Of a stretch of DNA of 64,000 nucleotides, positions 1 to 64,000 are shown one piece after another. Below the pieces are notes generated by a model. The model had not been told where the DNA came from. It ran no database searches and saw nothing but the letters and a program-made list of their open reading frames with translations. The translations under genes and the position numbers were made by a program. How positions within the stretch are numbered: the stretch's first letter is position 1; every line of letters begins with the position of its first letter. This DNA is from a virus. The stretch is from positions 62,001 to 126,000 of IMG/VR virus record IMGVR_UViG_3300024336_000005. The stretch is one strand, 5' to 3'.

Positions 1-2724
1 GACGCCTTGACCGACGAGGAGTGGAAGGCGATGAAGCACGCCCGCTTCGCGGCCATCCAGGAGACGGAGGAAGAGCTGGTCACCCGGATGCGGGCGCAGG
101 AGTACGCCTTCGGGACGAGCGTGAAGATGGCCAAGATCATCTTCAACCTGGAGGTGACCGGGGTGGAGAGCTGGAAGCAGCTGATGCCCTACTACACCGA
201 CGAGAACTTCGATGCTCAAATGGTGAGCATCGACGAGGGGCTGACCAAGTGGGACGCCCTGGAGACCACGAAGAAGGCCGCCAAGAAGGCCCAGAAGGAG
301 CAGGACGTGAAGACCGACATCGAGACCCAGGTGGAGACGGCGATCAACGAGGGAAGCACCCTCACGGCGGAGGAGAAGGCGGAGGTCATGGAGAGCGAGC
401 ACGACGAGAACAATCGGCTCCAGGTGGAGCTGTTCGAGAAGGAGCAGGCCGCCGAGAAGGCGGAGGCGCGGGAGAAGCTCGCCCGCATGCTGCGGGCGGC
501 GTTGGGCCAGGGGTACATCACGAAGGAGGAGATGGCCGGGACGCTGAAGATGGCGGATGAGAAGGCGGTCGCCGAAGAGGTGGTCGAAGTCATGAAGAAG
601 GCGGTCGACCGCCTCAACGAGTTGGCCAACGAGCGCAAGGCGCTCAAGGCCACCAAGACCGACGAGGAGACCTCCATGGAGGAGCAGATGCGCTGCATCC
701 CCCGAGACCAGAAGAAGAACTTCTGGCACGCCGTGTGGACGGCGCTGCCGGAGGGCAGCGCGAAGGAGCAGGCCAAGAGGGTCCGCTCCGGGGTGAAGCG
801 GAACGGCAGCCTGGGCGTCAAGCCCACCGCTGCCACCATGGTGGAGATCCAGAAGCTGGGGGCCGATTGGGTCACCAGCACCATCAAGAACCTGGGCGTC
901 AAGACGACGCCCGTGAAGAAGGAGGCCCCCGTGGCCAAGCCCATCGAGACCGAGACCGTGACCACCCCCGTGATGGAGGAGAAGAAGATGAAGACGGCGA
1001 TCGAAAAGGCGATGGAGAAGACGGAGATGAAGGAAGAGGCCCCCACCGTGGAGGTGGCGATCAAGGAGGAGGCGGGCAGCACCGCCCGGCTGAACCAGAT
1101 GCTGGCCGAAAAGGTGGAGACGCTGGAGGAGCTCAGGGAGCTGGCCAAGGAGGCCGGACACGGCCGCATCGAGGCCAAGGCCTCGGCGGCGCTGCTGGCG
1201 GCGGAGCTCAAGATCGCCAAGGAGGCGCTCAACGAGGAGGGCACCGTGGGTGAGCCCACGGTCGAGTGCAAGGCGGGTCCCACCGTCGAGGCGGGTGAGC
1301 CCTGCCCGGTGGAGCCCAAGACCGATGAGCCCGAGATGGGCCGCATCGAGAAGGTCAGGCTGTGGTGGAAGGAGGCCGACTTCCTCGCCATGGCCAAGGA
1401 CTACAAGGAGCGGGCCATGAAGAAGGCCATGTGCCACCGGGAGCGGGTGGCGACGACCATGAAGCAGGACCGCAAGACCTACGAGGTCGCGGTGATGGGC
1501 TTCGAGCAGGCGCGCATCGCGGTTCACGCGGACAAGCACGTCCTGCTGCTGGGCCTGCTGGTCCGCAAGGGGAAGGCCGGCAAGCTGGCCCTCAAGTACA
1601 ACGAGGGCGACCTCGCCCTCAACATCACCGATGAGGAGAAGGCCGCACTGGCCAAGACCCTCTTGGGGATGACGAAGGACGACGCCAACGGCGCCTCCCA
1701 CGCCCTGCCGGGCATCAGCCTCTCCAAGGTGAACCGCGAGGAGATCGCGGCCAAGTGGGTGGAGAAGGCCATCGCGGGCTGGGAGAAGCTCGACATCGGC
1801 AAGAAGGCGTACATCCTCTGCCAGATGGAGGGGCGCACCAGCGTCTCCGTGGGGATGTTCAAGCCCGTGCGGACCGTGTACAACGCCCTGCGTGGTGGAG
1901 CGGTGTGGACCTGGGACCACTCGGGTGGTTGGGTGCTCTCCAAGGTGGACACGATCCGCCTGAAGCGGATCGTCAAGGGGCAGACCAGCCTGGCCAAGAA
2001 GATGATCGAGACGTCCGATAAGGGGGAGCTCGAGAAGATCTGGCGCGAGCTGGTCAAGGTCGGATGCAGCGCGAAGCTGCTGGCGAAGGGAATGACCGAG
2101 GAGGAGTCGGACGCCCTGTTGACCGATGAGGACGCCGAGGCGATCAACAACGCCGTGCTTCACCTGGAGGAGATCCTCGGTGAGGACCGCGTCGAGGTGA
2201 TCGGGGATGAGGTCACGGCCGCCATGGCTGACCGCATCCCGGCGTACCGCCTGGACAAGCACTTGGTCCGTGGGGCCAAGTGGAGCTACAAGCAGACCAT
2301 CGGTCGAGTGATCGGTTGGGTCAAGAAGGATGAGGCCGTGGTGGCCGAGTCCAACGAGGTGAAGGCCGATGAGGTCGCGAAGGAGGACAGCGTGAGCTGG
2401 TACCGTTTGGACAAGAAGGTCGTGGCGTGGAACGATAACCGCAAGGCCAAGAAGGCCGAGAAGGTCGCCGCGAAGGAGGCCGCGAAGGTGGAGAAGGTGG
2501 AGGCGCCGAAGGCGGCGTGGTACCGCATCGACCGCCACGTCGTGCGGGCGGCGCGGGCCGTGTGGGGTGGTGCCGTGAAGGCGAAGAACGCCGTGGTCAA
2601 GGCGTGGGGCTGGGTGACCGGCCTCTTCGGGAAGAAGGAGGAGGTCTCGACGGCCAACCCCTTCACCCCGGCCGCTGAGGCGGTCGTGACCGAGGCCACC
2701 GAGGCCACCCCCGCCACCAACTAG
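1..2724 (+). CDS. Lys/Glu-rich repeat protein, 5'-truncated by window edge
   Basis: The frame is open from the first base. The first in-window start (TTG at 7) has no convincing ribosome site, so the true start probably lies upstream. The product (905 aa or more) is very rich in K, E and A and largely helical/coiled-coil in character. The C-terminal quarter holds three degenerate repeats around the motif YR(L/I)D(K/R)xxV, near residues 745, 797 and 837, separated by Lys-rich linkers; the last is followed by Trp/Gly-rich segments. I do not recognise a family. A virion or nucleoid-associated structural role is possible but not shown. It is followed by a 380-bp leader and a membrane-protein operon. 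Confidence 0.8.
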   Translation, partial: DALTDEEWKAMKHARFAAIQETEEELVTRMRAQEYAFGTSVKMAKIIFNLEVTGVESWKQLMPYYTDENFDAQMVSIDEGLTKWDALETTKKAAKKAQKEQDVKTDIETQVETAINEGSTLTAEEKAEVMESEHDENNRLQVELFEKEQAAEKAEAREKLARMLRAALGQGYITKEEMAGTLKMADEKAVAEEVVEVMKKAVDRLNELANERKALKATKTDEETSMEEQMRCIPRDQKKNFWHAVWTALPEGSAKEQAKRVRSGVKRNGSLGVKPTAATMVEIQKLGADWVTSTIKNLGVKTTPVKKEAPVAKPIETETVTTPVMEEKKMKTAIEKAMEKTEMKEEAPTVEVAIKEEAGSTARLNQMLAEKVETLEELRELAKEAGHGRIEAKASAALLAAELKIAKEALNEEGTVGEPTVECKAGPTVEAGEPCPVEPKTDEPEMGRIEKVRLWWKEADFLAMAKDYKERAMKKAMCHRERVATTMKQDRKTYEVAVMGFEQARIAVHADKHVLLLGLLVRKGKAGKLALKYNEGDLALNITDEEKAALAKTLLGMTKDDANGASHALPGISLSKVNREEIAAKWVEKAIAGWEKLDIGKKAYILCQMEGRTSVSVGMFKPVRTVYNALRGGAVWTWDHSGGWVLSKVDTIRLKRIVKGQTSLAKKMIETSDKGELEKIWRELVKVGCSAKLLAKGMTEEESDALLTDEDAEAINNAVLHLEEILGEDRVEVIGDEVTAAMADRIPAYRLDKHLVRGAKWSYKQTIGRVIGWVKKDEAVVAESNEVKADEVAKEDSVSWYRLDKKVVAWNDNRKAKKAEKVAAKEAAKVEKVEAPKAAWYRIDRHVVRAARAVWGGAVKAKNAVVKAWGWVTGLFGKKEEVSTANPFTPAAEAVVTEATEATPATN

Positions 2725-3109
2725 TTCCTATGGCGGACTGACTGCCATCCCTAGCGGGTAAAACGTCAGAGCCTGAATAGGGCAAATACTATTCAAACGG
2801 TTTCAAGCCCGTAACGAAAAGCAACTTGCCATGCCATCCCAAGCATGGAGTAAGCCCCGCCGATACTATGAATGGGAACATAGTAGCTACACCTAGCATG
2901 CACATAAGAGTGTGCTTATCCTCATGATTAGGGCTTCTCCCTCTTTCATTTGGACTTGCATATCACTCTTGCTGTTGTATTGCTAAAGGTGGGCTTGGTG
3001 TCTTTGGGCTAAACTGGATAATTGTTTTTTTTGGTTTCACGACCAGGGGGATATAGACCTCTCAGGGATGTTCTTGAGGGGTGTACGAACCCTGGTCTTT
3101 AAGGGATGA
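2725..3109 (+). promoter_or_regulatory. Long structured leader upstream of membrane operon
   Basis: This 385-bp gap has no gene I can support. Just before the next start lies a stem-loop, ACCAGGG (3042-3048) pairing with CCCTGGT (3090-3096), that encloses a second CCTC/GAGG pairing. A T-run lies at 3024-3032. The fold ends 10 nt before the start codon and the RBS (AAGGG). It could be a translational control element or a processed leader. No known riboswitch consensus was recognised. Confidence 0.4.
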
Positions 3110-3418
3110 ATGATGAATTGGTTGCGTGAGAAGTTGAGTCAGGTGTGGAACTGGGTCAAGAAAGAGAATGATAAGTTCGTGGAGAGCATGGTGTGGCTGG
3201 GTGGCAGCGTGGCGGTTGGTGCGGGGAGTGCGGTGGTTGGCGTTCTGTCGGCCTGCGTGGTGATGAGCACCGGAGTCGGCGCGTTGATCTCGGCTGGTGC
3301 CATCTGGTACATCTGGGGTGCCGTGGATGCCCTGATCTTCCTGAGCATCGTGGTGGTTGGTTCGATGATTGAAAAGCTTACCTCCAACTGGTGGAACAAG
3401 CGCAAGGAGAACAAGTAA
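3110..3418 (+). CDS. Small membrane protein (102 aa)
   Basis: The amphipathic N terminus (about 30 aa) is followed by a long Ala/Gly/Val-rich hydrophobic stretch (residues 28-90, probably 2-3 membrane segments) and a basic tail (WWNKRKENK). The RBS is AAGGG; three ATGs lie close together at 3106-3113, and 3110 is in frame. Its TAA stop directly abuts the next ATG, so it heads a translationally coupled membrane-protein operon. Function unknown. Confidence 0.8.
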   Translation: MMNWLREKLSQVWNWVKKENDKFVESMVWLGGSVAVGAGSAVVGVLSACVVMSTGVGALISAGAIWYIWGAVDALIFLSIVVVGSMIEKLTSNWWNKRKENK

Positions 3419-4405
3419 ATGGAATGGTTGAAGACTCAGTGGGCCAGCCTTAAGGGCTGGCTTGGTGAGAAGAGCGAGAAGGTTGGAGGTCCCGCCGAGA
3501 AGCGGAACCTCCTGGGCGTGTGCATGGACATCGGTGGTGGAATCGTTTGTGCTCCTTTCAAGGTTGTGGGTGCGACTTGGCAGTTCGCCAAGCTCGTGTT
3601 CAACGACCCAACTGAGGGTATGAGGTACCTCCGCTTCCAGTGGGCTCGTGGTACCACTGCGTTCTTCGCTCTGGGCGGTGTCAAGCGCACCGTGCACGTG
3701 GACCGCGACGGTGAGTCTTACGTTCGGTGGGAAGGTCTAAACCGCGCCGTCATCTTCGGATACATCACCTTCATCATCTGGTGTTTTGTCCCGACTGCCA
3801 TCCAGTTGGGCTACGTCGGTGTGGCGAAGGGGCTCTTCTTCGGTCCGATGGGCATCTGGGCGGCGACTGGTGTCCGTGGGTGCCTCCGCGCCTGGAAGGC
3901 CTTCAAGTGGGAGACCTGGGCGACCCGCGACAAGGCGGATCAGCTGAACGCTGAGAGCGCTGGCATCCAGGACCAGGTGGAGGCCAATCAGCGTCTGAAC
4001 CAGGCCAAGCAGACTGCTGCTGCTCGCCAGGGGCAGATCGAGCAGGCTGCGCTGGAGAGCCACGCCCTGTTGGCTCAGAGCAACGAGCGCATGCTTGCAC
4101 TGGAGGCTGAGCTCCGGCGGGTGGCCGATGAGCGTGACAGCTTGAAGGCTCAGGCTGCTGAGCTGCCCGAGCTCACCTACGCCCATGATGGGAGCTTCAC
4201 CGATAACACGTTGCTGCGTGTGACCGGTGGTGCGGTGAACCCCATCTTGGGGAACGACCCTGAGCCTGAGGTGCCTGAGCCCAAGGCTCTGACGGAGGAC
4301 GAGGACGTCAGGGATACGGAGCTGATCCCCGACGAGAAGCCCCGCAAGGATGAGACCGGCGCACTCCTGTTGGGCGCGTCGTTCGGAAACCTGTTGGAGG
4401 AGTAA
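3419..4405 (+). CDS. Membrane protein with coiled-coil domain (328 aa)
   Basis: Starts immediately after the upstream stop. A soluble N-terminal part (1-110) is followed by two hydrophobic segments (about 112-160). A Gln/Glu/Ala-rich coiled coil (about 175-245) and an acidic Pro/Glu-rich C-terminal tail follow. Family not recognised. The neighbours are membrane proteins in the same operon, which suggests a shared envelope-associated complex (inference). Confidence 0.85.
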   Translation: MEWLKTQWASLKGWLGEKSEKVGGPAEKRNLLGVCMDIGGGIVCAPFKVVGATWQFAKLVFNDPTEGMRYLRFQWARGTTAFFALGGVKRTVHVDRDGESYVRWEGLNRAVIFGYITFIIWCFVPTAIQLGYVGVAKGLFFGPMGIWAATGVRGCLRAWKAFKWETWATRDKADQLNAESAGIQDQVEANQRLNQAKQTAAARQGQIEQAALESHALLAQSNERMLALEAELRRVADERDSLKAQAAELPELTYAHDGSFTDNTLLRVTGGAVNPILGNDPEPEVPEPKALTEDEDVRDTELIPDEKPRKDETGALLLGASFGNLLEE

Positions 4406-4407
4406 GT

Positions 4408-4845
4408 ATGTTCGGTATGTTTGACAAGTTGGTCGGCTGGATCAAGGAGGGAGTCAAGACGACTCTCGACTGGTTCTCCAGTCTGACCGGGCGGCAGCGG
4501 CTTTACGCCGTTGCTGGGGTTGTAGTGGTGGGAGGAGCTGCCTGGGCGGGCGGCTTCTTGATGCAGGCCATGGCGGCGGCGCTGTTGATCAACGTTCTGA
4601 TGTGGATGTTGATCACCGAGAGCGGGTGGGCCATGCAGGTCCTGCGGCGTTGGGGCGGTAAGATTGATGCGATCTTGACGATCTGCAGCATCTTCTTCAG
4701 TCCGGCAACGGGCGTCCTCGCGTGGTTGGCTGGCGCCATGTTTGGTGCCATCTTCTCGATCTTCCGGAACTTGATTGTTCCGGTGGTCGAGGTTGTCAAG
4801 GATGCCACTGATGTGGCTGTTGTGGAGGTGCCCGTTGCGGCATAG
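4408..4845 (+). CDS. Small membrane protein (145 aa)
   Basis: The start is preceded by GGAGGAG overlapping the previous stop. An amphipathic N terminus is followed by about four hydrophobic segments (residues 32-60, 62-75, 88-110, 115-132). No family recognised. Third gene of the membrane operon. Confidence 0.8.
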   Translation: MFGMFDKLVGWIKEGVKTTLDWFSSLTGRQRLYAVAGVVVVGGAAWAGGFLMQAMAAALLINVLMWMLITESGWAMQVLRRWGGKIDAILTICSIFFSPATGVLAWLAGAMFGAIFSIFRNLIVPVVEVVKDATDVAVVEVPVAA

Positions 4846-5221
4846 TACGATTCGAGATGCGGCCAACTGGATGAAGGCCGTTTATGACAAGGGGTACCAG
4901 TCCGGTGCCCCCACCCACGTTGGCAAGATGGGCATCGGCGGAGCCATCCGCTGGGGCTTCAGGCTCCTCGGTTGCGCGACCGTGGGGGCGAGCATCGCCC
5001 TCCTGGCCACCCCCTGGGCCTTGGGCTGGACGTGGATCGAGGCCATCGCGGGGTGTGGCTTCGGATTGGGCTTGGCGCGGCAGTTCTTGACCATCAACGA
5101 CACGTTGAACATGGTCGAGAGCACGTTCCATCTGTTGTGGGGCAAGCTCAAGGGCAACTCCTTTGAGACCACCTTCAACATGATGTCCGTCACCGGCGCA
5201 CCCGCCCCTCAGGCTGCCTAG
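4835..5221 (+). CDS. Small membrane protein, TTG start overlapping upstream gene
   Basis: The frame is open from further upstream, but TTG at 4835 has a good RBS (GGAGGTG, 4824-4830) inside the preceding gene; ATG 4871 is the alternative. The product of about 128 aa has two hydrophobic segments (GGAIRWGFRLLGCATVGAS; TPWALGWTWIEAIAGCGFG) and a Thr/Ala/Pro tail. It closes the four-gene membrane operon. Function unknown. Confidence 0.65.
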   Translation: MRHSTIRDAANWMKAVYDKGYQSGAPTHVGKMGIGGAIRWGFRLLGCATVGASIALLATPWALGWTWIEAIAGCGFGLGLARQFLTINDTLNMVESTFHLLWGKLKGNSFETTFNMMSVTGAPAPQAA

Positions 5222-5286
5222 TCTAGGGGCTTTCTAGGCGAGTAGCTAGAATACGCTAGCCATTCGTACCGTTGAGTATTTCCAAG

Positions 5287-5361
5287 AAGCCCCTTGGGGG
5301 CTTGACTCTCGGGTTGATTCTTAGGATGAGCCCGGCTTGATTAAGCCTCTTAGGGCTTTTT
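5287..5361 (+). terminator. Two tandem terminator-like hairpins
   Basis: AAGCCCC (5287-5293) pairs with GGGGCTT (5297-5303). A second stem, AAGCC (5343-5347) with GGCTT (5354-5358), runs into five T residues (5357-5361), as in an intrinsic terminator. They separate the membrane operon from the gene at 5383. Confidence 0.6.
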
Positions 5362-5382
5362 GGACCAATGAAGGAGAATGAT

Positions 5383-6021
5383 ATGTCGACTCGTAACAAG
5401 GTCATGCGTGACCTCTACAGCAACATCACCAAGATCTGCGCAGGATGGGGTGAGCCCTCCCTTGAGGGTATCACCATGCGCTCCATGAAGATGGGGAGGA
5501 TTGAGTGTGACGTGACGGCCGATGGCCGTCAGACTAACTGGAGGACCATGTGCCTCCGATGTGGGGGCACCGGTGTGCTCACGCAGCAGTGGGCCATCAA
5601 GAACCAGCACACCCATAAGGGCAACTTGGATTGCTTCTCGGGTTGCCAGCAGGGGTGGTTCCGTCTTCCCTCCCCTGGTCAGTACCAGCGGGCCATCATG
5701 GTGTGGATGGTGGACAAGATCGCTGCAGGTAAGCAGGAGGAGGTGGTGAGAGTTGCCACCAGTGAGGTGCACTTCTTGGATCACATCTGGGGAGACGCGC
5801 GGCCCGAGGGTACCTATGAGTACCAGATGTTCACGTGGTGGGACACCGTCATGGTGATCTTGGGGAACGATGGTGGGCTGGAGCGGCTCAAGGAGGGACT
5901 GCGCAAGAACAAGGCCGATGTGATGTGGTCCCGATGGAAGCGGCGCTCCAACTTGTTGGAGTGGGAGCGCTACGGGTACACCCCGGAGATGATCGCCTTC
6001 CTGCAGGACATGTGCAGCTGA
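5383..6021 (+). CDS. Protein with DnaJ-like Cys-rich knuckles (212 aa)
   Basis: ATG 5383 is chosen over the in-frame ATG 5368 because GGAG lies 9 nt upstream of it. The N-terminal half contains CxRCGGTG and, about 25 residues later, CxxGC, which resemble half of a DnaJ-type zinc finger. The C-terminal half is Trp/basic-rich. Possible nucleic-acid or chaperone adaptor; not assigned. Confidence 0.8.
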   Translation: MSTRNKVMRDLYSNITKICAGWGEPSLEGITMRSMKMGRIECDVTADGRQTNWRTMCLRCGGTGVLTQQWAIKNQHTHKGNLDCFSGCQQGWFRLPSPGQYQRAIMVWMVDKIAAGKQEEVVRVATSEVHFLDHIWGDARPEGTYEYQMFTWWDTVMVILGNDGGLERLKEGLRKNKADVMWSRWKRRSNLLEWERYGYTPEMIAFLQDMCS

Positions 6022-6372
6022 GGGAGGAGAAAGGAGGAGGTCTAGGTGAGGACAGGGTGATAAGTGTGAGACTTCTCTGTATGACCTATGATGGCGTCCT
6101 AACGGCCGCTGTTGCTGGGGTGACAGCGGGAGGAGTCTTAGCAGCTTTGAGTGCAGACATCCTAAGGTGGGGCATAGAGGAGGAGGGAGGACAACTCTGC
6201 TCGTTTATGATTGTCTTTGCCCTCATCCAACCCTGGACAGGAGATCTAAACGAAAGAGCCACCTCTCGGGTGGCTCGGGACTCCATCTGTGCACAAAGGA
6301 GAGTAGCGTCCCTCGTTGATCAACACTCGCAGAGAATATCATACTTTGGTCTAATCTGCAAGCGTTTGGTCA

Positions 6373-6463
6373 TATAATAGAGTATACCTCTCGTTACCTG
6401 CTTCAACTCGAAGGGCGTGACCTTCTTCGTTTCCGCTGAGGACTCACGCTATACTCTATTATA
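6373..6463. repeat. 14-bp perfect inverted repeat, 63-nt spacer
   Basis: TATAATAGAGTATA (6373-6386) is mirrored by its reverse complement at 6450-6463. Inside the loop, CGAAGG/CCTTC and GCGTGA/TCACGC can also pair, giving a multi-stem RNA fold. The arms contain TATAAT, so an overlapping promoter is possible. Confidence 0.6.
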
Positions 6464-6611
6464 ATGACTTAAGCAATCTCTAATTAGGGGTATTTGAAAT
6501 GATCTTTTCTACTGGACCACCAACATACTTCCCTCCTGGTTAATATGGGGTGAGGTAGTGATAGAAAAGGCCTCGCACGTAGGCGAGGCTAAATAGTTCC
6601 AATGTAAGGAA

Positions 6612-6709
6612 CCACTAGGTACAAGGCTTTAGCCAACCAAGTGCAAGGCTTCTGGCCAGCCACTAGGTATGTACCATCAGGCCAGTATGTACATATTAGC
6701 CAACCAAGT
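6612..6709. repeat. Cluster of interleaved short direct repeats
   Basis: CCACTAGGTA occurs at 6612-6621 and 6660-6669; AGCCAACCAAGT at 6631-6642 and 6698-6709; CAAGGCTT twice; TATGTAC three times. The arrangement resembles iterons or tandem protein-binding sites just upstream of the gene at 6734. Confidence 0.5.
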
Positions 6710-6733
6710 ATGTACCTGTAGAACAAGGGGTGA

Positions 6734-7057
6734 ATGATGATTCTGTCTTGGGATAAGATCTACTGTGGTGAGGAAGTCACTGTAGGGTGTGATGGGGAGT
6801 GTGATAAGGCATTCGGACGATGTAGTCGTCCTACTGCCTCTTGTGGTCTTCGAGAGGATGACTTGGAGTACCTCTCTGACGGGGAGCTGGGTGTTGCGGC
6901 GCGGTGCCCTGGCACCTGGGAAGGTGCCGACGGGAAGCCTCGTACTCCTTCCGAGTGTGGTAATCGCTGGTGTGTCCGCCAGTGTGAGCGTGCTGAAATG
7001 GTGGACCGAGGTCAGGAGCTGGTGCTTCCTGACTTCTCGAAGAGGAGGAAGCTGTGA
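6734..7057 (+). CDS. Small Cys-rich protein (107 aa)
   Basis: Contains CDGECDKAFGRC and NRWCVRQC, eight Cys in all, which suggests one or two bound zinc ions. Its TGA overlaps the next start. It heads a run of coupled Cys-rich genes to 8834. Function unknown. Confidence 0.7.
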   Translation: MMILSWDKIYCGEEVTVGCDGECDKAFGRCSRPTASCGLREDDLEYLSDGELGVAARCPGTWEGADGKPRTPSECGNRWCVRQCERAEMVDRGQELVLPDFSKRRKL

Positions 7058-7467
7058 GCAGGGACCCTGGTTCTTTTGAGGTGCTTAGGTCAGACTATCG
7101 GTACAAGGGTGGCTTGAAGTGTCCGGCTTGTGGGAAGCATAGCGTTGCAATGGCCCATGGAGTTTCGGAGTCGTGTGGTTCTGTGTCGTGGGTTGCTTGG
7201 GGCAACGAGCTTGAGGTCACAAGGGCTCCTGCTCCTAGTGTGCACTCTGAGGAGCTGTTAGCTCTTAGCAAGGTGTTGCAACGGGTGGAGGCTCGGCTTG
7301 AGGCCGAGCTGGATCGACAGCGTGCTGGTGTTGTTGCTGAGGGTGATGATGTTTTCACTACTCCCAGTGAGTGTGTTGAACTTGGTTATGATTGTGCGGC
7401 GGTGGTGATGAAGGACGTGTTTCGTGTCTTTCAGAAGAGGATCATTGGCATCAAGGAGAGCATCTGA
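7054..7467 (+). CDS. Cys-knuckle protein (137 aa)
   Basis: The GTG start overlaps the previous stop by 4 nt. One CPAC knuckle lies near residue 23; the C-terminal half is helical and charged. Not recognised. Confidence 0.7.
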   Translation: MSRDPGSFEVLRSDYRYKGGLKCPACGKHSVAMAHGVSESCGSVSWVAWGNELEVTRAPAPSVHSEELLALSKVLQRVEARLEAELDRQRAGVVAEGDDVFTTPSECVELGYDCAAVVMKDVFRVFQKRIIGIKESI

Positions 7468-7514
7468 TGGGCATCTGCTTCTACCTTGAGACGAATGCCT
7501 GGTGGCCCCGATGA
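7467..7514 (+). CDS. 15-aa micro-ORF bridging two genes
   Basis: ATG 7467 overlaps the TGA of the previous gene, and its own TGA (7512-7514) overlaps the next ATG (7511). It encodes MGICFYLETNAWWPR. It may only keep ribosomes moving between its neighbours, or it may make a micro-peptide. Confidence 0.35.
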   Translation: MGICFYLETNAWWPR

Positions 7515-7909
7515 AGCACTACAGTGGTTGTGATGGTGGCAGGACATTCAAGTGTCCTGCCTGTGATCAGGAGGAGATGAAGGTGAAGGTTAGCGAGTGT
7601 GTTTGCGGCGCGGTGGTCCTTGGTGGACCGGACTGCTTCTGTCATGGAAGTCAGTGTGAGTGTGAGCGCTGTCTGGAGGCTGATGAGCAGCGTATGCTCG
7701 ACGAAGAGAACATCGACGAAAGTGAGGTTCCCATGAGCAAGAACGATTGCAAGCATGACTACCGAGTGGGCATCGCCTTGGGCCGTGTCGTTGAGGTGCA
7801 TGAGCGTGGTCACTGCTTGACCAACACCGGAGAGGACCTGATGAAGGTGCTGAAGTGCCGCAAGTGTGGTCACTCGGTTGGCAGGAAGTCCTGGTGGTTG
7901 AACCGATGA
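7511..7909 (+). CDS. Cys-rich zinc-ribbon-like protein (132 aa)
   Basis: ATG 7511 is preferred over GTG 7502. Contains CPAC, CVCG, CFC, CECERC and a C-terminal CRKCGH, arranged as several knuckles. The stop overlaps the next start (ATGA). A nucleic-acid-binding or metal-site role is plausible; family unknown. Confidence 0.7.
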   Translation: MKHYSGCDGGRTFKCPACDQEEMKVKVSECVCGAVVLGGPDCFCHGSQCECERCLEADEQRMLDEENIDESEVPMSKNDCKHDYRVGIALGRVVEVHERGHCLTNTGEDLMKVLKCRKCGHSVGRKSWWLNR

Positions 7910-8268
7910 GGAAGATCTGTCGCAACTGTTACTCGATCTGTGGCCGCTGCGCTCGTTGTGAGCGCTTGCGGCTGATGAAGTTGACCAAGAGGAAGATCAA
8001 GAAGAACTCCGAGAAGAGCTCTCGGGTTAAGGAGTTGGGGTGTGGTTGGTCCTTCTCGTTGAAGGACCCGCTCTACTTCAAGGAGGAGGATGAACAGGGG
8101 GAGTTGATGGAGTTCAGCTTCCCCAGGGAGTTCGAGGTGAGCTGCGTCGGGCTGGAGGACGTGGATGTTTTGGCGGCGGCCCTCGATGGCTGCAACGGTG
8201 AGCTCAGCATCGCCGAGGAAGCGGCGGTCTGGGAGTACCGGATCGTCAGCTTGGATGAGGTGGCATGA
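7906..8268 (+). CDS. Small protein with N-terminal Cys motif (120 aa)
   Basis: Starts at ATG 7906 within an ATGA overlap. The N terminus CRNCYSICGRCARC is followed by a lysine-rich patch and an acidic C-terminal domain. Fourth member of the Cys-rich operon. Confidence 0.7.
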   Translation: MRKICRNCYSICGRCARCERLRLMKLTKRKIKKNSEKSSRVKELGCGWSFSLKDPLYFKEEDEQGELMEFSFPREFEVSCVGLEDVDVLAAALDGCNGELSIAEEAAVWEYRIVSLDEVA

Positions 8269-8834
8269 CTGTCTTCACTCGTCGTAGTGTCCACTGGAGT
8301 GGGAAGAGCACGCCTATCGAGGAGCTGCTTAGCTTCGAGATGGACAAGAATGATGGCCGTTTCACTGATGCTGAGAGGAGGAGGATTAAGCTTCTTCAGC
8401 GAGACAAGAAGTGCACCATCTGTGGCTTGGTTCCGACTAAGGCGCTGAATGTGCACTGGGGGCACTCCCATGGTGGCACCAGTCTGCATCTCTTTGGAGA
8501 TGTGAACGGGCGGCTGGAGTGCTTCAACGTAGATCACATCATCCCTAAGGCCTGCGGTGGCAACAACTCCTTCTTCAACTTGCAGCTCACTTGTGAGAGG
8601 TGCAACAGTGAGAAGGGGAACAACTTTGACATGGAGATGGTGCATCCTGAGCGGCTGAAGAGTGGAAGCACTCGACGGGCACACAACGTTCTGGTGCTTC
8701 GACAGAGAGATGAGTTGGCGAAGCAGGTCGCTTCGTTGACTGAGCAGTTGAAAGAGGCCCGTCGGCCTCAAACGTTCCGAGAGGTCCTGGAGAATAAGCT
8801 CCGCCGCCTCATCCCCACTGGTTACTGGAGTTAA
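8265..8834 (+). CDS. HNH endonuclease-like protein (189 aa)
   Basis: Coupled to the upstream gene (ATGA). Residues about 45-110 hold CxxC, then VDHIIPKACGG (the HNH DH core) and CERCN, the treble-clef zinc pattern of HNH nucleases. A C-terminal coiled coil follows. Because it lies in an operon on the coding strand, it may be a phage DNA-processing nuclease rather than a homing enzyme; the sequence cannot decide this. Confidence 0.8.
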   Translation: MTVFTRRSVHWSGKSTPIEELLSFEMDKNDGRFTDAERRRIKLLQRDKKCTICGLVPTKALNVHWGHSHGGTSLHLFGDVNGRLECFNVDHIIPKACGGNNSFFNLQLTCERCNSEKGNNFDMEMVHPERLKSGSTRRAHNVLVLRQRDELAKQVASLTEQLKEARRPQTFREVLENKLRRLIPTGYWS

Positions 8835-8837
8835 GGA

Positions 8838-9668
8838 ATGCGCATTCGTACTGATCTGTTCTTCGCTTCGAAGGTTGAGTTCAATTTGTTCTGGATTGGA
8901 GACAGTGGGTTCTCCTGTGGGGGTGACACCTTGCGGAAGATCTTCGGCCTCAGCGCTACTGGTTGCGGTGAGTCCGCCCACTGGGAGATGGTCTCCTCGA
9001 AGGGAGCAATGGCACAGTTCACGCTGGGTGTCTGCAAGGGTTGCCTGAACAAGGCGGCACCTCAGGCCGAGACCCGCTACTGGGCGGCTGATATCATCAG
9101 TGCCGTGTGGCACCCCAATCATCGGGATGTGGCCTGTGAGGAGCCCGGTTGTGAGGAGACGATCTCCTACAACAGCAAGGCACATGGCAATGTGTGTGCC
9201 TTGCATGGATGCAAGTACATCCATGGGTATCTGAAGGAGATGTACATCGAGAAGGACTTCCTCGAGACGGAGAAGGAGCTGAAGTTGATCTGGGCAATGT
9301 TCCCGGAGAGTCGTCCTCAATACATCGAGGTCAAGAGCGACCGAGATGTGAGGGACTACATGCTGGTCCATGAGGGTGGCATGGAAGAGACCATCATGGT
9401 GGCTGCCAAGCGGTTGCTCAGCAACCCCGATGATCTGGCACACCACTTCCCTCCCTACCGGGAGCTCCGGGAGCTGGGTCGGACGTGCCTCTTACCGTTG
9501 CACCATCCTCGGGTGGTGTACTTGCAGCGACAGTGCGCCCCGGTCTTGGCGGCCATCCAGAGTGGTGACTTCAAGAGCTTGGCTGGGTTCATTCATGAGC
9601 CTCCCGTTGAGGTGGAGTTCTCCACCTTCGCGGCCTTCAACCCTGCTGATGTCATGGAGATGAAGTAA
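8838..9668 (+). CDS. Unknown protein with Cys/His motifs (276 aa)
   Basis: Short spacing after the HNH gene. Contains CKGC, CEEPGCE and CALHGC; an acidic helical C-terminal half follows. Not recognised. Confidence 0.75.
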   Translation: MRIRTDLFFASKVEFNLFWIGDSGFSCGGDTLRKIFGLSATGCGESAHWEMVSSKGAMAQFTLGVCKGCLNKAAPQAETRYWAADIISAVWHPNHRDVACEEPGCEETISYNSKAHGNVCALHGCKYIHGYLKEMYIEKDFLETEKELKLIWAMFPESRPQYIEVKSDRDVRDYMLVHEGGMEETIMVAAKRLLSNPDDLAHHFPPYRELRELGRTCLLPLHHPRVVYLQRQCAPVLAAIQSGDFKSLAGFIHEPPVEVEFSTFAAFNPADVMEMK

Positions 9669-9669
9669 T

Positions 9670-10170
9670 ATGACCATCGAAGATATCATCCTTGAGAAGG
9701 AGTGGCTCATCAAGACGATGGGCCTGTGTCCTTCCTCAATGCTGACCCTCAAGGAGCTGCAGGCCATCCATGCAGGCCCCCTGGACGAACTCATGAACCA
9801 TGAGAAGGAGTGTGAGAAGCTCGAAGAGCAGGAGGTGGTTGCTGCGGCGGAGCCGGAATGGACGCCCAGTGGGGAGGTGAAGTCCTTCCACGCCCTGTGG
9901 GATTTCTGGGAGATGCCTGAGCACATTATTGAGGGGTGGGAGGATGCTCTCATCTGCCTCCTTCACTGGAAGGAGAGCTTCACTGAATATGGCACTCACA
10001 TGCAGTTGAGGTACGATGTGGGCCAGGATTATTGGAGCACCTCTACTGGAGTGAAGAACAAATCCTGGCGGGTTCGACTCCTTGACCCTGAGGTGGAGTG
10101 GCATTCGGCAGTGAAGGAGGTAGAGGCCGTCTTGGCTTGGTTGGCTGAGAGGGAGCTGATCTCCTTCTAG
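9670..10170 (+). CDS. Unknown acidic protein (166 aa)
   Basis: Starts directly after the upstream TAA. Trp-rich and acidic, predicted soluble, no motif recognised. Followed by a strong hairpin. Confidence 0.75.
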   Translation: MTIEDIILEKEWLIKTMGLCPSSMLTLKELQAIHAGPLDELMNHEKECEKLEEQEVVAAAEPEWTPSGEVKSFHALWDFWEMPEHIIEGWEDALICLLHWKESFTEYGTHMQLRYDVGQDYWSTSTGVKNKSWRVRLLDPEVEWHSAVKEVEAVLAWLAERELISF

Positions 10171-10186
10171 GAGCTACATACTTAGG

Positions 10187-10267
10187 CCTCACCACGAATG
10201 TGGTGGGGTCAATAGGATGTAGGTCCGTTGTTCTGGCCCTCTTCCCTTGGAGCCGGCGGAGCCGGCT
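10187..10267 (+). terminator. Two terminator-like hairpins
   Basis: CCTCACCAC (10187-10195) pairs with GTGGTGGGG (10200-10208) across a GAAT loop, flanked by CTACAT/ATGTAG. A second palindromic stem, AGCCGGC/GCCGGCT, lies at 10251-10267. There are no long T-runs, so these may also be processing or RNA-stability hairpins. Confidence 0.55.
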
Positions 10268-10375
10268 GTGTTTACTTTGGATAGTTCTGTGAATGTTAGG
10301 AGGACGTGATTGCTGATAGTTGGATGTTCCTGTTCGTTCCCCTGGAAGTGTAAACTTAGCACACCTCTTGAGGAG

Positions 10376-10495
10376 ATGTGCTCAGGGGCTCAGGCCACTA
10401 TGGCCAAGCTTAGGAGGAAGAGTGAGAAAGGTAAGAAACCTCCTAAAAGAGGTCAGAAGAATAAGAAGCTGGCATCTCGAAGGAGGTCAGCTTAA
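10376..10495 (+). CDS. Tiny basic protein (39 aa)
   Basis: From ATG 10376 (AGGAG touches the start, so the RBS is poor) or ATG 10400. The product is dominated by Lys/Arg. It could be a nucleic-acid-binding peptide; chance translation is not excluded. Confidence 0.3.
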   Translation: MCSGAQATMAKLRRKSEKGKKPPKRGQKNKKLASRRRSA

Positions 10496-10535
10496 GAGCG
10501 GAGGATTCCACCTTCCGGAGCTCATTCTTTGGCAA

Positions 10536-10808
10536 ATGACTAAAGATGAGAATCTGGTGGTGGATGCTATGGACCTTCCCGTTGCTGCCTTGTGCGCAGC
10601 GGGGTTTTCTCAGTCGGATGCTACTGTCATAAACATGGCAGCCTATGCCCTGTTCTTAGATAAGGATTGGGTGGTGTCGATGGAGGAGTATGAGAGCTTC
10701 CCCTCAACTGTTGCAGTAGCGGAGCTGCTGTGGTTAGAGATGGTTGAAGCTGCATTTGAGGTTGATCGTCAGGTCAGCCTCGCCATGTTGGAACTAGTGA
10801 GGAAGTAA
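10536..10808 (+). CDS. Unknown small protein (90 aa)
   Basis: The frame is open from 10320 but the upstream part looks non-coding; ATG 10536 gives a compact, acidic, helical 90-aa protein. The stop overlaps the next ATG (TAATG). The start is uncertain because no good RBS is adjacent. Confidence 0.55.
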   Translation: MTKDENLVVDAMDLPVAALCAAGFSQSDATVINMAAYALFLDKDWVVSMEEYESFPSTVAVAELLWLEMVEAAFEVDRQVSLAMLELVRK

Positions 10809-11116
10809 TGGGATTGAGAGTTCGTCGGTCAGTGATGGGATACTTTAGGGGAGCCTGTTGGTGCATCTCTCCCATTGTTGGGAACATTCTCGAGACTGCT
10901 GAGGAGGAGGAGCTGCAAGAGATGTATGAAGTACAGTTCTTCACAGAGAACTCGGAGCCTTCCCTCACGGAGGCGATGCGTGCCATGAGGGAAAATGTTG
11001 CTTCCCTCATTCGGTACAAGAAGGTCGCCGTTGGTCCCTTCGAGTGGTGTGCCGAAACCGGGAAGTTCGACGATTGGGGGGACTGGATCCCCCGAAAGCT
11101 GGCTGCAAAAGCGTAG
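10808..11116 (+). CDS. Unknown protein (102 aa)
   Basis: Coupled to the preceding gene. A basic start is followed by an acidic central helix and a Trp-rich C terminus. No family recognised. Followed by tandem terminator hairpins. Confidence 0.65.
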   Translation: MGLRVRRSVMGYFRGACWCISPIVGNILETAEEEELQEMYEVQFFTENSEPSLTEAMRAMRENVASLIRYKKVAVGPFEWCAETGKFDDWGDWIPRKLAAKA

Positions 11117-11124
11117 CCTTTGGA

Positions 11125-11169
11125 GCCGACGGAGTCGGCGGGGGAACCGGCTTCGCCGGTTGTCTTTTT
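11125..11169 (+). terminator. Tandem hairpins with T-run
   Basis: GCCGAC/GTCGGC (11125-11139) is followed by AACCGGC/GCCGGTT (11145-11161) with a TTC loop and a run of five T at 11165-11169. This is the clearest intrinsic terminator in the left half. Confidence 0.75.
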
Positions 11170-11310
11170 GTTTGACATCTTTTTAGGGTTTTAGGTTGTT
11201 TTCTTCTTTTACTTTCTCTGTGAGAGGGAGTGAGAGAGAGATTTCCCCCTAATTTGACTGAAAGCATAGCACTTTCCTAAAAGGAAGTGTTGCTTAGAAA
11301 AGAGGTATTT

Positions 11311-11955
11311 GTGAAGGGAATCAAGCTGGTTCTTCAGGACGGTCACAAGAAGATTGCGGCCATCAAGGCACTCCGCGCCGCCCTCCCGTTATGGGTGGGA
11401 CTGAAGAGGTGCAAGGAGTACGTCGAGGCGGGGTTTGTTCCCTTTACCTCGATTGAGGGAGTTGACCTCTGTGAACTCCAGAGGGTACTTTGGGGTTACA
11501 AGGTGGCGCTCTACCTTTGCGACGGAGAAAGGGCCACCCTCGGATGGCTCGTGGACCCCGATAACTTCTGGACGTCCTCATCCCTTCGGCTCACCCCCCC
11601 GGAGGGGATGGTGAGCCGGTACAAGGTGAGGGACATCCCGACCAAGCCGCTGACGGTGGAGATTCAGCTGCCTCCGCAACAGCGTCAGGATGTCCTCAAT
11701 CACGTTGATGATTGTACTGAGACCCGGCTGGCCTGGATTGACAGGCAGTTCGAAGAGATTCGATTCGCCGCGAAGTGCGGCGATTGGACCCTCACCTTGA
11801 CGGGCGACTTCCTCATCATCGGCAACGCCCATCTCGAGCCCCTACAGAGGCTGGTGGACAGCTTCTGCGTTCCGGTCGAGGAGCTCATCGGACAGATGGA
11901 GGCCACCATCAAAGACCTCCGGGAGCAGTTGAAGTCGGCAATGCCGACGGCCTAG
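11311..11955 (+). CDS. Protein with ribosomal bL12 C-terminal-domain-like N terminus
   Basis: GTG 11311 is chosen because AGAGGT lies 5 nt upstream; GTG 11287 is in frame. Residues about 1-60 read KKIAAIKALR...GLKRCKEYVEAG, which matches the bL12 CTD pattern KIxVIKxxR...GLKEAKxLVE. That helix binds translation GTPases in bL12. The remaining 150 aa are unrelated to bL12 (Cys-containing middle, C-terminal coiled coil). Virus-encoded bL12 is known from other phages. Here only the CTD-like fold is seen, without the N-terminal L10-binding dimerisation domain. A role in capturing or modulating ribosomal GTPases is inferred. Confidence 0.65.
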   Translation: MKGIKLVLQDGHKKIAAIKALRAALPLWVGLKRCKEYVEAGFVPFTSIEGVDLCELQRVLWGYKVALYLCDGERATLGWLVDPDNFWTSSSLRLTPPEGMVSRYKVRDIPTKPLTVEIQLPPQQRQDVLNHVDDCTETRLAWIDRQFEEIRFAAKCGDWTLTLTGDFLIIGNAHLEPLQRLVDSFCVPVEELIGQMEATIKDLREQLKSAMPTA

Positions 11956-11998
11956 TTGTTGTTGTTGAAAGCTTAGTGGAAATAGGAAGGAAGAAAAA

Positions 11999-12445
11999 AT
12001 GAACCAGCCGAACTTCATCGCCCTCACCTCCCGCATCTACCAGGCCAAGGGGCCCAAGGTCTCGACCATCGAGGATGTCAAGACGGGGCATGTGCGCATC
12101 ATGTCCTCGGACGTTGAGCCCGTGGACAGCCGGGATGTGTGGGCCGAGCAGTCCAAGGCCTACGAGGACTACCGCATCACCGTGAAGGCCTCCATCGAGG
12201 AGGAGGTGACCATCGAGGAGGCCAATGCGGACTCCCTCCAGGAGGCCTTGAGCACGGCCATCGCCAATGGCGACGAGGTGATGGCCGAGGGCCTCAAGAC
12301 GGCACTGGAGAACTCTGAGAAGGGCATCGTGGAGCTCAAGGTCTCCGAGGACTTGCTGGTCAAGGCGGAAGCGGAGCGCCTCGCCACCAACGCCATCAAC
12401 ATCTTCGAGCACAAGGTGGCCTGCTTCCAGGCTCTCGTCGGCTAG
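11999..12445 (+). CDS. Unknown acidic protein (148 aa)
   Basis: A good RBS (AGGAAGG) precedes ATG 11999. The protein is alanine/glutamate-rich and mostly helical. Not recognised. It is separated from the next gene by a 400-bp structured gap. Confidence 0.8.
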   Translation: MNQPNFIALTSRIYQAKGPKVSTIEDVKTGHVRIMSSDVEPVDSRDVWAEQSKAYEDYRITVKASIEEEVTIEEANADSLQEALSTAIANGDEVMAEGLKTALENSEKGIVELKVSEDLLVKAEAERLATNAINIFEHKVACFQALVG

Positions 12446-12842
12446 GGCAAGTTCACATTCACCGGAGTAGGAAGATGCTGGACTAGGCGGAGGGAAACCG
12501 CAGAACCTCTTTTACTTTACTTAGATATTAGTTCAAAATAAAGGCGCTGAGACTGTGAATCGCATCAGAGACGACCCTTAGGGGATTGGAGGGCGGCCAG
12601 AGGTCGCCACACTTTTGAATTAAAGTCTTATATGTGACTGGTTGCCGACTCGCCGGAGCAGAGTCGTGAGCTACAAGGCCTCCAATGTTGGAGGTTGGGT
12701 GCGAAGAGGTTGGACGCCTCATAACCGTAGGCCCAGGAACTGTTTCAGTTCGTGTGAACGAAGTGAACGGGGAACCGAGTAGATGGTATTCATTGTTGCC
12801 CTACCGAAGACGTGTGAGGGCACTTGAAGAAAGGATAAGTCC
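12446..12842 (+). ncRNA. Intergenic region with several stem-loops, possible RNA
   Basis: No gene is supported. Stems include GACTC/GAGTC near 12648-12666, a CCTCCAA/TTGGAGG hairpin near 12678-12693 and GTTC/GAAC near 12750. The string GGGTGCGAAG after the second stem recurs after a CTCCAA/TTGGAG stem at about 20010-20090, hinting at a related RNA. The CCTCC/GGAGG pairing also resembles anti-SD/SD sequestration. Confidence 0.3.
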
Positions 12843-13640
12843 ATGTTCGATTTGCAGAACGAGAAGACCGCCGTTGAGACCACCGCCCCGTTCCGGAAGG
12901 TGCTCGCCACCGGCGAGGTCCAGCCCGTGTCGTTCGCGGGATTCGTCGAGAAGACGGAGGATGGTGGCTACCAGTTGCAGGAGACGCTGGACATCGAGAC
13001 CTGCATCGGGGTGCTGGGCTTCGCCGCTGCGGTGAAGTTCAACCAGCACACCAACGACGATGGCACGACCACCATCCGGGTGTCGGCCATCCAGGAGGGT
13101 AACACGAGCAAGAAGCGGCAGCGTGGTGACAGCCAGCGCACGAGCAAGGGGGCGAGTGAGTTCGGTCTCGGGACGTGGGTCTTCGCGACTCGGCTCGAGG
13201 TGCCGGGGCTGGATGTCGGCTCCATCCACACCTGCTACGGGACCATGGGCGAGGCGACGGTCTCCACCCCCAATGGCCCGGCCTTCACCGCCTCCAAGCC
13301 CGCCTTCGCGGGTGCGTTCGAGCAGGAGGTGACCAAGGCGGTGCAGCTGATGCTCTCGTCCTTCGTGGGCGCCGCCAGTGGTGGTGAGAGCATCGTGACC
13401 AACGACGAGGGGCTCATGGACACCCTCCGTTGGTTGCAGCGTGTGGTGCCGAACAAGTTCGGTCGTCTGGTCTTCCAGGGGGCCGCCTTCGAGGGGGCAA
13501 CCAACACCAGCCGCGTGAAGGCCGTCATCAACGGCAAGGAGGTCCAGGTGGCGCAGTCCACCAAGGGCTCCAACCGCGTCAAGACCGCCTCCAAGGCCAC
13601 CGCCTCGGACCTCGACGCCCTCGCGGCGCTCGAGGCCTAA
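12843..13640 (+). CDS. Unknown protein (265 aa)
   Basis: ATG 12843 follows AAGGATAAG. Two mixed alpha/beta halves flank a basic linker (SKKRQRGDSQRTSKG, about residues 88-102). No family recognised. A hairpin (GAGTCG/CGACTC near 13665-13691) follows and may end transcription. Confidence 0.8.
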   Translation: MFDLQNEKTAVETTAPFRKVLATGEVQPVSFAGFVEKTEDGGYQLQETLDIETCIGVLGFAAAVKFNQHTNDDGTTTIRVSAIQEGNTSKKRQRGDSQRTSKGASEFGLGTWVFATRLEVPGLDVGSIHTCYGTMGEATVSTPNGPAFTASKPAFAGAFEQEVTKAVQLMLSSFVGAASGGESIVTNDEGLMDTLRWLQRVVPNKFGRLVFQGAAFEGATNTSRVKAVINGKEVQVAQSTKGSNRVKTASKATASDLDALAALEA

Positions 13641-13809
13641 TCCCACCTCCCTGAAGTCCGGTGAGTCGTTCCCTACGGGTTGAGCGACTCCCGGCAACCT
13701 CCCCTTGTTTATCTTTGTTGTTGATATAGGTGTGTATGAACGTAGTGTACGACTGTTGTTGTACCCTATGGGCATGCACACCTGTGTATGTTGGCAGACA
13801 GGAGTGTGT

Positions 13810-14379
13810 ATGAAGATTGCCATTATTGGCACCGCTGGTAGGAGCAAAGCTCCGCAGCATCGGATGACACGGAAATTGTATGGCAGCATGTTGGATGCTG
13901 CCTGGCAGATGATGTTGAAGAACTGTGAGGATTGGAGTGATGTGACACTTCAGTCTGGTGGAGCCGCGTGGGCTGACCATGTGGCTGTGAGCGCCTATAA
14001 GCTGGCATTGGTGTGTGGAAAGCCCTTCAAGGGGCTGAACCTGTACCTGCCGGCCCCCTTTGATGGGGACAAGTACGCCGCCACTAAGGCGGGTGGTATC
14101 TCCAACTACTATCATCGGCTTTTCACGCAGGCCGTTGGAACAGACACTCTTGTGGGGTTGGCTGATGTCATGCAGCTGCCCGGTGTGATGGTGGATGTTG
14201 GAGTGGGGTTCCATCAGCGGAACCTCGAAGTTGGGAAGGCTGACGTCCTGTTGGCCTTTACCTGGGGCGAAGGCAGCGGCCCCGCCGACGGTGGCACGAA
14301 GCACTGTTGGAAAAATTCTCATGCGCCGACGAAGGTGCACTTCAAGCTCTCTGAGCTGAACGGACAGTCCGATGAGTGA
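13810..14379 (+). CDS. SLOG/Rossmann-like nucleotide-binding protein (189 aa)
   Basis: ATG 13810 has AGGAG 6-10 nt upstream; the frame is open further 5' but without coding character. N-terminal MKIAIIGTAGR and a later GGAAWADH helix cap resemble SLOG/LOG-type Rossmann folds; DVLLAFTWGEG...GGT near residue 155 matches the second glycine motif. Such domains bind nucleotides or nucleotide-like ligands. It overlaps the start of the next large gene. Substrate unknown. Confidence 0.6.
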   Translation: MKIAIIGTAGRSKAPQHRMTRKLYGSMLDAAWQMMLKNCEDWSDVTLQSGGAAWADHVAVSAYKLALVCGKPFKGLNLYLPAPFDGDKYAATKAGGISNYYHRLFTQAVGTDTLVGLADVMQLPGVMVDVGVGFHQRNLEVGKADVLLAFTWGEGSGPADGGTKHCWKNSHAPTKVHFKLSELNGQSDE

Positions 14380-17300
14380 TACTCTTTTTGGTAAGAACGC
14401 TGACGAGAAGTCCCTCCTCGAGGAGGCAGGCGACGGTGTTGTGGACAACAGCACCGTCATCGACCACGACAAGAAGACTGACCGCATTCTCGCCGATACG
14501 GCCGTGGTTCGCGGTGCCGCCATGTTTGTCCAGACGGACGACTTGTGGCACCACGGGGTCAGTCAGCACGGGCTGGCCCGTTCGAACACCCGCTACGGGG
14601 AGACCACCCAGTTGGTCTTGGTCCCGGAGGGTTCCGATGGCTGTGAGACCATCATCATCCACAGTCTCCGTGGTGGAACTCAGGAGGTCACCGTTAAGCG
14701 CCGGGCCCTGCCGATGCAGGAGGAGGTGGTCGAGCGAGTCCTCGCCGCCACCGATGAGGCACTTGCGCCCTACATGCGGAAGTACTCCTGTCGCACGCGG
14801 GAGCAGTTGGTGGGGAGGTGGCCTGCGCAAGGCCGTGGCCCCATCTACATCGACAGTGTCGCCACGCGCTTGACGCACAACGACTGGGTCGATGACCTGG
14901 GAGACGTGCTGAGCGATGAGCTGCTGCGCTCGATGCAGCGGTACATGAAGGCCATGAGACAGGACATCCCGCCGAGTCAGGATGATGTGGAAATCATCCA
15001 CTGGGCCATGGGCGAGGCTGGCTTGAAGCCCGTTGAGCTCTACCAGATGTTGCTCATGCAGCAAGAGACCCGACAGCGGCTGCTGGTCCTTCTCGGTGAG
15101 GACGAGTTGAAGCGGGACTCCGCCCTCAACTCGTACGACCCTTCTCCGGCCATCCCGGACGGGTGGGGCTTGCCCTCCTCCTTGGAGGAGCCGATGAAGT
15201 GCAAGAAGGCGTGGAATGCCTTCCTCAAGTCCGGTGGCGAGGTGGCGCTCTCGTTGGACCACATCGTCTTCGATGACGGCGATGGCTTCGACCGGGTGAC
15301 CATTGAGGGCCTTGCGGCCATCAAGATGACCCGAGATGGAGTGAACCGTCTGGTCAAGGCTCACAGTGGCATCACGCTGCTGGAGACTACGGCCAACAAT
15401 GGTCAGTTCCCGCCGTCCCATCGGGAGTTGACCGCCGCAGTGGTGGCCGTTCACGAGAAGTGGGCGGACTCCTTCGAAGCGTGGCAGGAGCGACGTACGC
15501 CCAGTGTCCGCTGGGTGGCTCTGGGCAACCTCACGGGTGGCATCGGTGGCGGTGGGGGTGACCTCAACGGCACCGATGAGTTCGACGTCGACGCGGACAT
15601 CCGTCCGAAGCCCGGCTTCCAGGACATCGACCCGGTGGAGTTGAAGAACCCGGAGGAGGCCTGGCTCAAGAAGCAGGTCATGGGGATGTCCACTCCGGAC
15701 CCCATCACTCAGTTCTTTGGGGACACCGGGTCGTTCGCTTCGGACCTACCCATTGGCCGTCGGAAGATTGGGGAGGAAGTGTACCTCCCCGGAGGCCACC
15801 CGTTGGCTCAGGGCATCATGGACATCATGGCGGCTGCCAATGGCCAGCGGGACTACGTCTCCTTGGGTCTGACGGATGACGCCTCCTCGATGGTTCGCAT
15901 GGAGTGGCCGAAGAACCTCGTGGAGACCTCCACGATGATGATGCCGACCATGGCGGGCGACAAGGTGGAGGTGGAGGTGTTGGTCTTCCACCCCGTCTAT
16001 GAGGGGGTGGACTTGTTCAACCTCATCCTCAGCACCGATTGGGTGGACCACGCGGGCCAGGTGAAGGACTTCTTCGCCGACTACACTGTCAAGGTGAATG
16101 GCGTCAAGCAGTGGGGGCTCAACCAGCAGGTGAGCCCTGGGCAGAAGGTGATGGAGGCGTCCTATACCGACGACGAGGGCCAGTACTGGTTCAAGTCGGT
16201 GGACCTCGAGATTGAGCCCGGTGCTCGGGTGGCCTTCGACGCGGGCATGCCGGTGGGGGAGGTCATCGAGACCGTGCGGGACGGTCAGACCTTCTGCCAG
16301 GCCCTCGTTCGGGTCTGGCCGGCGAAGGTCAATGTCGGCTACCGTCATCGGTTGCACGAGATTGATGCGAATGGCGAGGCCGTTCCCATCGACGAGAACG
16401 ACCCTCTGTTGGCCATCTACGGCATCGAGCAGCAGGGAGATGTGCTCTGGCACGTGATGTTCAAGAGCCGCTTGGACTTCCTCATCACCAGCCTGGGCTG
16501 CACCAAGGTGCCGGTCCTGGCCCTGGTGGAGACGGGCGAGGAGGCCATCCCGATGGTGGTCGAGCAGTACGCGAAGGTGCACTTCCCGGCGCTGTTCAAC
16601 TGGCTCTCGCTGCTGAGCGAGAACTACCACGAGGCCGTCTCCGACATGACCGAGTGGTCGGAGGGGGACGGTGAGGACCTGCTGCGGCTGGTCACCGAGG
16701 AACTGATGACCATCCAGACGCTGGCCTTGGAGCTCATCGTCGAGGATAACATCGGTTGCGTGGCCGACTACATGGACGACGTCAACGTGGCATTGGGCGA
16801 TGCTTGCATCGGAACCTCCAGCAAGTTCCCTGACCGGAACGGCAACGAGACGAGCGCCTATGGTGCCCTCCTCGTTGGGAACACGGGGCGTCTCTACCCC
16901 CTGTTGGACAGCCTGAAGCCCGGTCCGCAGAACGTGTTCGACCTCCCGGAGGAGGCGCACACGAACATCACCAAGATGTTCAAGGCCATGGGCTACCTGT
17001 ACAACGACCGGAGGCCCTTGGGTGCCGACAGGTTGCAGCAGATGGTGGGAGAGCAGTTCTTCTTCACCCATCCCCTGCGTCGTGCTCCGCGTCGTGTGAA
17101 CGACCGCTGGCACCGGGCGGCGAAGGCCGTGACGTACACCAAGGACCCGAGCCTGTTCAGCTCGGGCATGGTCGGCAACTTGGTGAGCCAGTTGAGCGCC
17201 GCGATGTTCCCCATCAACGATGGTGGGCTGAACTTGTTCCACCCCTCGGAGGAGCACATGAAGGCGGCCAACTGGGACTATGAGAAGGCGATGCGTCTCC

Positions 17301-17761
17301 ACCTCATCGAAATCTTCCCGGAGGACCTCTGGGGTCGGACGGCGGCGAGTCGCGCTCACCGCTACCTGACGCGGTTCAACCAGGACCGTGGGTTCTTCAA
17401 GGAGGACGCCAAGGCGCTGCGTTGGCTCATCTGCAACATCTTCAACTTCGAGGACCGCACCTTGGTCCATCCCACCTTGTCGGGTGGGGAGGCCATCAAG
17501 GCCTTCGGTAGGGGTGTGTTGGTTGAGAGTTTTGTGAAGGGTTGGGTGAACGAGAGGAACGAGGACAAGAAGGCACAGCGCTTGACCGCCCTGGACCGTC
17601 GAGTCGCGCTCCTCACCCCCACGCCGCCCCTCCTCTTCCGTTTCTTGGCGCTCTTGGAGAAGAACGTCGAGTTGGAGGCCTTCAACCGGGCCTTGATGCA
17701 GGCCGCCCCGAAGTTGGGCCCCTTGGGGGTCCAGCACATCCGCAACCGTCAGAACGGTTGA
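14372..17761 (+). CDS. Large unknown protein (1129 aa)
   Basis: The start overlaps the end of the SLOG-like gene by 8 nt. Soluble and mixed-fold, with a Gly-rich linker near residues 390-398 and an Asp-rich stretch after it. No TM segment or enzyme motif recognised. The size and the preceding abundant-looking gene would fit a virion or injected protein, but nothing in the sequence proves this. Confidence 0.85.
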   Translation: MSDTLFGKNADEKSLLEEAGDGVVDNSTVIDHDKKTDRILADTAVVRGAAMFVQTDDLWHHGVSQHGLARSNTRYGETTQLVLVPEGSDGCETIIIHSLRGGTQEVTVKRRALPMQEEVVERVLAATDEALAPYMRKYSCRTREQLVGRWPAQGRGPIYIDSVATRLTHNDWVDDLGDVLSDELLRSMQRYMKAMRQDIPPSQDDVEIIHWAMGEAGLKPVELYQMLLMQQETRQRLLVLLGEDELKRDSALNSYDPSPAIPDGWGLPSSLEEPMKCKKAWNAFLKSGGEVALSLDHIVFDDGDGFDRVTIEGLAAIKMTRDGVNRLVKAHSGITLLETTANNGQFPPSHRELTAAVVAVHEKWADSFEAWQERRTPSVRWVALGNLTGGIGGGGGDLNGTDEFDVDADIRPKPGFQDIDPVELKNPEEAWLKKQVMGMSTPDPITQFFGDTGSFASDLPIGRRKIGEEVYLPGGHPLAQGIMDIMAAANGQRDYVSLGLTDDASSMVRMEWPKNLVETSTMMMPTMAGDKVEVEVLVFHPVYEGVDLFNLILSTDWVDHAGQVKDFFADYTVKVNGVKQWGLNQQVSPGQKVMEASYTDDEGQYWFKSVDLEIEPGARVAFDAGMPVGEVIETVRDGQTFCQALVRVWPAKVNVGYRHRLHEIDANGEAVPIDENDPLLAIYGIEQQGDVLWHVMFKSRLDFLITSLGCTKVPVLALVETGEEAIPMVVEQYAKVHFPALFNWLSLLSENYHEAVSDMTEWSEGDGEDLLRLVTEELMTIQTLALELIVEDNIGCVADYMDDVNVALGDACIGTSSKFPDRNGNETSAYGALLVGNTGRLYPLLDSLKPGPQNVFDLPEEAHTNITKMFKAMGYLYNDRRPLGADRLQQMVGEQFFFTHPLRRAPRRVNDRWHRAAKAVTYTKDPSLFSSGMVGNLVSQLSAAMFPINDGGLNLFHPSEEHMKAANWDYEKAMRLHLIEIFPEDLWGRTAASRAHRYLTRFNQDRGFFKEDAKALRWLICNIFNFEDRTLVHPTLSGGEAIKAFGRGVLVESFVKGWVNERNEDKKAQRLTALDRRVALLTPTPPLLFRFLALLEKNVELEAFNRALMQAAPKLGPLGVQHIRNRQNG

Positions 17762-18209
17762 GCGAGGTGGGTGGTTGATTGAGAGGTTGGTGGATTAGGT
17801 GAGATGAAGGTTCTCAGCTAGGGGCATCGGCCCCTTAGCTGGGCCTAGCCTAGTCGCCATTTCTTCCATCGTTGGAGTATCTTCAGCTTTGGGTTTTGGT
17901 TTTGAAAGGTTGGTTGTAGGTAATAAAGGTTAGAAAAAAATTCTTAAGGCAGCAGAAGCCGAACTGAGTGTGTCGGTACTGCCGTCTTTGAACCCTGGCC
18001 GGGGTTAAGGCAAAAAGGATCCCGGAACAAGCATAAGGGATCCGAAAAGTGACCGGTCCTGAGGTGGGTCGATGAGGGTTGAGCCAGGAGGGAGTAAGTT
18101 CTCTCGATAGTCTGGCTGTGTAGGGACCTTAGGTTGCTGTTGCGCTGCTAACGTAGAACCTTGGGGAATTAAAGAAACCCGTGAAGGTGCATTTCTCAAA
18201 GAGGCTGTC
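17762..18209 (+). other. 448-bp intergenic region with terminator-like hairpin
   Basis: The stem AGCTAGGGGC (17816-17825) pairs with GCCCC-T-TAGCT (17830-17840) with one bulge, a likely transcription end for the 14.4-17.8 kb gene. Beyond it lie T- and A-rich stretches (17890-17942). No gene seen. Confidence 0.5.
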
Positions 18210-25170: not shown

Positions 25171-26215
25171 TAGTGTGATGAGAGGCTTGCCTCAGTGATT
25201 CACAGTTATCGATGAAGTGGAGGGGATAGAGAAGCTGTGGTGTGCAGCCATAGTGGCTTGGGGTTTTAACCGCGAAGCCAAATTTCTGCCCCACCAATAG
25301 GGTAAAAATGGGATGCTTGGTGATCATCTAAAACATCCTTGAGCTATGCAGTATGCTCAAGCGCCCGCCTGGGTAATCCAGTGGGTTTAGAGAGGACATG
25401 GTGCTCCTCCTGGATACATAGCCATAAAGCCTTATTGGTTGGAGGCGGCTGTGTAATACCGACCACAATACTAGATAGTAATTTAATGTTGGAGCAACTT
25501 TCTAGTTACAGTTGCTCCCGTCTACTAGCGACGAATATAAACCGATTATGCTAGTTAAATCGGAGAATTAGGCCCTTCGGCGGTAGGAGTTCCCGCGTGG
25601 TCACTGTGCTTTTATACCCACAGACTACATATATGGATTGGGCCATTTTACCAGATGATCTGTCCCGGCAGATGCATAGGCAGCCACCTCGTTAAAAACT
25701 GGTACCGGGCACTATCTTGCAGTGGAAGCTCTTAGACCTCCGATATAAAGGGGGATTAGGTAAATCTTAGGTGCCTAAGTTAGCGAACCTGGAAGCGCCC
25801 CACGGGCAGGACTTAGCCATCCCTCATGGTGAAAGCACAAGCTGAGGGGCTTGTGTTGGTTCAATGTCTCTACACCGTTCCTGCCGGTTATGCAGGAGAG
25901 TGTTGTGAGTTCCGTGTGAGAACTCTCATGTGTGGCTGGCATTAATTGATAAGCGGGTAGAGTCGCTTATCAACAGCTCTCGACGCGGGCGAGTAAACAG
26001 AGGGGTTGCTCCTTCTGCCCGCACTCTTCTGTTCCGTCTGTAGGGTAAAAGCAGCGGGCCCGATTGGTGGGCTACGATATAATACGGACCAATTGAGGTT
26101 GGGAATCTTAAACAACAAGCTCTCGAAATTACAGAATCAGAGAGCATTCCTCTTGGCCTGGCAAGTTAAGAAGCTTAGCGGCTTCAACCAGGACCTTTTC
26201 TACAAGGAAAAAGAA

Positions 26216-26503
26216 ATGAAGTCTTTCTTGAATACTGTTCGGCACTACATCAAGATTATTCCCCTCCATCTGGCAATCTATTGGCCTCTTGGGCTGATTG
26301 CATTGGTTGCTTCGCTCTTTCTCCCTTGGTTGGGCTTGGCTCTGTGCCTTTCCTATCTTGTTACCCTTTTTGATACAATTAGCTTCCCCGCTGCACCCAG
26401 CGGGAATGGAGCAGGAGCCTGGGGCGATCTTGCGCTAATCGCTTGTTCTATCGTGGGTGCATTCTTGTTTGGAATTAGCTCTGTCATCGGTTTCTTGATC
26501 TAA
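26216..26503 (+). CDS. Membrane protein (95 aa)
   Basis: ATG 26216 with AAGGA upstream; the open frame 5' of it belongs to structured non-coding DNA. Three hydrophobic segments. Unknown. Confidence 0.7.
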   Translation: MKSFLNTVRHYIKIIPLHLAIYWPLGLIALVASLFLPWLGLALCLSYLVTLFDTISFPAAPSGNGAGAWGDLALIACSIVGAFLFGISSVIGFLI

Positions 26504-26516
26504 CGAAGGAAGTCTA

Positions 26517-26723
26517 ATGAAGTTTGTAACTGAAATCCACCCACGAGGCATGGCTTGTCGAATGGGACCTCCCGAGTTTAAGGAGGTCCTTGAGCTTGGG
26601 CTCTCAGCTCTTCCCACCAATGGGACTGTGATTACCTTCGAGGGGCAGCGATACACTGTCATCAGGTATGAGCTGAACGTGGACCTGGGCACGGACCAAA
26701 TCGTGGTGGAAAAAGATGACTGA
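26517..26723 (+). CDS. Unknown small protein (68 aa)
   Basis: RBS GAAGGAAG before ATG. Beta-rich soluble domain. Overlaps the next gene by 8 nt. Confidence 0.65.
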   Translation: MKFVTEIHPRGMACRMGPPEFKEVLELGLSALPTNGTVITFEGQRYTVIRYELNVDLGTDQIVVEKDD

Positions 26724-27024
26724 AAGCAAAGAGAACGAATTTACGTGGGCGGGGCTGATTACAGTCCTGCTCTGCCTCCCCCTGATTTGGACTTTTCATG
26801 TATGGACGGGCCAGCACTTTTTGGTGCATGGCCTACCTTACTTGAATCTTGACCCTATTCATCTGCCTTTTTGGCAGATGTTCTGGGGCGGTATCGCCTT
26901 CAATCTTGCCTTTTCTCGTTCCAATATATTTACAAAGAGTGAAGATCACTCCTTGACTTATATGGGGCTGGTAGGCCTGGCAACTTCCATCCTCTCTTAT
27001 CTTGTTGTGTACGCCATCCTATAG
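26716..27024 (+). CDS. Membrane protein (102 aa)
   Basis: Two or three TM segments (about 10-28, 45-66, 78-100). Unknown. Confidence 0.65.
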   Translation: MTESKENEFTWAGLITVLLCLPLIWTFHVWTGQHFLVHGLPYLNLDPIHLPFWQMFWGGIAFNLAFSRSNIFTKSEDHSLTYMGLVGLATSILSYLVVYAIL

Positions 27025-27033
27025 GGAGAAAAA

Positions 27034-27321
27034 ATGAGTAAGAATTCTAAGGCGCGGTCAAAGCAGAAGAACAAGCTGCAGAAGGCTGCCCGTAGGGCTG
27101 CTAAGAAGGCCCTGTATGCATCCTATGCTGACTTGGCGGATAACTCCAAGCGGCGGGCCCGAAAGAAGAAGAAGGCAGGACATAAATTCTGCTTCTCTTC
27201 CCACCCAAATGGACCGTGTGGGAACCATGGGTGTAAGAGGGATAGCTGTCAAGCCTTTCAGGCTGAGTGCTGGCGAGAGACTCTGTATCGTCGAGAACTT
27301 GAGGCGCAAAAGGCGGCTTAA
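27034..27321 (+). CDS. Basic protein with C-terminal Cys cluster (95 aa)
   Basis: A Lys/Arg/Ala-rich helical N-terminal half (residues 1-50) is followed by CFSSHPNGPCGNHGC...C...C, a possible zinc site. Likely nucleic-acid binding (inference). Confidence 0.65.
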   Translation: MSKNSKARSKQKNKLQKAARRAAKKALYASYADLADNSKRRARKKKKAGHKFCFSSHPNGPCGNHGCKRDSCQAFQAECWRETLYRRELEAQKAA

Positions 27322-27332
27322 GAGGAGCTGCA

Positions 27333-27761
27333 ATGAAAGCCATTAAAAAGACCAAGACAGTGCATGTTCCTGCTCATGACAGAGAGGACACCCATCATCA
27401 TTGTCCCGTTTGCGATGGGATTTGTAAGCACATTGATGACACCAGGGGTGGCCCGATGTCATCTGGTTGGAGCTGGTGGGCGTGCGGCTCCTGTTTTTGG
27501 ACTGAGCTCCTTGACGAGGAAACAGTCCAAGAGATGATTATTCGTCGAGCAGTAAAGAATCAAGGCTTCAATCAGGATACTCCTCGAGATCAAGTGATTG
27601 CGATTCTGTCAGGTATTCATGGACATTTAGAGAATGCGCTAAATGGACATGTTTCTCGAACTAAGTTCTATGATGTTCGCCTGCCTGAAAGCCTCGGACA
27701 GCTTGAAAGCGTATTCAAACTTCTTCGAGGGTGGCCAGATTTGGATACCTGGAAGAAATAG
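27333..27761 (+). CDS. Zn-ribbon-like small protein (142 aa)
   Basis: CPVCDGICKH near residue 27 and CGSC near residue 52 form a plausible zinc ribbon; the C-terminal part is helical. Ends just before tRNA-Leu(TAA). Confidence 0.65.
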   Translation: MKAIKKTKTVHVPAHDREDTHHHCPVCDGICKHIDDTRGGPMSSGWSWWACGSCFWTELLDEETVQEMIIRRAVKNQGFNQDTPRDQVIAILSGIHGHLENALNGHVSRTKFYDVRLPESLGQLESVFKLLRGWPDLDTWKK

Positions 27762-27768
27762 AGATTTC

Positions 27769-27854
27769 GCTGGTGTGGTGGAATTGGTCTTCACAGGGGA
27801 CTTAAAATCCCCCGAACTTTAATGTTCTTACGGGTTCGAGTCCCGTCTCCAGTA
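27769..27854 (+). tRNA. tRNA-Leu(TAA)
   Basis: Class II tRNA: acceptor GCTGGTG/CTCCAGT (one mismatch), anticodon loop CTTAAAA in stem GGGGA/TCCCC, long variable arm, T arm ACGGG/CCCGT. Confidence 0.85.
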
Positions 27855-27867
27855 CAAAGGAAGAAGA

Positions 27868-28137
27868 ATGATTCTTGAGTCACTTGAGCAAGGGGAATAC
27901 ATTCTCTTTGTTGAGATAGACGCACAACAAGCCTTTGCAGTTGAAGGATCCTACGAAGGCCCTCAGTGAGTTCCTGTTCAGGATGGGTGGATTGCAACTA
28001 TTTATGCCCGTAAAGGGGACCTAAATATTGCCATACAAGATCATCTCGAGGCTGGAAGAAAGGCCTTCTGGGTCTCCGCCGAAGACGTGAGAGTTCCACA
28101 AATGCATGTGAAGCACACCTGGAGTGGCTTGGCATAA
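27868..28137 (+). pseudogene. Gene interrupted by one in-frame TGA
   Basis: ATG 27868 (RBS GGAAGAAG) opens 33 codons, then TGA at 27967-27969, then 55 more open codons to TAA 28135-28137. Both parts look like one small soluble protein, and the stop falls between GPQ and VPVQDGW. It could be a recent nonsense mutation, a recoded TGA or a sequencing error. The window has no obvious TCA-anticodon tRNA. Confidence 0.5.
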
Positions 28138-28172
28138 TATTAAGCTGGGGGTTCGAATCCTCCCACCGGCTC
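28138..28172 (+). other. Orphan T-arm-like segment
   Basis: GGGGG-TTCGAAT-CCTCC followed by ACCGGCTCC looks like the 3' end of a tRNA. No convincing 5' half with matching acceptor strand was found, unless it overlaps the preceding frame. Possibly a tRNA remnant. Confidence 0.35.
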
Positions 28173-28196
28173 CTTCAACAATAAGAAAGAAAAATC

Positions 28197-28724
28197 ATGA
28201 ATAAGATCCTTCCCCTTGCCTTTGTTCTCCTTGCGCCTCTTCTCTCTGGCTTCACTATGTGCAGCGAGATCCCTGACGGACCCTTGCTTTGTGGTAGCGC
28301 CGATGGAGGAGTGTGCTCTTCTCCCTTCTACATGAACCGCGCCTATGGCGAGGTCACGGATAAGAAGGGTAACGTCGTGATGAAGCTCAATGTGGTCTAC
28401 TCAGTAGATCCGGCCATCGCTTTTGTCACCGTCAATGGAGTGGCTATGGAACTGGGGTGGCACGCGCTCTCCATGACCTTCAGGGCCGACAATGATATCT
28501 GGACCTTCAAGCCGGAGAAGGCCGACCAGATTAGGCTTATCTACAGGGCGGCCCTTCCGGGTGGCGTTCGAGGGGAGGATGTTTATTACCTCTTCTCGGG
28601 AACGAATGCCCTTCAGGGCAACCAACCCTCACCGAGCGAAGAGGGCATTCTCACGGTACATGGGATCTTGGGGAATCGACTACACAAGGGCCTGGCCAGT
28701 GTGTACTGGAGCAAGAGAAAGTAA
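28197..28724 (+). CDS. Secreted protein with signal peptide (175 aa)
   Basis: N-terminal signal peptide (MNKILPLAFVLLAPLLSG) followed by a Cys-containing beta-rich domain. The architecture resembles the protein at 59329. A periplasmic or surface role is inferred. Confidence 0.75.
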   Translation: MNKILPLAFVLLAPLLSGFTMCSEIPDGPLLCGSADGGVCSSPFYMNRAYGEVTDKKGNVVMKLNVVYSVDPAIAFVTVNGVAMELGWHALSMTFRADNDIWTFKPEKADQIRLIYRAALPGGVRGEDVYYLFSGTNALQGNQPSPSEEGILTVHGILGNRLHKGLASVYWSKRK

Positions 28725-28893
28725 GACTCCCCGGCTTAGCCTCGGCGGCTGGGGCAGCCTGGGATGCTGACCATAAAACTCACCCTGGTGGAGGCGTCGG
28801 TTACGACGCCCTAATTTGCATACACTTAGGATTAAGTTTCCGAAAGTGGTTAAAGCCTGACTGACAGACTTGGGTTGCAACGTCTGTCGACTT

Positions 28894-28985
28894 CAAGAAG
28901 TAAGCGTAAATGGTACTGCTACTGGCCTAAGGTCGAAAGACCTGAATCCGGTGTGTTGGAGGTTCGAATCCTCCCTTCTTGGCCA
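28894..28985 (+). tRNA. tRNA with enlarged anticodon loop, identity unassigned
   Basis: Acceptor CAAGAAG/CTTCTTG perfect, D stem AGC/GCT, T arm GGAGG/CCTCC, CCA encoded. ACTGG and CCGGT form an anticodon-like stem, but the loop is 22 nt and contains a GGTC-GAAA-GACC hairpin. Either a small insertion in the anticodon loop or a misread class-II arm. Confidence 0.6.
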
Positions 28986-29002
28986 AATTCAAAAGGACAT
29001 TA

Positions 29003-29225
29003 CATGAAAATCCCTAAGCCTGTTCGAAAGCGCCTGGCTCGATATGCCAGGTGTCATGAAGTTCCAAAGAAGTTCAAGTTTGAAGAGTGGCGCGGATTGA
29101 AGCGCCACGCCGAGGACCAGCTTCTGATGAAGGAGGTTCTTGCTTCTTGTAAGACCTCTTCTAATCCCCTTTTGAAGTTCTTGGCAAATGTCTCGACGGT
29201 GTTTGAAGGAACAGCTTGGTTCTAA
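29003..29225 (+). CDS. Small basic protein
   Basis: The frame is open from 28875, overlapping the tRNA, but ATG 29004 (in the string TTACATGAAAATCCC) is the likely start, giving about 73 aa. Lys/Arg-rich, unknown. The start assignment is approximate. Confidence 0.55.
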
Positions 29226-29361
29226 TAGGAGTTGAGATCCAGTTCCCGTCGGGGTGCCTACTGGTTAAACAAAAAGGCTCGATGAGTAGACTTGTGTCTG
29301 GAGAGACTCCGCCGGTTCGAGGCAGACGGTGCTCAAAGCCTCCCTTTTCTTGGAGAGTGAG

Positions 29362-30105
29362 ATGGTTAAACTAATAGGGCATGTCCCTGAGACAAAGAGG
29401 GGTCCCTTTAGGCGCAATACAATGGAAGCTAAGGTAATGGAAACTCGACAGGAACGTCATGAGAGACATCTCAGGACGATGAGAGCGTATTTGGCAGGAG
29501 GGGAGAATTTCCTGGCCGCCAAGGCTCTCCAATTTGCAAAGAATCTAATGACAGGACTAAGGAAGGATGGGGAAACTCCAGCCTTCCACCATCCCCTGTC
29601 GGTGGCTCGCTACTTACGAGCTCACCGTCGTAGTCTTATTTATGGAGAGGAGACCATTGCGGCTGCCTTTCTTCATGATATCCTCGAAGACTTTGGTGAT
29701 ACTGTCACTAGAGAGCAACTTAGAGACCTGTTTGGGGAAAGAGTAGCGACTGCCGTATGGGCTCTCAGCAAGAAGAGCAACGGAACGTCAAAGACTCCCG
29801 ATACCTACTTCATGGGCATTGCATCTAATGAGATTGCATCTGTTGTGAAGGCTGTAGATCGATTGCACAATCTCCACACCATGGAGGGCGTGTTCTCTGT
29901 TGAGAAGCAATTGGACTACATCAAAGAAGCAAGAGATAGATTTATCCCCATGCTTATCGAAGCAGGAGATAGGTTTCCCGAACAGTTTGATGTCTATGAA
30001 AACCTCAAGATGAACTTGAGGCTTCAAACCATCCCGATGGAACGACTGTGCGAAGCTTTGATGAGGCTAAAAGATGAAGTTCGAAGCGGTGATTGTCGAG
30101 GGTGA
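29362..30105 (+). CDS. RelA/SpoT-type HD hydrolase (MESH1-like)
   Basis: ATG 29362 follows GGAGAG. HD-family motifs in order: FHHPLSVARYL, AAFLHDILEDF and KAVDRLHNLHTM. These match the (p)ppGpp pyrophosphohydrolase domain of SpoT/RSH and stand-alone MESH1 enzymes, all metal ligands being present. No synthetase domain. Expected reaction: removal of pyrophosphate from (p)ppGpp, damping the host stringent response. DatZ-type dNTPases also carry HD but lack the DRLHN motif. The 3' end overlaps the next gene. Confidence 0.8.
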   Translation: MVKLIGHVPETKRGPFRRNTMEAKVMETRQERHERHLRTMRAYLAGGENFLAAKALQFAKNLMTGLRKDGETPAFHHPLSVARYLRAHRRSLIYGEETIAAAFLHDILEDFGDTVTREQLRDLFGERVATAVWALSKKSNGTSKTPDTYFMGIASNEIASVVKAVDRLHNLHTMEGVFSVEKQLDYIKEARDRFIPMLIEAGDRFPEQFDVYENLKMNLRLQTIPMERLCEALMRLKDEVRSGDCRG

Positions 30106-30247
30106 GGATTGTGGAGATCAGTGCGATAGGACCGCTGCCACGATTCTAGAAAAGATCGCAGAAGAAATTCCGAGCCTTGTGCTCACTGAAGAAGAACAAC
30201 AAAAGCTCCAGCAAATTGTAGCTGGAGTTGTGAGATGGAGAAAGTAA
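30074..30247 (+). CDS. Unknown small acidic protein (57 aa)
   Basis: ATG 30074 lies inside the HD gene. The acidic helical product ends in a TAATG overlap with the next gene, so translation is coupled. Confidence 0.6.
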   Translation: MKFEAVIVEGEDCGDQCDRTAATILEKIAEEIPSLVLTEEEQQKLQQIVAGVVRWRK

Positions 30248-30474
30248 TGCAGCGCAAGCCTTGTCCTGGTGCGCAGGAGGTGATCATCGATCACCTCACC
30301 TCTAAGGGTCCTCAGACGGCACAGGCCGTTGGGCTCGCCCTCTACGGCACTGTGGTGCCGTGGGATCTTGAAGCGACGAAGCGTAAGCGCCGCATTTGGG
30401 CGCAGCATCAGCTTCAGCACATGCACGGTGATCAGGTTCGATTGACCGGCACTCTTTGGAGTCGAGGAAACTAA
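30247..30474 (+). CDS. Possible winged-helix small protein (75 aa)
   Basis: Coupled start ATG 30247. The sequence EVIIDHLTSKGPQTAQAVG looks like the first helices of a winged-helix domain, followed by a basic region. Assignment tentative. Confidence 0.55.
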   Translation: MQRKPCPGAQEVIIDHLTSKGPQTAQAVGLALYGTVVPWDLEATKRKRRIWAQHQLQHMHGDQVRLTGTLWSRGN

Positions 30475-30475
30475 G

Positions 30476-30886
30476 ATGAGTAACAATTCTTTGGAACTAA
30501 TTCGTGAGAATTTGGGACCTGATCCGGTGGGCATTGGCACTCCGGCACCCATGAACATTCCCAAGAGTGGCCCTTTGGCTTATGCCAAGGACCTGGCAGG
30601 TGGCGTTTGGGAGGGAGCTGTGAGGCTCATTCCCCATCTCTCCCTCTTTGAGTCCGAGGCTTGTCAGGGCCGCCGGATGCAGAGGAACGAATGGACCGGA
30701 AGAGGGAGCAAGGAGTTGAACTACGCCTTTGATCTTCCTCAGGGGTTCTCCGGTCTTCTCTCTCCTGCCAATGTGGCCTTCAACTTCCCGGCTGATTACA
30801 TTCAGCCTGCTCCGACTGGCTTCACCCATGGGTGGATGAAGCGGTGGTTGGCTGACATGGGCCCTGAGGGGGATTCAACGAACTAA
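30476..30886 (+). CDS. Unknown protein (136 aa)
   Basis: ATG two bases after the previous stop, RBS GAGGAAAC. Pro/Gly-rich soluble protein, not recognised. Confidence 0.7.
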   Translation: MSNNSLELIRENLGPDPVGIGTPAPMNIPKSGPLAYAKDLAGGVWEGAVRLIPHLSLFESEACQGRRMQRNEWTGRGSKELNYAFDLPQGFSGLLSPANVAFNFPADYIQPAPTGFTHGWMKRWLADMGPEGDSTN

Positions 30887-30895
30887 GGAAGTAAC

Positions 30896-31639
30896 ATGGC
30901 CCGCTTTTATGAAAACTGTGAGCAACTTGACCAAGAAGGTCGGTTCCTCTCATTTATAAATAAAAAGAGGGCTGATTGGTATGTCAATCGTGGACTTGCC
31001 AAAGTTCTTTCTCATGAGCCCTATCGAATATCCCTAACCTTCCCTCCTGCTGGACAAGGCAGAAGGGAAGACCCTTTCTATCAAGTTCAAAGAGAGAATG
31101 TCTGTGTGGTTTGTGGGACTGAAGAGAGTCTCACAAGACATCACGTAGTGCCTCAGACCTTTAGAAAGCACTTCCCAGAAGAGTTCAAGGCAAATGCAAA
31201 TCATGATGTTCTTGCTGCGTGTGAAACATGCCATAGGGCCTATTGTGTATTTGAAGAAGAGCTTAAGGTAGAGCTAGCAAAGAAGCATGACCTTTCTTTG
31301 ACGGGAGCTCCCCTTGGGATTCCCGCTCACATTCAAAAGGCTGCCAGCTTGGCGCAAACAGCTTCTGCACGTTGGGACTCTATGGGAACCAAAGGCAAAG
31401 AGAGGATTGCAGCATCCTTTCTCTTTTTGTTCTCATCTGCAGGACCAACTCCTGACGAAATGAAGCAGATTGTTAGCATCCACTTGCATCAACAGACGTC
31501 TTCTTTTGGGAAAGCAATAGCTAACCTGTATGAAGATGACTTGAATAGTCTGGCTTCTTTGTGGAGAAATCATTTTGTTGAGACTATGGATCCTCAACAT
31601 CTGCCAAAGTTTTGGGATCCAAATAGGGAATTAGGATGA
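30896..31639 (+). CDS. HNH-like zinc protein (247 aa)
   Basis: CVVCG...LTRHHVVP...ACETCHRAY (about residues 78-118) is the C-x2-C / HH / C-x2-C treble-clef HNH signature. A long helical C-terminal domain follows. On the coding strand between phage genes; nuclease activity is likely from the motif, target unknown. Confidence 0.75.
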   Translation: MARFYENCEQLDQEGRFLSFINKKRADWYVNRGLAKVLSHEPYRISLTFPPAGQGRREDPFYQVQRENVCVVCGTEESLTRHHVVPQTFRKHFPEEFKANANHDVLAACETCHRAYCVFEEELKVELAKKHDLSLTGAPLGIPAHIQKAASLAQTASARWDSMGTKGKERIAASFLFLFSSAGPTPDEMKQIVSIHLHQQTSSFGKAIANLYEDDLNSLASLWRNHFVETMDPQHLPKFWDPNRELG

Positions 31640-31986
31640 TTGACTTCATGGTTGGATTTTCTATTTGCTCCTCAATTCTTTATATAAGCGGATGTTTTAG
31701 CTTATTTATGGAGGGTCACTATAGAAACAGATGGAAGTCTATTCGTAAGAGAATTTTAACTCTTCCTTTGTTTCTTTTCCTTTTAGTCAGACCAATAGTC
31801 GCTCTTTATGTCTTCTTTACTCAGCCTTTGGTGCTTCTAAAAGAGTACCTCCCTACCGCTTTTAAGGAATTGAGAGAAGAACAAGTGCAAGCGCGTTGCG
31901 AACTTGCATCAGAAAAGGAAAAGAGCGTCAAGCAAGCAGGAATGCTAAGCGCTCCTCCAGATAAGTCTGGATGGCTTAGTGATTAG
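31636..31986 (+). CDS. Membrane protein (116 aa)
   Basis: ATGA overlap with the HNH gene. Two TM segments (about 5-25, 40-65) and a charged C terminus. The stop TAG (31984-31986) uses the first base of tRNA-Arg. Confidence 0.7.
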
Positions 31987-32059
31987 CACCCGTAACTCAG
32001 CTGGATAGAGTAGTCGCCTCCTAAGCGATTTGTCGATGGTTCAAATCCATCCGGGTGCA
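31986..32059 (+). tRNA. tRNA-Arg(CCT)
   Basis: Acceptor GCACCCG/CGGGTGC, anticodon loop CTCCTAA in stem GTCGC/GCGAT, canonical D and T arms. Reads AGG. Confidence 0.92.
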
Positions 32060-32076
32060 CAAATGAAAGAAGGATC

Positions 32077-32394
32077 ATGATTAGTTGGATCACTCCTGAA
32101 AAAATTGTAGAAAGCCGTCGGAGTTCTACTCCTGATTCGGTTTACCAAGCCATGAATAATTTGATAGCTGAGAACTATGCGAATTGTTCAACTGTTGTAA
32201 AAGTCGATGAGCTTAAGGTGGAAATTCTCAGGCTAATGGGAATAAATACAAAGATTTTAGACCATTGGCTTGATGTTGAACCAATATTTGCAGACCATGG
32301 GTGGGATTTGAAATTGGTCAGTCCAACAGGAAATCAATCCTTCCCTCCCTATTGGAAGTGTAAGTATCTCAAGGCTCTGGATCGGGGCCTTTAG
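32077..32394 (+). CDS. Unknown protein ending inside a tRNA gene (105 aa)
   Basis: AAGGA precedes ATG 32077. Soluble, unknown. The TAG stop (32392-32394) is the conserved T8-A9-G10 of tRNA-Met, so RNase P cutting at the tRNA 5' end would remove the stop codon from this mRNA. Confidence 0.7.
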
Positions 32395-32457
32395 CTCAGT
32401 GGTTAGAGCCGTCGCCTCATAAGCGATTGGTCCAGGGTTCAAATCCCTGAGGGCCCA
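32385..32457 (+). tRNA. tRNA-Met(CAT)
   Basis: Acceptor GGGCCTT/AGGGCCC, D arm GCTC/GAGC, anticodon loop CTCATAA, T arm CAGGG/CCCTG. Could be elongator Met or a lysidine-modified Ile tRNA. CCA not encoded. Confidence 0.9.
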
Positions 32458-32473
32458 CAAAGGATTTTGAATA

Positions 32474-32788
32474 ATGAATATGCAATCTATGGGCGAAGTG
32501 AAACGCCTTCATCTCAAGCGTGTGAAGGCGGTCCAGTTTGCTGAAGTACTTAAGTCGCGCTTCTCCGCCGGCGAATACCCAAATCTCTGCTTGACTTCTT
32601 CGGATGCAGTAGAGCTGGGGATTGAAATTACCAAGACTCTTGTTCCTGTGATTCTTGAAACCACCTGGAAGCGAATCCGAGAGTGGGAGCAAGAAATGTG
32701 CAATCTGGGGATGGAGTGCTCTCCCGCTCTGAAGTTTTACAATGAGAATACGGTAGTGACCTTAGACGGTTCGTATGAATCTATCTAG
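32474..32788 (+). CDS. Unknown protein (104 aa)
   Basis: Starts 16 nt after the tRNA, RBS AAGGA. Basic N terminus, otherwise featureless. Confidence 0.65.
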   Translation: MNMQSMGEVKRLHLKRVKAVQFAEVLKSRFSAGEYPNLCLTSSDAVELGIEITKTLVPVILETTWKRIREWEQEMCNLGMECSPALKFYNENTVVTLDGSYESI

Positions 32789-32836
32789 CTCAAGGGAGAA
32801 TGGCTCTACGAGGACGTAAGGGCCCACAAGGAAAGC

Positions 32837-33616
32837 ATGAAACCCACTTATATTGTTGGAGACGTTCATGGATGTCTCCGAGAGCTTCAGACACTTCTTT
32901 CTCTTATCTTTCAAAAGATTGGTGCCAATCCAGGGACTATTGTCTTTGTTGGTGATCTGATTGACAAGGGGCCTGATAGCCTCGGATGCCTTCGTCAGGT
33001 CAAAGACCTACAGAAGTATCCGATGGGGATTGAAGTCGTCTTCGTCATCGGCAACCATGAGGATAAGTTGATCCGTTGGTTGCAGCACGAGCAGAAGATT
33101 GATCTGGGTCTTGCTGTAACTAATCCCATTAAGGCATTGCCTGAGTGGGATGCAGCCATGAGGACATGGGGGCTCAAGCAAGGTGGCCTTAGGTGGCTAC
33201 GTTCCTGTCCTATGTCTTGGTCTTCCGGTAATGGTAAGTACCATGTAGTCCATGCTGGGATTGAGCCCAAAAGGAAAGCAATTCCAGTTTGCCCCTGGCT
33301 TGAGGCCAAGGGCAAAGACAAGACTGTCTTCTTTACTCGGTATGTGAACCCTGAGAAGGGTAAGATGGTAGCACTTGGTCAGGAGGTTTTTCCTCGTGAC
33401 AAGTGGTGGGGTGAGCTTTATGATGGCCGTTTTGGTACTGTCATCTATGGACATCAGCCCTTTGATGAAGTTCGACGAGATGCCCATGCAGTAGGCATTG
33501 ATACCTCTTGTGTTTATGGAGGCTGCCTGACTGCATATGATCCAACTACTGGAGAGACTCTTGAGGTGAAGGCCTTTGATGTCTATTCAGAGAGAATGAA
33601 AGACTACCCTTCATGA
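32837..33616 (+). CDS. Metallophosphoesterase, PPP-type phosphatase (259 aa)
   Basis: Motifs GDVHGC (8-13), GDLIDKGPDS (about 36-45) and GNHEDK (about 73-78), with later His residues (VHAG, YGHQP), are those of PPP phosphatases. The length and layout resemble phage lambda protein phosphatase and ApaH-like Ap4A hydrolases. The substrate could be phosphoprotein, Ap4A or capped RNA; the sequence does not say. Confidence 0.85.
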   Translation: MKPTYIVGDVHGCLRELQTLLSLIFQKIGANPGTIVFVGDLIDKGPDSLGCLRQVKDLQKYPMGIEVVFVIGNHEDKLIRWLQHEQKIDLGLAVTNPIKALPEWDAAMRTWGLKQGGLRWLRSCPMSWSSGNGKYHVVHAGIEPKRKAIPVCPWLEAKGKDKTVFFTRYVNPEKGKMVALGQEVFPRDKWWGELYDGRFGTVIYGHQPFDEVRRDAHAVGIDTSCVYGGCLTAYDPTTGETLEVKAFDVYSERMKDYPS

Positions 33617-33652
33617 TTAAGTCTTTCTTAATATAATTCTGCAAGGAACAAG

Positions 33653-34711
33653 ATGAGTGATTATCCAGATGGAACCATTATTGTAGGTCTCCAGGATGGA
33701 GACGAAAGCAAGGGAAAGGTGGCGGCGGCTCTTTGTTCGCTACCGCAAGTGACCCATTGTGTTCGCTATAGTGGTGGACAGAATGCAGGCCATGTTTTCT
33801 ACAAGGATGGCCTACAGGTTGTCACTCATATCATTCCCTCTGGGATTGTATATGGGAAGGTCTCGGTGATTGGTCCTGGCTGCGCCTTCTCTGAGAAGGG
33901 CTTCTGGGCTGAGCTAGAAGACATTTGTGATGCACTGGGGGAGACCATGTTGAATCTCTCTCGCTTGATCAAGATCTCCCCTGCTGCTCATATCGTCCAG
34001 GACAAGCACATCGTTTTGGATGAGGCGACAGACAAGATTGGATCTACCAAGAGAGGGATCGCCCCAGTCTATGCCGATAAGGCTATGAGGACGGGCATCC
34101 GAGCCGAGAGCATTCCAAGCCTAAAGCCTTTCTTGTGGGATACGACTAAGCTCAATGACCCAAAGAATGTCATCGTATTTGAAGGGGCTCAAGGCTTTGG
34201 CCTTGATCCTGATGTAGGAGATTATCCCTATATCACCAGCTCCTCCTCTCTCCCTGGTGCGATCAACAATGTTGGTGTGCCCATCTGGGCAATCAATAAG
34301 ATTGTTGGAGTTGCAAAGCTCTATGCGACCTATGTTGGGACCAAGGAATTCGAGCCAGATCTAGAGATTTTCTCAAAGCTTCGTGAGCTCGGAGGGGAGT
34401 ATGGCTCGACCACAGGCCGTCCTCGACAGTGCAACTGGTTGAATCTTGATACTCTCATCACTGCTATTCGAACCTGTGGTTGTACTACGGTCGTCTTCAG
34501 CAAGTGCGACATCATTGAACAGCTTGGCGTTTTCAAGTTGATTGATGGTGGTACAGTTCGAGAGTTCGGGAATATGGCTGGCATGATTGCTCACATTAAG
34601 CGAGAGCTTAAGGAGGAGGCACCAAGTACAAGTCTAATCTTTAGTGGCAGTCAATACACAGTTGAAGATGACTATGGCCATCTTGCTGAAGAGCCGATGG
34701 GAGAGATTTGA
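33653..34711 (+). CDS. Adenylosuccinate synthetase homologue (PurA/PurZ family, 352 aa)
   Basis: GLQDGDESKGK (P-loop region with the Asp that PurA uses as catalytic base), SGGQNAGH, HIIPSG, STKRGIAPVYADK, VFEGAQG and GSTTGRPR follow the family order. The length (352 aa) is shorter than bacterial PurA (about 430) and like viral/archaeal forms. PurA joins aspartate to IMP; viral PurZ acts on dGMP to make 2-aminoadenine DNA, usually with the Asp replaced. Here Asp is kept but a Ser follows Glu. Which reaction it catalyses is unresolved. Confidence 0.85.
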   Translation: MSDYPDGTIIVGLQDGDESKGKVAAALCSLPQVTHCVRYSGGQNAGHVFYKDGLQVVTHIIPSGIVYGKVSVIGPGCAFSEKGFWAELEDICDALGETMLNLSRLIKISPAAHIVQDKHIVLDEATDKIGSTKRGIAPVYADKAMRTGIRAESIPSLKPFLWDTTKLNDPKNVIVFEGAQGFGLDPDVGDYPYITSSSSLPGAINNVGVPIWAINKIVGVAKLYATYVGTKEFEPDLEIFSKLRELGGEYGSTTGRPRQCNWLNLDTLITAIRTCGCTTVVFSKCDIIEQLGVFKLIDGGTVREFGNMAGMIAHIKRELKEEAPSTSLIFSGSQYTVEDDYGHLAEEPMGEI

Positions 34712-34782
34712 TGTCCTCGATTACAGAGGGTATTCTTGCTAGGCTGATGGAGAAGCCTGGCAAATTTGAAGGAGAATTCTGA
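34711..34782 (+). CDS. 23-aa micro-ORF
   Basis: ATG overlaps the stop of the synthetase gene; GGAGAG lies upstream. The peptide ends just before the RNA ligase start. Probably a coupling ORF. Confidence 0.35.
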   Translation: MSSITEGILARLMEKPGKFEGEF

Positions 34783-34784
34783 AT

Positions 34785-36146
34785 ATGTACCAAGCAATTG
34801 TTGCCAACATTCACACCCGTCCACATCCGGGAGCTGATCGAATTCAGCTAGGAACTGTATGTGGCCATCAGGTTGTATGCGGGCTTGACATTGCTGATGG
34901 TACTCTCGGTGTGTTCTTTCCTTGCGATGGCCAGCTAAGTCATGACTTCTGTGTGGCCAATGATGAGTACCCTCGGCTTGATGAACAGGGGAAGAAGGTC
35001 GGTGGCGGATTCATCAATCCTAAGAACCGTCGCGTAAAGGCACAAAGCTTTCGTGGTGAAAAGTCGGATGGCTACTGGGTTCCAATGGATAAGCTCATTA
35101 AGTGGGCAAATCATGTTTGGCGCGAGGATGACAAGGGAGACCATGTCCTCTTGTCCAACCGTGTGCAGAGCCTTGTAGAAGGTGACACCTTTGATTCCGT
35201 TGGCGATGTGCCTTTGTGTAACAAGTATGTAACTGAGAAGACCCTTAAGGCTCTTCAGAATCAGGCCAAGCAGGCTCGCAAGACTCATACTCAGTTCGCT
35301 CAGCATATTGATACCAAGCAGTTCCGATACAACATTGGAAACATCCCGGAGGGTTCCATTGTATGGATATCTGAAAAGCTTCACGGTACTAGCGGTCGCT
35401 ATGGGTACGTTCAAGCTCTTCGTGAGCTCGGTGGCCGTTTTAATGCTTTTGTTCGCAGGGCTTTTGATTGGTGCGCTGATAAGCTTGGTCTTGATGTAAG
35501 CCCTAAGTATGAACATGTTATGGGCTCACGAAGGGTTGAGCTCTCTGCTCAGTCAGAAGGGTTTTACGGCTCGATAGATTTCCGTGCAAATGTAGCAAAC
35601 AAGTTGAAGGGAAATCTCCTCAAGGGTGAGTGCATTTATGGAGAGCTAGTGGGTTGGACTGGTCCTGATTCTTTGATCATGGGCCGCCACTCAACCAAGA
35701 AGCTCGGCAAGGAGCTTCGCAAGCAGTACGGAGAAGAGGTCACCTATACTTATGGACAGCCAAACGGTTGTTCTGAGTTCTTCGTTTATCGAATCACTCG
35801 TGTTGGCCCAGATGGTCAGACGATTGAGCTCGGTGAGCGTGAGATGCGGGCAAGGGCGAGGGTCCTCGGCTTCAAGACTCCAGAGCTCTTTGCGGGGCCG
35901 ATGGTAGTTCACGACTATGCTGATGATAAGTGGGTCGATGGTGGCAAGACGCTCATGCAGGTCGTGGAAGCCTACCTAAATGGACCATCGATTGAAGACT
36001 CACGACATCCTCGAGAGGGCGTCGTGATTAGGGTTGACAGGCCTGACGGGACTACCATCTGGCTCAAGGACAAGAACCATCCGTTCAAGGTAATGGAGGG
36101 TATCGCTAAGGATTCCGGCGAAGCAGACATGGAAGAAAGCTCATGA
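34785..36146 (+). CDS. Rnl5-like RNA ligase (453 aa)
   Basis: The N-terminal OB-like domain (1-150: GADRIQLGTV, VFFPCDGQLS) is followed by the nucleotidyltransferase core: motif I EKLHGTS with adenylated Lys198, motif IV EGVVIR near residue 405 and motif V WLKDKNHPFK near 425. The OB-then-ligase order matches the Deinococcus DraRnl/Rnl5 group, which seals RNA 3'-OH/5'-PO4 ends in nicked duplexes. With the PNK-like and 2H-like proteins it could form an RNA repair or tRNA-splicing pathway. Confidence 0.85.
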   Translation: MYQAIVANIHTRPHPGADRIQLGTVCGHQVVCGLDIADGTLGVFFPCDGQLSHDFCVANDEYPRLDEQGKKVGGGFINPKNRRVKAQSFRGEKSDGYWVPMDKLIKWANHVWREDDKGDHVLLSNRVQSLVEGDTFDSVGDVPLCNKYVTEKTLKALQNQAKQARKTHTQFAQHIDTKQFRYNIGNIPEGSIVWISEKLHGTSGRYGYVQALRELGGRFNAFVRRAFDWCADKLGLDVSPKYEHVMGSRRVELSAQSEGFYGSIDFRANVANKLKGNLLKGECIYGELVGWTGPDSLIMGRHSTKKLGKELRKQYGEEVTYTYGQPNGCSEFFVYRITRVGPDGQTIELGEREMRARARVLGFKTPELFAGPMVVHDYADDKWVDGGKTLMQVVEAYLNGPSIEDSRHPREGVVIRVDRPDGTTIWLKDKNHPFKVMEGIAKDSGEADMEESS

Positions 36147-36466
36147 AAGCATTCTTATTTGTAATGATAGTGCTTTTGTTTGGCTGTGGTTCCACCTCGA
36201 CGCTAAGTCCGTTTGATAGTTCTATCAACAATCTGTTTAAGACTGTTGAAGATTCTAAGACGACGCTCAAACTTGAGACCATTCAGTGCCAACATAAGGA
36301 GACCCAAAGGAATACAACTTGTATTGTAAGGGCCTTCCTTTCGGACGGCACTCCCTTTCAACTGTCCTTAGAGTGTCCAACTGTACCCGGTGAGCTATGT
36401 GCGGTTACTGCACAGGCTCCAACTACTTCAGTTCAATCCAACCCAAGGGGCGGCTTGAGCCTATAG
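36143..36466 (+). CDS. Lipoprotein (107 aa)
   Basis: ATGA overlap with the ligase gene. Signal peptide with lipobox LLFGC (Cys15), small Cys-containing domain, Pro/Thr-rich tail. Envelope-anchored; function unknown. Confidence 0.75.
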   Translation: MKAFLFVMIVLLFGCGSTSTLSPFDSSINNLFKTVEDSKTTLKLETIQCQHKETQRNTTCIVRAFLSDGTPFQLSLECPTVPGELCAVTAQAPTTSVQSNPRGGLSL

Positions 36467-36471
36467 GATGC

Positions 36472-36614
36472 GTGCCGATTAACTACCGGCTAGTGGGGGT
36501 GGCGACAAGCCCCATGATTGAAGCAGGCTAGTTCCTGTCCATTAGCTTACGCTATAGACGCCCCGAACCTCGGAGAGGTCGGATTTGCTGTTATCGTTAG
36601 ACGTTACCATGGAG
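36472..36614 (+). ncRNA. Structured RNA motif, copy B
   Basis: Homologue of 25041-25170. Copy B stems (GCCG/CGGC, GGGG/CCCC, CAGG/CCTG, ACCTC/GAGGT) differ in sequence from copy A but keep pairing. Lies between a lipoprotein gene and tRNA-Ser. The remaining gap to 36650 holds nothing else obvious. Confidence 0.65.
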
Positions 36615-36650
36615 GTTGTTCCTTTGAAGTGTGTACGTCAAACAGCGCCT

Positions 36651-36739
36651 GGAAGGGTGGCAGAGTGGTCTAATGCTACGGTCTTGAAAACCGTCGGGGC
36701 TAATTACCCCCGTGGGTTCGAATCCCACCCCTTCTTCCA
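36651..36739 (+). tRNA. tRNA-Ser(TGA)
   Basis: Class II: acceptor GGAAGGG/CCCTTCT, anticodon loop CTTGAAA, long variable arm, T arm GTGGG/CCCAC, CCA encoded. Confidence 0.92.
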
Positions 36740-36759
36740 TAGTTTAGACAAAGGATAAA

Positions 36760-37035
36760 ATGATGATTGATATTAGCGGAATTGATAAGGCAGAGCTTCT
36801 TGCTGCGCTCTATAATGCTTCTAAGCCTCAAGGGATGGGATTCCTACATTTCACCCCTGAGCCTCTTCCCATTGAGGAAGCCCGGGAGTTGCTCAAGGGA
36901 GGTTCCTCTTTTGACTATCTCAAGGGAAGGGTCATGAAGGTCGGGCTTGAGGGAAATGCATTGGATCCTCGATTGTATGATCGAGACCTTGGTGAGGGAG
37001 CTGCAGCAAGAGCTGTACAGTCCTTGAGGCGATGA
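36760..37035 (+). CDS. Unknown protein (91 aa)
   Basis: AAAGGAT before ATG. Acidic soluble protein; overlaps the next start. Confidence 0.7.
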   Translation: MMIDISGIDKAELLAALYNASKPQGMGFLHFTPEPLPIEEARELLKGGSSFDYLKGRVMKVGLEGNALDPRLYDRDLGEGAAARAVQSLRR

Positions 37036-37241
37036 TGTGGGACCTAGTTAGCCTGTTGCTCTTATTGAGCATCCCCTTGGCAGTTCCTACCTTTCTTCTC
37101 CTTGAGCTTCTTGATTATCTTTGGGAAGCCTTAGAGGCTTTCACCCAAAAGGTAAGGTTCATGAAAGATTACGCTTCATATCTCTTTCTTGGAATCGGAG
37201 CTTTCTGGGGTCTTGGCGCCTACGCAGAGCTTTATAGTTAG
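37032..37241 (+). CDS. Small membrane protein (69 aa)
   Basis: ATGA overlap. TM segments at about 3-30 and 48-66. Unknown. Confidence 0.65.
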   Translation: MMWDLVSLLLLLSIPLAVPTFLLLELLDYLWEALEAFTQKVRFMKDYASYLFLGIGAFWGLGAYAELYS

Positions 37242-37249
37242 GAGCAGCC

Positions 37250-37807
37250 ATGTGGCTCTCAATGAGAGGCAGGGTAAAGTCCGGAGCCTCTCTTGGGGTC
37301 TTCGATAGAAACAGGCCCTTTTGGCTCATTCTTCAATGTCCTAAGGACATCATGTGGTTCTACATCAACCAGATCAACCAGGCCGTTGTAGACGGTCTGG
37401 AGAAGAAGGTTGTAGGTCCACCCCTGGCTGACTGTCACGTCTCTATTGTAAGGGACGAGAAGGCTCGTAGCGACCCCTGGAAGGCTGCTCAGGGCTATCC
37501 TCTGAGGTTTGAATACCAGCCATGCCTCCAGACCAATGGCAAGCACTGGTGGCTTCCTGTGCGTTCCAGAGAGGTGGAGAACCTTAGAGAGCGCATAGGG
37601 TTACGCCCTCGTGGTTATGTCCCCCTTCACCTTACTGTTGCCTGCACTTCTGTTCTTGAAGAGAAGACTCAAAGACGTGCTACCAAAGAGGTTATTGTTC
37701 GCAAAGCTCAGTTGGAGCTTATGCGAGAGAAGATGCCTAATGAGCTGTGGCCTTCATGTCCTGAAGCTCAAGAGTTGAAGACTCTGGAGGAGAGGTTTTA
37801 TGTATGA
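37250..37807 (+). CDS. 2H-phosphoesterase-like protein (185 aa)
   Basis: Two HxS/T motifs, CHVSIV (near residue 63) and LHLTVA (near residue 126), spaced as in 2H phosphoesterases such as LigT and T4-type CPDases. These enzymes open 2',3'-cyclic phosphates on RNA ends. The flanking sequence is otherwise divergent, so the assignment rests on these motifs. It fits with the nearby RNA ligase and kinase as an RNA end-healing factor. Confidence 0.6.
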   Translation: MWLSMRGRVKSGASLGVFDRNRPFWLILQCPKDIMWFYINQINQAVVDGLEKKVVGPPLADCHVSIVRDEKARSDPWKAAQGYPLRFEYQPCLQTNGKHWWLPVRSREVENLRERIGLRPRGYVPLHLTVACTSVLEEKTQRRATKEVIVRKAQLELMREKMPNELWPSCPEAQELKTLEERFYV

Positions 37808-38006
37808 TTCAGGTGTCCGTCAAGCCGAAAAGGCTAACTTCTTTGAGAATCTGAAGGAGCTTCTAAAGGAGCATCTTGAGATCCGCATTGATACTGAGAG
37901 TGAGCCTCACTTTTACAAAGATGGTGGCTATACTGAGGTCAAGGTGAAGGTCGTCTTTGCGGGAGAGGTGATTGATTCCGATAGCTTCTCCTTTGAGACA
38001 GACTGA
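37800..38006 (+). CDS. Unknown small protein (68 aa)
   Basis: Overlaps the previous gene by 8 nt; stop overlaps the next ATG. Acidic, beta-rich C-terminal half. Confidence 0.65.
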   Translation: MYDSGVRQAEKANFFENLKELLKEHLEIRIDTESEPHFYKDGGYTEVKVKVVFAGEVIDSDSFSFETD

Positions 38007-38215
38007 TGTTACTCAAGGAACTTGAGTGGGAAGAAGTCCTTATCGGGATGAAGCTTTGTTCTCTTGCTGACCCAAATGTGATTGGCACCATTGTCAAAAA
38101 GAACTATGCTCCAGAAGAAGACCGTGAAAATTCGATTAACATTGAATGGTCAAATGGGAATACTTCGGCTAGGGTTTGGCATTGGTGGCAACATAATGAG
38201 ATTGTGGAGGACTAA
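38006..38215 (+). CDS. Unknown small protein (69 aa)
   Basis: TGATG coupling on both sides. Trp-rich, SH3-like in feel (VIGTIVKKNY...NTSARVWHWW), not assigned. Confidence 0.65.
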   Translation: MLLKELEWEEVLIGMKLCSLADPNVIGTIVKKNYAPEEDRENSINIEWSNGNTSARVWHWWQHNEIVED

Positions 38216-38436
38216 TGAAGGTTTATAAGATTCTAGAATTGGACTGGAGTGAAGCCTTTCTTGACAGGGATGGAGTTGAGGATGAGCTTTGGAGGAATGA
38301 AGTTCCTGTCCATTGCACTCAAGGAGTGGCGCGCTTGAACGCCGAAAACTTCCCTCTCTTGTATCCTCTTTTGCTCGAGAAGTTTTCCTCAGAAGAGCTA
38401 AACGAGTTCAAATACTTTACAGTAATCCCAGGCTGA
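38215..38436 (+). CDS. Unknown small protein (73 aa)
   Basis: TAATG coupling to the previous gene. Acidic, soluble. Confidence 0.65.
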   Translation: MKVYKILELDWSEAFLDRDGVEDELWRNEVPVHCTQGVARLNAENFPLLYPLLLEKFSSEELNEFKYFTVIPG

Positions 38437-38455
38437 ATCAGGAGAGGAAGGGTTA

Positions 38456-38722
38456 ATGATTAAGGCATCTGAAGCCCGAAGGCTTTCTGATCTGCACAAG
38501 GTGAAGTTCTTAGATTTTTTGAATATCGTCAATAAGGATATTCGACATCAAGCTGAGAGCTTTGGAGGTAATGAAATAGTTTATCCTTTCTGTGCACATC
38601 CTGAAGATCTTATTCATAGAGTTATGTGTAGGCTTCAAGAATTTGGCTATGTGACCAGAGTTATCAAGGCGGATGTAGGCGTTTTTAACGTTACGATCTC
38701 TTGGCATGAAGAGGCAAACTAA
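38456..38722 (+). CDS. Unknown small protein (88 aa)
   Basis: RBS GGAAGGG. Soluble with Cys/His residues but no clear motif. TAATG overlap with the next gene. Confidence 0.65.
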   Translation: MIKASEARRLSDLHKVKFLDFLNIVNKDIRHQAESFGGNEIVYPFCAHPEDLIHRVMCRLQEFGYVTRVIKADVGVFNVTISWHEEAN

Positions 38723-39030
38723 TGGCTAAGATTTATCAAATGTGGCGAGTGTTCCATACTGATGGTGGCGGCATGGGGTTTGACCAAGGGACCTTAGGCA
38801 TCTTCAAGGAGCAGGCCACTGCCGTAGCGATCAACAAAAGGAATCCTTATACTGACTTTTCACAAGTTTGGGTAGTGGAGACAGGTGGTTATGTCTATCA
38901 ACTGAAAGACAAGAAGCCAATTAAACCTGAAGTTAATCGTGTTGAACACGAGAAGAAAGTTAAGGAGATTGCTCTTGCAAAGCTCACTGATGAAGAGAAG
39001 AGCATTCTAGGCTTGCTTGAGGATGATTGA
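38722..39030 (+). CDS. Unknown protein (102 aa)
   Basis: Coupled start. Basic C-terminal helix. Ends 6 nt before tRNA-Ser(GCT). Confidence 0.65.
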   Translation: MAKIYQMWRVFHTDGGGMGFDQGTLGIFKEQATAVAINKRNPYTDFSQVWVVETGGYVYQLKDKKPIKPEVNRVEHEKKVKEIALAKLTDEEKSILGLLEDD

Positions 39031-39035
39031 AATCA

Positions 39036-39126
39036 GGAGAGGTGGCGGAGTGGTTTAACGCACTTGGTTGCTAACTAAGCGTGTCTCAAAAGGGCACCGA
39101 GGGTTCGAATCCCTCCCTCTCTTCCA
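39036..39126 (+). tRNA. tRNA-Ser(GCT)
   Basis: Class II: acceptor GGAGAGG with CCTCTCT, anticodon loop TTGCTAA, variable arm, T arm GAGGG/CCCTC, CCA encoded. Confidence 0.92.
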
Positions 39127-39143
39127 CAATAGAAAGGTTGAGT

Positions 39144-39596
39144 ATGTCTGAAGAAGCTGTGGCAGAAAGACTTAGCCGGAATGAGTTGAACCTCATTGCT
39201 AAGACAATATCTGAGCCTCTACAAGAGGGAACGTTTACGTTAGCTCTTGTAGGTAATATAAGAAGTGAAGACCGAGGTGGTATTCAAGAAGGTGCTGAGA
39301 TTTTGATGAAGATGGATGGGATTGAGACGGTTGTGGTTTGCGCGATTGCGAACTCAGCTAAGCTCATAGGCTATCTTGTCACAAAATCAGCAACAGTTGA
39401 ACCTAAGCAGTGGATCGAAGAGCTGTTTTCTACTGATTCTGAGATTGTTTTTACACTTGAAAATAATGCAGAAGTTGTTTTTGAGATTCCACTTGGGTTT
39501 TTCGCTTCATGTAAAGATAGAGCCGCCCTTTGGGCTCTGACAAAGAACTTGTTGACTGATAGGTTCTTAAGTAAGATCGGAAAGGTTGTTGAATGA
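39144..39596 (+). CDS. Unknown protein (150 aa)
   Basis: The frame is open from 39081 through the tRNA, but ATG 39144 (MSEEAVAERL) with AAAGG upstream is the real start. Soluble alpha/beta. The stop overlaps the next ATG. Confidence 0.7.
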   Translation: MSEEAVAERLSRNELNLIAKTISEPLQEGTFTLALVGNIRSEDRGGIQEGAEILMKMDGIETVVVCAIANSAKLIGYLVTKSATVEPKQWIEELFSTDSEIVFTLENNAEVVFEIPLGFFASCKDRAALWALTKNLLTDRFLSKIGKVVE

Positions 39597-39859
39597 TATT
39601 CCTTCTCATCTTTTTTGCTCTCTTTTTGGGAGCTTCTACTTGGTATGGGTGGACTAGGACCTTCCCGGAGGCCACAAAGTTAGCACGAGATTATCAGTAT
39701 GATTTGGTCGCGTCAGAAGACATTGCCGATTTTGCTTTTACAGAACTTCTTATTCCTTATTCTCTGATTGTCTTTGCTTCAATGTTTTGGCCCATCACCC
39801 TTTTTGGTTTGTTTGTTTACTTACTCTGGAAGTGGATTTACCCTACAGAGGAACTTTAA
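39593..39859 (+). CDS. Small membrane protein (88 aa)
   Basis: ATGA overlap. TM segments at about 2-18 and 58-82. Unknown. Confidence 0.65.
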   Translation: MIFLLIFFALFLGASTWYGWTRTFPEATKLARDYQYDLVASEDIADFAFTELLIPYSLIVFASMFWPITLFGLFVYLLWKWIYPTEEL

Positions 39860-40213
39860 TTGAAAGATAAGAAAATGCAGTATGAAATTCCTAGTTGGGC
39901 TCGTGTTGATGCAGTCCCAGCTCTACAAGAGATTAGTTTTGTTCACTTCCACCGAGAGGTGGAAGGTCACCGTAAGCTCGCTGCGACCATGGCTTGGACC
40001 CTAGATCCCAGGACGCAAGCTCCTGTTAGCACCTATGCTTTCGTGAGCAGGGAGGATCAGGGGGAGAAGTCGGTTGGTCGTCAGCTTGCTGGAGATCGTC
40101 TCGCACGATTCCTGAGCTTCGGACGCTCTGATGGAAAGGTCTCTGAGTTTTCCTCAGAAAAGGCCCTCTGGAATACCGTAGCGGCGCAGAAGGTTTCGTT
40201 TCTGACCTCTTGA
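39860..40213 (+). CDS. Unknown protein (117 aa)
   Basis: TTG start one base after the previous stop; ATG 39875 is an in-frame alternative. Basic, soluble. Confidence 0.6.
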   Translation: MKDKKMQYEIPSWARVDAVPALQEISFVHFHREVEGHRKLAATMAWTLDPRTQAPVSTYAFVSREDQGEKSVGRQLAGDRLARFLSFGRSDGKVSEFSSEKALWNTVAAQKVSFLTS

Positions 40214-40232
40214 GAGGTCAAGGAGATAGATT

Positions 40233-40757
40233 ATGAGTCAAATTTTAGATAGCATTGAGGCGAGGTGGGAAGCATTGCTCACTGCCGCCAAAGACGCCCA
40301 AGCTGTTAAGATTAGCACTTATAATCTATACACTGGAATGACTTCTTACGGGACTATGGTGTCCTCTGGGAAGACCTTAAGTTCTCGCTTATTCATGAAT
40401 TTGGTGGCGCCTAAGGCAAGGTTCCTTGTTGGCATCCCTCCTTTTATTGAATGTGTTGAGAATTGTGAGCACTGTCAAGAGCAACGGAAGAGGTCGATGG
40501 CTAAGTTCGCCTTTCATAAGGAGACCTGGCCGTCGATTGACTTCCGCTTTGCGAAAGAACATCACCTTAAGCTTTACTTGTTTAAGATTGATGGTAAGTG
40601 GACTGGATTTACCGGTGGGGTGAATCTATCAAATTCCCAGTGGGATGATCTTTTAATTAGACTTAGTCCAGAAGATGCTGAGAAGTGTAACGTCCTTTTT
40701 GAGAGCCTTTGGGCCCCAGCTACTAACCCCCTTGAAACTTTTTCCTCTTGGAAATGA
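40233..40757 (+). CDS. PLD-like (HKD) protein (174 aa)
   Basis: EHHLKLYLFKIDG...GGVNLSNSQWDD near residues 108-140 is the HxK(x)4D/N motif of the phospholipase-D/Nuc superfamily; a CEHC pair precedes it. Only one HKD motif is visible, so it may act as a dimer like bacterial Nuc. A nuclease or phosphodiesterase role is likely. Immediately upstream of the Ro60 gene. Confidence 0.65.
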   Translation: MSQILDSIEARWEALLTAAKDAQAVKISTYNLYTGMTSYGTMVSSGKTLSSRLFMNLVAPKARFLVGIPPFIECVENCEHCQEQRKRSMAKFAFHKETWPSIDFRFAKEHHLKLYLFKIDGKWTGFTGGVNLSNSQWDDLLIRLSPEDAEKCNVLFESLWAPATNPLETFSSWK

Positions 40758-40772
40758 ACTGAAAGAATTAAA

Positions 40773-42416
40773 ATGAACTACGGTAAGACTGTTAGCAACG
40801 CTATCAACAATGGTCCAGTTTCTCAGCCTATCATCGGTAGGCCCGAGATGGTAAAGAACAGCACTGAGGGCTTTGTCTTCAACACCACTTCTGAGGCAGC
40901 GCTTGAGCGCTTCCTCATTCTTGGCACTGAAGGCGGCACTTACTATGCCAGCGAGAGCCGAGCTACAGTTGATGCGGCAAAGAATGTCATCGAGATGGCT
41001 GTTGCTGGCAACGTAGATGTAGTCAGTACCATCATCAAGGTCGCTACTGCTCGTCCCTCTCGTGCGCCAAAGATGGAGCCTTCCTTGTTTGCTCTTGCAG
41101 TTTGTACCGCAAAGGGCACCCCCGAGGTAAAAGCTAAGGCGCTCAGCGCGCTGAGCGCGGTTTGCCGTATCCCCACTCATCTGTTTACCTTTCTTCAGGC
41201 CCACAAGGATCTGGGAGGCAAGACCGGTGGGCGCAGCTTCCAGCGAGCCCTACAGAATTGGTATCTTGAGAAGGATCCCTCTAAGCTGGCTTATCAGGTT
41301 GTGAAGTATCAGGGGAGGAATGGCTGGACTCACCGTGATGTTCTTCGGCTTGCCCGCCCTAAGGCTCAGACCCCTGAGCAGAACTCTATTTTGAGTTGGG
41401 CTGTGAATGGTTCGCTGCCTCTGGCAGTAAGTTCTGAAGCGGGTGCTTATCTTGTGGCGGCGAATGAGCTGCTGCGAGGGGAGCCGACGAAGCAGCGTGC
41501 AATCAACTTGATTGAGTCTCATGGGTTCACCCATGAGATGGTTCCGACTAAGCTTCAGAAGGACCCTGATATCTGGGCAGCTTTGCTTCCCCGCATGCCT
41601 ATCAATGCAATGGTTCGCAACCTTGGTCGGATGACTGCCAATGGTCTGATTGTTCCATTCAGTGCCACAACTCAGAGCGTGGTGGAGAAGCTTGAGAATG
41701 TGGATGCCCTTCGCAAGAGCCGCATCCATCCGCTCAACGTTTACGTGGCCTTGCGTACCTATCAGCAGGGCAAGGGCACTCGAGGTTCGTTGACTTGGCG
41801 TCCTGATGCTCAGATCTTGAGCGCACTAGAAGGAGCATTCTACAATGCTTTCGGGAATGTAGAACCGACTGGTAAGCGCTTCATGGTGGGCCTGGATGTA
41901 AGCGGCAGCATGGGTGGATTCTATGGCTACGGCTATAACAGTACTGTGAACCAGACTGGCCTTATGGGGATTCCTGGGTTTACGCCTTATGAGGCAGAAA
42001 CCCTTATGTCCCTTTTGGTTGCAAAGACTGAGAAGCAGACCTTCTTTGGTGGGTTTTCAGACAACTTCACTCCCCTTGCTATCAACTCCCGTGATAACAT
42101 GAGCTCGGCTCTTCAGAAGATCCGATCACTCCGCATGGGTTCCACTAGGATTGCTGCTCCGATGGAGTATGCCACCAAGAACAGGATTCCGGTGGATTGC
42201 TTCCAGATCTACACCGACAATGAAGTGAACATGGGCGGACATCCTTGTCAGACCCTTGAGAAGTATCGTCAGGCTACTGGCATCAATGCGGCCATGGTCG
42301 TATGCGCTATGACCTCTACGAATTTCACTGTGGCCGACCCGAAGGATCCGAAGCAGCTTGATGTTGTTGGATTTGACACGGCAGTGCCAGCTTTGATTCG
42401 ACAGCTTTTGGTGTAA
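40773..42416 (+). CDS. Ro60/Rsr RNA-binding protein, TROVE + vWFA (547 aa)
   Basis: The N-terminal two thirds is an all-helical TROVE-type domain; the C-terminal third is a von Willebrand A domain with MIDAS D375-x-S-x-S (DVSGSMG) and a later YTDNE. Ro60 proteins form a ring that holds misfolded RNA ends in its hole and Y RNA on its rim. In Deinococcus, Rsr helps 23S rRNA maturation and forms a Y-RNA/PNPase degradation machine. Phage Ro homologues have been described. A 23S-like RNA segment lies about 500 bp downstream. Confidence 0.88.
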   Translation: MNYGKTVSNAINNGPVSQPIIGRPEMVKNSTEGFVFNTTSEAALERFLILGTEGGTYYASESRATVDAAKNVIEMAVAGNVDVVSTIIKVATARPSRAPKMEPSLFALAVCTAKGTPEVKAKALSALSAVCRIPTHLFTFLQAHKDLGGKTGGRSFQRALQNWYLEKDPSKLAYQVVKYQGRNGWTHRDVLRLARPKAQTPEQNSILSWAVNGSLPLAVSSEAGAYLVAANELLRGEPTKQRAINLIESHGFTHEMVPTKLQKDPDIWAALLPRMPINAMVRNLGRMTANGLIVPFSATTQSVVEKLENVDALRKSRIHPLNVYVALRTYQQGKGTRGSLTWRPDAQILSALEGAFYNAFGNVEPTGKRFMVGLDVSGSMGGFYGYGYNSTVNQTGLMGIPGFTPYEAETLMSLLVAKTEKQTFFGGFSDNFTPLAINSRDNMSSALQKIRSLRMGSTRIAAPMEYATKNRIPVDCFQIYTDNEVNMGGHPCQTLEKYRQATGINAAMVVCAMTSTNFTVADPKDPKQLDVVGFDTAVPALIRQLLV

Positions 42417-42432
42417 GAGAAAGGAGACTTTA

Positions 42433-49132: not shown

Positions 49133-49250
49133 TTGAACTGAAGGATATTGGTTATCTTTTCTGAACAAAAACGTGCTGGGTTCGATTCCCAGGGGTTCCA
49201 TAAGGGGCCCGCAGGCGCCTAGTAAACTTCCGATTCCACCCCTTGTTCAA
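49133..49250 (+). ncRNA. GAAC/GUUC element, copy 5 (carries permuted tRNA)
   Basis: TTGAAC (49133-49138) pairs with GTTCAA (49245-49250); then TGAA, stem GGATATTGG with CCGATTCC, and TTATC. Starts 2 nt after tRNA-Lys. The interior is the permuted tRNA-like unit below. Confidence 0.72.
49176..49230 (+). tRNA. Circularly permuted tRNA-like unit
   Basis: T arm CTGGG-TTCGATT-CCCAG (49176-49192), acceptor strand GGGTTCC (49193-49199), A73, then only TAA, then GGGGCCC (49204-49210) which pairs with GGGTTCC (G-U pairs), then a short D-arm-like segment. Nothing resembling a separate anticodon arm remains; the element's own stems may take its place. Confidence 0.6.
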
Positions 49251-49451
49251 TTCATTCTAAAAGTTCCTATACAAATCTCAAAAAAGTCAGAAAAATATTT
49301 TGGGCTTTTGAAAAGATCTTTTCACCGTTCGAAAGGTGAAAAGGAACGCCTTAATCTAGCTACAACGAGTGGTTGTTTCAGTTCATCCCATCTCAATAGT
49401 TAGTTGCTGTCTCTAAATCAACTGAATAAAAGCAGCAAAGATTAAGGTCAT
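49251..49451 (+). other. Non-coding gap with perfect 8-bp hairpin
   Basis: TTTTCACC (49319-49326) pairs with GGTGAAAA (49335-49342). Preceding AT-rich DNA (AAAAAGTCAGAAAAATATTTTGGG, about 49281-49304) resembles sequence at 60460-60488. Confidence 0.4.
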
Positions 49452-49525
49452 CGAGGTGCGCGCGCCTGGGCTGTGCGAGAGGATTGTCTATCCTCTGTGG
49501 GCGGGTTCGATTCCCGTCACCTCGG
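49452..49525 (+). tRNA. tRNA-Asp(GTC)
   Basis: Acceptor CGAGGTG/CACCTCG, D stem CGC/GCG, anticodon arm GAGGA-TTGTCTA-TCCTC, T arm GCGGG/CCCGT, G73. Confidence 0.88.
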
Positions 49526-49552
49526 CACCCTTACTCCCAGATGGGAGGAGGA

Positions 49553-49686
49553 ATAGTACGAGTTCACGTGGTATTTACACTACGATTATAACCTCTCCGT
49601 TTAAAATACTCCCTGAACTCGTAGTGACAAGTGTGAGTGGGACGCCACGCCTGAATGTATTCGACGGTTTACATTCAGCAACTTGT
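49553..49686 (+). ncRNA. Structured spacer between tRNA-Asp and tRNA-Val
   Basis: ACGAGTTCA pairs perfectly with TGAACTCGT around 49557-49625. A second domain has ACAAGT/ACTTGT enclosing CTGAATGT/ACATTCAG (about 49627-49685). It resembles the other tRNA spacers in being a closed RNA fold, but is not of the GAAC/GUUC family. Confidence 0.5.
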
Positions 49687-49763
49687 GGGGGAATCGTCAA
49701 GTGGTTTAAGACACCTGCTTTACACGCAGGCATGCGCAGGTTCGACTCCTGCTTCCCCTACCA
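49687..49763 (+). tRNA. tRNA-Val(TAC)
   Basis: Acceptor GGGGGAA/TTCCCCT, anticodon arm CCTGC-TTTACAC-GCAGG, T arm GCAGG/CCTGC, CCA encoded. Confidence 0.92.
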
Positions 49764-49985
49764 ATACTTTACGTTAAGTAGATCCCATACTGCATGATCC
49801 AGTGTGGCTCAAGCTGTACACTTGAGATAGGTGGTATTGCACCATCAAGCCTGAATACAAGGCAGGTCATAACTATATCTTCCCTGCCGTTGGCGGTCAG
49901 TCATCAACCTCTAAGAATGCCAGGAGGTCGGAAGAAAGTGGAACTGAACGGTGTGATGTTCCAGCTATTTCTTTAAGGAGGAAGA

Positions 49986-50189
49986 ATGAGTGGTAAGATA
50001 ACTAAGAGTGCATATGTTCAGCTAATAAAAGAAAATATTGCATGGTTAAAGACCATGCCTAGGACCCTAGAGCGAAACCATATTATGCTTATAGTTGAAA
50101 AGTCTATTGACTTTTACTACCCCACTTCCCATCCCCATTTTGAAAGTGTTCAACCTCATGGCAAGTTGGGCACAGGATCTTTAGATTAG
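49986..50189 (+). CDS. Unknown small protein, 3' end overlapped by HNH gene
   Basis: AAGGAGG before ATG, so clearly expressed. Basic helical protein; the last about 28 codons overlap the 3' end of the reverse-strand HNH gene, suggesting the native C terminus was replaced when the HNH gene inserted. Confidence 0.6.
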   Translation: MSGKITKSAYVQLIKENIAWLKTMPRTLERNHIMLIVEKSIDFYYPTSHPHFESVQPHGKLGTGSLD

Positions 50190-50628
50190 ATAAAGAACTA
50201 TTTGCTCTGTCACGATCTTTATGGTGGACATGAAGAACCTCTGGCACTTGGTTGAAGCCACATTCAGAGCACTGATGGGGCAAATGCTTGAAAGCTAACT
50301 TGCGATACTCTACTCCTCCCTTCCAAGAGCCATGATTTTCATTGCTTCGGAAATGGGTATTAGAACATCCGTAAGAGCAGGTTGTTGTTTCTTTTGGGTG
50401 TCCCTTTAGTGTTTCAAATTCTTTTGAGCATACAGGGCATTCCTTAGTTACCTTAAGATATTTTCTTCTATCTCTAGAGCTTTTGTACCTATCGAAATGA
50501 GAGGTGTCAAAAGGCTCGCAATCTTTTTTAGCCTTTCTTGTTCCAGATCCATTTAATGGATATCCGATATATCTACAAATATCTGAATAAGAATTGAAGG
50601 TACTGATAAGGTTTTGTGTAAGTTTCAT
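50104..50628 (-). CDS. HNH homing-type endonuclease (174 aa)
   Basis: Reverse strand. Same family as 46247: KECPVCSKEFETLKGHPKE, a CSYGCSN knuckle and VLHVHHKDRD...CPTCHEVEH. Lies between a small gene and tRNA-Pro; the tRNA is intact. Confidence 0.85.
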   Translation of the reverse strand: MKLTQNLISTFNSYSDICRYIGYPLNGSGTRKAKKDCEPFDTSHFDRYKSSRDRRKYLKVTKECPVCSKEFETLKGHPKETTTCSYGCSNTHFRSNENHGSWKGGVEYRKLAFKHLPHQCSECGFNQVPEVLHVHHKDRDRANSSLSNLKILCPTCHEVEHFQNGDGKWGSKSQ

Positions 50629-50640
50629 TTTTTCTCCTAT

Positions 50641-50719
50641 CTGCGCGTAGCTCAGTCTGGTTTAGAGTAACCGCCTTGGAAGCGGTAAGTCGTTGGTTCA
50701 AATCCAACCGTGCAGACCA
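50641..50719 (+). tRNA. tRNA-Pro(TGG)
   Basis: Acceptor CTGCGCG/CGTGCAG, anticodon loop CTTGGAA in stem CCGC/GCGG, T arm GTTGG/CCAAC, CCA encoded. Confidence 0.9.
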
Positions 50720-50780
50720 AAATATTCAATATTCCTTATTATAACACAGACTTTTGTCTTGTCAATAAGATTTGAATTAA

Positions 50781-50868
50781 CTAGCGAGCGGGCGGTGGAC
50801 GCCCAACCGTGCTGTACAGCGGTGGTGCTTTGATGCACAACTGGGTTCGATTCCTAGGCGCTAGACCA
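50781..50868 (+). tRNA. Class-II tRNA, Tyr(GTA)-like
   Basis: Acceptor CTAGCG/CGCTAG, D stem GGGC/GCCC, CTGTACA anticodon-loop candidate (stem imperfect), variable arm GTGC/GCAC, T arm CTGGG/CCTAG, CCA encoded. Identity tentative; a clear tRNA-Tyr lies at 47499. Confidence 0.65.
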
Positions 50869-50886
50869 CTGAAGAAGGAATCAAGA

Positions 50887-50979
50887 ATGGATTGGGTCCC
50901 GTCTGAAATAGAAAATTACGTCCTAAAGGCAATGTATGGCCAAGAATTCTTCTATTGGCATCAAGAGGCAAAGAAATGA
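50887..50979 (+). CDS. 30-aa small protein
   Basis: ATG 50887 with AAGGAATC upstream; ATGA overlap with the next gene. Aromatic-rich peptide. Confidence 0.5.
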   Translation: MDWVPSEIENYVLKAMYGQEFFYWHQEAKK

Positions 50980-51272
50980 AGCAAACCCTTATTGAATCCT
51001 TCCCTACAATTAAAGAGATGGAAGAAAAAGAGAAGAAGCGACAGATGGAGGCAAGCCAAGCAGTAGCGAACTATTGCACAAGGATTGGGAATCTCTTAAG
51101 AGATAAAGATGGATTTCCCCCCTACAGGATTGCTGAGCCAGCATTCCGAATCTCACCCGCTGTCCCCGTGAATCTTGCTCTTGTGTGGTTGAATGCCAAT
51201 ACGGAGTGGACGGTAACATTTGAAGCCGGAGATCGCGGGCGTGGGCACTATGTGTTCACTTTTCAGGAATAG
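50976..51272 (+). CDS. Unknown protein (98 aa)
   Basis: ATG 50976 within ATGA. Charged N-terminal helix, beta-rich C terminus. Unknown. Confidence 0.65.
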   Translation: MKQTLIESFPTIKEMEEKEKKRQMEASQAVANYCTRIGNLLRDKDGFPPYRIAEPAFRISPAVPVNLALVWLNANTEWTVTFEAGDRGRGHYVFTFQE

Positions 51273-51275
51273 AGA

Positions 51276-51461
51276 ATGATTATTCTACTTCTTGTCATCC
51301 TAATTGTAGTGTGTATACTCTCTATTATTGGGTTTCTTTCCTTGGAGGAAAGGGTAAGCAAGGGGGAGAGTGAGCGTGCGGCGATGAGGGTTCTCCTCTT
51401 TAATGAGGAGAAGGATCCTGTGATAGATGTATCTTATACAGAAAGAGGCCGGTATGGATGA
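51276..51461 (+). CDS. Small single-TM protein (61 aa)
   Basis: N-terminal TM (residues 2-22) and charged tail. Overlaps the next start by 8 nt. Confidence 0.65.
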   Translation: MIILLLVILIVVCILSIIGFLSLEERVSKGESERAAMRVLLFNEEKDPVIDVSYTERGRYG

Positions 51462-51729
51462 TGTGATTGTTTCTGCAGCTGAGATGAGAGATAAGATGGT
51501 GGATGTAACTAATGAAGCCAACCGGGGCTTCTTGATTAAGTTGATGACTGACATCTCAATTGCTGCCGCTGCCGGTAAGGGATGTCTTTACTCGTATGAG
51601 ACTCAAGCAATCAAGAGAGTCGCTCTCCACTTAGAGCAAGCAGGATACACTCTTAAGTATGACAACTATCAGGATGAAAGAGATCCTGGTTCCAGAGCTA
51701 GCTATTGTATCACTTGGGGAAAGAGTTAG
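51454..51729 (+). CDS. Unknown protein (91 aa)
   Basis: ATG 51454; the frame opens earlier without coding support. Helical, soluble. Confidence 0.65.
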   Translation: MDDVIVSAAEMRDKMVDVTNEANRGFLIKLMTDISIAAAAGKGCLYSYETQAIKRVALHLEQAGYTLKYDNYQDERDPGSRASYCITWGKS

Positions 51730-51736
51730 GAACATA

Positions 51737-52033
51737 ATGGATTTGCAAATTGGGAACATCTTTGAGTCTGAAAAGCTGTGCAAGAAGCATGGCCTCTACG
51801 GAGCAAAGTTCCTTTGTGTAGGCGTCGAACACATTAGCGCTCGCGATGGCATGGGCGGCATGGATCAAGGCTCTCCTGCTAGCACTATACTCCGGTATCG
51901 TCTGGCCATCAATGGTAGCCTTAGCGGACAAACTCATATGCTAGAATGGAGTGGCTGGCATCCTAAGGACAAGCAATTTGAACCAGATGCAATCGTTGGT
52001 CAAGCCGAGTGGAAGCTTCCAGAATTGACCTAA
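51737..52033 (+). CDS. Unknown protein (98 aa)
   Basis: ATG 51737 with AGGA upstream. Gly/Ser-rich middle; not recognised. Ends 6 nt before a tRNA. Confidence 0.65.
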   Translation: MDLQIGNIFESEKLCKKHGLYGAKFLCVGVEHISARDGMGGMDQGSPASTILRYRLAINGSLSGQTHMLEWSGWHPKDKQFEPDAIVGQAEWKLPELT

Positions 52034-52039
52034 GACATG

Positions 52040-52121
52040 TGCCCTTTGGCGGAATGGTAGACGCACGTAATGGTCCCCTCCGGCTTAGAGGGGTGCAGGT
52101 TCGACTCCTGTAAGGGTGCCA
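52040..52121 (+). tRNA. Class-II-like tRNA lacking a normal anticodon arm
   Basis: Acceptor TGCCCTT/AAGGGTG, Leu-like D arm (GCG...CGC), T arm GCAGG/CCTGT. Between them only 29 nt occur, dominated by a CCCCTC/GAGGGG hairpin; no loop with U33 and a readable anticodon is visible. Degenerate tRNA, or one processed in an unusual way. Confidence 0.5.
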
Positions 52122-52129
52122 TAAAATAA

Positions 52130-52215
52130 GGCTTGGTGGTGAAACTGGTAGACGCACCAGGCTCAAACCCTGGCGGGGTGAAAGCTCCGTGTCGGTTCGA
52201 TTCCGACCCAAGTCA
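52130..52215 (+). tRNA. tRNA-Leu(CAA)
   Basis: Class II: acceptor GGCTTGG/CCAAGTC, D arm GTGAAACTGGTAGACGC, anticodon loop CTCAAAC in stem CCAGG/CCTGG, T arm GTCGG/CCGAC. Confidence 0.9.
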
Positions 52216-52218
52216 CAC

Positions 52219-52638
52219 ATGAAAGAAATTGAAATGCATATTGATAAGCAATTCTTAGTAAAGCGTAAGGCCTGCCAGCCACAAGTAGATTTATTTGTTG
52301 AGGCTTTTGGGGAGAAGGCTTCCGTTGAGGTGACTACAGAGAACCTCAAGAAAGCCTTCGCTGTTGGACTTGATGTTAGATGGCTGACTGGTCAGTTTAC
52401 TGAGCTCAAGCCCCTGCTAACAGGAAAGTTTGAGTCTTCTGAGATTGTAATCTACTTCCAAGATGGCTTGTTTCATCGTGAAGATGGTCCTGCCATCCAA
52501 TGGAAGGATGGCAATGGAAAGTTTTGGTATCGTCATGGAAAGTCCCACAGGACAGATGGTCCTGCAAGGATGACCCCATGGGGGGACAGCTGGTGGGTTG
52601 ATGGGGTTAAGCAACCCGCTCCCACTGATAAGACTTAA
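52219..52638 (+). CDS. Protein with HREDGPA repeats (139 aa)
   Basis: ATG 52219 lies 4 nt after tRNA-Leu; ATG 52234 is the alternative. The C-terminal half has two repeats of the HRxDGPA type (FHREDGPAIQW, SHRTDGPARMT), a MORN-like unit seen in many phage proteins of unknown function. Confidence 0.7.
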   Translation: MKEIEMHIDKQFLVKRKACQPQVDLFVEAFGEKASVEVTTENLKKAFAVGLDVRWLTGQFTELKPLLTGKFESSEIVIYFQDGLFHREDGPAIQWKDGNGKFWYRHGKSHRTDGPARMTPWGDSWWVDGVKQPAPTDKT

Positions 52639-53051
52639 AGCTGAGAGGAAAGCCCCATATTCTAGGAAGCCTTGACAGTTCGGAGAGACGAACGCTTTAT
52701 CTTATCCAGGAGGTGGGCTTAGAAGCAGCCATCCTTTAAAGAGTGGGCATAGATGAAGCTTAACCGATTGATCTTATCTAATCATGACACGGATAGGAGA
52801 AGCTTAAGTTAGCACCTCTCAATAAATTCGAATTGGACCCAGGTTGGCTTCCTGGTTGGCCTTTACGAGAGAGTCTTGTAAGAAAGCGGGAAGAGACTTA
52901 GTCAGTCTTATAAAGAGAGCGAAACCGAACGCAACTCTTTGTTCTATTTTAGAACTGGTGTGAATCCTATGACGGGATGTATTTGGTTAACAAACGAGAG
53001 AATTGACTCTGCCCTCCTTTTAGCGTAATAGCACACTGGATAGATAACTTT
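52639..53051 (+). ncRNA. 23S GTPase-centre-like RNA with about 275-nt insertion
   Basis: 52704-52744 (CCAGGAGGTGGGCTTAGAAG, then CAGCCATCCTTTAAAGA) closely matches the first part of the 58-nt L11-binding domain of 23S rRNA (E. coli about 1052-1093). 53022-53040 (AGCGTAATAGCACACTGGA) matches its 3' part. TATCCAG (52703-52709) pairs with CTGGATA (53036-53042), rebuilding helix 42. Between them are structured sequences including CTTTGTTCT-ATTT-AGAACTG, similar to an inside-out GAAC/GUUC element. No gene seen. Confidence 0.7.
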
Positions 53052-53137
53052 GGCCGGGTGGTGGAACGGTATTCACACTGCGCTTAGAACGCAGCGCCCT
53101 TACGGGATTGAGAGTTCGAATCTCTCCTCGGCTACCA
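53052..53137 (+). tRNA. tRNA-Leu(TAG)
   Basis: Class II: acceptor GGCCGGG/CTCGGCT, anticodon arm CTGCG-CTTAGAA-CGCAG, variable arm, T arm GAGAG/CTCTC, CCA encoded. Confidence 0.92.
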
Positions 53138-53152
53138 TTAGAAAGAGATAAA

Positions 53153-53344
53153 ATGTTTCCAATAGTAAGACTCCTTGACGGAAGAGTTGCGCGTTTTGTT
53201 ATAGAGATGCGTGCCTATCCATCCCACATTGATAGATTCCAAACTCTTGGCAAGAACTCTCAGCAATTAGACCTCCCAGTTGAAGGGTGGACACTGGATG
53301 GTATTGAAAACCATCCAGAAAACCTCCAGTACAAAGAAAGATAA
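53153..53344 (+). CDS. Unknown small protein (63 aa)
   Basis: ATG 53153; the upstream open frame is tRNA. Beta-rich soluble protein. Confidence 0.65.
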   Translation: MFPIVRLLDGRVARFVIEMRAYPSHIDRFQTLGKNSQQLDLPVEGWTLDGIENHPENLQYKER

Positions 53345-53347
53345 ACG

Positions 53348-53641
53348 ATGAGATATGTTTTGATGTGCCTTCTCTTCATGGGATGCACTACAGTGACCTT
53401 CCAGTTGGTGCCCACTCCTGCTCCTACTCTTCCTCCCTCGGCTCAGATGTTGATGGAGGATTGCGATGGCGTTACAGCAGATGATATTTATACACTCATT
53501 GAAGTCGAGCCCTGCAAAGGGCTCGTTCAGATGAGAGAACAAAGACTGTTAGATGCAGAGAGAATTTGTGAAGAATACTGCACTGAAAAAGATTGGTGCC
53601 ATGATCCAGATGAACGATTCGATTACGAAAGGGTAGAATAA
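53348..53641 (+). CDS. Lipoprotein (97 aa)
   Basis: Signal peptide with lipobox LFMGC (Cys13), Pro-rich linker, then an acidic domain with several Cys. TAATG overlap with the next gene. Confidence 0.75.
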   Translation: MRYVLMCLLFMGCTTVTFQLVPTPAPTLPPSAQMLMEDCDGVTADDIYTLIEVEPCKGLVQMREQRLLDAERICEEYCTEKDWCHDPDERFDYERVE

Positions 53642-54369
53642 TGAAGTTGAACCAAGCTCTAGCCATTGAGACTGGCACGAAGACTAACACCAAGAGGAAG
53701 ATGACTGATCTTTACAAGCTGATTCAGAAGGCTTCTGCCTTTAATGGATTCGTAAAGACCTACGAGCCTCGAGCTGAAGATGGGATTGAGTTCCCGTCTG
53801 AGTCACAGGTTGTGCAGACGACCGCAGAGGAGGCTCTGCGGGGCGTCCTTGAGGCATCAGAGGAGCTGGTAAACATCACTGCTACGATTGCTTTCTCTAA
53901 CCTTTCTGCTCTTGCGGATGTGGTTGTTGACGGTGAGGTTGTGGCTAAGGATGTTCCTGCCACTCATCTGATCTACTTGGAGAAGCACCTGGCTGAGCTA
54001 GCGACTGTGGTCGCTGCTCTTCCGACGTTGGATCCAAGCAAGCAGTGGACCAAGAATGAAGCCACTGGATACTACGAGACGAAGCCGACAACGACTACTC
54101 GTACTCAGAAGATCCAGGAGGCTCTCGTTCTGTACCCTGCAACTCCTGAGCATCCAGCTCAGACTCAGCTCATCAGCAAGGATGTAGTGATCGGTGACTG
54201 GACTGTGATTTCACAGTCAGGTGCTATCCCTGCTCCTGAGAAGAAGAGGCTACAGAAGAGGGTTCAGTCCCTCCTAGAGGCCACGAAGATTGCTCGCGCC
54301 AAGGCGAACCTGGCTAACGCACCGCGTCAGGACCTGGGCACTGCGGTAAGCAACTTCCTTCTTGCATAA
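53641..54369 (+). CDS. Unknown protein (242 aa)
   Basis: Coupled start. Soluble alpha/beta protein; a long central helix and a basic C-terminal helical part. G+C-richer codon use than its neighbours. It looks like a conserved phage protein, but I cannot name the family with certainty. Confidence 0.8.
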   Translation: MKLNQALAIETGTKTNTKRKMTDLYKLIQKASAFNGFVKTYEPRAEDGIEFPSESQVVQTTAEEALRGVLEASEELVNITATIAFSNLSALADVVVDGEVVAKDVPATHLIYLEKHLAELATVVAALPTLDPSKQWTKNEATGYYETKPTTTTRTQKIQEALVLYPATPEHPAQTQLISKDVVIGDWTVISQSGAIPAPEKKRLQKRVQSLLEATKIARAKANLANAPRQDLGTAVSNFLLA

Positions 54370-54878
54370 GAATTCCGAGAGGACAATCTAAGATTTAATC
54401 TTAGACTAAACGTCACTGACATCTAGGTTCGAATCCTAGGCCCGCAACCATGTGCCTGCGCGATGCATCATAAGCAGCTCTTCAATGGGGGAGTGGTGGG
54501 TGAAAGTCCCATGGCACAACATAATGCGGGTTGGCGAAACTGGTATACGCGGGGACTTGTCCCTGTCAGACATGACACTTAAGCTTAAGCTATTCCTCTA
54601 CGCTTAGCTTGCTGAATCAATATCTAAATCAACGGATACAATCAAACTATAGGAAGACGAAGGTTGGATTCCTTCCGGGGTGACCATAGATGAACTGTTT
54701 GAGAGGGGTTGATCATGACTTTTCGCTATGCACAGATGGTTCATCTTTAACACCTTGTCGTACAGCTGCAAGTACATCCTTTATAAAGCTCAGAGTGTAT
54801 CGATGCCGTTAGATAATGAGACAGGATAAAATAAAATTGGTCTAGCAGACAGGTTAGTTCTGCTGGACCACCAAGGGC
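54370..54878 (+). other. Non-coding region with permuted tRNA and tRNA pieces
   Basis: No gene. Contains a TCTAAGAT/ATCTTAGA hairpin (about 54388-54406), the permuted tRNA at 54416-54569, an orphan T arm GAAGG-TTGGATT-CCTTC with CCA (about 54659-54686) and a GATGAAC/GTTCATC-closed fold (54692-54748) that may be a diverged GAAC/GUUC element. Confidence 0.5.
54416..54569 (+). tRNA. Circularly permuted tRNA with 74-nt linker
   Basis: T arm CTAGG-TTCGAAT-CCTAG (54423-54439), acceptor strand GCCCGCA (54440-54446), A73 and encoded CCA (54448-54450), then a linker closed by TGTGCC/GGCACA, then TGCGGGT (54525-54531), fully complementary to GCCCGCA, TG and a Leu-like D arm. CTGACA (54416-54421) pairs with TGTCAG (54564-54569), joining leader and trailer where the anticodon stem would be. 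Confidence 0.6.
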
Positions 54879-54948
54879 CTTTAGCTCATTTGGGCAGAGC
54901 GCTGCACTTGCAATGCGGAGGTGATCGGTTCAATCCCGATAAGGTCCA
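54875..54948 (+). tRNA. tRNA-Ala(TGC)
   Basis: Acceptor GGGCCTT/AAGGTCC, anticodon arm CTGCA-CTTGCAA-TGCGG, T arm ATCGG/CCGAT. CCA not encoded. Confidence 0.92.
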
Positions 54949-54978
54949 GTTAGTTAGAATCATTGAAGGAAGAAGAAG

Positions 54979-55359
54979 ATGTTTAAAGATTGTATTCTTA
55001 TAGTTTGGGCTCCTGATGCAGCTAAACTTGAGAGCCTACCTTCAGGCTCAGTTGCTGCACTGATGGAGACAATGTGGTTTGCTCCTCCTGATCCTTATGA
55101 ATCCTTTCAATACTTGAAAGAGAAATTCAACATAAAGGACAGAGCTTTGCGTCTGGCTGGAAGGTCTTACGATCTTGATATCGTAAGCCTTAACCTATCT
55201 TCAGCTCAGATGAAAGAGTGGGCAAAGGATGCACACATTCCCTATCTTAGGTTTAATGAGACATCGTGGAAGGATCGGAACTTGGATGTTGGCGATTTAG
55301 CAGCTGTTACGATGTGTCTGTTGGGTTCATCAGACACTAGGTATATTGATACACTATAG
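54979..55359 (+). CDS. Unknown protein (126 aa)
   Basis: GAAGGAAG before ATG. Soluble alpha/beta. Unknown. Confidence 0.7.
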   Translation: MFKDCILIVWAPDAAKLESLPSGSVAALMETMWFAPPDPYESFQYLKEKFNIKDRALRLAGRSYDLDIVSLNLSSAQMKEWAKDAHIPYLRFNETSWKDRNLDVGDLAAVTMCLLGSSDTRYIDTL

Positions 55360-55372
55360 AAAGGGATTCGAA

Positions 55373-55636
55373 ATGAAGATTAATCGCGAGACAGAGAGTA
55401 CTTTTATTGCCGAGCTTAATGAGCTCGAGCTTAAGATTTTTGTGGGTCTGTTGGCCTTCGTTAGGATGGAAGAGACTGGTGCGGGTGAAGCTGTATATGA
55501 CATGCTTGAGGCATGTGAAGGCGCACTTGAGCTAAACGATGATGAGCTAGACGATCAGATCTTTAGCAAGGTCTTCTCCTATGAGGTTGATGGTGGCCAT
55601 CATGGACTTGATGTAAGTGGCTTTGATGTCCAGTAG
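55373..55636 (+). CDS. Unknown acidic protein (87 aa)
   Basis: ATG 55373 with AAAGGG upstream. Very acidic helical protein; overlaps the next gene. Confidence 0.65.
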   Translation: MKINRETESTFIAELNELELKIFVGLLAFVRMEETGAGEAVYDMLEACEGALELNDDELDDQIFSKVFSYEVDGGHHGLDVSGFDVQ

Positions 55637-56045
55637 TGGGGTCCATGATCTCATAAAGGAGAGGTTTAATCAGGGGGATGTGCGCGCCGGGTGCAGTTGT
55701 CCTGATGGATGGGTCCCCTTGGTTGAGAAGCTTGTGAATCATATCCACTGGGTCTTAACTCATGGGATCACATGGGACCAACAGCACGGTGGCTTTCCTG
55801 ATAGAAGTCTTGCCTTTGAGGTGACTCAAGTTAAGAGTAAGTTTGGCGGCCTTAGATTTTACTATGATATGCGAGGGGATACAGACTGTTCTCTCGCGTA
55901 TAAGATAAGAGGGGCGATGGCTTTTGCTGAGTCCCTCTCGTACACAATCTGTATGGATTGTGGTGCGACAGATGATGTTTGCATAAGGAAGCCGGGGTGG
56001 TTAGCTACCCTCTGTCCTTCTTGTGCTGCTAAAGGGGTGGCTTAG
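55626..56045 (+). CDS. Zinc-ribbon protein with KFGGLRFYYD motif (139 aa)
   Basis: ATG 55626. CSCPDGW near the N terminus, KFGGLRFYYD in the middle (a motif recurrent in phage hypotheticals) and a C-terminal CMDCG...CPSC ribbon. Function unknown. Confidence 0.7.
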   Translation: MSSSGVHDLIKERFNQGDVRAGCSCPDGWVPLVEKLVNHIHWVLTHGITWDQQHGGFPDRSLAFEVTQVKSKFGGLRFYYDMRGDTDCSLAYKIRGAMAFAESLSYTICMDCGATDDVCIRKPGWLATLCPSCAAKGVA

Positions 56046-56059
56046 CGGCCACCTTATTA

Positions 56060-56194
56060 AAGAACTGACGATTTTAGATTATCATTATACCAAACCAATA
56101 AAGAGAGGGTTCGACTCCCCAGGGATGGTGAAGTGGTTTCACACATAGGCTCAAATCCTATGGAATTCCTTATTCTAAATCAATTTTTGTTCTT
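56060..56194 (+). ncRNA. GAAC/GUUC element, copy 6 (tRNA-like cargo)
   Basis: AAGAAC (56060-56065) pairs with GTTCTT (56189-56194); then TGAC, stem GATTTTAGA/TCTAAATC and TTATCA. The interior has a T-loop-like GGGTTCGACTCCC followed by a D-arm-like GTGA/TCAC and a perfect anticodon-type arm ATAGG-CTCAAAT-CCTAT (56145-56161, anticodon CAA). T arm before D arm again indicates permutation, but no acceptor pairing is clear. Ends 3 nt before tRNA-Glu. Confidence 0.65.
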
Positions 56195-56197
56195 TAT

Positions 56198-56274
56198 GCC
56201 CATGTCGACTAGTGGCCTAAGTCGCTTGTTTTTCACACAAGTCATCGTCGGTTCGAATCCGTCCATGGGTACCA
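56198..56274 (+). tRNA. tRNA-Glu(TTC)
   Basis: Acceptor GCCCATG/CATGGGT, anticodon arm CTTGT-TTTTCAC-ACAAG, T arm GTCGG with CCGTC (outer pair mismatched), CCA encoded. Confidence 0.9.
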
Positions 56275-56294
56275 ATTAAGAAGAAAGGAAGAGA

Positions 56295-57542
56295 ATGAGC
56301 AGCTTGAAGCAAGATCATATAAATGCAGAAGCGCTTACGAAGACTAAGCTCCGCAAGCGTCTGCGCCACCACAATAAGACGCAAGATGTGCGCTATGAGC
56401 TCTATCAGAGAGAAGAGGATGAGTATACTTTTTGCCTTGTTATCTCAGCGTGTGATTATTACATTCATTTGTATCTTGATCCTAATGGATCTGGCACCTT
56501 CATTAGGAAGGGATACCACAGCTCCAGAGCTCCTGAGTTAACTAAAGCTCTTGAGAGGCTTAACCGCAAAAGTTGTCTTGACGATCTTAATGCTGGCCAG
56601 GTTTTTTCTCATCTTGTAGATGATCCTGACCTCTCTTTTACCGTCCTCCAGCTTGCTTCCCAGGCGGAAGAGGACGTCGAAGAGAGGTCACCTGATAAGA
56701 CTTGTGTGACTGTCAATGGGCTTAGATTTAAAGTAGAGGCTGGAGATGAACATGCTTTCATCCATCTCTTGGGCACGCCTCTTTGTTTGATTTTTGAGTG
56801 GGGGCCCAACTGGTGGAGCCCGGTCGATGTAGAGTTCTTGGAAGATGACTTCGAAGGCTTTGATCTGTGGAATACAACAGATTTTCCTAACTTGCATGCC
56901 TTACACAAGGCGTTCTTCCAGGACTACGTAGAGCGTAGCCTTGGTTTTACTAAGCCTGAGATCCTTTTAAGGAAATTTACAAATAACTATTACTCTCTTA
57001 TTCATTCTGTAGTTCAAGAATTTAAGCAGGACTCAAACCATTTTAACTCTAGTCCTGTCGTTGAAAAGGAAAAGGAAGAAAAAATGAGCACTACTCCCAC
57101 CGATACCTTCACCAACTTGCTGAAGCTCTCTGGTAAGACCGCTGCTTCTACTACTGTTGCAGATAAGATCCGAGGCATTCTGTCTAGGCGATTGGAGGGG
57201 ACTCCCTTCTCGCCGATGGTAAATGCTCTGCCTGATGAGGTGATGAACTTCCTTATGGCAAGCGCCGTGTTCTATGCTGCCAACTATGCGCCTGATGGCG
57301 TTCCAGGCAGGCATAAGGCTGCACTCATCAGTGAGTATGCAGTGCAGGGCTCCAGTCATGAGGCTTTCCGAATGATGTTTGGCCTATTGACCGAGGTCTT
57401 CGGTGAAGTTTTGGACATCGCTAAGGACATCGCCATCCCTGCTAAGGATGACGATGATGCCATAGTAGCTCCTGCTCCTGCCAAGAAGGCTCCTCGCAAG
57501 CGTGCAGCAGTAAAGAAGTCACCTGCTGTCACAGACCTATAG
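56295..57542 (+). CDS. Two-part protein with internal in-frame start (415 aa)
   Basis: Residues 1-262 form one soluble domain. At 57084 an in-frame ATG is preceded by AAGGAAGAAAAA, a better RBS than many genes here, and begins a distinct 152-aa part (helical domain plus Ala/Pro/Lys-rich basic tail). Either two genes became fused without losing the second RBS, or both a long and a short product are made. Confidence 0.7.
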   Translation: MSSLKQDHINAEALTKTKLRKRLRHHNKTQDVRYELYQREEDEYTFCLVISACDYYIHLYLDPNGSGTFIRKGYHSSRAPELTKALERLNRKSCLDDLNAGQVFSHLVDDPDLSFTVLQLASQAEEDVEERSPDKTCVTVNGLRFKVEAGDEHAFIHLLGTPLCLIFEWGPNWWSPVDVEFLEDDFEGFDLWNTTDFPNLHALHKAFFQDYVERSLGFTKPEILLRKFTNNYYSLIHSVVQEFKQDSNHFNSSPVVEKEKEEKMSTTPTDTFTNLLKLSGKTAASTTVADKIRGILSRRLEGTPFSPMVNALPDEVMNFLMASAVFYAANYAPDGVPGRHKAALISEYAVQGSSHEAFRMMFGLLTEVFGEVLDIAKDIAIPAKDDDDAIVAPAPAKKAPRKRAAVKKSPAVTDL

Positions 57543-57550
57543 GATGTATC

Positions 57551-57799
57551 ATGTGGAATAAGTTTTGGAACCATCCCTTATGGGATTGGTCCCCTCTTCT
57601 CTTTGTGGCAGCCCTTCTGCTTTCCGGAGGTTTGTCTATCTTGACTGTCGTTGGCGCACCTGAACAGTGTCAGTACTGTCCAGTAGATGCAGCTGTCGAG
57701 AAGACTCTACCCCCTGTTACTGTCACCCCAGGAGAGATTCAATTTGAAGTTGAAGATGCTGGGGTTGTTGCTCCTGCTGTATGCCCTGCTGGGTTCTAG
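57551..57799 (+). CDS. Small single-TM protein, possible inner-membrane spanin-like (82 aa)
   Basis: TM at about residues 14-35, then CQYC and a Pro/Val-rich periplasmic-type domain. A lipoprotein gene starts out of frame within its 3' end, the usual layout of i-/o-spanin pairs; it lacks a clear coiled coil, so this is tentative. Confidence 0.6.
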   Translation: MWNKFWNHPLWDWSPLLFVAALLLSGGLSILTVVGAPEQCQYCPVDAAVEKTLPPVTVTPGEIQFEVEDAGVVAPAVCPAGF

Positions 57800-57959
57800 C
57801 TGTCAAGAGGAGGTAAGGATCTATGATGCAGACGATATGGAAGAAAGTGAAACATATATCTGCCATCACCTTGGCTCCCCTCTTCACGGAGCTGAATGTA
57901 CAGATGAGTGTTTTGTTCCTGGAGATGCTACTAAGTACTGTTGGTTAAAAGATGAGTAG
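57756..57959 (+). CDS. Lipoprotein overlapping upstream gene (67 aa)
   Basis: ATG 57756 in another frame of the previous gene. Hydrophobic signal LLLLLYALLGSSC (Cys14), then an acidic Cys-rich domain (eight Cys/His). Candidate outer-membrane partner of the protein at 57551. Confidence 0.6.
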   Translation: MLGLLLLLYALLGSSCQEEVRIYDADDMEESETYICHHLGSPLHGAECTDECFVPGDATKYCWLKDE

Positions 57960-58158
57960 ACCTACTTTAGTTCTAACTTGTAGCGACCCTCTCTGCTCTC
58001 ACAGAGAGCCTCGTATCTTTAATACACCAAAGGCTCTTGCAGAATACAAGAGCCGCATCCTTAAGAATCATCCATGGAGATGCCCCAAGCATTGGGCTTG
58101 TCCTTGTGTGTGCGTTCTATGCAAGAGGTTCAATGCTGCTACGTTGGAAGAGAAGTGA
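57952..58158 (+). CDS. Cys-rich small protein (68 aa)
   Basis: Overlaps the previous gene. CSDPLCSHRE, CPKHWACPCVCVLC: a dense Cys/His cluster, likely zinc-binding. Confidence 0.65.
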   Translation: MSRPTLVLTCSDPLCSHREPRIFNTPKALAEYKSRILKNHPWRCPKHWACPCVCVLCKRFNAATLEEK

Positions 58159-58432
58159 GCTCATAGAGTGTAGGCCTCTTAGCGAGGAGCTCGATCCTGA
58201 TTGGATCATCACTCATCAGATTAAAGTTGTGCCGACGTGGTTGGGCAAACTCTTTGGAGTTATGCCTGAACAGAAGGAGGTCAGCTATGTTGGTCGATGG
58301 ATGTGGCGCAATGCTGAAACAGGAGAGGTTGTCGGGCGAGATGTAGAAGGGGAGCTGTGTGATATCCGCTATCAGTACCAATGGTCTGCTGCTCTCTTTA
58401 GAGACTTAGAGGAAACGCTGGAGGACAAATGA
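58133..58432 (+). CDS. Unknown protein (99 aa)
   Basis: ATG 58133 with AGAGG ahead. Soluble; resembles a small beta-barrel domain (WLGKLFGV...YVGRWMW). Overlaps the next gene. Confidence 0.6.
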   Translation: MLLRWKRSELIECRPLSEELDPDWIITHQIKVVPTWLGKLFGVMPEQKEVSYVGRWMWRNAETGEVVGRDVEGELCDIRYQYQWSAALFRDLEETLEDK

Positions 58433-58647
58433 AAGACGGAAGAGATAGGACAGAACGTACTGATGGGTCTGGAGACTCTTGGCTTATCGATAGTGAGGGT
58501 AAGTATGTGCGCGACCATAACGGGAGGAAGATTCCTGGCGCACCACAAGAGCTAACAACAGACGGGGGCTTCACCCACTATGACTCTTCAAGGGGGCACT
58601 GTGGTCTCTGTGGCAGTCTGATGTGCCATGGTAGTTGCTTCAAATGA
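58429..58647 (+). CDS. Small protein with CGLCG motif (72 aa)
   Basis: ATGA overlap. Polar, with C-terminal HCGLCGSLMCHGSC. Unknown. Confidence 0.6.
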   Translation: MKDGRDRTERTDGSGDSWLIDSEGKYVRDHNGRKIPGAPQELTTDGGFTHYDSSRGHCGLCGSLMCHGSCFK

Positions 58648-58853
58648 AGGACGTAGTATTTGAACTTGTATCTACACATGAGACTGCGGAGAAGGGCACG
58701 ACCTTCTCGATCCTCTACCATAAGGACCTCAAGGTCGGAGATCATATGGTCTTTGATGGCGTGAAGTTTCTTGTCGTAGGAGAGGAGTTCTATACACATC
58801 TTAACTGTCGCAGACCCGGTAGCCTTCTTGTTAAGAAGGTAGAAGATTTATAG
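58644..58853 (+). CDS. Unknown small protein, paralogue of 58916 (69 aa)
   Basis: ATG 58644 in an ATGA overlap. Shares VGDHMVFDGVKFLVVG and the ending LLVKKV with the gene at 58916 (VGQLVCINDWIYEVTG, LLVKKI). Small beta-barrel-like fold. Confidence 0.65.
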   Translation: MKDVVFELVSTHETAEKGTTFSILYHKDLKVGDHMVFDGVKFLVVGEEFYTHLNCRRPGSLLVKKVEDL

Positions 58854-58862
58854 GAGTAAAGC

Positions 58863-58919
58863 ATGCGATGTTCTATGAGAACAGACGTACGTAGCGGAAA
58901 ATGGGAAATAATTAAATGA
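58863..58919 (+). CDS. 18-aa micro-ORF
   Basis: AGGAG upstream of ATG 58863 and ATGA overlap with the next gene. Basic peptide; probably couples translation of the two paralogues. Confidence 0.4.
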   Translation: MRCSMRTDVRSGKWEIIK

Positions 58920-59164
58920 TAATCCTTCAGGTTGATGAGTACACTAATCGGTATGACATTCCTGGAAGGGGAACTATTTTTGTAGTTCCGGCCCAACACC
59001 GCCTGGCAGTCGGTCAACTTGTTTGTATTAATGATTGGATATATGAAGTCACAGGGATGGAGTCTTTTGGTTGTCTTTGTGGGGGTTGCCACTCTGAGAC
59101 TGTTGGTCTTCTAGTAAAGAAAATTCGTTCAAGGGAAGAGGACATGCGTCTTCATCCCTTTTGA
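58916..59164 (+). CDS. Unknown small protein, paralogue of 58644 (82 aa)
   Basis: Coupled ATG. Beta-rich, with CLCGGCH insertion and LLVKKI near the end. A tandem duplicate of 58644 that gained a Cys loop. Overlaps the 5' flank of the next tRNA. Confidence 0.65.
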   Translation: MIILQVDEYTNRYDIPGRGTIFVVPAQHRLAVGQLVCINDWIYEVTGMESFGCLCGGCHSETVGLLVKKIRSREEDMRLHPF

Positions 59165-59297
59165 TCTGGTGTCGCTTAATGGTAGAGCAGGCGGCTGTGG
59201 TTTATTGCAAGGGCATTACAAGGGTCTTAACCTTGGTAGGCCTCATAACCGCCCGGGGGAAACTCCATTGTAGGTTCGACTCCTACCACCAGAGCCA
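59165..59297 (+). tRNA. tRNA with 47-nt anticodon-loop insertion (Asn GTT or His GTG)
   Basis: Acceptor TCTGGTG/CACCAGA, G73, CCA, D and T arms canonical. The anticodon stem GGCGG (59190-59194) / CCGCC (59249-59253) is perfect but the loop holds 54 nt with a CAAGG/CCTTG hairpin. Removing 47 nt leaves CTGTTAA (Asn) or CTGTGAA (His), depending on the junction. U1-A72 and G73 favour Asn. Too short for a group I intron. Confidence 0.75.
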
Positions 59298-59328
59298 TAG
59301 AAATTAATGCTCGAAAGGCTAGAAGAAA

Positions 59329-59907
59329 ATGAATAAACTGTTTGCAGCATGTACTCTCATTTTGCTATCGGTTGCACTATCTGGTGCTACTGGTGATTGT
59401 ATCAGCCTTGTCCCTGATGGCGGTGGTGATGGGGGAGTGCCTTACGCTCCCAAGATCATTCACAGAGGTCAGGGACCAGTTTGTGATTGGGCTCAGAACT
59501 GTAACTATCAGCTGACTGCTACAATTTTCCACAACCGTCTTGACGGCAATTATGATGCTGCTGTAATCGTCTTTGAAGATACGATTACGCACACATCTAC
59601 CAGTTGGAAGTGTCGTTATGCTCCTCATGCAGTGGGGAATACAGTGATCCTACGACAGTGGCTTTGCACCGATGGTGCTAGCATCAAGCAAAGCTTTGGG
59701 TCAAATGAAATGACCGTCCACATTCCAACGAGTGGTGGTCGACATGTTGATGTTCTCTATAGACTTGATGACAAGTGGTATGGGGATTGTCCTGACCCTA
59801 GCGGTCCATGTGTTGTAGAGCATTGCACTACTCGTACCTATGGTCCCCGTGATGTTAAGCACGGTGGGTGGATGGATGCGGAATGCAGCTGGGTTCCGGG
59901 TGCATAG
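59329..59907 (+). CDS. Secreted Cys-rich protein (192 aa)
   Basis: Signal peptide (MNKLFAACTLILLSVALSGATG), then a Gly-rich segment and a beta-rich domain with about eight Cys, likely disulphide-bonded. Similar layout to 28197. Function unknown. Confidence 0.75.
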   Translation: MNKLFAACTLILLSVALSGATGDCISLVPDGGGDGGVPYAPKIIHRGQGPVCDWAQNCNYQLTATIFHNRLDGNYDAAVIVFEDTITHTSTSWKCRYAPHAVGNTVILRQWLCTDGASIKQSFGSNEMTVHIPTSGGRHVDVLYRLDDKWYGDCPDPSGPCVVEHCTTRTYGPRDVKHGGWMDAECSWVPGA

Positions 59908-59937
59908 AATGTCAATTCCAGCTGCTGGAGTCTTCTC

Positions 59938-60234
59938 ATGAAGGATGCTCTCACACCTCAAGAGAAACTTCTGTTCAGACTCCTCGCTTTGGATGCTGAG
60001 TGGTGGAGCGAAGACTGTCCTGGTGCTATGATGAGAAGCGGATGGTTCATGGAGTTGGGCGAAGGTCCAATGGTTGAACTCTCTACCAAATTCGTCGCCG
60101 CTGGTTGGGATGAGATGACCTCCTATGTAAGAGAGAAGGTGAATTCCGAGCCACTGGCCGTGGAAATTCTCACATGGCTTCGTCGAATGAAAAGGCATAT
60201 TAATGCTTGGCTCCATGAAAATCCTCTCCAATAG
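59938..60234 (+). CDS. Unknown protein (98 aa)
   Basis: ATG 59938 (upstream sequence TCTTCTC, so a weak RBS). Helical, Trp-rich. Unknown. Confidence 0.6.
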   Translation: MKDALTPQEKLLFRLLALDAEWWSEDCPGAMMRSGWFMELGEGPMVELSTKFVAAGWDEMTSYVREKVNSEPLAVEILTWLRRMKRHINAWLHENPLQ

Positions 60235-60251
60235 AAGAAGGATGGTGTGGA

Positions 60252-60455
60252 ATGAGAATTGTTATAAAAAGCGATCCATTGTTTAAGGTCTTTCATGAAG
60301 ACGGTGAGGATGATGGTGACGAAGTTTTTCGCAGTAAGGATAAGTACACTTGTTGGAAGTGGATCCAACAGCACCGTAAAACATATGCACACCCCCTTAT
60401 CCTTCATGATATGACTTGTACTGAATACTCTGATGGTGCAGTTTCCTTTGGGTGA
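60252..60455 (+). CDS. Unknown small protein (67 aa)
   Basis: AAGGATGG upstream. Acidic, soluble. Confidence 0.6.
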   Translation: MRIVIKSDPLFKVFHEDGEDDGDEVFRSKDKYTCWKWIQQHRKTYAHPLILHDMTCTEYSDGAVSFG

Positions 60456-60491
60456 GCCCAAAAAGTCTGAAAAATAAAATTAGGAATTAGA

Positions 60492-62045
60492 ATGGGATCA
60501 TCTAACGTTACGTGTGGTATTACTCATGCTTCAATTGGTGGAGGAGATGAGTGTGTATTAATTCCTCTTCATGCTTCGAAGAAGCCTGAAGATCCTTTTA
60601 ATTATACTCCTTATGCAGCACTCCCTGTTGTTATCCGAGGTAGGTATGATGACTACGGAAGGATTGAGGACATCGTAGAGACTGCAGGCACTAAGGTTCT
60701 TGAAAAAGAATTTGGGATGCCTATTAAGAGGTTTGCAGACCTCCTCGTTGAGGGGAGAGATGATTACATTGGTGAGTTTGGTACACTGATGAGCCCAGAT
60801 CTTGTGGACCTATTGAAAGACTATAGTCCCTTTGATCAGGAGCATCTCAAAGCTTGCGGCTTTGAGCCTTATGAGCTAGACCGAGAGGCTTACCTTTCGC
60901 CTGAGCTGGTAGACCAGGAGAGCTGGTGGAGTCATCCCCGATTGGAAAAGATTCTTGTACGCCTTAGGTCTTGGGTCTCCGGAGGGGAAACGCTGCCAGA
61001 AAAACTATGGAACAGTTACCAGATTTCCTCACCCTGGCGCAACCATGAAGACGAACGTCCCTGCTTGACCAGTCTAACGATTGCTTGGGAGAGTGGTCAT
61101 AAGGTGATGGGACTTCTTAACAACTTGTATCAAAATACAGGCATCCATCTGGCCTATAAGGAGAAGAACTCTGGTGTTTTTCATAGGCTGAATGAGATGG
61201 ACTACGTTTGGGTACATGCAACAGCCTTTGATGGACTTTCTAAGCCCCTCCCACATGAGGGGCAGGGGGGCTCCTGGTGGGGCGAAGACAGTTGGATCAG
61301 TGGAATTAAGCCTGACAGCTTAGAGATGCTCGGCTTTGTTTATGACAAAGAAGCCTCTGAAAAGAGAAGGGCTGTCAAGCCCAAGGGGCCGACGGAAAAG
61401 CATCGTTGGTGGATGATCTATCGTCATCCTGAATGTACAACGCATGTTGCTGTAAGCGATGGCAGATGGAGTCACATCATTGAAGAGGGTGATAACACCT
61501 ATCATGGCACGATGAACCTATTCAGCCTTAGGCTTACTCAATTTGTTCAGGCATGGAAGAAGGCTACAAAGAAACGCCTTGTTGTTCCTAAGGAAGAATA
61601 TTCTCTCTGTTCTTATAGAAAGAACTTCCGTCACGCTCGCGCTGCCGTCTTAGCCTTTGAAAAGGACCAGGCAGAGGAGCTTGAATTTTACGAAAGCTCT
61701 GGCCTTGATGAACAAGCCATCGCTCTTAAGAGAATGAGGGCGGAGTATAACAGCATCTGGAGACGCGATAACATTCGAGAGTATCCTTCAATTTCCTTCG
61801 AGCCAGAGTGGCCACGTTGGTCATTCATGAAGGACTTGTTTGCTGGTGTGATTAAGGATGGCACCCTCGAAGATGAGTGTGTGCAACTACAGTGGCTGCG
61901 AGCGAACCTTGGGATGCTCGCACATCCTCTTAGGCCGATGCCCTATAATGGACCTCAGTGTGGTGACTACCACATGCTTAAGGCCTTTGGTGATATCATT
62001 GTAGAGATTGCAGAAGACAAGCTAAAAGAAAGAGATGACTGGTAA
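60492..62045 (+). CDS. Large unknown protein (517 aa)
   Basis: Preceded by AT-rich DNA resembling that at 49281. Soluble, Trp/Tyr-rich, no enzyme motif recognised. Similar ideas of size exist for phage proteins of unknown function, but no family is claimed. The stop overlaps the next start. Confidence 0.8.
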   Translation: MGSSNVTCGITHASIGGGDECVLIPLHASKKPEDPFNYTPYAALPVVIRGRYDDYGRIEDIVETAGTKVLEKEFGMPIKRFADLLVEGRDDYIGEFGTLMSPDLVDLLKDYSPFDQEHLKACGFEPYELDREAYLSPELVDQESWWSHPRLEKILVRLRSWVSGGETLPEKLWNSYQISSPWRNHEDERPCLTSLTIAWESGHKVMGLLNNLYQNTGIHLAYKEKNSGVFHRLNEMDYVWVHATAFDGLSKPLPHEGQGGSWWGEDSWISGIKPDSLEMLGFVYDKEASEKRRAVKPKGPTEKHRWWMIYRHPECTTHVAVSDGRWSHIIEEGDNTYHGTMNLFSLRLTQFVQAWKKATKKRLVVPKEEYSLCSYRKNFRHARAAVLAFEKDQAEELEFYESSGLDEQAIALKRMRAEYNSIWRRDNIREYPSISFEPEWPRWSFMKDLFAGVIKDGTLEDECVQLQWLRANLGMLAHPLRPMPYNGPQCGDYHMLKAFGDIIVEIAEDKLKERDDW

Positions 62046-62535
62046 TAAGATGTCTATAAAAAGCTTCCACTATGTGTTGGACAATCTTGAGGATGGCAGT
62101 GCAGGCATTACCTTCTACTCAAGTGAAGAGCTGGCTGACTTTGCTAGCGAATATGATTTGAATAAGGGCGGCTCCTCCTTTAGCAATAATACAGGATGCA
62201 TTAGTGTGTATTATGAAGGCGATGTCGTGCCACATCTTGGGTGTCATCTTCTTACCCCCTTAGGCTTCTTGCTGAAAGCTGCTTATGATTGGAATCCTAG
62301 GCATGATAAGGGCGGATGGAGTGAAGGTTGGGTGGTTCTAAAAAGAATGAACTTTGTTGAGAAGCTCATGGACAACCTAGCATTGCGCGCAGAAGAGATT
62401 GGTGAGCCCCACACGCCTCGATATATAAATATTGTATCTGATCATGGTGAGGTTGTTCAGTACTTTACGTGCAAGAGTGCCGAGGATACGTTAACTCACA
62501 TCTTGGAATTCTATCTAAAGTGCAGCCCATCATGA
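62035..62535 (+). CDS. Unknown protein (166 aa)
   Basis: ATG 62035 overlaps the upstream gene by 11 nt; ATG 62050 is the alternative. Soluble alpha/beta. ATGA overlap at the 3' end. Confidence 0.7.
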   Translation: MTGNKMSIKSFHYVLDNLEDGSAGITFYSSEELADFASEYDLNKGGSSFSNNTGCISVYYEGDVVPHLGCHLLTPLGFLLKAAYDWNPRHDKGGWSEGWVVLKRMNFVEKLMDNLALRAEEIGEPHTPRYINIVSDHGEVVQYFTCKSAEDTLTHILEFYLKCSPS

Positions 62536-62954
62536 AGCTTGTAGTCTTTGTGGGGGATCCCAAGTCAGAGCAAATTAAGGTTCTGACGGAGCCCCATGGG
62601 AGTGCCTTTAAGCATAACATTGATATCTTGCGACCTTGCAATCAGATCGAACAATTAGATTCTTTGTTTCATAACTTTCAGAACAGCAGCAGACTTCTCA
62701 GTGGCAATCTTCTTCTCGTCACTGAATCTGAAATCATATTCAATCAGATTAGAATCAATGTAATGAATGGTGTAGTAAGCCATGAAGATGTTGAGATCTA
62801 TTTTGAAGATGAATCAGGGGAGATTTGGAAGTTGGGGTTGGATGCCGATGGCAGGATGGAAGTCTGGCCAAAGGGATTCTTCGACACAATAGGCAACCAG
62901 CTGCAAGAAATAATGAACTGCTACTTTAATAAAGTGACACTTAAGGAGGATTGA
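62532..62954 (+). CDS. Unknown protein (140 aa)
   Basis: ATG 62532 in an ATGA overlap; the longer upstream frame lacks support. Soluble. Confidence 0.7.
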   Translation: MKLVVFVGDPKSEQIKVLTEPHGSAFKHNIDILRPCNQIEQLDSLFHNFQNSSRLLSGNLLLVTESEIIFNQIRINVMNGVVSHEDVEIYFEDESGEIWKLGLDADGRMEVWPKGFFDTIGNQLQEIMNCYFNKVTLKED

Positions 62955-63149
62955 ATGGGACTGTTTGATATTTTTACATCTGTTGTAGACACAGCGGGCA
63001 GTGTTGTTAAGACTGTCGTTGATGTGGCTGTCATTCCCGTGAGGGTTGTCGAGGATCTTGTTGATCCCGACACTGACTTCATAGAGTTAGAGCACACAAG
63101 AGATCAACTTGATAAGGTCGTAGATGATCTTGAGGATGCAATCAATTAA
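62955..63149 (+). CDS. Small amphipathic protein (64 aa)
   Basis: AAGGAGG before ATG. Val/Asp-rich amphipathic helix N-terminally, acidic helix C-terminally. Stop overlaps the next ATG. Confidence 0.65.
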   Translation: MGLFDIFTSVVDTAGSVVKTVVDVAVIPVRVVEDLVDPDTDFIELEHTRDQLDKVVDDLEDAIN

Positions 63150-63634
63150 TGAAGTTTACAATAGGTCATATCCTATCTGTTGTTTGTGACAGAATGTTTG
63201 TGTCAGAGAAGGAGCTTAAGAAGTTCCTTGATTATGTGTGCGGCCAGAAGTTGAGCACGGTGCACCTCGCCGCCGCATCAGACTACGCTAAGATCCCACT
63301 GTTCGAACAGTTCCCTTGGGTCGATAAGATCAACACAAGAAGCCTTGATAGTACGATAGCTAGGATCCATTCTGAGGCCCCTCGGGCTGACTTGGAACTC
63401 GACACTGCACCGAAGGCTTACAACCCCTCAGTGGCCGCTCAGATCGTAGCAAACGCTACTGCTAGCAGCAATAGAGAAGCGCTTTGCGCTGCTCGAGACA
63501 AGTGGCTTGCTGGTGTGGCTAAGAAGGTGCGTGGTAATACTTTTGAAGTAAAGACTGCCACTGAGATGGGCTACCGTAAGTTTGATAAGGGATACTTCAC
63601 CAGATGGTGGATGAAGCAGAGAGCTAAGCCCTGA
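63149..63634 (+). CDS. Unknown protein (161 aa)
   Basis: TAATG coupling. Helical with a basic C terminus. Unknown. Ends 14 nt before tRNA-Arg. Confidence 0.7.
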   Translation: MKFTIGHILSVVCDRMFVSEKELKKFLDYVCGQKLSTVHLAAASDYAKIPLFEQFPWVDKINTRSLDSTIARIHSEAPRADLELDTAPKAYNPSVAAQIVANATASSNREALCAARDKWLAGVAKKVRGNTFEVKTATEMGYRKFDKGYFTRWWMKQRAKP

Positions 63635-63648
63635 GGGCTGCTCTCCAT

Positions 63649-63725
63649 GCCAGGTTAGCTCAGTGGATTAGAGCAGGGAGTTTCTACCTCCAAGGTCATA
63701 GGTTCGATCCCTATACCTGGTACCA
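63649..63725 (+). tRNA. tRNA-Arg(TCT)
   Basis: Acceptor GCCAGGT/ACCTGGT, D stem GCTC/GAGC, anticodon loop TTTCTAC in stem GGAG/CTCC, T arm ATAGG/CCTAT, CCA encoded. Reads AGA. Confidence 0.92.
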
Positions 63726-63741
63726 ATGAAAAGGGAAGAGT

Positions 63742-64000: not shown

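Follow-up and report, generated by a model that had tools for sequence, protein, structure and literature searches.

Known bL12 domains in phages and the locus described here

In cellular bL12, helices 4 and 5 make up the GTPase site, and the C-terminal domain (CTD) binds IF2, EF-Tu, EF-G and RF3 (PMC6753160); EF-Tu binding by the enterobacterial protein depends on both K65 and K70 (PMC10602876). Phages were reported by Mizuno et al. in 2019 to carry bL12 CTDs, both loose and embedded, with an HHsearch E-value of 1e-5 or lower as the domain criterion (PMC6375957), and phage bL12 domains are likewise named in a later annotation paper (PMC12509530). The single phage bL12-domain protein to have been tested is that of Salmonella phage FSL SP-076: ribosome fractions yielded a peptide, and ribosome purification with the tagged protein failed (PMC6375957).

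The locus described here lies in a stretch of 64,000 nucleotides (the window; positions 62,001 to 126,000 of the IMG/VR virus record IMGVR_UViG_3300024336_000005, which has 204,008 bases, contains a terminase gene and derives from a large uncultured phage). It encodes a 214-aa protein that is a new, unusually diverged example of the phage bL12-domain proteins already described. It has in common with the proteins of Mizuno et al. a bL12 CTD-like domain, which occupies varying positions in these proteins, and the conservation of the factor-contact residues. However, it is more diverged, falling below the Pfam cut-off, it has a loop insertion, two invariant residues are replaced, and the carrier to which the domain is attached has no known relative. 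The features of the locus are as follows.

11133..11161, plus strand: terminator-like stem-loop in the interval between the bL12-like ORF and its upstream neighbour (weak)
11300..11305, plus strand: Shine-Dalgarno-like AAGAGG, 5 nt ahead of the GTG start, read in the sequence
11311..11955, plus strand: ORF of 214 aa with a GTG start and a TAG stop, read in the sequence and the same in a second viral contig
11314..11526, plus strand: bL12-CTD-like domain, residues ~2-72, beta-alpha-alpha-beta-alpha-beta, from profile, alignment and model
11350..11427, plus strand: helix hairpin with the conserved motif, residues 14-39, inside the bL12-CTD-like domain
11389..11397, plus strand: inter-helix loop L27-V29, holding two residues that cellular bL12 lacks, from alignments
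11530..11955, plus strand: C-terminal region, residues 74-214 and the stop codon, with no detectable family

The second viral contig corresponds to the same DNA, with 0 differences across window positions 7500-16500. An alternative in-frame GTG is present upstream, at 11287, but it is poorly spaced from any ribosome-binding site. The search for a sigma-70 promoter upstream of the ORF found none, and the stem-loop was the one structure found where 1.3 would be expected by chance. We attribute the minus-strand ORFs that overlap the gene to its high third-position GC.

Sequence relationships of the N-terminal domain

The preliminary description of this gene proposed that the protein begins with a bL12 CTD-like domain carrying the motif KIxxIKxxR...GLKxxKxYVE. 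The motif is present at residues 14-39 as KIAAIKALR...GLKRCKEYVE, and the proposed relationship was borne out by the profile searches. PF00542 was the sole Pfam family matched by the 214-aa protein in a scan allowing E-values up to 1 (E 0.012, 16.3 bits), and the domain alone gave a slightly better match (E 0.0042, 17.8 bits), both scores being below the family cut-off of 25.9 bits. The score of the protein against an HMM that we built from 80 cellular bL12 CTDs was 15.8 bits (E 7e-7 as a single test), and residues 1-75, shuffled 100,000 times, never reached this value (best shuffle 13.2). With this HMM, the protein ranked first among the 813 stop-to-stop frames of the window, the runner-up scoring 8.2 bits. 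Residues 2-72 align along the bL12 CTD from the first strand to the last. Sequence matches in the PDB were non-significant (E 0.35-0.74), with bL12 accounting for four of the five.

The best PHROG for the protein was phrog_26927 (E 0.0017), which E. coli bL12 also matches (1.3e-10) and for which this gene gave the only match in the virus record. Two phage proteins provide intermediate sequences. The first (L016) is 49% identical to the 214-aa protein over 37 aa (BLASTP, 7e-7) and itself passes the PF00542 cut-off (30.4 versus 25.9 bits), thus linking the 214-aa protein to the bL12 CTD family. The second (L015) is 39% identical over 54 aa (5e-7), and this alignment extends past the motif into the third helix. 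A chance resemblance in an unrelated protein, which would be in keeping with the weak family-level E-values and the poor fold predicted from the single sequence, is therefore quite improbable given the shuffling result, the connection of the phage relatives to PF00542 and the extent of the L015 similarity. Residues ~2-72 thus very probably correspond to a diverged homologue of the bL12 CTD, with a match that is weak by standard cut-offs but well above chance.

Conserved and changed residues

Nine of the positions between 62 and 88 (bL12 numbering) are invariant in 78 cellular CTDs, and seven of these are kept in the phage domain (G62, K65, K70, G79, L80, K81 and K84), together with I69, R73, V87 and E88. 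The phage protein has in common with cellular bL12 (L7/L12, PF00542) the predicted strand and helix order of the CTD and the equivalents of K65, K70, R73, G79, L80, K81 and K84. The charged GTPase-contact residues K65, K70, R73 and K84 correspond to K14, K19, R22 and K35, and residues 11-40 carry a net charge of +5. The two invariant residues that are replaced are E82 (R33) and A83 (C34); neither is known to be a requirement of the fold. Since these two residues are replaced and the inter-helix loop is two residues longer than in cellular bL12, the surface that contacts the factors may have changed or may no longer function. Binding of the phage domain to translation factors nevertheless appears plausible from the residues retained.

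Predicted fold

A comparison of the predicted fold with the bL12 CTD had been proposed as a check. The AlphaFold model of the full protein alone had too low a confidence to be usable (mean pLDDT 41.7, with the N-terminal half below 50); its strand and helix order fits the bL12 CTD, but we do not consider this to be evidence. When the domain was modelled with an alignment of 30 viral and cellular CTD rows, bL12 included, the mean pLDDT rose to 75, with a strand-helix-helix-strand-helix order and a weak last strand. In Foldseek searches of the PDB with this model, bL12 CTDs occupied ranks 1 to 4 (1ctf and the bL12 in 8phj among them), with TM-scores of 0.54-0.58 and E-values no better than 0.046, and ClpS structures followed closely behind.

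The position of ClpS raises the possibility that the protein is a ClpS-type adaptor, of a similar fold class but acting in proteolysis instead of translation. VIA-align Z-scores were effectively tied (up to 6.7 for bL12 and up to 6.2 for ClpS). However, the identity in structural alignments was 25-32% for bacterial bL12 and 3-16% for ClpS, and the Pfam scan that recovered PF00542, with E-values up to 1, recovered no ClpS family. ClpS thus resembles the phage domain in fold class, with no sequence match and a different function, and we consider an adaptor of this type extremely unlikely. The fold evidence is consistent with a bL12 CTD, the sequence favouring bL12 over ClpS, but there is some circularity in this support, as bL12 sequences were among the rows of the alignment. 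The proposed check leaned towards the bL12 CTD, the top Foldseek matches being bL12, with two caveats: the model depended on an alignment that included bL12, and ClpS scores are similar.

The missing N-terminal domain and the C-terminal carrier

The 214-aa protein differs from cellular bL12 in that the CTD comes first and the N-terminal domain (NTD), responsible for dimerisation and uL10 binding, is absent. As had been suggested, no trace of this domain was detected: our own NTD profile gave a score of -0.8 bits for the protein, and no PF16320 domain was found in the virus record. Searches of the record also detected no PF00542 domain above threshold and no bS21.

The preliminary description regarded the remainder of the protein as unrelated to bL12, and this held for the ~140 residues from 74 to 214, for which Pfam and PHROG searches gave no match and no relative was found beyond the identical contig. 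The region ends with a predicted long helix (189-210) in a low-confidence model. Close relatives of the 214-aa protein were not found in the phage collection (tblastn; a chance match with E=8 only) or in bacterial genomes, and the viral contigs yielded the identical contig only. Short DNA matches to phages Mitti and Young were traced, and their proteins are unrelated.

bL12 CTDs in other viral proteins

The collection search recovered 119 viral stretches encoding bL12-domain relatives, of which 80 were fetched, by patterns containing part of the helix 4/5 motif. The bL12 NTD was present in 12 of the 80 fetched loci; in the remainder, with the start codon crudely set as the first ATG, the domain was N-terminal in 14 and C-terminal in 41, and in the other 13 it was in the middle, formed most of the protein or was cut. 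The search suggests that bL12 CTDs are found widely in phages, most of them without the uL10-binding half. Two IMG/VR proteins of ~185 aa (L044 and L051) have the layout of the 214-aa protein, a tail coming after a domain that spans residues ~3-73, but the cellular profile gives their hairpins far higher scores (41.1 and 35.6 bits, versus 15.8).

Several other proteins may be of interest for annotation. Five unannotated PHROGs (26927, 5819, 23470, 35727 and 26483) are matched by the E. coli bL12 CTD and could be labelled bL12 CTD-like. In enterobacterial phages of ~75 kb, bL12 CTDs lie within large proteins (L009 1381-3465 and L007 994-3093), and in EK8 the protein is labelled RIIB and its gene comes after rIIA. 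Two Rhizobium phage proteins (L003 1969-3111 and L004 1962-3098) end in a bL12-like helix hairpin only, and that of L003 passes the PF00542 cut-off.

The distribution of these domains bears on the main rival explanation, according to which the phage domain is a true descendant of the bL12 CTD that has lost factor binding, the hairpin serving as a generic docking module for a phage partner or another host partner. The viral copies occur at the N-terminus, at the C-terminus and internally in unrelated proteins, one of them annotated as RIIB, several seem to retain the hairpin only, and the copy in the 214-aa protein lacks E82 and A83 and has the loop insertion. However, the residues kept most consistently, both across phages and in the 214-aa protein, are the charged GTPase positions of helices 4 and 5, an argument for continued use of this surface, with the caveat that the patterns used for fetching already held part of the motif. 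We regard the loss of factor binding as possible but rather unlikely.

Genome context

We identified 26 predicted tRNA genes between window positions 22334 and 63725, all on the plus strand and covering most amino acids. No phage translational GTPase (PF00009) with which the domain could pair was found in either viral record. The window also encodes a Ro60/TROVE protein with a vWA domain (40773-42416; PF05731, PF25045; phrog_850) and an RNA ligase with a possible OB-fold start (34785-36146; PF09414, phrog_968). An adenylosuccinate synthetase-like protein (33653-34711) is encoded 3.5 kb downstream of an HD-domain protein (29329-30105), and the two might belong to a modified-purine pathway of the Z-genome type.

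Searches against Pfam and PHROG gave no convincing family match for the large neighbouring proteins, and the 1,129-aa neighbour had no match in the phage collection. The genes at 31-2724, 11999-12445, 12843-13640 and 14372-17761 have a third-position GC of 0.86-0.95 and almost no family matches; they may be virion genes from a group of phages that is little known.

Possible role of the phage domain

In the absence of a uL10-binding domain, the protein would not be expected to enter the ribosomal stalk by the usual route, and, since most of the viral copies also lack this half, stalk incorporation is unlikely as a general explanation. With the charges of the factor site kept and the ribosome anchor gone, the binding of translational GTPases off the stalk would be the most likely role. 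We tentatively suggest, by analogy with cellular bL12 and at somewhat less than even chances, that the phage domain binds one or more of EF-Tu, EF-G, IF2 and RF3; the preliminary description had likewise raised recruitment or sequestration of the first three as a possibility. In such a mechanism, a free, phage-encoded bL12 CTD would ride on a phage-specific carrier (residues 74-214), and its hairpin would bind EF-Tu, EF-G, IF2 or RF3 off the ribosomal stalk during infection, in the setting of a phage with its own tRNA set. The bound GTPases might either be taken from host bL12 by competition or be brought to a partner of the C-terminal region.

Translation factors are not the only proteins that dock on the stalk: a title cited in PMC11980606 refers to a CARF-RelE nuclease captured by the ribosomal stalk (PDB 8phj). 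The phage domain might accordingly serve as a decoy, occupying defence or toxin proteins that dock on the stalk (the CARF-RelE nuclease Cami1, for example), since a stalk-captured nuclease could conceivably be titrated by a free CTD; this is pure inference from the possible binding partners of the CTD, and we consider it very improbable. In a broader and still improbable reading, free phage bL12 CTDs in general would be decoys or re-routing handles pulling stalk-docking proteins off the ribosome, whether these are defence nucleases captured by the stalk or translational GTPases, and the orphan C-terminal region would determine where they are taken.

The 214-aa protein is one diverged example, which settles nothing by itself. 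If phage bL12 CTDs do bind translational GTPases off the ribosome, these domains would represent a common and little-studied route by which phages steer host translation.

Follow-up and report, generated by a model that had tools for sequence, protein, structure and literature searches.

The GTPase-associated center (GAC) of 23S rRNA, nucleotides 1051-1108, is the uL11 and thiostrepton domain, and uL11 binds the 58-nucleotide rRNA domain in isolation. Copies of ribosomal protein sites outside the ribosome are found in leaders such as that of L10 (rplJL) and the L1-binding leader of the L11 operon. To our knowledge, mimicry of rRNA is known only in this form, as cis control of ribosomal protein genes. 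Phages carry a different kind of structured RNA, represented by GOLLD and ROOL, which lies near tRNA islands and whose function is unknown (PMC12286853).

We analyzed a 64,000-nucleotide stretch (the window) of a 204,008-base virus record; the window holds approximately 25 tRNA genes and a tmRNA gene. A first-pass annotation, made by reading the letters alone, had proposed a mimic of the L11 site split by about 275 nucleotides. The element in question has a small open frame on one side and tRNA-Leu(UAG) on the other, and the comparison with rRNA agrees. Window positions 52706-52742 are identical to E. coli 23S nucleotides 1052-1088 at 34 of 37 positions (blastn against E. coli rRNA, E 1.5e-7), the strongest rRNA match anywhere in the window, and positions 53022-53039 match nucleotides 1090-1107 at 17 of 18 (blastn). 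A search with LSU covariance models, the check that the first-pass annotation had suggested, returned the first half of the element with both RF02540 (21.0 bits, E 5.8e-4 in the local stretch) and RF02541 (25.1 bits, E 8.2e-7 in the 204-kb record); neither score reaches the gathering score of 50, which is what a fragment would give. A lack of significant LSU matches, the outcome that would have refuted the first-pass proposal, was not observed. A covariance model built from phage copies only, with the window left out, matches 52701-52797 (56.8 bits, E 8e-16) and 52874-53044 (24.0 bits, E 7e-6), and it also finds the true 23S rRNAs of E. coli and Paenibacillus at 54-61 bits (54 for E. coli). 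The element at 52703-53042 contains 23S nucleotides 1055-1104, with U1090 at 52744, G1091 at 53023 and 278 nucleotides in between. Its parts are as follows.

52701-53044, plus strand: whole element, a candidate gene for a noncoding RNA that folds like the GAC (uL11 site); both halves are matched by the phage-copy covariance model, and 114 relatives have the same layout.
52703-52709, plus strand: 5' strand of the closing stem P1, TATCCAG, in place of helix 42; complementary to 53036-53042 and covarying in the family.
52709-52744, plus strand: 5' part of the GAC, 23S nucleotides 1055-1090 (helix 43, its loop, 1082-1086 and the 5' strand of helix 44); identity of 34/37 to E. coli 23S 1052-1088, and Rfam LSU matches.
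52745-53022, plus strand: inserted arm of 278 nucleotides between nucleotides 1090 and 1091; the insertion point is that of 96 regular members, and there is no Rfam match.
52745-52749, plus strand: 5' strand of the predicted basal stem of the arm, GGGCA; pairs by sequence with 53010-53014, and the arm base covaries in the family.
53010-53014, plus strand: 3' strand of the same stem, TGCCC; pairs with 52745-52749, with the arm base covarying as above.
53023-53036, plus strand: 3' part of the GAC, 23S nucleotides 1091-1104, with the helix 44 loop GCGTAATAGC and the 3' strand; identity of 17/18 to E. coli 23S 1090-1107, model E 7e-6.
53036-53042, plus strand: 3' strand of P1, CTGGATA; pairs with 52703-52709.
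53052-53137, plus strand: tRNA-Leu (UAG), directly 3' of the element (ARAGORN, Rfam); tRNA neighbors on the same strand are typical of the family.

Single-sequence folding gave the whole 344 nucleotides no unusual stability (z -0.52); the case for the element is a comparative one. The existence of relatives is a point absent from the first-pass annotation. A blastn search of this stretch against phage records matched unannotated DNA of Pseudomonas phages UNO-G1W1, Milchi, Astolliot and pf16, Aeromonas phage 4_4572, Cronobacter phage GAP32 and Pectobacterium phage CBB. The copies fetched from these cultured phages contain the same split domain, with inserts of approximately 107 to 223 nucleotides at the identical nucleotide. 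Pattern scans extended the set: the 5' half of the GAC lacking its rRNA continuation occurred in 41 IMG/VR stretches, and the 3' half alone in at least 120 viral stretches, with the 5' half no more than 900 nucleotides upstream in all but 7 of the 120 listed. When 84,980 bacterial and archaeal species genomes were scanned in a similar way, 26 matches came up, about six of them clear members and mostly on metagenome-assembled contigs. Later queries added Serratia phage BF, Erwinia phage Kaldavass and the SNUABM phages, and Xanthomonas phages XbC2 and XacN1. All members that were fetched are confirmed by the covariance model (E 2.7e-23 to 5.8e-40), two of them (L002 and L004) having been part of its training set. 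After merging, the family has at least 114 members, a lower bound set by the collection scan, and nearly all are viral contigs; 103 are of regular form, and 96 of these align without gaps. One member lies on plasmid 1 of Aromatoleum aromaticum EbN1 (NC_006823; 1280-1560 of the fetched locus), near traT and an HU gene, which means that the RNA is not strictly a phage trait. The element belongs to a recurrent family. Neither Rfam 15 nor the open-licence papers searched contain a description of such an RNA, its absence from those papers being weak evidence of novelty; a literature lead on phage Riptide reports only uL24 and L7/L12 genes.

Pair statistics were taken over 88 non-redundant members. 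Columns belonging to the search pattern are conserved by construction, and the statements on pair 1058-1080, the closing stem and the arm are independent of them. Pair 1058-1080 is formed in 100% of the 88 and uses all four Watson-Crick types (GC 31, UA 28, AU 24, CG 2, plus three G-U), and the helix 43 pairs 1057-1059/1079-1081 and 1062-1064/1074-1076 are formed in 98-100%, in line with the compensated changes claimed for this helix. The rebuilding of helix 42 by TATCCAG/CTGGATA also held up across the family: the sequences of P1 are unrelated among members, yet each of 9 positions is paired in 72-100% of cases, most of them by more than one or two pair types, and the covariation spans 8-9 bp. 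Nucleotides 1082 and 1086, which we take to form the tertiary pair known from the ribosome, are paired in 93% (UA 47, CG 26 and AU 9 of 88), with a mutual information of 1.11 that was matched in 0 of 1000 shuffles; this variation comes from members found through the 3' half only. At a single intergenic site in one jumbo-phage lineage, the same pair is U-A in GAP32 and A-U in BF, Kaldavass, XbC2 and SNUABM_47. U1060-A1088 is kept in 88 of 88, and G1087-C1102, G1091-C1100 and C1092-G1099 are invariant in these members, the last becoming U-A in a diverged copy in the L183 record. In a separate test on an alignment of 49 sequences, 93.2% of cells were paired compared to 71% after shuffling and 37-58% after sliding, and the covariation score was 0.568 compared to 0.151. 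Because the stem replacing helix 42, helix 43, pair 1082-1086 and the base of the arm all covary, the RNA keeps the ribosomal fold; because the sequence is free outside nucleotides 1054-1105, the part that is kept is a domain of the size bound by uL11.

The loops are also largely retained, with A1095 present in 87 of 88 members. Nucleotides 1067 and 1068 vary among members found by the 3' half (A 40, G 14, C 3 and U 2; G 44 and A 15, respectively). We considered reading the variation of A1067 as a relaxed contact with EF-G or thiostrepton, an idea weakened by the G1067 of Bacteroidota 23S itself.

These data bear on whether the element is simply a captured or contaminating piece of 23S rRNA, or one split by a spliced intron. 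Its high identity to 23S over 37 nucleotides would fit such an origin, and organelles are known to have intron sites in this region of large-subunit rRNA. However, the same derived layout recurs in more than 100 contigs and in cultured genomes, and the closing stems, which are not those of rRNA, covary together with the arm base. Contaminating or transduced rRNA is rejected on these grounds; the first-pass annotation had also argued against contamination. In the record, no full LSU rRNA was found, helix 44 being broken at 1090/1091 by the 278 nucleotides, and the 16S model had no match. An intron is rejected as well: neither the window element nor 13 other member loci match a group I or II intron family in Rfam, and inserts as short as 30 nucleotides sit at a fixed site with a covarying base. 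With covariation refuting it, an accidental origin is highly improbable. On this comparative evidence, the window element is a member of an RNA family that keeps the ribosomal GAC fold, neither rRNA contamination nor an intron.

In the 96 regular members, the inserted segment always lies between nucleotides 1090 and 1091 and begins with G; its 3' end is almost always C, followed by UUUG or UUUA, and the first three to four pairs at its base covary. Its interior ranges from 30 nucleotides (in L078) to 363 nucleotides. A motif, GGCACCCCGNAACNGGUAAGGCY, occurs approximately 30 nucleotides from the 3' end in 20 of the 96, the window arm not among them, and in 11 members another segment is inserted directly following nucleotides 1077-1078. 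Neither the arm of the window element nor the arms of the 13 other member loci are covered by an Rfam family. The first-pass annotation had raised the possibility that the insertion is removed from the transcript, which the fixed position, the span of lengths and the covarying closing helix speak against. Most likely the inserted segment forms an arm, presumably retained in the RNA.

An arm this variable, and at times this long, raises the prospect that the GAC serves as a well-folding brick in a larger scaffold RNA like GOLLD or ROOL, with the arm doing the work and no ribosomal protein bound. A precedent is offered by large structured RNAs, of unknown function, that lie close to the tRNA islands of phages (PMC12286853). 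Rfam matches to GOLLD or ROOL were absent from the window, from the element at E≤10 and from 13 member loci at E≤0.05-0.1. Against a scaffold, ribosomal features are kept down to the tertiary pair while the arm is not conserved and shrinks to 30 nucleotides in L078, and other protein sites (uL1 and SRP, described below) are copied in the same phages. We consider a scaffold role unlikely.

The genomic setting points to expression with tRNAs. A tRNA gene lies within 40 nucleotides of 35 of the 96 members and within 500 nucleotides of 50, on the same strand in 50 of 50; within 2 kb the strand agrees in 59 of 59. In 33 of the 96, the stretch covered contains no tRNA. Seventy-three of the 96 lie outside any open frame, and only short frames, none longer than 691 nucleotides, overlap the rest. 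From this arrangement we infer tandem expression with the tRNAs. Other RNA-related features of the window include the tmRNA gene (23869-24490), which at 622 nucleotides contains long inserts relative to the 374-nucleotide model, and a 130-nucleotide tRNA match (59165-59294) that probably has an insertion or intron inside. At 33653-36146, a PurZ-like adenylosuccinate synthetase (PHROG 1211) is followed by an RNA ligase (PHROG 968), so a genome with modified bases is possible. A Type-P5 twister ribozyme match was seen on one member phage contig (L103, 12687-12763).

Phage tRNAs can offset defenses that cleave tRNA. A position on the same strand within tRNA arrays, together with the copied GAC loops, would suit an RNA that draws off a nuclease, a methyltransferase, another defense effector or an antibiotic aimed at the host GAC. 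We know of no anti-phage effector that attacks the GAC, and most nucleases would not need an intact uL11-type fold. Thiostrepton and the methyltransferase TsnR both target the domain, in favor of such a substrate, but TsnR prefers a bare hairpin (PMC9508554), and its target nucleotide, 1067, varies in the family. This role appears quite unlikely.

The first-pass annotation had cited a second rRNA mimic in the same phage, and an rRNA-like piece is indeed present: window positions 42913-42942 match 23S nucleotides 1912-1941, from the helix 69 loop to helix 71, at 27 of 30 positions (blastn). Within 42906-42975, GTCGGG...GTTCCG comes after the 23S-like core, in agreement with helix 71; the 5' strand of helix 69 is not preserved. 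The core is also that of the I-CeuI site. Four viral contigs (L175-L178) contain 24-25 nucleotides of the helix 69-71 core with no rRNA around it. An excised uL1-stalk site (23S approximately 2110-2182) was found in five phage loci, where helices 77 and 78 show compensatory changes.

L065, 1641-1711, minus strand: excised uL1-stalk site of 23S with compensatory changes.
L179, 4444-4514: the same.
L183, 4723-4793, minus strand: the same.
L187, 388-458, minus strand: the same.
L117, 1729-1794: the same.

They represent at least two lineages, L117 standing apart from the other four. The GAC RNA is present in four of the five records, and L065 has a second, diverged copy; among 35 control tRNA-bearing viral records, which are smaller than the member phages and not size-matched, it occurred in none at E≤1e-3, and a single match, at 0.005, was no better than chance. 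Another member contig, L143, has a free-standing SRP RNA helix-8 (Ffh-binding) hairpin between two tRNAs (642-685; 37.8 bits, E 4.6e-7); the other matches of that scan look by eye like ordinary SRP RNA genes. On the member contig L057, a 27-nucleotide segment (403-429) matches the 16S 530 loop at 25 of 27 positions.

The supposed protein partner fared less well. The bL12-CTD-like protein attributed to this phage was not recovered, as Pfam PF00542 has no match in the 204-kb record at E≤1e-3; a bL12-CTD-like match occurs in 9 of 50 GAC-RNA phages, compared to 0 of 35 of the smaller controls. These nine, and the well-kept loops with A1095, are what one would look for if the RNA and uL11 formed a small platform for GTPase activation, one that could bind EF-G, IF2, RelA or a stalk protein and change its activity. 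However, helix 42, on the L10 side, is not preserved, this record and most members have no bL12-like protein, and the sarcin-ricin loop, which factors also need, is absent. A platform of this kind is very doubtful.

We favor another explanation, to which we assign a probability of roughly 0.5: the GAC fold would belong to a phage RNA that acts in trans, displaying the site bound by uL11 and taking up uL11 that is free. A uL11 domain kept with its tertiary contacts, a free helix 42 on the L10 side, and the uL1 and Ffh sites carried by related phages are most simply read as a capture of host proteins that bind RNA. The RNA would probably be transcribed together with the phage tRNAs and trimmed beside them. 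The transcript would then fold as the GAC, with helices 43 and 44 and their tertiary contacts set on the closing stem instead of helix 42, and with the variable arm leaving helix 44 between nucleotides 1090 and 1091. As a decoy, its uL11-binding surface could capture newly made or exchanging host uL11, leaving ribosomes of the infected cell to run without it. RelA activation requires uL11, and uL11 affects the action of release factors and EF-G. Given these roles, a decoy that lowers uL11 on ribosomes might alter release-factor use and factor-dependent GTP hydrolysis and perhaps, as a guess, blunt RelA/ppGpp signaling. The arm may determine how stable the RNA is or how many copies are present, or it may bring in a second factor. 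Against uL11 capture stand the 33 of 96 members with no tRNA in the stretch, the variation at nucleotides 1067/1068, the member on a plasmid and an arm that is not accounted for; moreover, uL11 is dispensable for growth in E. coli, so the benefit of a decoy is not obvious.

More tentatively, the uL11 decoy could be one part of a kit. Phages and some plasmids might carry excised protein-binding domains of host ribonucleoproteins (the uL11, uL1-stalk and Ffh/SRP54 sites, perhaps others such as helix 69-71). Stable decoys of this sort, made mostly from tRNA arrays, would titrate the corresponding host proteins and in this way retune translation and secretion in the infected cell. If it is true that a free, widespread and mobile RNA rebuilds a ribosomal center with its tertiary pairs, it would represent a new viral route to the host ribosome and a defined tool with which to ask what ribosomes lacking uL11 do during infection. 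Carriers include cultured phages, which are at hand for study. Sequence resembling rRNA is often masked or taken for contamination, and such RNAs may have escaped annotation in this way; if masking is the explanation, a class of phage RNAs becomes directly searchable.

Set beside the GAC of 23S rRNA, the phage RNA has the same helices 43 and 44, the same loops and the contacts U1082-A1086, U1060-A1088 and G1087-C1102. In contrast to it, the phage RNA is free-standing and on mobile DNA, with an extra arm between nucleotides 1090 and 1091, a linker that reads UUUG or UUUA, A or G at nucleotide 1101 and unrelated stems for helix 42. Like the L10 (rplJL) leader and the L1-binding leader of the L11 operon, it copies a ribosomal protein site outside the ribosome. 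Whereas those leaders act in cis before ribosomal protein genes, the GAC RNA lies among tRNAs on phages with no such gene after it: the next feature 3' of the window element is the tRNA-Leu, L12 is absent from the record, and no uL11 gene (PF00298) was found in 50 GAC-RNA phages. With GOLLD and ROOL it shares the character of a structured phage RNA near tRNAs, but its sequence and structure differ from theirs, and its defining part is the GAC core.

What the first reader, a model, noticed from the sequence alone, without database searches (positions are those of the whole stretch)
54416..54569. Permuted tRNA with encoded CCA and a folded 74-nt linker
The acceptor strands GCCCGCA and TGCGGGT are 7/7 complementary but in reversed order, separated by a linker closed by TGTGCC/GGCACA. 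Leader CTGACA and trailer TGTCAG pair where the anticodon stem should be.
Basis: seen in the sequence. Interest (0 to 1): 0.8.

Follow-up and report, generated by a model that had tools for sequence, protein, structure and literature searches.

The report
Phage RNA with tandem permuted tRNAs
The odd inside-out tRNA in this phage genome is one of two such modules in a roughly 490-nucleotide structured RNA that sits behind an uncharacterised gene in dozens of unrelated phages, does not look like a working tRNA, and is missing from the RNA catalogue that was searched.

Summary
In detail: T arm, acceptor 3' strand + A-CCA, a folded 74-nt linker, acceptor 5' strand (7/7 paired) and D arm lie in permuted order at 54416-54569. 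It is not a lone permuted tRNA gene. It is the first of two permuted tRNA modules in one RNA (about 54387-54869) directly 3' of a DUF7873 (PF25283) gene. The same arrangement follows DUF7873 in 79 of 88 loci (44 with two modules in tandem), with no hit in 2 Mb of shuffles. Across 62 modules the acceptor stem is 100% paired and all seven pairs show compensatory changes; CCA follows the discriminator in 52 of 114 linkers. Two covarying helices and conserved motifs form a shared core. U33 and BHB motifs are not conserved and no tRNA-splicing endonuclease was found, so decoding tRNAs made by circularisation are unlikely. Best reading: a new phage ncRNA class of tRNA mimics, probably opened at the acceptor ends by RNase P and 3' processing. 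The closest known module is the Ro60-bound YrlA Y RNA; the same phage carries a Ro60 gene and a separate YrlA-like element (47369-47437). No Rfam family and no paper found describes this RNA; its function is untested.

The parts
53641..54369 (+). DUF7873 protein gene (PF25283), 242 aa, directly upstream of the RNA in the related loci
   Evidence: Pfam 6e-82; 293 relatives in viral contigs; AF2 model pLDDT 94.6 without a significant fold match
54387..54405 (+). leader hairpin TCTAAGAT/ATCTTAGA
   Evidence: fold
54416..54421 (+). module 1, 3' strand (CTGACA) of the stem in the anticodon-stem position
   Evidence: sequence; fold
54423..54439 (+). module 1 T arm CTAGG-TTCGAAT-CCTAG
54440..54450 (+). 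module 1 acceptor 3' strand GCCCGCA, discriminator A, encoded CCA
   Evidence: CCA in 52 of 114 related linkers
54451..54524 (+). module 1 linker (74 nt), folded hairpin expected to be removed
   Evidence: fold; related linkers vary in length from 5 to 89 nt; removal is inferred
54525..54531 (+). module 1 acceptor 5' strand TGCGGGT
   Evidence: 7/7 pairing
54532..54551 (+). module 1 positions 8-9 (TG), D arm GCG-AAACTGGTATA-CGC and G26
54552..54563 (+). small hairpin GGGACTTGTCCC between D arm and stem
   Evidence: fold; hairpin-like insertions at the same place read by eye in several loci, e.g. L038, L054
54564..54569 (+). module 1, 5' strand (TGTCAG) of the stem in the anticodon-stem position
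   Evidence: 6/6 with 54416-54421
54584..54608 (+). conserved core stretch CTTAAGCTATTCCTCTACGCTTAGC
   Evidence: matches by eye the conserved X segment AGATTATCGCTC..AGNCTNAGCA of the relatives
54621..54640 (+). core: helix beta strand TATCTAA, motif ATCAACG, helix alpha strand GATACA
   Evidence: 13/13 paired with 54796-54815; 12 of 2000 shuffles reach this; helices covary in 29 loci
54651..54658 (+). module 2, 3' strand AGGA of the anticodon-position stem and variable loop AGAC
   Evidence: AGAC is the commonest module-2 variable loop; fold
54659..54675 (+). module 2 T arm GAAGG-TTGGATT-CCTTC (degenerate loop)
54676..54686 (+). module 2 acceptor 3' strand CGGGGTG, discriminator A, encoded CCA
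54687..54750 (+). module 2 linker, long folded hairpin
   Evidence: fold; removal is inferred
54751..54757 (+). module 2 acceptor 5' strand CACCTTG (7/7 including two G-U)
   Evidence: 26 of 2000 shuffles give such a hit
54760..54775 (+). module 2 D arm GTAC-AGCTGCAA-GTAC (loop lacks GG)
54777..54780 (+). module 2, 5' strand TCCT of the anticodon-position stem
   Evidence: pairs with AGGA 54651-54654 in the fold
54796..54815 (+). core: helix alpha strand TGTATC, GATGCCG (consensus TTAAAYGNCG), helix beta strand TTAGATA
54839..54869 (+). 3'-terminal hairpin GGTCTAGCAG..CTGCTGGACC
   Evidence: fold

Best explanation
54387-54869 encodes one member of a widespread class of phage structured noncoding RNA placed directly 3' of a DUF7873 gene. 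It holds two tandem, circularly permuted tRNA-like modules around a conserved core. SHOWN computationally: the permuted order, the covarying acceptor, T and D stems, the frequent encoded CCA, the core helices, and the link to DUF7873. INFERRED: the RNA is transcribed with or just after DUF7873; RNase P and 3' processing cut the linkers, opening one or both modules to 5'-phosphate and 3'-CCA ends, so the mature RNA is a two- or three-piece molecule held together by its tRNA-like folds; the tRNA-like heads engage tRNA-handling host machinery (charging, EF-Tu, ribosome or RNases) as mimics while the core, and possibly DUF7873, does the specific job. It is not a decoding tRNA.
For: 79 of 88 DUF7873 loci carry permuted modules downstream; 114 strict hits in 75 of 85 loci against 0 in 2.03 Mb of shuffles, 0 on the reverse strand and 1 in 302 kb upstream. 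Acceptor helix 100% paired in 62 modules with both-side changes at all 7 pairs; covariation score 0.79 against 0.19 in shuffles. CCA exactly after the discriminator in 52 of 114. Helices alpha and beta covary: 84% paired against 42% (max 58%) and 58% (max 69%) with mismatched partners. Unconstrained fold of the window RNA shows both modules. The gap is unannotated in the complete phage genomes looked at. No Rfam hit at gathering score. U33 not conserved, no conserved BHB, no splicing endonuclease.
Against: No expression, processing, charging or binding data. About half of the linkers lack an encoded CCA, which could mean closed acceptor ends, or CCA added later. The window's module 2 is degenerate (T loop TTGGATT, no GG in the D loop). 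DUF7873 has no known RNA-binding fold, and one DUF7873 gene in a Microscillaceae MAG (L112) has no such RNA behind it, so a physical partnership is unproven.
Confidence: 0.62

Rival explanations
1. True circularly permuted tRNA genes, as in red and green algae and Thermofilum: leader and trailer are cut and joined in the anticodon region to a circle, then the linker is removed, giving decoding tRNAs.
For: Same gene order and encoded CCA; linker within the known range (1-74 nt in PMC3978253); the phage has an RNA ligase (PF09414).
Against: U33 not conserved (7/39 and 15/39); no conserved BHB-like junction (0 of 41); no tRNA-splicing endonuclease in six phage records; leader and trailer run into a conserved core; the RNA ligase family was found in only 8 of 14 records.
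Confidence: 0.1
2. A Ro60-bound Y RNA (YrlA type), whose tRNA-like domain is naturally permuted.
For: Same T arm-acceptor-D arm order as the Rfam YrlA model (T arm at model 31-47, D arm 63-81); this phage encodes a Ro60 protein; Ro60 phages carry permuted modules near Ro60.
Against: Linked to DUF7873, not Ro60: TROVE absent from 22 of 30 DUF7873 records including complete phages, DUF7873 absent from 9 of 9 Ro60 phages; two modules, CCA and long linkers; all hits below the YrlA gathering score of 69 bits. The phage has a better YrlA candidate at 47369-47437.
Confidence: 0.12
3. A regulatory or stability element in the 3' UTR of DUF7873 mRNA that uses tRNA-like modules as RNase P sites.
For: Placed directly 3' of DUF7873; tRNA-like modules are known RNase P substrates (general knowledge).
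Against: A 3'-UTR element does not need two tRNA-grade modules with CCA and a conserved core.
Confidence: 0.12
4. Debris of rearranged tRNA genes in a tRNA-rich phage.
For: The genome has many tRNAs and orphan T arms.
Against: Conserved two-module layout and covariation across dozens of phages.
Confidence: 0.02

Closest known systems
YrlA / bacterial Y RNA tRNA-like domain (Rfam RF02553)
   Same: tRNA-like domain in the order T arm, acceptor, D arm; 5' and 3' strands pair where the anticodon stem would be; also found in phages
   Different: one module closed by a short loop, bound to Ro60, no CCA end; here two tandem modules with CCA and linkers, a conserved core, linked to DUF7873 and found without Ro60; below the gathering score
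Circularly permuted tRNA genes (algae, Thermofilum pendens)
   Same: 3' half before 5' half, linker joining the acceptor ends, sometimes encoded CCA
   Different: BHB junctions and splicing endonuclease give decoding tRNAs; here U33, BHB and endonuclease are not found
Two-piece (permuted) tmRNA
   Same: permuted gene order with the acceptor piece first and a processed linker (general knowledge; PMC10085705)
   Different: no match to the tmRNA family here, intact D arm, two modules; this phage has a separate one-piece tmRNA at 23869-24490
GOLLD and ROOL ornate large RNAs
   Same: large structured phage RNAs of unknown function near tRNA islands (PMC12286853)
   Different: no Rfam match; different architecture; not known for permuted tRNA modules

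Membership tests
Circularly permuted tRNA gene | 3' half precedes 5' half, acceptor strands complementary | tested here: met
Circularly permuted tRNA gene | anticodon loop with U33 after joining | tested here: not met
   T at position 33 in 7/39 (module 1) and 15/39 (module 2)
Circularly permuted tRNA gene | BHB or relaxed BHB at the junction | tested here: not met
   0 of 41 two-module loci; the window alone shows a single 3-nt bulge beside a 4-bp helix
Circularly permuted tRNA gene | splicing endonuclease available | tested here: not met
   PF01974 absent from six phage records; hosts not tested
YrlA Y RNA | permuted tRNA-like domain | tested here: met
YrlA Y RNA | reaches the Rfam gathering score (69 bits) | tested here: not met
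   module scores of about 19-38 bits in DUF7873 records; phage YrlA candidates near Ro60 also miss it
YrlA Y RNA | encoded with Ro60 | tested here: not met
   22 of 30 DUF7873 records without TROVE; the window's own genome does have Ro60
YrlA Y RNA | binds Ro60 | not testable with these tools
   needs a pull-down
tmRNA | matches RF00023 | tested here: not met
   no match at 54387-54869; the phage tmRNA is at 23869-24490
GOLLD/ROOL | matches an Rfam family | tested here: not met
   no hit
Group I intron (permuted intron-exon) | matches RF00028 around the element | tested here: not met
   no match near the element

The most novel reading that the evidence does not exclude
A double-headed, multi-piece phage RNA: both permuted modules are cut open by RNase P and 3' processing, both CCA ends are aminoacylated with different amino acids (module 1 discriminator mostly A, module 2 mostly T or G), and the core with DUF7873 presents two charged tRNA-like heads to the ribosome or another target during infection.
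Probability: 0.2. Interest if true: 0.97.

Novelty: categorically new. Interest (0 to 1): 0.87.

Why it matters
No permuted tRNA in a phage turned up in the papers searched, and permuted tRNA genes are reviewed there only from algae and one archaeon. Here is a large structured RNA, found behind one uncharacterised gene in phages of actinobacteria, proteobacteria and cyanobacteria, that uses two permuted tRNA folds as building blocks. It gives a function to look for at about 500 unannotated bases in many sequenced phages, offers an RNA partner candidate for DUF7873, and suggests that tRNA mimicry of the YrlA type is wider than Ro60. Its prediction (RNase P opens the modules to CCA ends) can be tested in laboratory phages such as Gordonia phage GodonK or Arthrobacter phage Mimi.

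Tried and rejected
Group I permuted intron-exon idea: no RF00028 match near the element. ARAGORN with introns allowed: nothing here. Weak group II D1-D4 match in the linker (16.7 bits, E 0.34): treated as chance. Y RNA reading: supported for 47369-47437, not for this element. Alpha/beta test on the window: one search stopped with an error and one search had an off-by-one in the beta register and looked non-significant; corrected (13/13, 12 of 2000 shuffles). RNAalifold on the trimmed core segments found no structure, because the pairs run between segments. Covariance model R1 does not score the window module well because of its 74-nt linker. DUF7873 fold searches in PDB and BFVD: no significant match.

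Full report
Observation. The sequence is as described. T arm 54423-54439, acceptor GCCCGCA + A + CCA 54440-54450, a 74-nt linker, acceptor TGCGGGT 54525-54531, D arm 54534-54550, and CTGACA/TGTCAG pairing where an anticodon stem would be. The window is bases 62001-126000 of a 204,008-base IMG/VR virus record, a tRNA-rich phage with a one-piece tmRNA. Neither ARAGORN nor Rfam calls a tRNA at the element. A scan of the genome pieces for T arm, acceptor and D arm in permuted order gave two real candidates, 54428 and 47383 (positions are those of the T loop).

A lead that turned out to be a neighbour. The phage encodes a Ro60/TROVE protein at 40773-42416. Bacterial Y RNAs of the YrlA type carry a tRNA-like domain (PMC8394870), and the Rfam YrlA model has the same permuted order. 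Permuted modules lie near Ro60 in several Ro60 phages. The element at 47369-47437, whose acceptor is closed by GAAA, fits this well; it is the best YrlA match in the genome, although below the gathering score.

The element itself belongs elsewhere. The gene in front of it (53641-54369) is DUF7873. In DUF7873 phages of Gordonia, Arthrobacter, Rhodococcus and Klebsiella a 400-700-base unannotated gap follows the gene, and in these four phages it holds two permuted tRNA modules in tandem. Eighty IMG/VR loci were then fetched. In all, 79 of 88 DUF7873 loci carry permuted modules within 1.2 kb, 44 of them a tandem pair. Controls: 114 strict hits in 101 kb downstream, 0 in 2.03 Mb of dinucleotide shuffles, 0 on the reverse strand, 1 in 302 kb upstream.

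Structure. In 62 aligned modules the acceptor stem is 100% paired and every one of its seven pairs shows compensatory changes; the covariation score is 0.787 against 0.190 in shuffles and at most 0.20 for slid structures. Between and after the modules lie conserved stretches. Helix alpha (after ATCRA, before TTAAAYG) covaries at a fixed register and helix beta (outside them) at the better of two registers. In the window the unconstrained fold gives both modules, each with a folded linker, z -3.8; module 2 is degenerate (T loop TTGGATT, D loop without GG) but keeps 7/7 acceptor pairs and ACCA.

What it does. Encoded CCA directly after the discriminator in 52 of 114 linkers, together with linkers of 5-89 nt, points to acceptor ends that are opened by processing in at least many members; that step is inferred. 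Decoding is unlikely: U33 is not conserved, no BHB-like junction is conserved (0 of 41), and no tRNA-splicing endonuclease was found in six phage records. So the modules look like tRNA mimics set in a larger RNA. Module 1 mostly has discriminator A, module 2 T or G, which leaves room for two different charged ends; this is untested.

Partners. TROVE was not found in 22 of 30 DUF7873 records, including complete phage genomes, and DUF7873 was not found in nine Ro60 phages, so Ro60 is not the general partner. DUF7873 is confidently modelled (pLDDT 94.6) with no significant fold match; a role as RNA partner is a guess from the gene order. A DUF7873 gene in a Bacteroidota MAG had no such RNA.

Known or new. 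No Rfam family matched at gathering score, and nothing convincing at a lax threshold; no paper found mentions DUF7873 or a permuted tRNA in a phage. bioRxiv and many journals are not held, so an unseen description is possible. GOLLD and ROOL are the nearest by setting, YrlA by module, permuted tRNA genes by gene order, and none by defining features. I therefore rate the RNA class as new, while noting that its building block resembles the YrlA domain.

Noticed in passing
window 47322-47493: YrlA-like Y RNA candidate: terminal stem GAACTGAAG/CTTGTTC, variable arm, T arm, GAAA-closed acceptor, D arm; best YrlA match in the genome (21.1 bits, below gathering).
   Followed up: partly
window 44016-44101, 44459-44524, 49135-49251: Three more elements share the GAACTGAAG...TTGTTC terminal stem; candidate small Y RNAs, one with an orphan T arm.
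   Followed up: no
window 40773-42416: Ro60/TROVE protein gene.
   Followed up: yes
window 42910-42975 and 52694-52759: Intergenic stretches resembling 23S rRNA: one holds a GGCCCTAAGGTAGCGA sequence, the other is a weak LSU hit (26.7 bits).
   Followed up: no
window 59165-59294: tRNA with an insertion of about 45 nt in the anticodon loop.
   Followed up: no
window 47743-48660: tRNA-like halves split around a reverse-strand ORF and a tRNA-Gln gene.
   Followed up: no
window 34785-36146, 33653-34711: RNA ligase (PF09414) and adenylosuccinate synthetase genes.
   Followed up: partly
L011:13503-14357 and L013:509-2149: Reverse transcriptase gene, and an intein-like LAGLIDADG insertion beside a DNA polymerase III alpha domain.
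   Followed up: no
L112: DUF7873 gene in a Microscillaceae MAG without the RNA behind it.
   Followed up: partly

What the first reader, a model, noticed from the sequence alone, without database searches (positions are those of the whole stretch)
59165..59297. 47-nt insertion in a tRNA anticodon loop
All other tRNA parts are canonical. Removing 47 nt restores CTGTTAA or CTGTGAA. Bacterial tRNA introns are normally self-splicing and over 200 nt; this is far too short, so protein-based cutting and ligation would be needed.
Basis: partly seen in the sequence, partly recalled or inferred. Interest (0 to 1): 0.85.

Follow-up and report, generated by a model that had tools for sequence, protein, structure and literature searches.

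The report
Tiny tRNA-shaped intron in phage tRNA
A virus of bacteria carries an asparagine tRNA gene whose anticodon is split by a 47-base insert, and the same site carries a small, tRNA-shaped insert in dozens of unrelated phages (while close relatives lack it), which points to an unstudied kind of tRNA intron that bacteria-infecting viruses must somehow cut out and rejoin.

Summary
At 59165-59297 the 204-kb phage carries a complete tRNA gene with 47 nt (59199-59245) inserted between U35 and U36 of the anticodon. Removing them gives CTGTTAA, tRNA-Asn(GUU), an isotype the phage otherwise lacks.

It is not a one-off. Searches found 34 viral contigs plus cultured phages (phiM12, phiM7, phiM19, Atu_ph07) with 35-51-nt inserts at exactly this site in tRNA-Asn, sometimes tRNA-Lys. 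The same scan of 257 Gb of cellular genomes gave no true case. Intronless orthologues (L146-L148, OLIVR5, IG49) show precise insertion.

The family inserts share a strongly covarying fold: a 5-6 bp acceptor-like stem stacked on a T-arm, often a D-arm, usually 12 nt from T-loop to the 5' junction, as in tRNA. I propose an intron that mimics a tRNA, cut by tRNA-processing enzymes (RNase P at the 5' side) and sealed by a phage ATP-dependent RNA ligase. No step has been shown experimentally.

The window's own insert is divergent: family models built without it do not match it, and its tRNA-like fold (7/7 pairs, p=0.0015) is not the minimum-energy fold. Prior knowledge: "enigmatic" introns in Lak phage tRNAs (Devoto 2019).

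The parts
59165..59198 (+). 5' exon of tRNA-Asn(GUU): acceptor, D-arm, anticodon stem GGCGG, C32 U33 G34 U35
   Evidence: RF00005 42.2 bits; aligned with intron-free orthologues
59199..59245 (+). 47-nt intron between U35 and U36
   Evidence: same insertion site as in 34 viral contigs, phiM12 and Atu_ph07; absent in orthologues L146-L148
59199..59205 (+). acceptor-like stem, 5' strand GGTTTAT
   Evidence: pairs 7/7 (3 G-U) with 59236-59242; chance 0.0015 by shuffling; not the minimum-energy fold
59206..59218 (+). D-loop-like linker TGCAAGGGCATTA
   Evidence: position and GG as in relatives' AAAGG linkers; inference
59219..59235 (+). T-arm-like hairpin CAAGG-GTCTTAA-CCTTG (loop does not fit the T-loop consensus)
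   Evidence: minimum-energy fold; relatives have a covarying helix here
59236..59242 (+). acceptor-like stem, 3' strand GTAGGCC
59243..59245 (+). 3' tail TCA before exon 2
59246..59297 (+). 3' exon: U36 A37 A38, anticodon stem CCGCC, long variable arm, T-arm, acceptor, G73, CCA
59254..59269 (+). extended variable arm C-GGGG-GAAA-CTCC-ATT, like that of the L010/L030/L036/L058 tRNA-Asn class
34785..36146 (+). ATP-dependent RNA ligase (453 aa), nucleotidyl-transfer motif EKLHGTS; candidate exon ligase
   Evidence: PF09414 E=3e-11 and phrog_968 E=2e-47; sequence
40773..42416 (+). Ro60/TROVE-vWA RNA-binding protein; possible RNA quality-control partner
   Evidence: PF05731, PF25045

Best explanation
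This is the phage's only recognised tRNA-Asn(GUU) gene, interrupted between U35 and U36 by a short intron. The intron sits at the site of a phage-borne family of minimal introns that fold like a tRNA without an anticodon arm (acceptor-like stem, D-loop or D-arm, T-arm). Proposed mechanism: in the precursor, the outer tRNA and the inner tRNA-like domain fold side by side. The inner domain is treated as a pre-tRNA, with RNase P cutting 12 bp from its T-loop, exactly at U35|G1. An endonuclease (RNase Z or RNase E type, host or phage) frees its 3' end. The exon halves, held by the outer tRNA fold and carrying 3'-OH and 5'-phosphate, are sealed by the phage's ATP-dependent RNA ligase to give CUGUUAA. 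Shown: the interrupted gene, the fixed site, empty-site orthologues, the covarying fold of the family, and the ligase gene. Inferred: splicing itself, RNase P, the 3' nuclease, ligation, and the tRNA-like fold of this particular insert. Roughly 0.85 that it is a removable intron, 0.4 for the RNase P route.
For: (1) One pattern gave 34 true tRNA-Asn cases in viral contigs and none among 58 matches in 257 Gb of cellular genomes. (2) Family fold on a MAFFT alignment: 91% of cells paired vs 62% shuffled; covariation 0.83 vs 0.26 (0 of 500 shuffles) and at most 0.19 for slid registers; repeated with Lys introns. (3) Empty-site orthologues: L148 vs L010, 81 of 88 aligned positions equal, with the insert exactly between CTGT and TAACC; OLIVR5 and IG49 vs G015/Atu_ph07. 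(4) All 28 joined exon sets tested read Asn(gtt) or Lys(ttt). (5) The published tRNA set of Atu_ph07 lacks Asn (PMC6102473); the interrupted gene supplies it. This phage likewise lacks any other Asn gene. (6) Two tRNA-Asn genes in L030: introns 98% identical, exons 61%. (7) Twelve nt from T-loop to 5' junction in 15 of 21 parsed introns including the window's, with alternative pairings giving 12 in two more. (8) ATP-dependent RNA ligase in 10 of 11 intron-carrying records of 190 kb or more, RtcB in none of 23 records, which fits 3'-OH/5'-P ends.
Against: No RNA data. Family models built without the window do not recognise its insert: R2 gives 17.9 bits, E=0.11, carried by the exons; R3 gives no match. 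Its loop GTCTTAA is not a T-loop, and RNAfold prefers GGGC/GCCU over the tRNA-like fold (-13.4 vs -10.0 kcal/mol). No ligase was found in the 131-134 kb contigs with the commonest intron nor in G010, and intronless relatives also carry ligases, so ligase presence is not diagnostic. Some phages carry an intact Asn gene as well (L010, L134). No 3' nuclease is identified; tail length varies (5 nt in most, 1-3 in others).
Confidence: 0.6

Rival explanations
1. The intron is removed by a dedicated phage or host endonuclease that reads the exon-intron junctions, not by RNase P; the phage ligase (with or without end-healing enzymes) seals the halves.
For: Strict site after U35 in NUU anticodons; the window and L019 inserts lack a clear T-loop yet sit at the same site; ligases are common in carriers.
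Against: No candidate endonuclease found; does not explain why most family members keep a T-loop, a GG linker and a 12-nt ruler.
Confidence: 0.3
2. It is never spliced: a pseudo-tRNA, decoy for anticodon nucleases, or regulatory RNA that keeps the insert.
For: phiM12's copy was deposited as a pseudogene; several of these phages carry other odd tRNAs.
Against: Anticodon stem and loop halves that would be useless unspliced are kept and covary; it supplies the otherwise missing Asn isotype in two phages; nearly identical exons without insert exist as ordinary tRNA-Asn. The search patterns favoured intact CTGT...TAA loops, which weakens the first point.
Confidence: 0.12
3. A self-splicing intron: a reduced group I or unknown small ribozyme.
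For: The 5' exon ends in U as in group I introns, and the inserts are structurally conserved.
Against: 35-51 nt is far below a group I core; no Rfam intron match; the last intron base is not a constant G.
Confidence: 0.05
4. The inserts are selfish tRNA-like mobile elements that target CTNTTAA anticodon loops and use tRNA processing only to stay harmless. This can be true together with the best explanation.
For: Near-identical introns in two different tRNA-Asn genes of one phage; patchy presence with exact empty sites.
Against: No mobility gene tied to the intron was shown (an HNH gene lies next to phiM12's copy); gene conversion would also explain the identical pair.
Confidence: 0.3

Closest known systems
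Lak megaphage tRNA introns (Devoto et al. 2019, PMC6784885; Lak-A1 MK250015, Lak-C1 MK250029)
   Same: Introns in phage tRNA anticodon loops; the authors noted that one intron 'itself may encode a tRNA' and called the introns enigmatic. The Lak introns read here show acceptor, D-arm and T-arm-like parts.
   Different: About 87-114 nt by ARAGORN, a different position (probably 36/37), an extra 5' hairpin and AAATTAAA segment, other isotypes (Gly, Thr and one Asn-or-Tyr-like gene). Model R2 finds nothing in Lak-A1.
Archaeal and eukaryotic tRNA introns (bulge-helix-bulge, splicing endonuclease)
   Same: Short introns in the anticodon loop, removed by protein enzymes.
   Different: Usual site is 37/38; here 35/36. 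No bulge-helix-bulge seen at the junctions; no RtcB in the carriers tested.
Bacterial and phage group I introns in tRNA genes
   Same: Anticodon-loop insertion; 5' exon ends in U.
   Different: Those carry a ribozyme core of 200 nt or more; these are 35-51 nt and match no Rfam intron.
T4-type tRNA repair (Rnl1/Pnkp against PrrC)
   Same: An ATP-dependent RNA ligase seals a break in an anticodon loop; recalled from general knowledge and PMC7824862.
   Different: There the break is damage by a host nuclease; here it would be a programmed excision.
tmRNA tRNA-like domain
   Same: Acceptor stem, stemless D-loop and T-arm without anticodon arm, processed by RNase P (general knowledge).
   Different: Not inside another tRNA; carries an mRNA part.

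Membership tests
tRNA gene (RF00005) | Matches the tRNA covariance model above the gathering score | tested here: met
   42.2 bits vs 29, complete model
Phage 35/36 tRNA-like mini-introns (family defined here) | Insertion exactly between positions 35 and 36 after U35, joined loop CTNTTAA | tested here: met
   CTGT|47 nt|TAA; same junction as empty-site orthologues of relatives
Phage 35/36 tRNA-like mini-introns (family defined here) | Recognised by a covariance model built from the other members | tested here: not met
   R2 17.9 bits E=0.11, exon-driven; R3 no match. R1's 31.9 bits included the window in training
Phage 35/36 tRNA-like mini-introns (family defined here) | Acceptor-like stem stacked on a T-arm-like hairpin, 12 nt ruler | tested here: inconclusive
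   7/7 pairs at the expected register (p=0.0015) but not the minimum-energy fold; ruler 12
Phage 35/36 tRNA-like mini-introns (family defined here) | T-loop sequence TTCRANT or TGCRANN | tested here: not met
   window loop GTCTTAA; L011 and L039 (GTCGGCA) also deviate
Archaeal/eukaryotic BHB tRNA intron | Canonical site 37/38 | tested here: not met
   site is 35/36
Archaeal/eukaryotic BHB tRNA intron | Bulge-helix-bulge at both junctions | tested here: inconclusive
   predicted folds show none; no dedicated scan was made
Group I intron | Catalytic core recognised by Rfam, 200 nt or more | tested here: not met
   47 nt; no Intron_gpI match
Lak megaphage tRNA introns | 5' hairpin plus AAATTAAA and full-size tRNA-like domain | tested here: not met
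   absent in the 47 nt; Lak sequences compared by eye; R2 finds no match in Lak-A1
RNase P substrate | Cleavage by RNase P at the 5' junction | not testable with these tools
   only geometry fits

The most novel reading that the evidence does not exclude
Bacteriophages carry a distinct splicing system: minimal introns shaped like tRNAs are nested in the anticodon loops of tRNA-Asn and tRNA-Lys, excised by the ordinary tRNA end-processing enzymes (RNase P first) and the exons joined by a phage RNA ligase. No splicing endonuclease and no ribozyme intron is needed, and the phage ligases would have splicing as a natural role besides repair.
Probability: 0.35. Interest if true: 0.95.

Novelty: new variant of a known kind. 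Interest (0 to 1): 0.85.

Why it matters
Bacteria are taught to have only self-splicing tRNA introns. A widespread phage family of 35-51-nt, non-ribozyme tRNA introns with intron-plus and intron-minus orthologues makes protein-based tRNA splicing in bacterial cells directly testable, in cultured phages that already exist (phiM12 on Sinorhizobium meliloti, Atu_ph07 on Agrobacterium). It offers a reason for the many phage RNA ligases, gives a possible mechanism for the unexplained Lak introns, and shows that phage tRNA sets said to lack Asn (for example Atu_ph07) are misread because annotation tools skip interrupted genes.

Tried and rejected
BLAST of the neighbourhood and protein-based searches for close relatives of the window phage gave nothing; an exact 30-mer of the gene also gave nothing. 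A generic intron pattern without tRNA context found only tRNA-Asn genes plus chance matches, so that subtype is not spread over other isotypes. The His(gtg) reading given by ARAGORN was rejected by the empty-site orthologues. Testing the window insert with family models that leave it out failed; I therefore treat it as a divergent relative and do not file it as a profile-proven member. RNA ligase presence as a marker was rejected, because intronless relatives have it too. RtcB-based ligation was rejected for the carriers tested. Rfam on one isolated intron: nothing. Among other ARAGORN introns in relatives, some are probably merged or misfolded tRNAs and were not counted.

Full report
OBSERVATION. 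The window is bases 62001-126000 of a 204,008-base virus record. At 59165-59297 there is a complete tRNA gene: RF00005 scores 42.2 bits over the whole model with about 50 unmodelled bases in the anticodon loop. All four stems pair, and CCA is encoded. The anticodon arm reads GGCGG-CTGT-[47 nt]-TAA-CCGCC. Three joining registers are possible (GTT, GTG, GAT). GTT is right: U1-A72 and G73 are Asn-like, every other amino acid except Gly has a recognised tRNA in the phage while no other Asn gene was found, and relatives without the insert read CTGTTAA (below). The gene's variable region is 16 nt with a hairpin, so it is not quite canonical elsewhere.

RECURRENCE. A pattern that fixed only the anticodon arm and T-loop found two further contigs in IMG/VR with the same arrangement, both starting with GG after CTGT. 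BLAST found phiM12 and relatives. A broader pattern gave 49 viral matches, of which 34 form complete tRNA-Asn genes with inserts of 35-51 nt. The same pattern in 257 Gb of bacterial and archaeal genomes gave 58 matches, none a tRNA. There are 20 distinct inserts, including phiM12 and the window.

FOLD. On a MAFFT alignment of 19 inserts with their anticodon arms, a closing stem of about 6 bp and an inner hairpin of 4-5 bp with a 7-nt loop covary strongly: 91.1% of cells paired vs 62.2% in shuffles, covariation 0.83 vs 0.26 with none of 500 shuffles as high, at most 0.19 when slid. With the Lys introns added the result holds. The inner loop is a T-loop in most members (TTCGATT, TTCAATT, TGCAAAT). 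The linker often holds AAAGG, and in several members a small hairpin like a D-arm (AGAG-TAAAGG-CTCT). The distance from the T-loop to the nucleotide opposite insert base 1 is 12 in 15 of 21 parsed members, 11 in the Lys copies, and 12 in two others by an alternative pairing: the 7+5 bp geometry of tRNA. Rfam recognises nothing in an isolated intron.

OTHER COPIES. Model R1 found second copies in the same phages: in tRNA-Lys, CTTT|..|TAA (G015; Lys-like in G008 and G003), in a second tRNA-Asn (G007), and in a possible Glu gene (G010). Contig L030 has two tRNA-Asn genes whose exons are 61% identical and introns 98%. Agrobacterium phage Atu_ph07 has an interrupted Asn (46 nt) and an interrupted Lys (48 nt); the Asn place bears no annotated feature. 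Its paper reports tRNAs for all amino acids except Asn and Thr (PMC6102473): the missing Asn gene is the interrupted one. phiM12's copy was deposited as a pseudo 'tRNA-OTHER'.

EMPTY SITES. Contigs L146-L148 carry the tRNA-Asn of the L010/L030 class without insert. L010 and L148 agree at 81 of 88 aligned positions once the 45 nt are left out, with no duplication or loss. OLIVR5 and IG49 carry the intronless form of the G015/Atu_ph07 gene. The insert is thus a discrete unit at 35/36, and its absence leaves an ordinary tRNA-Asn.

THE WINDOW'S INSERT. It shares site, length, GG start and orthologous exons with this group: exons are 80% identical to L058 and 75% to L010, with the same kind of long variable arm. 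But models built without it do not recognise the insert. A tRNA-like fold is possible: GGTTTAT/GTAGGCC, 7 of 7 pairs, directly stacked on CAAGG-GTCTTAA-CCTTG, giving 12 bp; chance at that register 0.0015. However, RNAfold prefers another pairing and gives this one about 10-15% probability, and the loop is not a T-loop. I call it a divergent relative by site and exon orthology, not a proven member by profile.

MECHANISM. Exon cleavage and ligation are needed if the tRNA is to work. The tRNA-like shape, U before the junction, usually G after it, and the 12-nt ruler suggest RNase P as the 5' cutter (inference; RNase P preferences from general knowledge). RNase P and RNase Z or E leave 3'-OH and 5'-phosphate, the ends that ATP-dependent ligases need (PMC7824862). 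Such ligases occur in 10 of 11 intron records of at least 190 kb including this phage (34785-36146), while RtcB occurs in none of 23 records tested. Ligases also occur in intronless relatives, and were not found in the 131-134 kb contigs with the commonest intron, so this is support by compatibility only.

KNOWN AND NEW. Devoto et al. (PMC6784885) reported introns in Lak phage tRNAs, one of which may itself encode a tRNA, and called them enigmatic. The Lak introns read here also contain acceptor, D-arm and T-arm-like parts but are longer, differently placed and not matched by R2. I found no description in the searched library of the 35-51-nt family at 35/36 in tRNA-Asn/Lys, nor of its covarying fold and empty sites. 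The library holds open-licence papers only, so absence is not proof. Limits: patterns preselected CTGTGG and TAA in most members, but not in those found by BLAST or model (phiM12, Atu_ph07, second copies), where GG is frequent but not constant (Atu_ph07 starts AA, G003's Lys-like copy AG).

Noticed in passing
window 28894-28982 (+): A second odd tRNA-like gene (29.5 bits): anticodon stem ACTGG/CCGGT closes a 22-nt loop with an AGGTC-GAAA-GACCT hairpin; no 7-nt loop with U33 can be restored.
   Followed up: partly
window 23869-24490 (+): A one-piece tmRNA gene of 622 nt with a very long middle part (340 nt where the model has 104); ARAGORN misses it.
   Followed up: partly
window 43925-44012; L002 3251-3338; window 59254-59269: tRNA-His, a tRNA-Lys(ctt) and the tRNA-Asn have long hairpin variable arms normally seen only in Leu, Ser and Tyr tRNAs.
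   Followed up: no
window 50781-50868 and 52040-52119: A Tyr-like tRNA with an 8-nt anticodon loop (tgta) and a degenerate tRNA-like gene without a clear anticodon arm.
   Followed up: no
L132 8666-8787: tRNA-Leu in the G015 phage with a different 36-nt hairpin insert flanked by CTA repeats in its anticodon loop; removal could give Leu(TAA).
   Followed up: no
L142 2064-2223; L145 c7338-7524 and c15004-15168: Lak phage introns share a 5' hairpin, then (A)AAATTAAA, then a tRNA-like domain with 7-8 bp acceptor stem and T-arm.
   Followed up: partly
L010 4668-4747; L030 5496-5578: tRNA genes with 15-nt anticodon loops (Gly-like in L030) near the interrupted tRNA-Asn genes.
   Followed up: no
L133 3982-4117: A tRNA with roughly 60 extra nt that may lie in the variable region rather than the anticodon loop.
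   Followed up: no
L153 1501-1576 (phiM12): tRNA with anticodon TTA, a possible ochre suppressor, in phiM12.
   Followed up: no
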